Shown here piece after piece: positions 1-5,636 of a stretch of 5,636 nt of DNA; the stretch's first letter is position 1; each line of letters starts with the position of its first letter. The translations under genes and the position numbers were made by a program. The stretch is from a bacterium. GTDB lineage: Bacteria; CAIJMQ01; JAADFP01. The stretch covers positions 1 through 5,636 of the forward strand of contig JALUVB010000283.1 in assembly GCA_027021085.1 (NCBI GenBank), given 5' to 3'. A model generated the notes under the pieces. That model worked only from the letters and a program-made list of their open reading frames with translations. It had not been told where the DNA came from and ran no database searches.

Positions 1-2
1 CA

Positions 3-461
3 GAAATAGTAAAGAGAGTATCAATGGATAAACTTTATTACTCTGCCCAAAATGGTAATGACTTATTTAGAAAGATTAAAATATCTCAGTGCGAGTGGAT
101 AAACCTGTTTGGTCATAGCTGGGGCAGTATAGAGATAAATGAGATGTTTAGAGATAACCCTCCTAAATGGTTTAAGAAAGTAAAGTATGTAGTATTCGCA
201 GGCTCTCCGATTGGAATGTATAGTAATGAAAATATAGTCTACACTCCTTTATTTGGATATACAACATATAATTTCTGGTCCGAAGCAGACAGGTTTAGTA
301 ATTATATTGAATCACTTGGAAATAACAACCTTCATATCTCCCATGTTGCTCATGAAGATTGGAACGATTACGAGGCTGAATCATTAAAAGACAATGAAAT
401 TGATAAGGGGGTTTTTAGAAAAAGAAAATATTATGAAGTACTGGAAATATTATTCAAATGA
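3..461 (+). CDS. Alpha/beta-hydrolase (lipase-like) domain, C-terminal part; 5' end outside window
   Basis: The reading frame is open to the left edge, so this is the 3' part of a larger gene. An ATG at 24 exists, but it would begin the protein only about 30 residues before the nucleophile elbow and lose the early strands of the fold, so I do not take it as the true start. Counting from that ATG, GHSWG lies at residues 30-34 with Ser32 the likely nucleophile, preceded by a strand-like segment (EWINLF). A second strand (KYVVFAGSP) follows, then EADRF with a possible acidic residue, and HVAHEDW with a likely catalytic histidine. The family includes esterases, lipases and phospholipases, and substrate cannot be read here. 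Overlap with a small membrane-protein gene, and Rhs tip cassettes downstream, suggest that it is the toxic tip of an Rhs-type protein whose core lies upstream. That link is inference; a free-standing hydrolase is the alternative. Confidence 0.7.
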   Translation, partial: EIVKRVSMDKLYYSAQNGNDLFRKIKISQCEWINLFGHSWGSIEINEMFRDNPPKWFKKVKYVVFAGSPIGMYSNENIVYTPLFGYTTYNFWSEADRFSNYIESLGNNNLHISHVAHEDWNDYEAESLKDNEIDKGVFRKRKYYEVLEILFK

Positions 462-780
462 ACAGGAACTAAAAACAGCTTGGATATTTTCTGCAATTAG
501 CCTTCAATGGATTTTAAGTTTATATGTCCCATTGTTAAGTTGGAGTGATCTTACGAGACTAATCTATTACGAATTACCCAGATCGATACTCGTTAGAAAG
601 ATGTCCTTCCCTATATCTTTCAACATAGTAGCAACGGTGACAATATTTCTATCTCTTTATTATAGCAGGAGAATAAAGAAAAAGAATAGAAAGTTGTTCT
701 TCATGCAAAGCATTTTGTTAGGGAGCTGGATTATAGAAATCTGTATATGGTTGTTCATCTTTGGAGTGTTTAGGCTTTAA
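433..780 (+). CDS. Small three-segment membrane protein, putative immunity partner of the hydrolase
   Basis: From the ATG at 433 this is 115 residues. Hydrophobic stretches at about 16-36, 59-78 and 91-113 predict three membrane segments, with a strongly basic loop (SRRIKKKNRK) between the second and third that should face the cytoplasm. An in-frame ATG at 394 would add 13 residues lying wholly inside the hydrolase gene. Neither start has a strong ribosome site; I prefer 433 because it leaves a shorter overlap (29 bp) with the hydrolase and puts the first membrane segment near the N-terminus. The overlap implies translational coupling. No family is recognised. A small integral membrane protein directly behind a lipase-like domain in an Rhs locus would fit an immunity protein guarding the membrane, but this rests on position only. 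Confidence 0.7.
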   Translation: MKYWKYYSNEQELKTAWIFSAISLQWILSLYVPLLSWSDLTRLIYYELPRSILVRKMSFPISFNIVATVTIFLSLYYSRRIKKKNRKLFFMQSILLGSWIIEICIWLFIFGVFRL

Positions 781-1065
781 ATGAGACACACTGCTAAGAA
801 AGGATGGCTTTTTCTCTGTGTGAGTGTTTTTCTCTCTTTACTTCAATGGTTGGCGTTTTTACTTCTCATTTTCGGTTATGAAGGACATTTCTATAAATTT
901 TTTGAGTTTATCTTTGGTAATGTTCTGCTAAATCTAATAATTTTGTCAGGATTTACATACAGTTGTACTATTGGAGTGCAATCTAGTAATTTAAAGATGA
1001 CTTCCACGAGCATAATTCTATTTCTCTCCTGGAGCACTATTATTTATGGATTAATCTGGAGATAA
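781..1065 (+). CDS. Small three-segment membrane protein, second copy of the same layout
   Basis: This encodes 94 residues. The ATG follows the preceding TAA stop with no gap, and a weak AGG lies 6 bases upstream, so it is probably read by coupling from the gene before it. Hydrophobic segments lie at about 8-32, 45-66 and 75-92, with a basic N-terminus (RHTAKKG). The three-segment layout, small size and aromatic-rich helices match the proteins at 433-780 and 1262-1588. Sequence similarity to them is low by eye and cannot be proved here. No catalytic or ligand motif is visible. It may be another immunity-type protein kept in an array behind toxin tips, or a second subunit acting with its upstream neighbour. 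Confidence 0.65.
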   Translation: MRHTAKKGWLFLCVSVFLSLLQWLAFLLLIFGYEGHFYKFFEFIFGNVLLNLIILSGFTYSCTIGVQSSNLKMTSTSIILFLSWSTIIYGLIWR

Positions 1066-1069
1066 ATAA

Positions 1070-1258
1070 ACAATAAGGGTTGGAGATTCTATTAGTAATT
1101 TCATAGAAAGTTTGTATTTACACAATCTTCACATTCCTAATGTGGCTCATGAAGATTGGAATGACTTCAGTGCTGAATCGTTGGAGAAGAATGTTATAGA
1201 TGAAGGAGTTTTTGTAAAATGGAATTATTATGATTTGTTGATACATCTTTTTAGGTGA
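1070..1258 (+). pseudogene. Remnant of a second lipase-like hydrolase tip (C-terminal end only)
   Basis: No start codon suits this stretch, and the frame is closed by TAA at 1067-1069, but it translates to a clear copy of the hydrolase C-terminus. From SNFIES to the stop it matches the end of the gene at 3-461 at 34 of 54 residues without gaps, including NLHI, VAHEDWND, AESL and GVF, and so carries the putative catalytic histidine. The nucleophile elbow and everything before it are missing. The resemblance starts near 1094 and upstream codons do not match, so the breakpoint lies about there. It ends in TGA 3 bases before the ATG of the next membrane-protein gene, the same order (hydrolase end, then small membrane protein) as at 433. 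It appears to be what remains of an older toxin/partner unit after recombination or deletion. Confidence 0.8.
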
Positions 1259-1261
1259 GGG

Positions 1262-1588
1262 ATGAGAGGTTATATTTTATTTTTGGTTGCTATGCTATTT
1301 CTTTTTGTGCTTATTTGGCCATTTGTTTCACTCTTTATTCTAGGTTCAGACCATTCTTTGGTGGGTAAACCCTTTCTATGGGATAAAATTTTCTGGTTTA
1401 TTCCCAGAAAGACATCCCCCGAAATTGCTATGTTTGTCGTAAAGTTTTTCTTTTATTCCACTATATTTTTAGCTTCACTTTTTTCCCTTCTTTACAGTGT
1501 ACAATACAGAAGGAGAGGCTTGTTGGTTGGGAATGTGATGTTGCTGGTAATATGGGCACTTCTGCTTTTCTCGGGATGGCCGAGTTAA
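1262..1588 (+). CDS. Small three-segment membrane protein behind the hydrolase remnant
   Basis: This encodes 108 residues starting 3 bases after the remnant's stop, with a purine-rich AGGTGAGGG immediately upstream that can serve as ribosome site, although part of it is very close to the ATG. Predicted membrane segments are at about 3-27, 56-80 and 86-105, with a basic loop (QYRRR) between segments two and three. That arrangement resembles the protein at 433-780, where LYYSRRIKKK occupies the same place; here it is LLYSVQYRRR. This suggests distant homology. By position it would be the cognate partner of the hydrolase whose tail survives at 1070-1258, now an orphan. Function is inferred from context only, and no known family is recognised. 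Confidence 0.7.
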   Translation: MRGYILFLVAMLFLFVLIWPFVSLFILGSDHSLVGKPFLWDKIFWFIPRKTSPEIAMFVVKFFFYSTIFLASLFSLLYSVQYRRRGLLVGNVMLLVIWALLLFSGWPS

Positions 1589-1604
1589 GTTCAATTAGAG
1601 TCCA

Positions 1605-2573
1605 GTGAATGCCAGATCTCGAGGAGCTAAAAGAAAGCAAGGGAGAAGAAGCACAGCAAATCCCCTCACCTACACCGGAAGGGAATATGATTCCTCTACC
1701 GGGCTTTACTACTACCGCGCCAGATACTATAATCCAGGAGTGGGAAGGTTTATAAGTGTGGATCCGCTGATAAGACAATTCGCCCGCTCTTATGCAGAAA
1801 GCTCTACCCTCTCTGGGGGGGCAGAAAGTTGTGGGAGTTGCGGGGGATTGGGGAGGGGGAGTGTGCCTTCTGCCTCTTCATTTTCTTCTCTTCAGATAAA
1901 ATGGCTGCATCCGTATACCTATGTAAACAACAATCCGGTGAATTACATAGATCCAGAGGGGTTGTTCTTAACATTAGGAGAGCGGTATAGAATAGTTGAG
2001 AATATGGGAGAGGCAATGTTAGGCGAATATCGTCCTGCACAGGCACAACAAGTTGATCTTAGACGAGCTGGTCGGATTGCAGGAAGTACCCTTGAGTGGT
2101 ACGGATTCACCCGGGGAGTTACCTATTACTTTACGATGAACATGTTAAACACAAGCATAACCAATGCTCTGGATGTCTTGTTGGCAAAGTGGATAACAAG
2201 CTGGTATGAGAGGATGATGATAACAAATATATTGCCCGCGGTTATCTCAGGTATAGCAAGGGGGGAATTAAAGGCAGGAAGAGAGGTAATCACACCTTCG
2301 GGACCGCACATTGAGGATGTAGGGATAGGGGAAGTATACTGGGCGATATTCTGGCCGAGTTGTGGAGGGAATGGTAAGGTTTTATTCTTCTGGAGAGCCA
2401 GGGAATTAGAGGAGGAGGCATATGAAAGGGGAGGGATAGAAAAGCCTCGTTTCAGGAGGTTTGGAATAATCCAAGATGTAAGATTTTATCCGAGGTCTAT
2501 TGGCAATCCTCAGGAAGTAAAGAGGATAGGAGTCATAGGGTGGTTATATTACGAGTTCTGGAAAAGGTATTAA
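1605..2573 (+). CDS. Rhs core tip with variable C-terminal domain (putative toxin), cassette 1
   Basis: The first 120 residues are an Rhs repeat-associated core: a basic lead (KRKQGRRS), then YTGREYD, LYYYRARYYNP, GRFISVDP, a Gly/Cys linker with CGSCGG, then YTYVNNNPVNYIDPEGL. In Rhs proteins the core ends at such a DPxGL motif, where autoproteolysis frees a variable toxin. Residues 121-322 form the variable part. It contains GRI (156-158), NMLN (179-182) and IFWPSCG (248-254), which recur in the second cassette, and I recognise no toxin fold or catalytic set. The frame opens at a stop at 1596, and the GTG at 1605 has no convincing ribosome site, so this is probably not a true N-terminus but an orphan tip lacking the YD-repeat body. 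Its 3' end overlaps the next gene by 34 bp. The core is richer in G+C than the variable part, as expected for exchangeable tips. Confidence 0.8.
   Translation: MNARSRGAKRKQGRRSTANPLTYTGREYDSSTGLYYYRARYYNPGVGRFISVDPLIRQFARSYAESSTLSGGAESCGSCGGLGRGSVPSASSFSSLQIKWLHPYTYVNNNPVNYIDPEGLFLTLGERYRIVENMGEAMLGEYRPAQAQQVDLRRAGRIAGSTLEWYGFTRGVTYYFTMNMLNTSITNALDVLLAKWITSWYERMMITNILPAVISGIARGELKAGREVITPSGPHIEDVGIGEVYWAIFWPSCGGNGKVLFFWRARELEEEAYERGGIEKPRFRRFGIIQDVRFYPRSIGNPQEVKRIGVIGWLYYEFWKRY
1634..1964 (+). repeat. Rhs core direct repeat, copy 1
   Basis: This segment is repeated at 3572-3902, offset exactly 1938 bp with no net insertion or deletion. It runs from the basic KRKQGRRS lead through DPEGL. The encoded 47 residues from ANPLTYTG to RQFARSYA are identical in both copies. 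Most changes fall in the Gly/Cys/Ser linker after them. Similarity stops abruptly after the codons for DPEGL, where the variable domains begin. Such blocks are natural sites for homologous recombination that swaps Rhs tips. Confidence 0.9.
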
Positions 2574-3499
2574 TAAATACACTTTTAATCTTTCTTCTTG
2601 TAGGGGGATATCAAGAAGCAAGAGGAGAAGAGGCATTATTTCCTCTTATTAACGGGCTTTTTAGAAGATATTTGGAAATACGTTTTTCTTTACCTCCTAT
2701 CCCAAATAGAATAAATATTGGTAATTACTTTTTAATTAATGAATCATCAAAGCATTATTTTGAGAAATTAGTAAATATGAATGCAACAGAATTATCCCAA
2801 GAAGCAACTAAAAAGGGACTAATTCTATCAGGGAAGTTTGATAGAGAAAAAATTATTTCTCTCTTAATATACCACCATTCTTCTAAATCTTCGATTTTCT
2901 GGGAATATTATCAATTCTTCCCTACGAAGCGGTATAACAAGTTTAACCGAGCTATAGGCTACAGGAAGGGAGATAAATTTATTATTGAGATATTTACAAT
3001 AGGGGGAAAGAAAGCTTTCGAGCGTAGGCTAATACCACTTAATTTCAGGAAAGATGGGAATATCTGGAGCTTTAATGATATAGAAGAATATGGAGATCGT
3101 TTAAAAATAGGGATAGCCTCAGGGATACAGGAATTCACGGTAAAGATAGATAAAAAGATAGTGGGGAGAAAATTCAAGGGGAGGAAGGTAACTCTTTATG
3201 AAGTAATAAGTCCTTCCCGGATAGAAGATCTCTCTTACTTCTGGTATTCTCCAGAGTGTGGTTTAGTAGAGTCTGGGGACAAAAGTTGGGGGCGGATGGT
3301 TCTAATAGAATACTTTCGTCCTGACTTAAAAAAGGGCTGGAGGATAAAGCTTCCTTCAAAAATTATAAAAAGTCTTTATTCTTTCGGAGAGGAATCGCTT
3401 AATAAGAAAATTCGGGACGAAGTAGAGAAAGCCTGGGAAGAGAAAGGATTTAAAGTATTCTATCAACAGGAATGGCCGGAGGAACAAACACAGAAATAA
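2540..3499 (+). CDS. Secreted FPLxxG-motif protein, putative partner/immunity protein of cassette 1
   Basis: This encodes 319 residues from a GTG at 2540, chosen because AGGATAGGAG ends 7 bases upstream and because it gives an intact signal peptide: a basic start, a hydrophobic core (LINTLLIFLLVGG) and a likely cleavage near residue 29 (EARG/EE). No lipobox cysteine is present, so a soluble periplasmic or exported protein is expected. The mature part opens with LFPLING..RRY (33-44), resembling the FPLxxGxxWxY signature of several exported beta-rich bacterial proteins. SLLIY lies at 107-111, a WYSPECGLVE segment at 235-244 and LIEYFRPD at 255-262. All of these have counterparts in the protein at 4421-5395. 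Its start lies 34 bp inside the tip gene, implying coupled translation. An immunity role is inferred from position and from parallel divergence with the tip; it could instead be a secreted effector partner. Confidence 0.75.
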   Translation: MVILRVLEKVLINTLLIFLLVGGYQEARGEEALFPLINGLFRRYLEIRFSLPPIPNRINIGNYFLINESSKHYFEKLVNMNATELSQEATKKGLILSGKFDREKIISLLIYHHSSKSSIFWEYYQFFPTKRYNKFNRAIGYRKGDKFIIEIFTIGGKKAFERRLIPLNFRKDGNIWSFNDIEEYGDRLKIGIASGIQEFTVKIDKKIVGRKFKGRKVTLYEVISPSRIEDLSYFWYSPECGLVESGDKSWGRMVLIEYFRPDLKKGWRIKLPSKIIKSLYSFGEESLNKKIRDEVEKAWEEKGFKVFYQQEWPEEQTQK

Positions 3500-3563
3500 G
3501 GCATAAAAGAAGAAAAAAATTTTATTATTAAAATATTAAAAGCTTCCAGCCTGGGGGGAAAGA

Positions 3564-4424
3564 ATGATGGGAAAGCGAGGGAGAAGAAGCATAGCAAATC
3601 CCCTCACCTACACCGGAAGGGAGTATGATTCCTCTACCGGACTTTACTACTACCGGGCAAGATACTATAATCCAGGAGTGGGAAGATTCATCTCCGTTGA
3701 CCCACTGATTAGGCAATTCGCCCGCTCTTATGCGGGAAGCTCTGCCCTTTCTGGGGGTTCCGGAGGTTGTGGGAGCTGCGGGGGATTGGGGAGGGGGAGT
3801 ATTCCGCAGGTATCCTCTCTTCCCTCAACCCCTCTCCGCTGGCTGCATCCGTATACCTATGTAAACAACAATCCGGTAAACTATGTGGATCCGGAGGGGT
3901 TGTGGATAAGTAGAGGAGAGTTTTATTGGCTTATGCTGAGAAGCTCCCAACAAATTAAAGAATATCTTATAGTCCCCTTTACAGAAGCGGAAAGAATTCC
4001 AGAACTTTGGCCTTTTGGAAGGACAGGAAGGATAACGCAATCTTTCGCAAACAGAATCCTTGGAAAGATTTTTTTCTATAATATGGCAAATCAAATTCCT
4101 CTACCAAAGTGGGCGGGGAAAATTAAAGATTTGGCCCAAAAAATTTACCAATTACTTAATTCTGTTACTAAAAAAAGGATAGAATATGCTAAGGTAGAAG
4201 TCCCATCGTGGAAAGCTACGATACTTATAGCTTGGGACAGATGTGGAGAAATAAGAATGCCGGTATTGTGGTATTCAGAGGAGGGAGAAAACCCCTGGGG
4301 ATATAAGGCGTTTATAGTTGACCTCTGGTCAAAGACTCCAAAAGATATTTCTAAGGTATGGCCTTCAAAGTATAATATAAATCTTCTATATTATTATCCC
4401 CCAGAAGCACTGAAACGAAAATGA
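3564..4424 (+). CDS. Rhs core tip with variable C-terminal domain (putative toxin), cassette 2
   Basis: Residues 1-113 are the Rhs core, nearly identical to that of the first cassette through RQFARSYA, with the same CGSCGG linker and the final YVDPEGL. Residues 114-286 are the variable domain. It has little overall likeness to that of cassette 1 but shares GRI (155-157), NMAN (173-176) and IAWDRCG (222-228) followed by a VL hydrophobic pair, which suggests a common, fast-diverging fold. I do not recognise it. The ATG at 3564 is preceded by a GGGGGGAAAG stretch that could act as a ribosome site, so this tip might be translated by itself, but the frame opens only at 3540 and no YD-repeat body precedes it. 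The last codons overlap the next gene as ATGA. Most likely it is an orphan tip awaiting recombination with a full-length rhs gene. Confidence 0.8.
   Translation: MMGKRGRRSIANPLTYTGREYDSSTGLYYYRARYYNPGVGRFISVDPLIRQFARSYAGSSALSGGSGGCGSCGGLGRGSIPQVSSLPSTPLRWLHPYTYVNNNPVNYVDPEGLWISRGEFYWLMLRSSQQIKEYLIVPFTEAERIPELWPFGRTGRITQSFANRILGKIFFYNMANQIPLPKWAGKIKDLAQKIYQLLNSVTKKRIEYAKVEVPSWKATILIAWDRCGEIRMPVLWYSEEGENPWGYKAFIVDLWSKTPKDISKVWPSKYNINLLYYYPPEALKRK
3572..3902 (+). repeat. Rhs core direct repeat, copy 2
   Basis: This is the second copy of the segment at 1634-1964, collinear with it over its whole length. Nucleotide identity is highest from the AGGGAGAAGAAGCA lead through CGCCCGCTCTTATGC, and again in the stretch encoding LHPYTYVNNNPVNY. 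The part encoding the Ser/Pro-rich linker is the most changed. Sequence after GAGGGGTTG differs completely between the copies. Confidence 0.9.
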
Positions 4425-5395
4425 AAAAAAGTACTTTAATAATCCTATTTTCAATTCTTTCTTTGACGGTATCTTATACCAAAACAATAGGAGAATATCC
4501 AAAAACGGGGAAAGTGATAAATTCTTGGGAGGGTGAACTTTTTCCGTTAATAAATGGTACATATTGGAGATATGTTAACCAGGTAATAGATAAAGATGGG
4601 AAAATTTATGATTTAGATGTATATAAATATCTTCTAATAAGTAGCTCAAGCTATGAATATTATAAAAGAGCAGAGAAATTCTCAAAAGAAGAAATACTCC
4701 AATTGCTGGCTTCCATATATAAAAAATCCAGAAAAGAGATTTTCCATTTAAAGAAAGAACAGCTTTTAAGTCTTCTTATTTATAATTTCGAGCCAAAACC
4801 AGCTGGACCTTTTTATGTATTGCTGTATAAAGACGGGAAAGAAAAGTCCTCTGAAGGTAGAATAGAAATAAAAAGGGAGGGGAAATTTTTAGTCCGTTCT
4901 ACTGTCCATATAAATTACATTAAAAAAGGAGAAAAGCAGATAAAGAGAATTTGGTGGGGAAAGTATCTACCTATAGGAAGGGTAAGTATTGGTCAAAAAT
5001 GGACAAGTGGGAGAAACTCTGGGGATATAGATAAGAGCAAGAACTCTTCAAAGTGGGAGATAGAGTACGAAATTATAGGGAGTGATGTACGAGAAATAGG
5101 TGTAGATAAATTTATATGTTATATAGTAGGATGGTGGACTCTGTCGAAGAAAGATGGGAAATATGAAAAAATAAATTCTTCTCCAAGTCTTAAAATGTGG
5201 ATAGCCCCTAATATTGGAATAGTGGTTGAGGCCAATAACCCACAAGAAAAAATTATAAATAGAGATATTCTTATCGAATACTACCGTCCGGATAAAAATT
5301 TCTGGTGGTATACTTCAGAGAAAATAGTGCCAGATATTCCTCCTTATGTAAAAGGAGTGGATAGAAGGCCCTATCCTCGCCTTACTGATGATTAG
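4421..5395 (+). CDS. Secreted FPLxxG-motif protein, putative partner/immunity protein of cassette 2
   Basis: This encodes 324 residues. The ATG overlaps the stop of the tip gene as ATGA, a classic coupling arrangement, and no good ribosome site is visible. The N-terminus is a signal peptide (MKKS, then LIILFSILSLTVS) with probable cleavage near residues 18-24 and no lipobox cysteine. Matching the protein at 2540-3499 in order are LFPLING..WRY (40-51), a YLLIS..SYEYY stretch (70-81), SLLIY (117-121), WIAPNIGIVVE (260-270) and LIEYYRPD (284-291). The two are therefore diverged homologues. Many Lys, Tyr and Trp residues alternate with hydrophobic ones, which suggests a beta-rich mature domain. 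Being exported, it would meet its target or toxin in the periplasm or outside the cell. An immunity role is inferred from gene order alone; the biochemical function is unknown. Confidence 0.75.
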   Translation: MKKSTLIILFSILSLTVSYTKTIGEYPKTGKVINSWEGELFPLINGTYWRYVNQVIDKDGKIYDLDVYKYLLISSSSYEYYKRAEKFSKEEILQLLASIYKKSRKEIFHLKKEQLLSLLIYNFEPKPAGPFYVLLYKDGKEKSSEGRIEIKREGKFLVRSTVHINYIKKGEKQIKRIWWGKYLPIGRVSIGQKWTSGRNSGDIDKSKNSSKWEIEYEIIGSDVREIGVDKFICYIVGWWTLSKKDGKYEKINSSPSLKMWIAPNIGIVVEANNPQEKIINRDILIEYYRPDKNFWWYTSEKIVPDIPPYVKGVDRRPYPRLTDD

Positions 5396-5398
5396 TAA

Positions 5399-5636
5399 TA
5401 CCCTGGCATGGAAGATACTAATCTCTCTCCCCCCACCCTCATAACCCGCTACACCTATAACAACGCCCACCAGTTAACCCAGAAAGAAAGATTTTTCCAG
5501 GCAGGGAGAAAAAAAACCATCCCTCTCCCTACCACCCTGTTCTCTTATGACGGAGACGGAAACCTGGTAGGGGAAGAAAAGTGGGCAAAAAATGTCTCCT
5601 TGAATAAAAAGGCATACCTCTGGGATTATGAAAACA
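5399..5636 (+). CDS. YD-repeat (Rhs) fragment, running off the right end
   Basis: The frame opens right after the TAA at 5396-5398 and remains open to the window edge. An ATG at 5408 is available, but no ribosome site precedes it. The translation shows YD-type repeat units: RYTYNNAHQLTQ, then LFSYDGDGNLVGEE, then YLWDYEN, the usual lead into an Rhs core. It is more C-rich than the gene before it, like the other Rhs core segments. It begins in the middle of the repeat region, only 3 bp after the last stop, so it lacks the N-terminal body a working Rhs protein needs. It is likely the start of a third displaced tip cassette, longer on its 5' side than the other two. A core and another variable domain should follow outside the window. 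Confidence 0.75.

What the first reader, a model, noticed from the sequence alone, without database searches (positions are those of the whole stretch)
1605..5395. Two tandem Rhs-tip cassettes with an unrecognised toxin-like domain and secreted partner
Core, variable domain and overlapping secreted-protein gene occur twice in the same order. The shared core is almost unchanged while the variable domain and its partner have both diverged strongly, which is the pattern expected of a polymorphic toxin with matched immunity protein. Neither the variable domain nor the secreted protein resembles a toxin or immunity family I know.
Basis: partly seen in the sequence, partly recalled or inferred. Interest (0 to 1): 0.72.

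Follow-up and report, generated by a model that had tools for sequence, protein, structure and literature searches.

The report
Orphan Rhs toxin tips with partners
A little-known bacterium carries a run of spare toxin-tip modules from an Rhs-type weapon, each followed by a gene for an exported, probably protective partner; the system is of a known kind, but the two tip domains and their partner family match nothing in the libraries searched.

Summary
Two cassettes (1605-3499 and 3564-5395) each have an Rhs-associated core, a variable C-terminal domain and an overlapping gene for an exported protein. The DNA repeat ends at the same codon (DPEGL) in both, and in two further copies on contig C17 of the same genome. 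The partners are distant homologues (about 27% identity). The two tip domains are hardly alike (one weak global signal, no local one). None of the four proteins matches Pfam, NCBIfam, PHROGs or PADLOC outside the core. No relative turned up in about 690 genomes searched by profile, nor in motif scans of genome and viral collections or a plasmid search. Best reading: displaced ("orphan") Rhs-CT/immunity modules, a reservoir of toxin tips and immunity genes. Surrounding modules (hydrolase-like, HExxH-peptidase-like, HEAT-repeat and membrane partners) are typical polymorphic-toxin parts. All nine partners examined carry a signal-like or TM segment, so I infer that the toxins act in or outside the cell envelope. 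Toxicity, immunity and cognate pairing are inferred, not shown. The refutation test could not be run, because no homologues outside the window were found. Structure models were too poor to use. Ordinary architecture, new sequence families.

The parts
24..461 (+). alpha/beta-hydrolase-like toxin fragment (GHSWG), C-terminal part of a cassette cut by the contig edge
   Evidence: Abhydrolase_8 E 0.026, below cut-off; its tail recurs at 1082-1252 and on C17
433..780 (+). small membrane protein, likely partner of the hydrolase module
   Evidence: three hydrophobic segments; ORF (ATG 394 or 433)
781..1065 (+). second small membrane protein
   Evidence: two hydrophobic segments
1082..1258 (+). remnant: duplicated C-tail of the hydrolase (HVAHEDWND-like)
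   Evidence: 61% identity to the tail of 24-458; DNA 73% over 112 nt
1262..1588 (+). membrane protein behind the hydrolase remnant
   Evidence: three hydrophobic segments
1605..2573 (+). orphan Rhs tip 1: core 1633-1964, variable domain 1965-2570
   Evidence: TIGR03696 74.2 bits; boundary
2540..3499 (+). partner 1, exported, putative immunity protein
   Evidence: hydrophobic N-terminus; homologue of partner 2
3564..4424 (+). orphan Rhs tip 2: core up to 3902, variable domain 3903-4421
   Evidence: TIGR03696 73.2 bits; boundary
4421..5395 (+). partner 2, exported, putative immunity protein, ATGA overlap with tip 2
5431..5636 (+). YD-repeat part of the next Rhs module, cut by the contig edge
   Evidence: 99.5% identical to C17; RHS_repeat 24 bits

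Best explanation
The span is part of an array of displaced (orphan) Rhs-CT/immunity modules. Each has a remnant of the conserved Rhs core ending at DPEGL, a toxin domain, and an overlapping gene for an exported partner. Shown: architecture, sharp common 3' boundary of the repeat, varying 5' extent, partner homology, hydrophobic N-terminal segments on the partners. Inferred: the core repeat lets recombination load a tip onto a full-length Rhs gene elsewhere in the locus; the tip domain is toxic in or outside the cell envelope of a competitor; the exported partner blocks its own tip. The tips probably lie silent until recombined, while the partner genes have their own starts and may be expressed. 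The weakly similar tips and the clearly similar partners suggest two old alleles of one toxin/immunity family, of unknown activity.
For: Rhs core in both tips. Identical 3' boundary in four copies and different 5' extents, as described for orphan CDI/Rhs modules (PMC3150448; PMC3967940). Neighbouring modules are typical: hydrolase-like, HExxH tip with weak Tox-MPTase3 similarity followed by a membrane protein, HEAT-repeat partner, PLA2-like tip plus membrane protein in a class-level relative G004. All nine partners examined have signal-like or TM segments; secreted or TM immunity proteins for toxins acting at the cell surface are described in PMC3482391. Core dN/dS 0.16-0.43. Both copies of the partner family in the genome lie behind a tip.
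Against: No toxin family hit for either variable domain, and no catalytic motif recognised. No full-length Rhs gene found in the assembly, so delivery is unseen; no type VI sheath gene either. Polymorphic pairs often have unrelated partners, whereas these two are homologous. Signal segments were judged by hydropathy only.
Confidence: 0.78

Rival explanations
1. The tips are translated as they stand and act as small stand-alone proteins with their partners, not as a silent reservoir.
For: Open frames with start codons; a G-rich stretch lies before ATG 3564; core under purifying selection.
Against: ATG 3564 corresponds to an internal Met codon of the repeat in C17; tip 1 has no clear ribosome site and a start outside the repeat; no export signal on the tips.
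Confidence: 0.1
2. The exported protein is the active or accessory part (for example an envelope adaptor or chaperone) and the variable tip is its binding module rather than a toxin.
For: The partners are large for immunity proteins and clearly homologous between the cassettes, while the tips are not detectably alike locally.
Against: The same slot in neighbouring cassettes holds unrelated membrane and HEAT-repeat proteins behind hydrolase- and peptidase-like tips, as expected of immunity genes.
Confidence: 0.07
3. Decayed leftovers with no present function.
For: Hydrolase tail remnant 1082-1258 and YD remnant at the end of C101; one-base difference in a homopolymer of the YD part.
Against: Four ORFs of 286-324 codons remain open in a 38% GC window and the cores have dN/dS below 0.5.
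Confidence: 0.05

Closest known systems
Orphan rhs-CT/rhsI and cdiA-CT/cdiI modules (PMC3150448, PMC3967940)
   Same: Fragment with part of the conserved region, sharp switch to a variable C-terminus, following immunity-like gene, arrays of several unlike modules
   Different: No main rhs gene seen; partners look exported; no type VI sheath gene found; two modules share a partner family
Polymorphic toxin systems catalogued in PMC3482391
   Same: Toxin cassette followed by immunity gene; metallopeptidase, PLA2 and HEAT-repeat classes nearby; secreted or TM immunity for surface-acting toxins is described
   Different: The two tip domains and the partners match no family in Pfam, NCBIfam, PHROGs or PADLOC

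Membership tests
Rhs proteins | Rhs-associated core domain | tested here: met
   TIGR03696 74.2 and 73.2 bits, cut-off 32.5; the match is split by an insertion in the core
Rhs proteins | Long YD-repeat shell upstream of the core | tested here: not met
   Absent from both tips; only fragments on C17, C101 and the window edge. The two ORFs are fragments, not full Rhs proteins
Orphan Rhs-CT/immunity module | Core remnant with common 3' boundary and varying 5' extent | tested here: met
Orphan Rhs-CT/immunity module | Located downstream of a full-length rhs gene | tested here: inconclusive
   Contig edges lie in the repeats; no full gene found in the assembly
Orphan Rhs-CT/immunity module | Variable domain is toxic and neutralised by the cognate partner | not testable with these tools
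   needs expression tests
Type VI-delivered Rhs effector | Type VI secretion apparatus in the genome | tested here: not met
   No VipB/TssC match in G000 or four relatives; genome 94% complete

The most novel reading that the evidence does not exclude
A new envelope-acting toxin family and a new exported immunity family, kept as two diverged alleles in an Rhs module array and delivered without a type VI system in a poorly known lineage.
Probability: 0.4. Interest if true: 0.5.

Novelty: new member of a known kind. Interest (0 to 1): 0.36.

Why it matters
It adds an unrecognised pair of tip and partner families to the polymorphic toxins, and shows an Rhs module array with exported or membrane partners throughout in a sparsely sampled lineage with no type VI sheath gene found. 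Two alleles with homologous partners offer a direct test of how toxin and immunity specificity diverge.

Tried and rejected
Pfam, NCBIfam, PHROGs, PADLOC: only the core or noise for tips and partners. PDB by sequence: the core only for tip 1, noise for partner 2. Motif scans of genome contigs (twice) and viral contigs, and tblastn of plasmids with partner 2: no relatives; the two viral hits for the tips match the core only. Profile search of the partners in 98 + 398 + 195 genomes and of the tip domains in 98 genomes: only the window; the tool warns that an empty answer of this kind is weak, and the profile has only two rows. AlphaFold with two-row alignments: mean pLDDT 34 and 37, not used, so no fold search was made. 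Apparent similarity of tip 2 to partner 1 (local z 3.8) has BLASTP E 0.095: rejected as composition or chance. That the partners resemble exported beta-rich proteins with an 'xFPLxxGxxWxY' motif is a lead from memory without a tool result.

Full report
What is there. The window is the whole of contig C283 of a 1.93 Mb draft genome (307 contigs, 94% complete). Four ORFs fill the span: tip 1 (1605-2573), partner 1 (2540-3499), tip 2 (3564-4424), partner 2 (4421-5395). Both tips match the Rhs-associated core TIGR03696 well above its cut-off, interrupted by an insertion that holds CGSCGG. No library gives anything for the variable domains or partners.

Is it more than chance? The core repeat is gapless and 82.9% identical over 333 nt. 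It ends at the DPEGL codon, where two further copies on contig C17 also end. The 5' ends of the homology differ: 1633 and 3544-3571 in the window, hundreds of bases further upstream in C17. dN/dS of the cores is 0.16 to 0.43. G+C falls from 49-54% in the core to 37-45% in the tip domain and 33-35% in the partner. The partners are homologous; the tip domains have one weak global signal (z 3.3) and no local one.

Surroundings. Upstream in the window lies an alpha/beta-hydrolase-like piece with GHSWG, followed by two small membrane proteins. Then come a remnant of the same hydrolase tail and another membrane protein. On C17 a third, distant hydrolase tail (37% identity) precedes a HEAT-repeat protein with an N-terminal hydrophobic segment. 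A core-bearing tip with HELIH, weakly like Tox-MPTase3, precedes a membrane protein, and another core runs off the contig. C101 holds the 3' end of an unidentified gene and a decayed YD remnant next to what reads as a panC (pantothenate synthetase) gene, named from memory: a likely edge of the array. In class-level relatives, G004 has two Rhs ends, one PLA2-like, each followed by a membrane protein, and G006 has one followed by a lipoprotein-like protein. Thus all nine partners examined look exported or membrane-bound by hydropathy; a fair share of genes in any genome would too, so this is a supporting pattern and not a test.

How it most likely works. Orphan modules of CDI and Rhs loci have a remnant of the conserved region, a functional toxin domain usually without translation start signals, and an expressible immunity gene (PMC3150448). 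In Salmonella, recombination across a shared 522 bp region is thought to load the orphan tip onto the main gene (PMC3967940). The window fits this anatomy. The step beyond it, that the toxins act in or outside the envelope, rests on the partners' location and on the described precedent of secreted or TM immunity proteins (PMC3482391); it is inference. Delivery is unknown: no type VI sheath gene was found in this genome or four relatives, and no full-length Rhs gene was found in this assembly. Repeats that break assemblies may hide it.

What could not be settled. Structure models had mean pLDDT of 34 and 37 and were not used.

Verdict. Observation confirmed; interpretation right in kind, but the modules look like orphans and toxicity is unproven. 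A new member of a known kind.

Noticed in passing
window 24-1588: Alpha/beta-hydrolase-like module with two small membrane proteins, then a duplicated hydrolase tail with a third membrane protein: more orphan toxin/immunity remnants.
   Followed up: partly
L005 1172-2600 (minus strand): Rhs core fused to a HELIH metallopeptidase-like tip, weak Tox-MPTase3 match below cut-off, followed by a membrane protein.
   Followed up: partly
L005 2681-4374 (minus strand): Hydrolase tail overlapping a 483-residue HEAT-repeat protein with a signal-like segment.
   Followed up: partly
window 5431-5636 and L005: Near-identical YD-repeat stretch with a one-base gap in a homopolymer, which appears to shift the frame in the C17 copy: sequencing error or decay.
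   Followed up: no
window 1770-1905 and 3708-3843: Insertion with CGSCGG inside the Rhs core, present in all four copies of this genome.
   Followed up: no
L020 10048-12708: Two tandem Rhs ends with different tips (one PLA2-like), each followed by a membrane protein, in a relative of the same class.
   Followed up: partly
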